Origin: Anaerolineales bacterium
GTDB taxonomy: Bacteria; Chloroflexota; Anaerolineae; Promineifilales; Promineifilaceae
Assembly: GCA_020432595.1 (NCBI GenBank)
Contig: JAGQGA010000006.1
Span: forward strand, 23,193 to 29,778
Direction of reading: 5' to 3'
DNA: 6,586 nt
In this document: piece by piece, positions 1 through 6,586 of the stretch
Layout: each line of letters begins with the position of its first letter
Numbering within the stretch: the first letter of the stretch is position 1
Program-made: the position numbers and the translations under genes
Notes under the pieces: generated by a model
Databases searched by the model: none
Told to the model about the DNA's origin: nothing
The model's input: only the letters and a program-made list of their open reading frames with translations

Positions 1-66
1 ACCGACTTTGGCTATGAGGTCTGGATTTTGCAGGCAACACCAGGGTATCTGCTGCCGATGCCATAA
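1..66 (+). CDS. C-terminal end of an unidentified protein (partial)
   Basis: Frame 1 is open from the window edge and ends at TAA (64-66), giving 21 residues that finish ...ATPGYLLPMP. Too little is left to name a family. That this is a real gene end is supported by the strong hairpin terminator that starts 10 bases after the stop codon. The fragment is rich in aromatic and aliphatic residues and shows no signal or membrane-anchor pattern. Confidence 0.55.
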   Translation, partial: TDFGYEVWILQATPGYLLPMP

Positions 67-76
67 CGGTTTGATC

Positions 77-113
77 AAAAAAGGCGGGCTTTTTACCAAA
101 GCCCGCCTTTTTT
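77..113. terminator. Bidirectional intrinsic terminator
   Basis: Perfect 16-bp inverted repeat: AAAAAAGGCGGGCTTT (77-92), loop TTACC (93-97), then AAAGCCCGCCTTTTTT (98-113). The GC-rich core is flanked by A6 on one side and T6 on the other, so it gives a U-tract in both directions. It lies exactly between two convergent units, the + strand gene ending at 66 and the - strand DUF4258/DUF2283 pair ending at 136, and can end both transcripts. Confidence 0.93.
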
Positions 114-135
114 AATTACAACATCTTGACGATAG

Positions 136-351
136 CTACGAACCGATAGCAACCACTTCCTCTATAGCAAATTGCATTTCTGTTGTCCGCTGCACAACCT
201 GTGACGCTCGCAAAATTTCAAAACGCACGATGCCTCCGTCATAACCAAAATCAGCAATCACGCCTGGCCTTACTTCATCACTTTCCTGAATCCGCGCCTC
301 GCGCAATGTTATTAACAGCGTATCCGTTTCTTGGTCGTATACAACTTTCAT
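136..351 (-). CDS. DUF2283 family protein, candidate antitoxin
   Basis: A 71-residue protein with the DUF2283 pattern: an N-terminal strand with Y5-D6 and 'DTLLITL' (about residues 10-16), then a central 'ADFGYDGGIVRFEILRAS' block (about 33-50). The length is typical of this family of small single-domain proteins of unknown biochemical function. ATG (351-349) lies 5 bases after the stop of the DUF4258 gene. A Shine-Dalgarno AAGGA about 9 bases upstream lies inside the end of that gene, so the two are almost certainly co-transcribed and translationally linked. By context I infer the antitoxin half of a toxin-antitoxin pair, in toxin-first order. No DNA-binding motif is obvious, so autoregulation cannot be argued from the sequence. 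Base composition is more AT-rich than in the genes to the right. Confidence 0.8.
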   Translation of the reverse strand: MKVVYDQETDTLLITLREARIQESDEVRPGVIADFGYDGGIVRFEILRASQVVQRTTEMQFAIEEVVAIGS

Positions 352-356
352 GAGTG

Positions 357-620
357 TTATTCCTTAACATACCGCCTAATTTGAGAGGTTTTGTAAACAG
401 TAATTACTGTAATTGTCGCCTCAGCCTCAATTGTGACTACCCGCAGCAACATTTCTCTACGTAATAGTTTATCATAATAACGCCGCATCATAATCTGGCG
501 ACCTGGTGGGTCTGGCACAATAAACTCTGGTACAGTAACAGTTCGTTCAACTTCACTCAATTCAATTTCGCGTTCCTCAAGATTTTTTTGAGCATGTTTT
601 GTCCACAGTATTCGTTTCAT
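357..620 (-). CDS. DUF4258 family protein, candidate toxin
   Basis: An 87-residue protein matching the DUF4258 pattern: 'WTKHAQKNLEEREIELSEVERTV' near the N-terminus, where KHA...L..R.I is the family hallmark, then 'VPEFIVPDP' and a C-terminal 'LLRVVTI...ITVITVYKT' beta region. These compact proteins resemble RelE/BrnT-type folds and often sit beside small DUF partners, so I infer a possible RNA-targeting toxin; this is untested. I chose the ATG at 620-618, because homologous proteins begin just before the WTKHA block. A longer form from TTG at 647-645 would add nine residues, but a GAGAGG about 14 bases before the ATG lies inside that extension. The gene overlaps no neighbour and is followed by DUF2283 after 5 bases. 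A TAGAAT box (675-670, - strand) could be its -10 element, but I see no convincing -35. Confidence 0.8.
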   Translation of the reverse strand: MKRILWTKHAQKNLEEREIELSEVERTVTVPEFIVPDPPGRQIMMRRYYDKLLRREMLLRVVTIEAEATITVITVYKTSQIRRYVKE

Positions 621-697
621 CAAATTGTTTGTTGCCTCTCTACCCAAAACTCCTGATGACTATTGCCACATTCTAAAATCATCCTTACCATTGCAGA

Positions 698-717
698 TGA
701 AAAACGGCCGTTTTTCA
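698..717. repeat. 20-bp perfect palindrome at the end of the split-barrel gene
   Basis: TGAAAAACGGCCGTTTTTCA is a perfect 20-bp palindrome. Its rightmost three bases (715-717) are the TGA stop codon of the - strand split-barrel gene, and its core (703-712) is one copy of the window's iterated word AACGGCCGTT. It is the only one of the 11 copies outside a coding region and the one with the longest palindromic arms. The run of five T's and the position at a gene end suggest a weak terminator, but a hairpin would have almost no loop. Confidence 0.75.
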
Positions 718-1176
718 CCCCCGATACACTTCTCCCGCAATCCACCCCATTCCGCCAAACCCAGCAATATAGCGCACTTGCGTCACTGCCAGCCGGTAAA
801 AGGCAAAATCGGTAAAGGTGGCGTAGCTGACGGCGCTGGGGTGAAGGGCGGTAAACGGCCGTAAAAGCAACTCCTTCTCCGCCACCGGCAGCAAATGCCC
901 CAGCAGCGTCACCCGTGGCCGCGCCAGCGCATTGGGGCTTTCCATTTCCGGGGCCAGCAGCAGCGACACTCGGTCATCCACCGCCGCATATTGCTGATGC
1001 TCCGCCAGGCGGCTCAACAGCAGCACCACCTCCCCATTGGGCAGCGGCAGCAGTTCCACCAGCGAGGCATAGGGAAAGCCTGTTTCCGGCTGCAATGTTG
1101 CCAACACCCCGCGCTTGCTGTTTGCCACCACCTGCCGCGCCGCCTGCGTCAATTCCGTCTCTTTTCCGGTGTTCAT
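715..1176 (-). CDS. Pyridoxamine 5'-phosphate oxidase-like FMN-binding split-barrel protein (HugZ-related)
   Basis: A 153-residue protein with the features of PNPOx-like split barrels: 'KRGVLATLQPETGFPYASLV' opening the barrel (about 21-40), 'GEVVLLLSRLAEHQQYAAVDDRVSLLL' (48-74), 'RPRVTLLGHL' (86-95), and the closing 'FYRLAVTQVRYIAGFGGMGWI' (126-146), which is typical of the HugZ/haem-utilisation branch. Members bind FMN (or sometimes F420 or haem) as dimers. Full HugZ proteins usually carry a C-terminal DUF2470 domain; it is absent here, so haem oxygenase activity should not be assumed. The ATG at 1176-1174 is preceded by AAGGTG with about 8 bases of spacing, a good ribosome site. The HAD gene ends 55 bases upstream on the same strand, so the two are probably co-transcribed. 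The C-terminal TGA lies in the 698-717 palindrome. Confidence 0.85.
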   Translation of the reverse strand: MNTGKETELTQAARQVVANSKRGVLATLQPETGFPYASLVELLPLPNGEVVLLLSRLAEHQQYAAVDDRVSLLLAPEMESPNALARPRVTLLGHLLPVAEKELLLRPFTALHPSAVSYATFTDFAFYRLAVTQVRYIAGFGGMGWIAGEVYRG

Positions 1177-1231
1177 ACATTCACCTTGTTTTTGAATATG
1201 TCTCTACCATACGGAGCATATGCAATACGCT

Positions 1232-1990
1232 CTACCGTTCTGCAATCGTGATTTCACCAATACTTTCCACCACCACATCCGCGTGCTGTTGCAAGACGGC
1301 TAAATCACCTGCCCCATCGCGCACGCCAATGCAGCCCGCAACCCCCGCATTGCGCCCAAACACCATGTCGCTGGCGGTGTCGCCCACCATCAACATGCGC
1401 TGCGGCGACACGCCCAGCGTTTGCGCGGCGTGATAGAGGCCATCGGGGGCCGGTTTGTTCGGCAAGGGGTCATCGCCACACACAACGGCCGTTACCCATT
1501 CCGCAATCCCCAATGCCGGTAGCTCATCCAGCGTGGCGCGACGGTCATCGCTGGTAATGACCGCAATTTTGACCCCCGCCACGTGCAGCGCTTGTACTGC
1601 TGCCGCTACATTTCCCAGTGGGCGTACCAACTGCGCCGAGGGGATGGCTTCGATGGTTTCGGTAACGGCCGTTTGCACCAACCCCTCCGCTGCATGCCAA
1701 GCCACCCCATGCTGATACAGCACCCCCGCCGCCAGCGTGTAGAGCTTGGGAATGGATGCCACCGCCAGCGGGCTGTCGTTGACCACCCGCTGGCTCGTCG
1801 GCTCATACCCCAACGTCTGAAACAACGCCTGCCGCATCGCCAGCGAACCATCGGTGCGGGCAATCAGAGCATCCACCCAAAGCTGCGCCTTCTGCCCCCA
1901 CAAATGGTGAAAATCGAGCAGCGTCCCGTCTTTGTCAAAGGCGATTGCGTCTATGTTGAAATAACGGCCGTTAATCCCTACTCTTGCCAT
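1232..1990 (-). CDS. HAD-superfamily hydrolase, phosphoglycolate phosphatase-like
   Basis: A 252-residue protein with all four HAD motifs in order. Motif I is FDKDGTLLD (18-26), with nucleophile D19 and acid/base D21. Motif II is VITS (144-147, T146), motif III is K179 in NKPAPDG, and motif IV is VGDTASDM (202-209), with Mg-binding D204 and D208. The stretch from about 27 to 120 between motifs I and II is helical and corresponds to a C1-type cap, as in Gph/PGMB-like phosphatases. The reaction is probably hydrolysis of a small phosphate ester; the substrate (2-phosphoglycolate, a sugar phosphate or a nucleotide) cannot be read from sequence. The ATG at 1990-1988 has AAGGG six bases upstream. 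Three copies of AACGGCCGTT fall in this gene, read as N7-G8-R9, T107-A108-V109 and T167-A168-V169. Confidence 0.9.
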   Translation of the reverse strand: MARVGINGRYFNIDAIAFDKDGTLLDFHHLWGQKAQLWVDALIARTDGSLAMRQALFQTLGYEPTSQRVVNDSPLAVASIPKLYTLAAGVLYQHGVAWHAAEGLVQTAVTETIEAIPSAQLVRPLGNVAAAVQALHVAGVKIAVITSDDRRATLDELPALGIAEWVTAVVCGDDPLPNKPAPDGLYHAAQTLGVSPQRMLMVGDTASDMVFGRNAGVAGCIGVRDGAGDLAVLQQHADVVVESIGEITIAER

Positions 1991-2008
1991 CTCATACCCT
2001 TCGGAATA

Positions 2009-2065
2009 GGACGCAGATTTACCTGATTTTCCTGATTATCAGGTTCATTAGGTAAATCTGCGTCC
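2009..2065. repeat. Nested inverted repeat between the IclR and HAD genes
   Basis: Perfect 16-bp arms GGACGCAGATTTACCT (2009-2024) and AGGTAAATCTGCGTCC (2050-2065) enclose 25 bases. Inside is a second inverted repeat, CCTGAT (2031-2036) and ATCAGG (2038-2043). A 9-mer direct repeat, TTTACCTGA/TTTTCCTGA, runs from 2018 to 2035. It occupies most of the 82-base gap between two co-oriented genes. In RNA it would form a long hairpin without a U-tract, so it could act as a processing or stability element. Its compound structure looks like a dispersed REP/MITE-type repeat, which cannot be confirmed from one copy. Confidence 0.85.
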
Positions 2066-2072
2066 CATCCTC

Positions 2073-2840
2073 TTACTTCGTCTTAGCCACATATACGCCC
2101 AATTGCGCCGAAATCTGTTCCGCCGTTTGCTGCGCCAACGCCACCACCGCCGCTGGCTCTCCCGCCGGAAAGCGAAACGAGGGGCCAAACAGGGTAATAG
2201 AGGCCACCATCTCACCATCCCCATTTTGCACCGGTACAGCCACTGCGTTCAGACCAGGGGCAAACTCCTCCAGCGACCAGTCATAACCCGTTTCACGGAT
2301 TTGCTGCAAACGCTGCCAAAGCTGTGCCGAGTCGGTGGGCGTGCCGGGGCCATAGGGAGCTAACGGCCGTTTCACATACCGCTCCACCTGCCTATCCGAC
2401 CGCGCCGCCAAAAAAAGCCGCCCCGATGTGACCACATGCAGCGGCAGCCGCGTCCCCGTCCAATCCTTCACCTGCACCGCCCCGTCGTGACGCACCTGAT
2501 CCACGTAAAAAGCCGAATCACCGTCAGGAATACACAGCCCCACATCCTCGCCCACTTGCTCCGCCAGCCGCAGCAAAAACGGCCGCGCCAGCAGCACCAG
2601 ATTTTGCTGAAACGGCAGCCGCACCACCAGCGACATCACGCCGCTGCCAATTTGAAAGTGATCGTTCTTGTTTTGGCGCGAAACGGCCGTTAATCCCTCC
2701 AACGTCCCCAGCAGCCGCGAAACCGTGCTTTTCGGCAACCCCACCCGCGCCGCAATCTCCGTCACTCCCAGCCCCTCCGGGTGCGAAGCCACCGCATCCA
2801 GGATCGCAAACGCCCGCTCAATGGATTGAACGCTTGACAT
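2073..2840 (-). CDS. IclR-family transcriptional regulator
   Basis: A 255-residue protein of standard IclR length. The N-terminal winged helix-turn-helix spans about residues 3-65, with 'GVTEIAARVGLPKSTVSRLLGTLE' (25-48) as the helix-turn-helix. The C-terminal effector-binding domain (about 75-250) shows 'LPLHVVTSGRLFLAA' (132-146) and the family signature 'EEFAPGLNAVAVPVQNGDGE' (191-210), followed by a GPSFR motif (219-223). Members bind small carboxylates or aromatics and repress, or sometimes activate, adjacent genes and themselves. The ATG at 2840-2838 has GAGGTG seven bases upstream. Divergence from hom, with interlocked promoters, makes hom and its own gene the likely targets. The effector is unknown. 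Two exact AACGGCCGTT copies (2362, 2682) and one degenerate copy (2578) lie in the gene. Confidence 0.93.
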   Translation of the reverse strand: MSSVQSIERAFAILDAVASHPEGLGVTEIAARVGLPKSTVSRLLGTLEGLTAVSRQNKNDHFQIGSGVMSLVVRLPFQQNLVLLARPFLLRLAEQVGEDVGLCIPDGDSAFYVDQVRHDGAVQVKDWTGTRLPLHVVTSGRLFLAARSDRQVERYVKRPLAPYGPGTPTDSAQLWQRLQQIRETGYDWSLEEFAPGLNAVAVPVQNGDGEMVASITLFGPSFRFPAGEPAAVVALAQQTAEQISAQLGVYVAKTK

Positions 2841-2861
2841 CGTTCCGCACCTCAGTACAAT
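2834..2861 (+). promoter_or_regulatory. Predicted sigma70-type promoter for hom
   Basis: A perfect -35 TTGACA (2834-2839), a 16-base spacer and a -10 TACAAT (2856-2861, one mismatch to TATAAT) put the start site near 2868, about 33 bases before the hom start codon. The -35 box overlaps the start codon of the divergent IclR gene (complement of 2838-2840). A short inverted pair, GTTCC (2842-2846) and GGAAC (2872-2876), brackets the -10 box and is a possible but unproven regulator half-site pair. Confidence 0.7.
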
Positions 2862-2878
2862 CCCGCATAATGGAACAG

Positions 2879-2907
2879 ATTTAACAGGAGTTACACCCCC
2901 TTGTCAA
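2879..2907 (-). promoter_or_regulatory. Predicted promoter for the IclR gene
   Basis: Read on the - strand: perfect TTGACA (2907-2902), a 17-base spacer and TTAAAT (2884-2879, four of six -10 consensus positions). The start site would be near 2872, about 32 bases before the IclR ATG. The -35 box overlaps the TTG start codon of hom. The -10 match is moderate, so this promoter is less certain than its partner. Confidence 0.5.
2886..2890 (+). promoter_or_regulatory. Ribosome binding site supporting a TTG start of hom
   Basis: AGGAG lies 10 bases before TTG (2901-2903). No in-frame ATG exists between the predicted transcript start and the conserved GxGxxG nucleotide-binding motif, so this site decides for a TTG initiation codon. 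Confidence 0.65.
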
Positions 2908-3944
2908 GCAAGACCTATCGCTTCATCCTCACCGGCGTTGGCAGCGTCGGCAAAGATTTATTACGTACTCTGCTGCAAAACGGCCCCCTGCTGGCACAGC
3001 GCTACGGCCTCACCTTGCGGCTTGTCGGCGCGGCCGATTCTGGCGGCGTGGTCGCCAACGCCAACGGCCTGGACATGGCCGCCCTGTTGGCGCACAAAGA
3101 AAGCGGCCGCAGCGTCAGCCAATTCGCTGGCGGTCAGCCCGGTCAGCCACCCGCCGCCCTGTTTGACCTGGTAGAGGCGGATTTGCTGCTGGAAGCTACC
3201 CCCACCAATTTGCAAGACGGCCAGCCAGGGCTGGATTTGGTTAAAACGGGGCTGCAAAAAGGGATGCACGCCGTGCTTGCCAGCAAAGGGCCGCTGGTGC
3301 TGGCCTTTGACGAACTGGCCGCCCTTAGCGATTGGCGGCAGCCGGGCGCACCGGCATTGCGCTTTAGTGGCGCGGTGGGCAGCCCCCTGCCTTCGGTCAG
3401 CGTGGGGATGCGCGACTTGGCCGGGGGGCATATTCGCCAAATTGAGGCGGTGGTCAACGGCACGACGCAAATGATTTTGCAGCTTATGGGCGAGGGGCAA
3501 TCCTATGCCGACGCCCTGAAGGAGGCGCAGGCCAAGGGGATTGCCGAGCCGGACCCGTCGCTGGATGTGGACGGCTGGGACAGCGCCAACAAGCTGGTGA
3601 TTTTAGCCAACACGGTGCTGCGCCAGCCCACCAAACTGGCAGATGTGGCGGTGCAGGGCATTGGCAACGTCTCGCTAGATGAGATTCGGGCGGCAACGGC
3701 GGCGGGTGGGCGAATGTCGCTGGTGGCAAGGGCGGTGTGGGAGGAGGAAAACGGCCGTTATTCCCTCTCCGTTGCCCCTGTTGCCCTCTCCCCCGACCAC
3801 GACCTGGCGCGGCTGTACAACGACAGCATGGGCATTGTTTACGACACCGATGTGTTCGGTCGGCTGGCCCTGCTCTGCGCCAACCCCGGCATCGGCACCG
3901 GCGCAGCCATGATGAAAGATGTGATCGGTATTTTTGCCGGATAG
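2901..3944 (+). CDS. hom: Homoserine dehydrogenase, short form without ACT domain
   Basis: A 347-residue enzyme that reduces aspartate-4-semialdehyde to homoserine with NAD(P)H in the cytosol, at the branch point to threonine and methionine. Visible features are the Rossmann motif GVGSVG (12-17), A127-S128-K129 (the usual NADP/catalytic lysine region), NGTTQMIL (186-193, usually NGTxNYIL) and the catalytic stretch from A215 to N236. In that stretch E216, D222, D227 and K231 match yeast E208, D214, D219 and K223. The protein ends near residue 347 after the catalytic domain. The C-terminal ACT domain of the roughly 430-residue form is missing, so threonine feedback through it is unlikely. It starts at TTG with AGGAG upstream. 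It is divergent from the IclR gene and is the first gene of a possible four-gene unit. A fused aspartate kinase is absent. Confidence 0.93.
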   Translation: MSSKTYRFILTGVGSVGKDLLRTLLQNGPLLAQRYGLTLRLVGAADSGGVVANANGLDMAALLAHKESGRSVSQFAGGQPGQPPAALFDLVEADLLLEATPTNLQDGQPGLDLVKTGLQKGMHAVLASKGPLVLAFDELAALSDWRQPGAPALRFSGAVGSPLPSVSVGMRDLAGGHIRQIEAVVNGTTQMILQLMGEGQSYADALKEAQAKGIAEPDPSLDVDGWDSANKLVILANTVLRQPTKLADVAVQGIGNVSLDEIRAATAAGGRMSLVARAVWEEENGRYSLSVAPVALSPDHDLARLYNDSMGIVYDTDVFGRLALLCANPGIGTGAAMMKDVIGIFAG

Positions 3945-4010
3945 AGATTAGAGGTTGGAGATTGGAGATTATGAAGGTTCATCAATCTCCAATCTCCAAT
4001 CCCCAATGAA
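3944..4010. repeat. Inverted heptamer array between hom and the thioesterase gene
   Basis: Four consecutive 7-mers with consensus GAGATTR fill 3944-3971, the first beginning on the last base of the hom stop codon. An 11-base centre follows (3972-3982), then four 7-mers of the form CAATCTC, CAATCTC, CAATCCC, CAATGAA (3983-4010). CAATCTC is the complement of GAGATTG, so the halves pair with perfect 16-bp arms at 3955-3970 and 3984-3999. The centre pairs further (ATGAA 3971-3975 with TTCAT 3978-3982). There is no U-tract. The period-7 build resembles the short tandemly repeated (STRR) heptanucleotides of cyanobacteria. Confidence 0.85.
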
Positions 4011-4018
4011 CCAAACCC

Positions 4019-4504
4019 ATGACCCAAACCACCCCCATCCCCACCCCTCTCACCCTCCACACTGCCAGCGTCCAGCCCGAATGGCTCGACTACAACCAGC
4101 ACATGACCGAAGGCTTTTACGCTGTCGCCTTCTGCCAAGCCTCCGAAGCCTTTCTCGATTACCTCGACATCGGCCCCGCCTACCGCGAACGCACTGGCTG
4201 CACCATCTACACCGTCGAAAGCCACCTTAATTATTTGCGCGAGCTAAAAGTGGGCGCGCCGCTGCGCTTCACCACCCAGCTTTTGGGGCATGATGCCAAG
4301 CGAATGCACGTTTACCATGAGATGTTCCACGCCGAAGAAGGGTATTTGGCGGCGACGTTTGAGGTGATGATGGTACACGTAGACCAGCGCGTGGTCAAAA
4401 CGGCTCCCATGCCCGACCCCGTGCTGGCGCAATTTGCCGCCATTCAGCAGGCACACAATGCCTTACCTCATTCAAAATGGGTGGGGCGGGTGATGATGTT
4501 ATGA
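4019..4504 (+). CDS. Hotdog-fold acyl-CoA thioesterase, betainyl-CoA thioesterase-like
   Basis: A 161-residue single-domain protein of the 4HBT-type hotdog superfamily. The N-terminal 'PEWLDYNQHMTEGFY' (20-34) carries D24, N26 and H28, the position of the catalytic Asp in 4-hydroxybenzoyl-CoA thioesterases. It is followed by 'YTVESHLNYLREL', 'LGHDAKRMHVYHEMFH' and 'AATFEVMMVHVD', and the C-terminus ends 'GRVMML'. This set of motifs is closest, from memory, to the thioesterases of carnitine catabolism and to the C-terminal domain of some carnitine dehydrogenases. No carnitine dehydrogenase is present here, so the substrate stays open. ATG at 4019 has no Shine-Dalgarno, and the sequence in front is the heptamer array. 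No better in-frame start exists before the catalytic motif. The product is expected to be a cytosolic oligomer that hydrolyses a small acyl-CoA. Confidence 0.85.
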   Translation: MTQTTPIPTPLTLHTASVQPEWLDYNQHMTEGFYAVAFCQASEAFLDYLDIGPAYRERTGCTIYTVESHLNYLRELKVGAPLRFTTQLLGHDAKRMHVYHEMFHAEEGYLAATFEVMMVHVDQRVVKTAPMPDPVLAQFAAIQQAHNALPHSKWVGRVMML

Positions 4505-4505
4505 C

Positions 4506-4533
4506 GTAGAGACGCAAGATTTTGCGTCTCTAC
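4506..4533. repeat. Compact inverted repeat filling the thioesterase-oxidoreductase gap
   Basis: Arms GTAGAGACGCAA (4506-4517) and TTGCGTCTCTAC (4522-4533) match perfectly around a four-base loop, GATT. It starts one base after the thioesterase TGA and ends directly against the AGGA ribosome site of the next gene. Palindromes with GTAGAGACG...CGTCTCTAC ends are, to my knowledge, common dispersed repeats in cyanobacteria and related genomes. In mRNA it would be a stable stem-loop between two cistrons. Confidence 0.9.
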
Positions 4534-4537
4534 AGGA
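4534..4537 (+). promoter_or_regulatory. Ribosome binding site deciding the oxidoreductase start
   Basis: AGGA, eight bases before ATG 4546, selects that start. The open frame extends back to a TTG at 4522, but this lies in the right arm of the hairpin, and another ATG at 4537 overlaps the AGGA itself. Confidence 0.7.
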
Positions 4538-4545
4538 TGGTTTTT

Positions 4546-5409
4546 ATGAAAATCGGCGTTGTTTATCCTCAAACAGAACTTGCCAGCGATCCCATTGCCA
4601 TTCGTGACTACGCGCAGGCAGTCGAGGCGATGGGGTATGAGTTTGTGCTGGCCTATGACCACGTTTTGGGCGCAAATCCCGACCGCCCCGGCGGGTGGAG
4701 TGGGCCATACACCCATGAGTCGTCGTTTATGGAGCCGTTTGTGCTGTTTAGCTTTATGGCGGGCGCCACCAGCAAGCTGGGGTTTGCCACCGGCATTTTG
4801 ATTTTGCCACAGCGGAAAACGGCACTGGTAGCCAAACAGGCGGCGACGCTGGATGTGTTGTGTAACGGCCGTTTTCGTCTCGGCATTGGCGTGGGCTGGA
4901 ATGAAGTCGAATACGTGGCGCTCAACCAGAACTTCCACACGCGGGGGCGGCGAGCCGAGGAGCAAATCCGGCTGCTGCGCGAGCTGTGGACGAAGCGGCT
5001 GGTGACGTTTAACGGCAACTGGCACAATATCCCCGACGCCGGGCTGCTGCCCATGCCCATTCAGCAGCCCATTCCCATTTGGATGGGCGGCCATGCTGAT
5101 GCGGTGCTGCGCCGCATTGCCGTCATGGGTGACGGCTGGATGCCGGGCTTTCGTGAAGCGCATCAGGCACGGGCAACGCTGGATAAATTGGCGGGGTATT
5201 TGGCAGAAAACGGCCGTTCTCGCAGCGACATCGGCCTCGAACCCCGGCTGCACTATGGCGACGGCAATCTGGATCGGTTGGGGCAATCGGCGGCCGGCTG
5301 GCGCGAAGCCGGAGCCACCCACCTCAGCCTCAACACCATGGACTCCGACTGCACCACGCCCGATGAGCATCTGGCGGCGTTGCGGCGTTTTGCCGAAATA
5401 ATTTTTTGA
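4546..5409 (+). CDS. LLM-class oxidoreductase, probably F420-dependent (TIGR03619-like)
   Basis: A 287-residue bacterial-luciferase-like TIM-barrel enzyme. It begins MKIGVVYPQTELASDP, as relatives do. It shows 'YDHVLGANPDRPG' (37-49), 'FMEPFVLFSFMAGAT' (61-75), the core 'ILPQRKTALVAKQAATLDVL' (86-105) continuing to 'GIGVGWNEVEY' (113-123), 'RGRRAEEQIRLLRELW' (133-148) and 'PIPIWMGGHADAVLRRIAVMGDGWMP' (175-200). These are hallmarks of the Rv2161c/TIGR03619-type group, most of whose members are predicted to use coenzyme F420 rather than FMN. The cofactor and substrate cannot be proven from sequence. The length is usual for the family. The start at 4546 agrees with the conserved N-terminus and the AGGA site. 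Two AACGGCCGTT copies encode Asn-Gly-Arg at 107-109 and 222-224. Codon use matches the neighbours. Confidence 0.9.
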   Translation: MKIGVVYPQTELASDPIAIRDYAQAVEAMGYEFVLAYDHVLGANPDRPGGWSGPYTHESSFMEPFVLFSFMAGATSKLGFATGILILPQRKTALVAKQAATLDVLCNGRFRLGIGVGWNEVEYVALNQNFHTRGRRAEEQIRLLRELWTKRLVTFNGNWHNIPDAGLLPMPIQQPIPIWMGGHADAVLRRIAVMGDGWMPGFREAHQARATLDKLAGYLAENGRSRSDIGLEPRLHYGDGNLDRLGQSAAGWREAGATHLSLNTMDSDCTTPDEHLAALRRFAEIIF

Positions 5410-5417
5410 TGTTAATC

Positions 5418-5476
5418 GTGGGGAGAAGGGAGTGGGCAGTGTTCAGTACCCCACTCCCTTCTCCCCACTCCCTTCA
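5418..5476. repeat. Inverted heptamer array between the oxidoreductase gene and aroC
   Basis: Perfect 19-bp arms (5418-5436 and 5450-5468) flank a 13-base loop. The left half is four 7-mers of the form GNNNNNA (GTGGGGA, GAAGGGA, GTGGGCA, GTGTTCA; 5418-5445), then GTA. The right half is four 7-mers (CCCCACT, CCCTTCT, CCCCACT, CCCTTCA; 5449-5476), that is, a tandem 14-mer with one mismatch. The layout (four heptamers, short centre, four heptamers) matches the element at 3944-4010, although the sequences are unrelated. The purine-rich half would form a very stable RNA hairpin that lacks a U-tract. Confidence 0.88.
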
Positions 5477-5486
5477 GCCAAACCAC

Positions 5487-6586
5487 ATGGAACTTCTCGG
5501 TGGCCCCCTCTTCGCCGTAGCCGGTGCGGGTGAATCGCACGGCCCGGCGGTGACAACGATTATTTTTGGCACGCCGCCCGGCTTAAAAGTGTCGCGGCAG
5601 CAGGTGCAGGCGTATTTGGACAGACGGCGGCCGGGCAGCAACCGCCACGGTACGCCGCGCAACGAAAAAGATAAGGTGGTTTTTCTCTCTGGTCTGTACC
5701 AAGACAACCACGACGCGCTGGCAGCAGGGCCGGAGATTCGCGTCTCGGTGGAAGGGAGCGACTTTGCGACAACCGGATATGAAGAGGGATACACCACCGG
5801 CGAACCCATTAGCGCGATAGTCCTTTCTACCAGCAATAAATCGGCGCATTACCAGCAGTTTATGGGTGCCACGGGCGAAGTGCGCCCCGGCCACACCGAT
5901 TTGGTGAAGTTCCACCAGTCGCAGGGGTTTGTGGACGTGCGCGGCGGTGGTCGCTCCAGCTACCGCTCCACCATTTCTGACGTGATTGGCGGCTCGGTAG
6001 CGCGGCTGTTTTTGCAGCAAACGTTTGGCACGGTCATTTTTTCGGCCATTACGCAGGTGGGGCCGTTGAAGACGGAGCAAACGTTAAGCCGCTATTTTGC
6101 CCATCTGCTGGCGGAGACCGGGGGGCAGCGGGTGAGTGAGGAGAACTTAACGGCCGTTTCCCATCGCCTCACCACCGCCGAAATCCACACCCTTGACGCC
6201 GAATTTGCCGAAGAAGCAGGAGAGTTAATCAAACAAACGCGCATCGAAGGGGATTCGCTGGGGGCAATGGTAGAAGTGGTGGCCATCAACGTGCCGGCTC
6301 TGGTGGGCGACCCGCTCTACCAAAGCTTGAAGGTACGGCTGATGGGGACGCTGGGCGGGCTAAATGCAGTGCAGTCGTGTGAGGTGGGGGATGGAACGGC
6401 CGTTATTGCCCGGCGCGGCAGCGACAACAACGACCCCATCCGCACCGGCGGCTACCAAAGCAACAGCCACGGCGGGCTAATTGGCGGCATCACCACCGGA
6501 ATGCCGCTGGTTTGTCGCGTGGGCTTCAAGCCCACTTCCACCATTGTCAAGCCGCAGCAGTCGGTGCGGAAAAATCTGGAAGAGAT
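5487..6586 (+). CDS. aroC: Chorismate synthase (3' end beyond window)
   Basis: The first 366 codons are present. The enzyme converts 5-enolpyruvylshikimate-3-phosphate to chorismate using reduced FMN, the last shikimate step. Motifs: GESHG (15-19, catalytic H18), DRRRPG (45-50), VRPGHTD (132-138, catalytic H136), RGGGRSS (152-158), EGDSLGA, GDGTAVIARRGSDNND, GYQSNSHGGLIGGI and FKPTST. The N-terminus 'MELLGGPLFAVAGAGESHG' is unlike the usual 'G..F.vttfGESHG'. Compared with E. coli AroC from memory there are about 28 extra residues between LSG (67-69) and TTGEPI (103-108), and a longer segment before EGDSLGA. The C-terminal part with the conserved RHDPC-type motif is cut off. ATG 5487 has no visible Shine-Dalgarno; the heptamer array ends 10 bases upstream. 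Two AACGGCCGTT copies (6149, 6395) encode Thr-Ala-Val. Confidence 0.95.
   Translation, partial: MELLGGPLFAVAGAGESHGPAVTTIIFGTPPGLKVSRQQVQAYLDRRRPGSNRHGTPRNEKDKVVFLSGLYQDNHDALAAGPEIRVSVEGSDFATTGYEEGYTTGEPISAIVLSTSNKSAHYQQFMGATGEVRPGHTDLVKFHQSQGFVDVRGGGRSSYRSTISDVIGGSVARLFLQQTFGTVIFSAITQVGPLKTEQTLSRYFAHLLAETGGQRVSEENLTAVSHRLTTAEIHTLDAEFAEEAGELIKQTRIEGDSLGAMVEVVAINVPALVGDPLYQSLKVRLMGTLGGLNAVQSCEVGDGTAVIARRGSDNNDPIRTGGYQSNSHGGLIGGITTGMPLVCRVGFKPTSTIVKPQQSVRKNLEE

Follow-up and report, generated by a model that had tools for sequence, protein, structure and literature searches.

The palindrome AACGGCCGTT, which recurs throughout the 6,586-bp stretch of DNA analysed here (the window), is this lineage's version of a highly iterated palindrome (HIP) carried by much of one Anaerolineae order, and its copies may be density-selected binding sites of a putative dimeric genome-maintenance protein. 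We give this reading a probability of roughly 0.45. The excess of the word across the order, the preservation of single sites in the DNA itself and the failure of any searched enzyme family to track the word together point to a HIP-type word other than HIP1 (GCGATCGC). Our literature search found no report of such a word in Chloroflexota, and the HIP work that it returned concerned cyanobacteria, a group in which the word varies together with methyltransferases and phylogeny. Because the palindrome is present beyond chance across an order, is kept between close relatives and resembles HIP1, it provides a second case from which the role of such words can be learned.

We identified 11 exact copies of AACGGCCGTT, which is its own reverse complement, in the window, compared with a mean of 0.01 and a maximum of 1 in 200 dinucleotide-preserving shuffles; the preliminary description had judged this number far above chance, and the shuffles bear it out. 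The window totals are 17 for CGGCCG, 12 for ACGGCCGT and 11 for AACGGCCGTT, any other 10-mer palindrome occurs at most once, and GCGATCGC is not among the seven 8-mer palindromes present. The copies, listed without strand, are distributed over five of the eight identified genes and one gap. The first (703..712) lies between genes, within GAAAAACGGCCGTTTTTC. The HAD hydrolase gene contains three (1484..1493 and 1664..1673 in the TAV phase, 1963..1972 in the NGR phase), the IclR regulator gene two (2362..2371, RP phase; 2682..2691, TAV phase), the homoserine dehydrogenase gene one (3750..3759, NGR phase), the luciferase-like monooxygenase gene two (4864..4873 and 5209..5218, both NGR phase) and the chorismate synthase gene, aroC, two (6149..6158 and 6395..6404, both TAV phase), whereas the DUF4258 and thioesterase genes contain none. 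Our recount by phase (TAV 5, NGR 4, RP 1, intergenic 1) agrees with the earlier statement that the copies occupy three codon phases of unrelated genes and one intergenic position. The sole one-base neighbour of the word, AACGGCCGTA (854..863, also unstranded), is found in the pyridoxamine-oxidase-like gene and retains the twelfth ACGGCCGT 8-mer, at 855, likewise in the RP phase.

Comparison of aroC with 15 aligned homologues, together with the codon freezing described below, showed that conserved amino acids do not explain the sites. The site at 6149 is present in none of them, and that at 6395 is matched only in G026 and G027, the two nearest homologues, which have TACGGCCGTT. Among the 13 homologues lacking the word at 6395, the threonine is kept in none and the alanine in one (alignment read by eye).

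Genome-wide tests were made on relatives of the window's genome, with the reversed word as control. In 29 of 56 genomes of the order we identified 361–5,060 copies of AACGGCCGTT, against at most 42 of the control in each. This excess of hundreds to thousands of copies upholds the HIP1-like reading put forward in the preliminary description. More than 1,000 copies of ACGGCCGT were found in 21 of 396 genomes of the class Anaerolineae, every one of them from this single order. The G001 genome contains 14,867 copies in 7.7 Mb (control, 185), with 386 in one 200-kb stretch where 7.6 are expected, and the density of the 8-mer form in the order reaches about 2 per kb. Across stretches of 80–200 kb from six genomes, the words exceeded the second-order Markov expectation 27- to approximately 355-fold. 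Some genomes of the order are without the word; many assemblies are fragmented and may be incomplete. A species tree based on recA (46 of 48 frames) mixed two paralogues and was weakly supported, and no count of gains and losses was drawn from it.

The iterated core is CGGCCG, which is surrounded by lineage-specific palindromic flanks to give a total word of 6, 8 or 10 bp. Depending on the lineage, the prevailing form is AACGGCCGTT, ACGGCCGT, TCGGCCGA or GCGGCCGC, or no flank dominates, as in G011 (151 CGGCCG in 30 kb). The iterated palindrome of the preliminary description is real, but AACGGCCGTT proved to be the version that a single lineage has of a family built on the CGGCCG core with switching flanks. 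The G024 genome iterates TGCCGGCA instead of a CGGCCG-cored word (a count that includes all seven loci), and extensions and replacements of the word stay palindromic. With a constant core, at least four flank forms, some word-free genomes and one change of core, the order constitutes a natural experiment. At the homologous site in the gene for a DUF1156-like protein, G046 has GCGGCCGC and nine genomes have ACGGCCGT (23 of 30 fetched genes aligned, seven having been removed by a frame filter); this apparent flank switch proves nothing, because G035, a ACGGCCGT genome, also shows GCGGCCGC.

Variants one step from the word at its outermost base (position 1) were in excess in G032 (3.5-fold), G001 (2.0), G010 (3.3) and G012 (19 vs 0.5), but not in G029 (0.94) or G046 (0.73); partial words therefore exist in four of the six genomes. 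One-step variants of the core were somewhat overrepresented in only one of the five 8-mer genomes, G046 (41 vs 31.3). Their total in five genomes, 188 against a Markov expectation of 257.9, suggested active depletion of near-misses. This claim was dropped because some control palindromes were similarly low (7 of 62, 21 of 62, 16 of 60 and 2 of 52 as low as the core variants in four genomes), as were core variants in word-poor genomes (0.60–0.83 of expectation).

Individual sites are strongly conserved between close relatives. In three genome pairs with 93–94% DNA identity, 83 of 84 sites were identical where 57.6 were expected (21/21, 31/32 and 31/31 per pair; control 8-mers, 0.61, 0.68 and 0.74), and in the G031/G032 pair 25 of 33 sites were shared against a control of 0.146. 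The footprint of this conservation is 8 bp. Across four pairs without a shared genome, 183 of 183 codons that lie inside sites and encode a conserved amino acid were the same in both members, where 142.5 would be expected. These comparisons show that individual sites are maintained at the DNA level, and this site-by-site freezing means that many codons are set by the DNA and not by protein or codon usage. At several gained or lost sites, multiple bases differ at once from the homologous stretch. Four single-base losses could be placed by eye (two in G006, one each in G009 and G007) and all are G>A, which is C>T on the opposite strand, as cytosine deamination would produce.

The copy excess in the relatives, the spread over genes, phases and intergenic DNA and the palindrome-preserving changes place the word in the HIP class. 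Two other classes of repeated word do not fit. Chi-like recombination sites are oriented, asymmetric words, whereas AACGGCCGTT is self-complementary. REP/BIME and transposon-derived repeats have a repeated body beyond a short word; here, information outside the word was at most 0.22 bits at positions 5–12 in all six sets. The account in PMC4390886 dates the description of cyanobacterial HIP1 to 1995 and still regards the link between HIP1 and methyltransferases as a mystery. As characterised there, HIP1 shares with the Chloroflexota word a palindromic 8–10-mer form with copy numbers in the hundreds to thousands per Mb, extension of the palindrome and variation of its flanks from one lineage to another, and substitution by another GC-rich palindrome in some genomes (PMC4390886). 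The Chloroflexota word differs in its CGGCCG core without GATC, its phylum and the lack of a tracking family among those searched here. The alternative HIPs of cyanobacteria given in that account are GGCGCC, rCCGGy, GCsGC, GGGATCCC and TCGATCGA, and a methyltransferase covering the word is reported for the cyanobacteria that carry them (Elhai, PMC4390886). The lineage-specific swap of one iterated palindrome for another is common to both, TGCCGGCA of G024 being of that sort, but unlike the alternative HIPs as presented there, the Chloroflexota forms share one core across much of an order. In Synechocystis, M.Ssp6803II methylates GGm4CC; its target, GGCC, is the centre of the Chloroflexota word, and the opening of the abstract of that account does not mention an iterated CGGCCG (PMC6560206).

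The preliminary description had also suggested a search for an orphan methyltransferase. We made one, and no methyltransferase, Vsr or Dnd family searched in the 56 genomes tracks the word. C5 methyltransferases (PF00145) were matched in 26 of 56 genomes; of the 29 with at least 300 copies, 14 gave no match, although these assemblies may be incomplete and methyltransferases of unknown kinds would escape such searches. PF01555 exceeded the cut-off in 45 of 56; of 11 genomes rechecked, seven had no match over it, including word-rich G001, G015 and G043; the DUF1156-like protein of G001 reaches this cut-off when scanned whole. Neither conventional family follows the presence of the word, and both were rejected as its partner. 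Among 30 C5 loci a motif search recognised 10 proteins, of which one pair shares 65% identity, one 45% and the others less than 40%. The DUF1156-like protein (approximately 680 residues, with methyltransferase motifs) is common to G001, G005, G014 and G032 and was found in 43 of 56 genomes at E <1e-80. This candidate was also rejected, as it occurs in word-poor genomes and beyond the order (at most three candidates per genome scored there), and neither G043 nor G044, both word-rich, gives a good match to it. None of the three methyltransferase families passes in G043, which nevertheless has 3,716 copies, in an assembly that may be incomplete. Vsr (very-short-patch repair; 8 of 56 genomes) and DndC (DNA phosphorothioation; over the cut-off in 5 of 56) are too rare to explain the word.

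These searches bear directly on Elhai's model for HIPs, in which an orphan methyltransferase marks a cytosine in the core, and mismatch repair guided by that methylation acts as a ratchet that drives the genome towards the word; the word itself needs no function. M.HaeIII targets GGCC, and G011, with its very dense core, encodes a full-length homologue (E 7e-125); the uniform G>A losses also fit. The likeness to cyanobacterial HIPs is close, and the outermost-base variants resemble the pattern that Elhai describes (PMC4390886). However, several word-carrying genomes show no match to the usual methyltransferase families, and we regard this model as unlikely. Gene-by-gene comparison of these genomes can test it and point to a reader protein.

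Alternatively, a bias in mutation, repair or gene conversion that acts at the core could make and keep the word with no benefit to the cell. This would suit the occurrence of sites in every phase and in many kinds of gene, the flanks that vary by lineage and the changed core of G024, and near-perfect retention could reflect directed repair. A local process would be blind to neighbouring sites, though, and pairs less than 100 bp apart are scarcer than random in each of six genomes (pooled, 128 vs 179.7). Single-base bias does not explain the multiple-base gains and losses, and the shortfall of one-step core variants is no greater than that of control palindromes. We consider such a process improbable.

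The word could also accumulate as a DNA uptake sequence, if natural transformation favoured word-bearing DNA. Such sequences are short, occur about once per kb and are spread through genes, a range within which the 1–2 per kb observed here falls. Restriction-modification loci, which are likely acquired, carry 152 sites in 122.9 kb (1.24/kb) against 562 in 340.9 kb near recA (1.65/kb), pooled over 20 genomes; scatter among the genomes is large and some are reversed, and exclusion from acquired DNA was not upheld. To our knowledge, known uptake sequences are asymmetric and not palindromic, whereas the Chloroflexota word is strictly palindromic with switching flanks, and cores with one mismatch show no surplus in four of the five genomes, making this explanation very unlikely. 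Chance, codon usage, a protein motif, a mobile repeat or an assembly artefact is refuted by the results, since, despite the recurrence of TAV, NGR and RP among the sites, shuffles and Markov models, three phases plus non-coding sites, synonymous codon freezing, the absence of a flanking repeat body and the separate assembly of dozens of genomes all contradict it.

For the preferred reading, we hypothesise that the word would be the binding site of a putative dimeric protein with two CGG half-sites. At about one per kb, the sites may help to maintain the genome, the likeliest roles being repair (of mismatches or by recombination) and the organisation of the chromosome. If an adequate density were selected for, sites would arise where proteins tolerate them and would then be kept, and a change in the reader's outer-base contacts would cause the flanks of a whole genome to drift to a new palindrome. 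More tentatively, with the odds somewhat against it, the order may have its own HIP system, with a word unrelated to the cyanobacterial ones and without dependence on a conventional cytosine methyltransferase, in which a putative dimeric CGG-CCG reader imposes the word and, through changes in its specificity for the outer bases, converts the flanks at thousands of sites. Our searches found no reader protein, which weighs against the proposal. Fast flank switching would also be expected from a by-product of biased repair.

The effect on spacing, too, is modest, which likewise weighs against a reader, as do the partial words at the outermost base and the excess of core variants in G046. Only in G010 and G029 are the sites as a whole more evenly spaced than random; in G001 they are less evenly spaced (coefficient of variation 1.13 vs 1.00). 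Across the sites there is a lean to the phase yielding TAV, SA[DE] or AAA.

Eleven exact copies of AACGGCCGTT were identified in the window, compared with 0.01 in dinucleotide-preserving shuffles, confirming that their number lies far above chance, and no other 10-mer palindrome was present there more than once. As the preliminary description had claimed, these copies occupy all three phases, with one copy being intergenic, and most CGGCCG cores carry the AA...TT flanks (of 17 cores, 12 form the inner 8-mer ACGGCCGT and 11 the full AACGGCCGTT). The genic copies are distributed over five of the eight Pfam-identified genes. The region corresponding to positions 1–700 contains a DUF4258 gene and zero copies of AACGGCCGTT; its GC is 0.43 against 0.60 elsewhere in the window, and it is perhaps a recent acquisition. 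Inverted repeats are located in four intergenic gaps (2006–2068, 3947–4007, 4506–4533 and 5418–5468), with arms of 12–31 nt that are 84–100% complementary, each of different sequence.

Genome-wide counts were made in relatives from the class Anaerolineae. A chorismate synthase scan of genome contigs matched 12 loci, of which the closest (L001, 78% identity) belongs to an Anaerolineae metagenome assembly, isolate CHL1 (genome G001). This genome contains 877 copies of AACGGCCGTT versus 22 of the reversed palindrome. In a chorismate synthase protein tree of 16 sequences, the window grouped with G026 and G027, members of the same order as G001, with support of 93/89, which is below the tool's star. 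Across the 56 genomes of this order, AACGGCCGTT reached at least 300 copies in 29 (hereafter word-rich), 50–299 in six and fewer than 50 in 21, and the reversed control did not exceed 42 per genome except in G024 (157). More than 1,000 copies of ACGGCCGT were found in 21 of 396 class genomes, all 21 within the order, and the highest count outside it was 430; the top density, 2.1 per kb, was in G034. Ten further Anaerolineae genomes of 2.2–6.0 Mb (G077, G108, G178, G207, G287, G292, G356, G367, G387 and G395) contained zero copies of ACGGCCGT and 15–247 of the reversed palindrome; this absence represents avoidance, perhaps caused by restriction.

Samples of 3–41 kb per genome, extended to 80–200 kb for six genomes, showed that CGGCCG is the common core in this order and that its palindromic flanks differ by lineage. 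Frequencies in these six genomes were well above a second-order model, the kind of comparison that the preliminary description had suggested: ACGGCCGT in G001 (386 in 200 kb versus 7.6 expected) and G032 (322 versus 5.6), AACGGCCGTT in G012 (71 in 84 kb versus 0.2), TCGGCCGA in G010 (170 in 140 kb versus 3.9) and G029 (158 in 100 kb versus 5.8), and GCGGCCGC in G046 (125 in 80 kb versus 3.1). The core reached 14–19 times the base-composition expectation in G011 and G050–G053 with no dominant flank, and just 2.5–4.6 times in twelve mostly GC-rich genomes (G004, G036–G042, G055–G058). In the pooled loci of G011 and in those of G050, where CGGCCG stood at 16–19 times this expectation, GCCGGC, GGCGCC and CCCGGG were almost absent. 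G024 is a core switch inside the same order: its seven loci (L095, L226–L231) iterate TGCCGGCA (57 in 50.7 kb, 40 times the base-composition expectation), with four copies of CGGCCG (0.1 times) and zero of ACGGCCGT. The 10-mer accounts for 11 of 12 8-mers in the window and 0.82–0.84 of them in G012 and G013, and for 0.06 in G001, G005, G006 and G009. Because it is rare in the window's nearest kin (2 of 38 sampled 8-mers in G026, 2 of 37 in G027), the AA...TT extension probably had more than one origin.

The sites are held at the DNA level. Eighteen pairs of loci were compared, with expectations derived from 8-mers of equal G+C. In three pairs at 93–94% DNA identity, the second genome preserved 83 of the first one's 84 ACGGCCGT sites, versus 57.6 expected (P 6e-13, given independent sites). 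Between G001 and four relatives (~84%), 15–17 of 17 sites were intact, against an expected fraction of 0.35–0.37; the corresponding values were 28 of 30 against 0.45 for G006/G007 (86%), 6 of 7 against 0.34 for G031/G033 (87%) and 25 of 33 against 0.146 for G031/G032 (79%). The remaining eight pairs, with at most three sites each, retained 7 of 9. The eight bases of the site stand out in per-position conservation, and adjoining positions scatter around background. In four pairs sharing no genome, codons for conserved amino acids inside sites were identical in 183 of 183 cases, whereas the behaviour of those codons outside sites predicts 142.5; six further pairs, reusing those or neighbouring genomes, gave one exception. 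Among the 15 other chorismate synthases, window site 6149 is absent from all, and site 6395 from all but those of G026 and G027. Where the latter site's first two codons lie, the other 13 sequences have threonine in 0 and alanine in 1 (by eye); site gain can therefore alter the protein. As proposed previously, conserved amino acids do not explain the sites.

In six genomes, sites occurred in every phase and between genes, with the phase encoding TAV, SA[DE] or AAA taking at least half of within-gene sites. Taking genes as simple open frames, intergenic sites were as dense as coding ones in G001 and G029, but sparser in the other four. Site pairs less than 100 bp apart were below the random number in each genome (pooled, 128 versus 179.7 under random placement). 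Considered over all distances, sites were spaced more evenly than at random in just two genomes, G010 and G029, while in G001 they were spaced less evenly. Outermost-base variants were in excess in four of the six genomes. One-step core variants showed no excess in four of five 8-mer genomes, G046 being the exception (41 versus 31.3); their depletion was dropped as a candidate feature, the shortfall being no greater than for control palindromes.

Being palindromic, dense, gene-indifferent and of switching flanks, the word behaves like a highly iterated palindrome (HIP), as had been suggested, yet it is another word than cyanobacterial HIP1. In the largely open-access literature searched, in part by title and opening of the abstract, we found no report of an iterated palindrome in Chloroflexi, although one may exist elsewhere; AACGGCCGTT as a whole word was not found, and ACGGCCGT appeared in a DNA-encryption paper only. 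Our preferred mechanism, based on the symmetry, a footprint of 8 bp, the common CGG half-site and the shortage of close pairs, is a putative dimeric reader protein that would bind the word, with selection acting on the density of sites.

Alternatively, a methylation ratchet or a biased repair process may be the cause. According to Elhai 2015 (PMC4390886), cyanobacterial genomes with a HIP carry a methyltransferase covering the HIP word, and methylation-directed mismatch repair was proposed to cause HIPs. The orphan methyltransferase suggested earlier was searched for in the order's genomes, and a single common enzyme is not supported, although assemblies may be incomplete and enzymes beyond the searched families exist. 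C5 enzymes occur in 26 of 56 genomes and 15 of 29 word-rich ones; seven of 11 re-examined genomes had no PF01555 match above cut-off (word-rich G001, G015 and G043; G051–G054). In passages of a lake metaepigenome study (PMC6329791), three Chloroflexi genomes are assigned the motifs GANTC, TTAA and GCWGC, and CGGCCG does not appear for them in these passages. Vsr (8 of 56 genomes) and DndC (5 of 56 above cut-off) are too rare to serve as explanations.

A conserved DUF1156-like protein of ~680 residues (contig loci L182:1276–3297 and L143:16657–18732, both minus strand, plus relatives) was matched in 43 of the order's 56 genomes at E below 1e-80, making it near-universal there, with no good match in G043 and G044. 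Word-poor genomes have it too, and it extends beyond the order. It has the methyltransferase motifs DPMMGGGTTLHEA and TDPPYFDS, gave only partial or weak matches to Pfam, NCBIfam and PDB, and, judging by its sequence, is likely an orphan DNA methylase. G011, in which the core is very dense, encodes a full-length M.HaeIII homologue. Many genomes of the order, including G001, G010 and G036, contain two full-length RecA genes.
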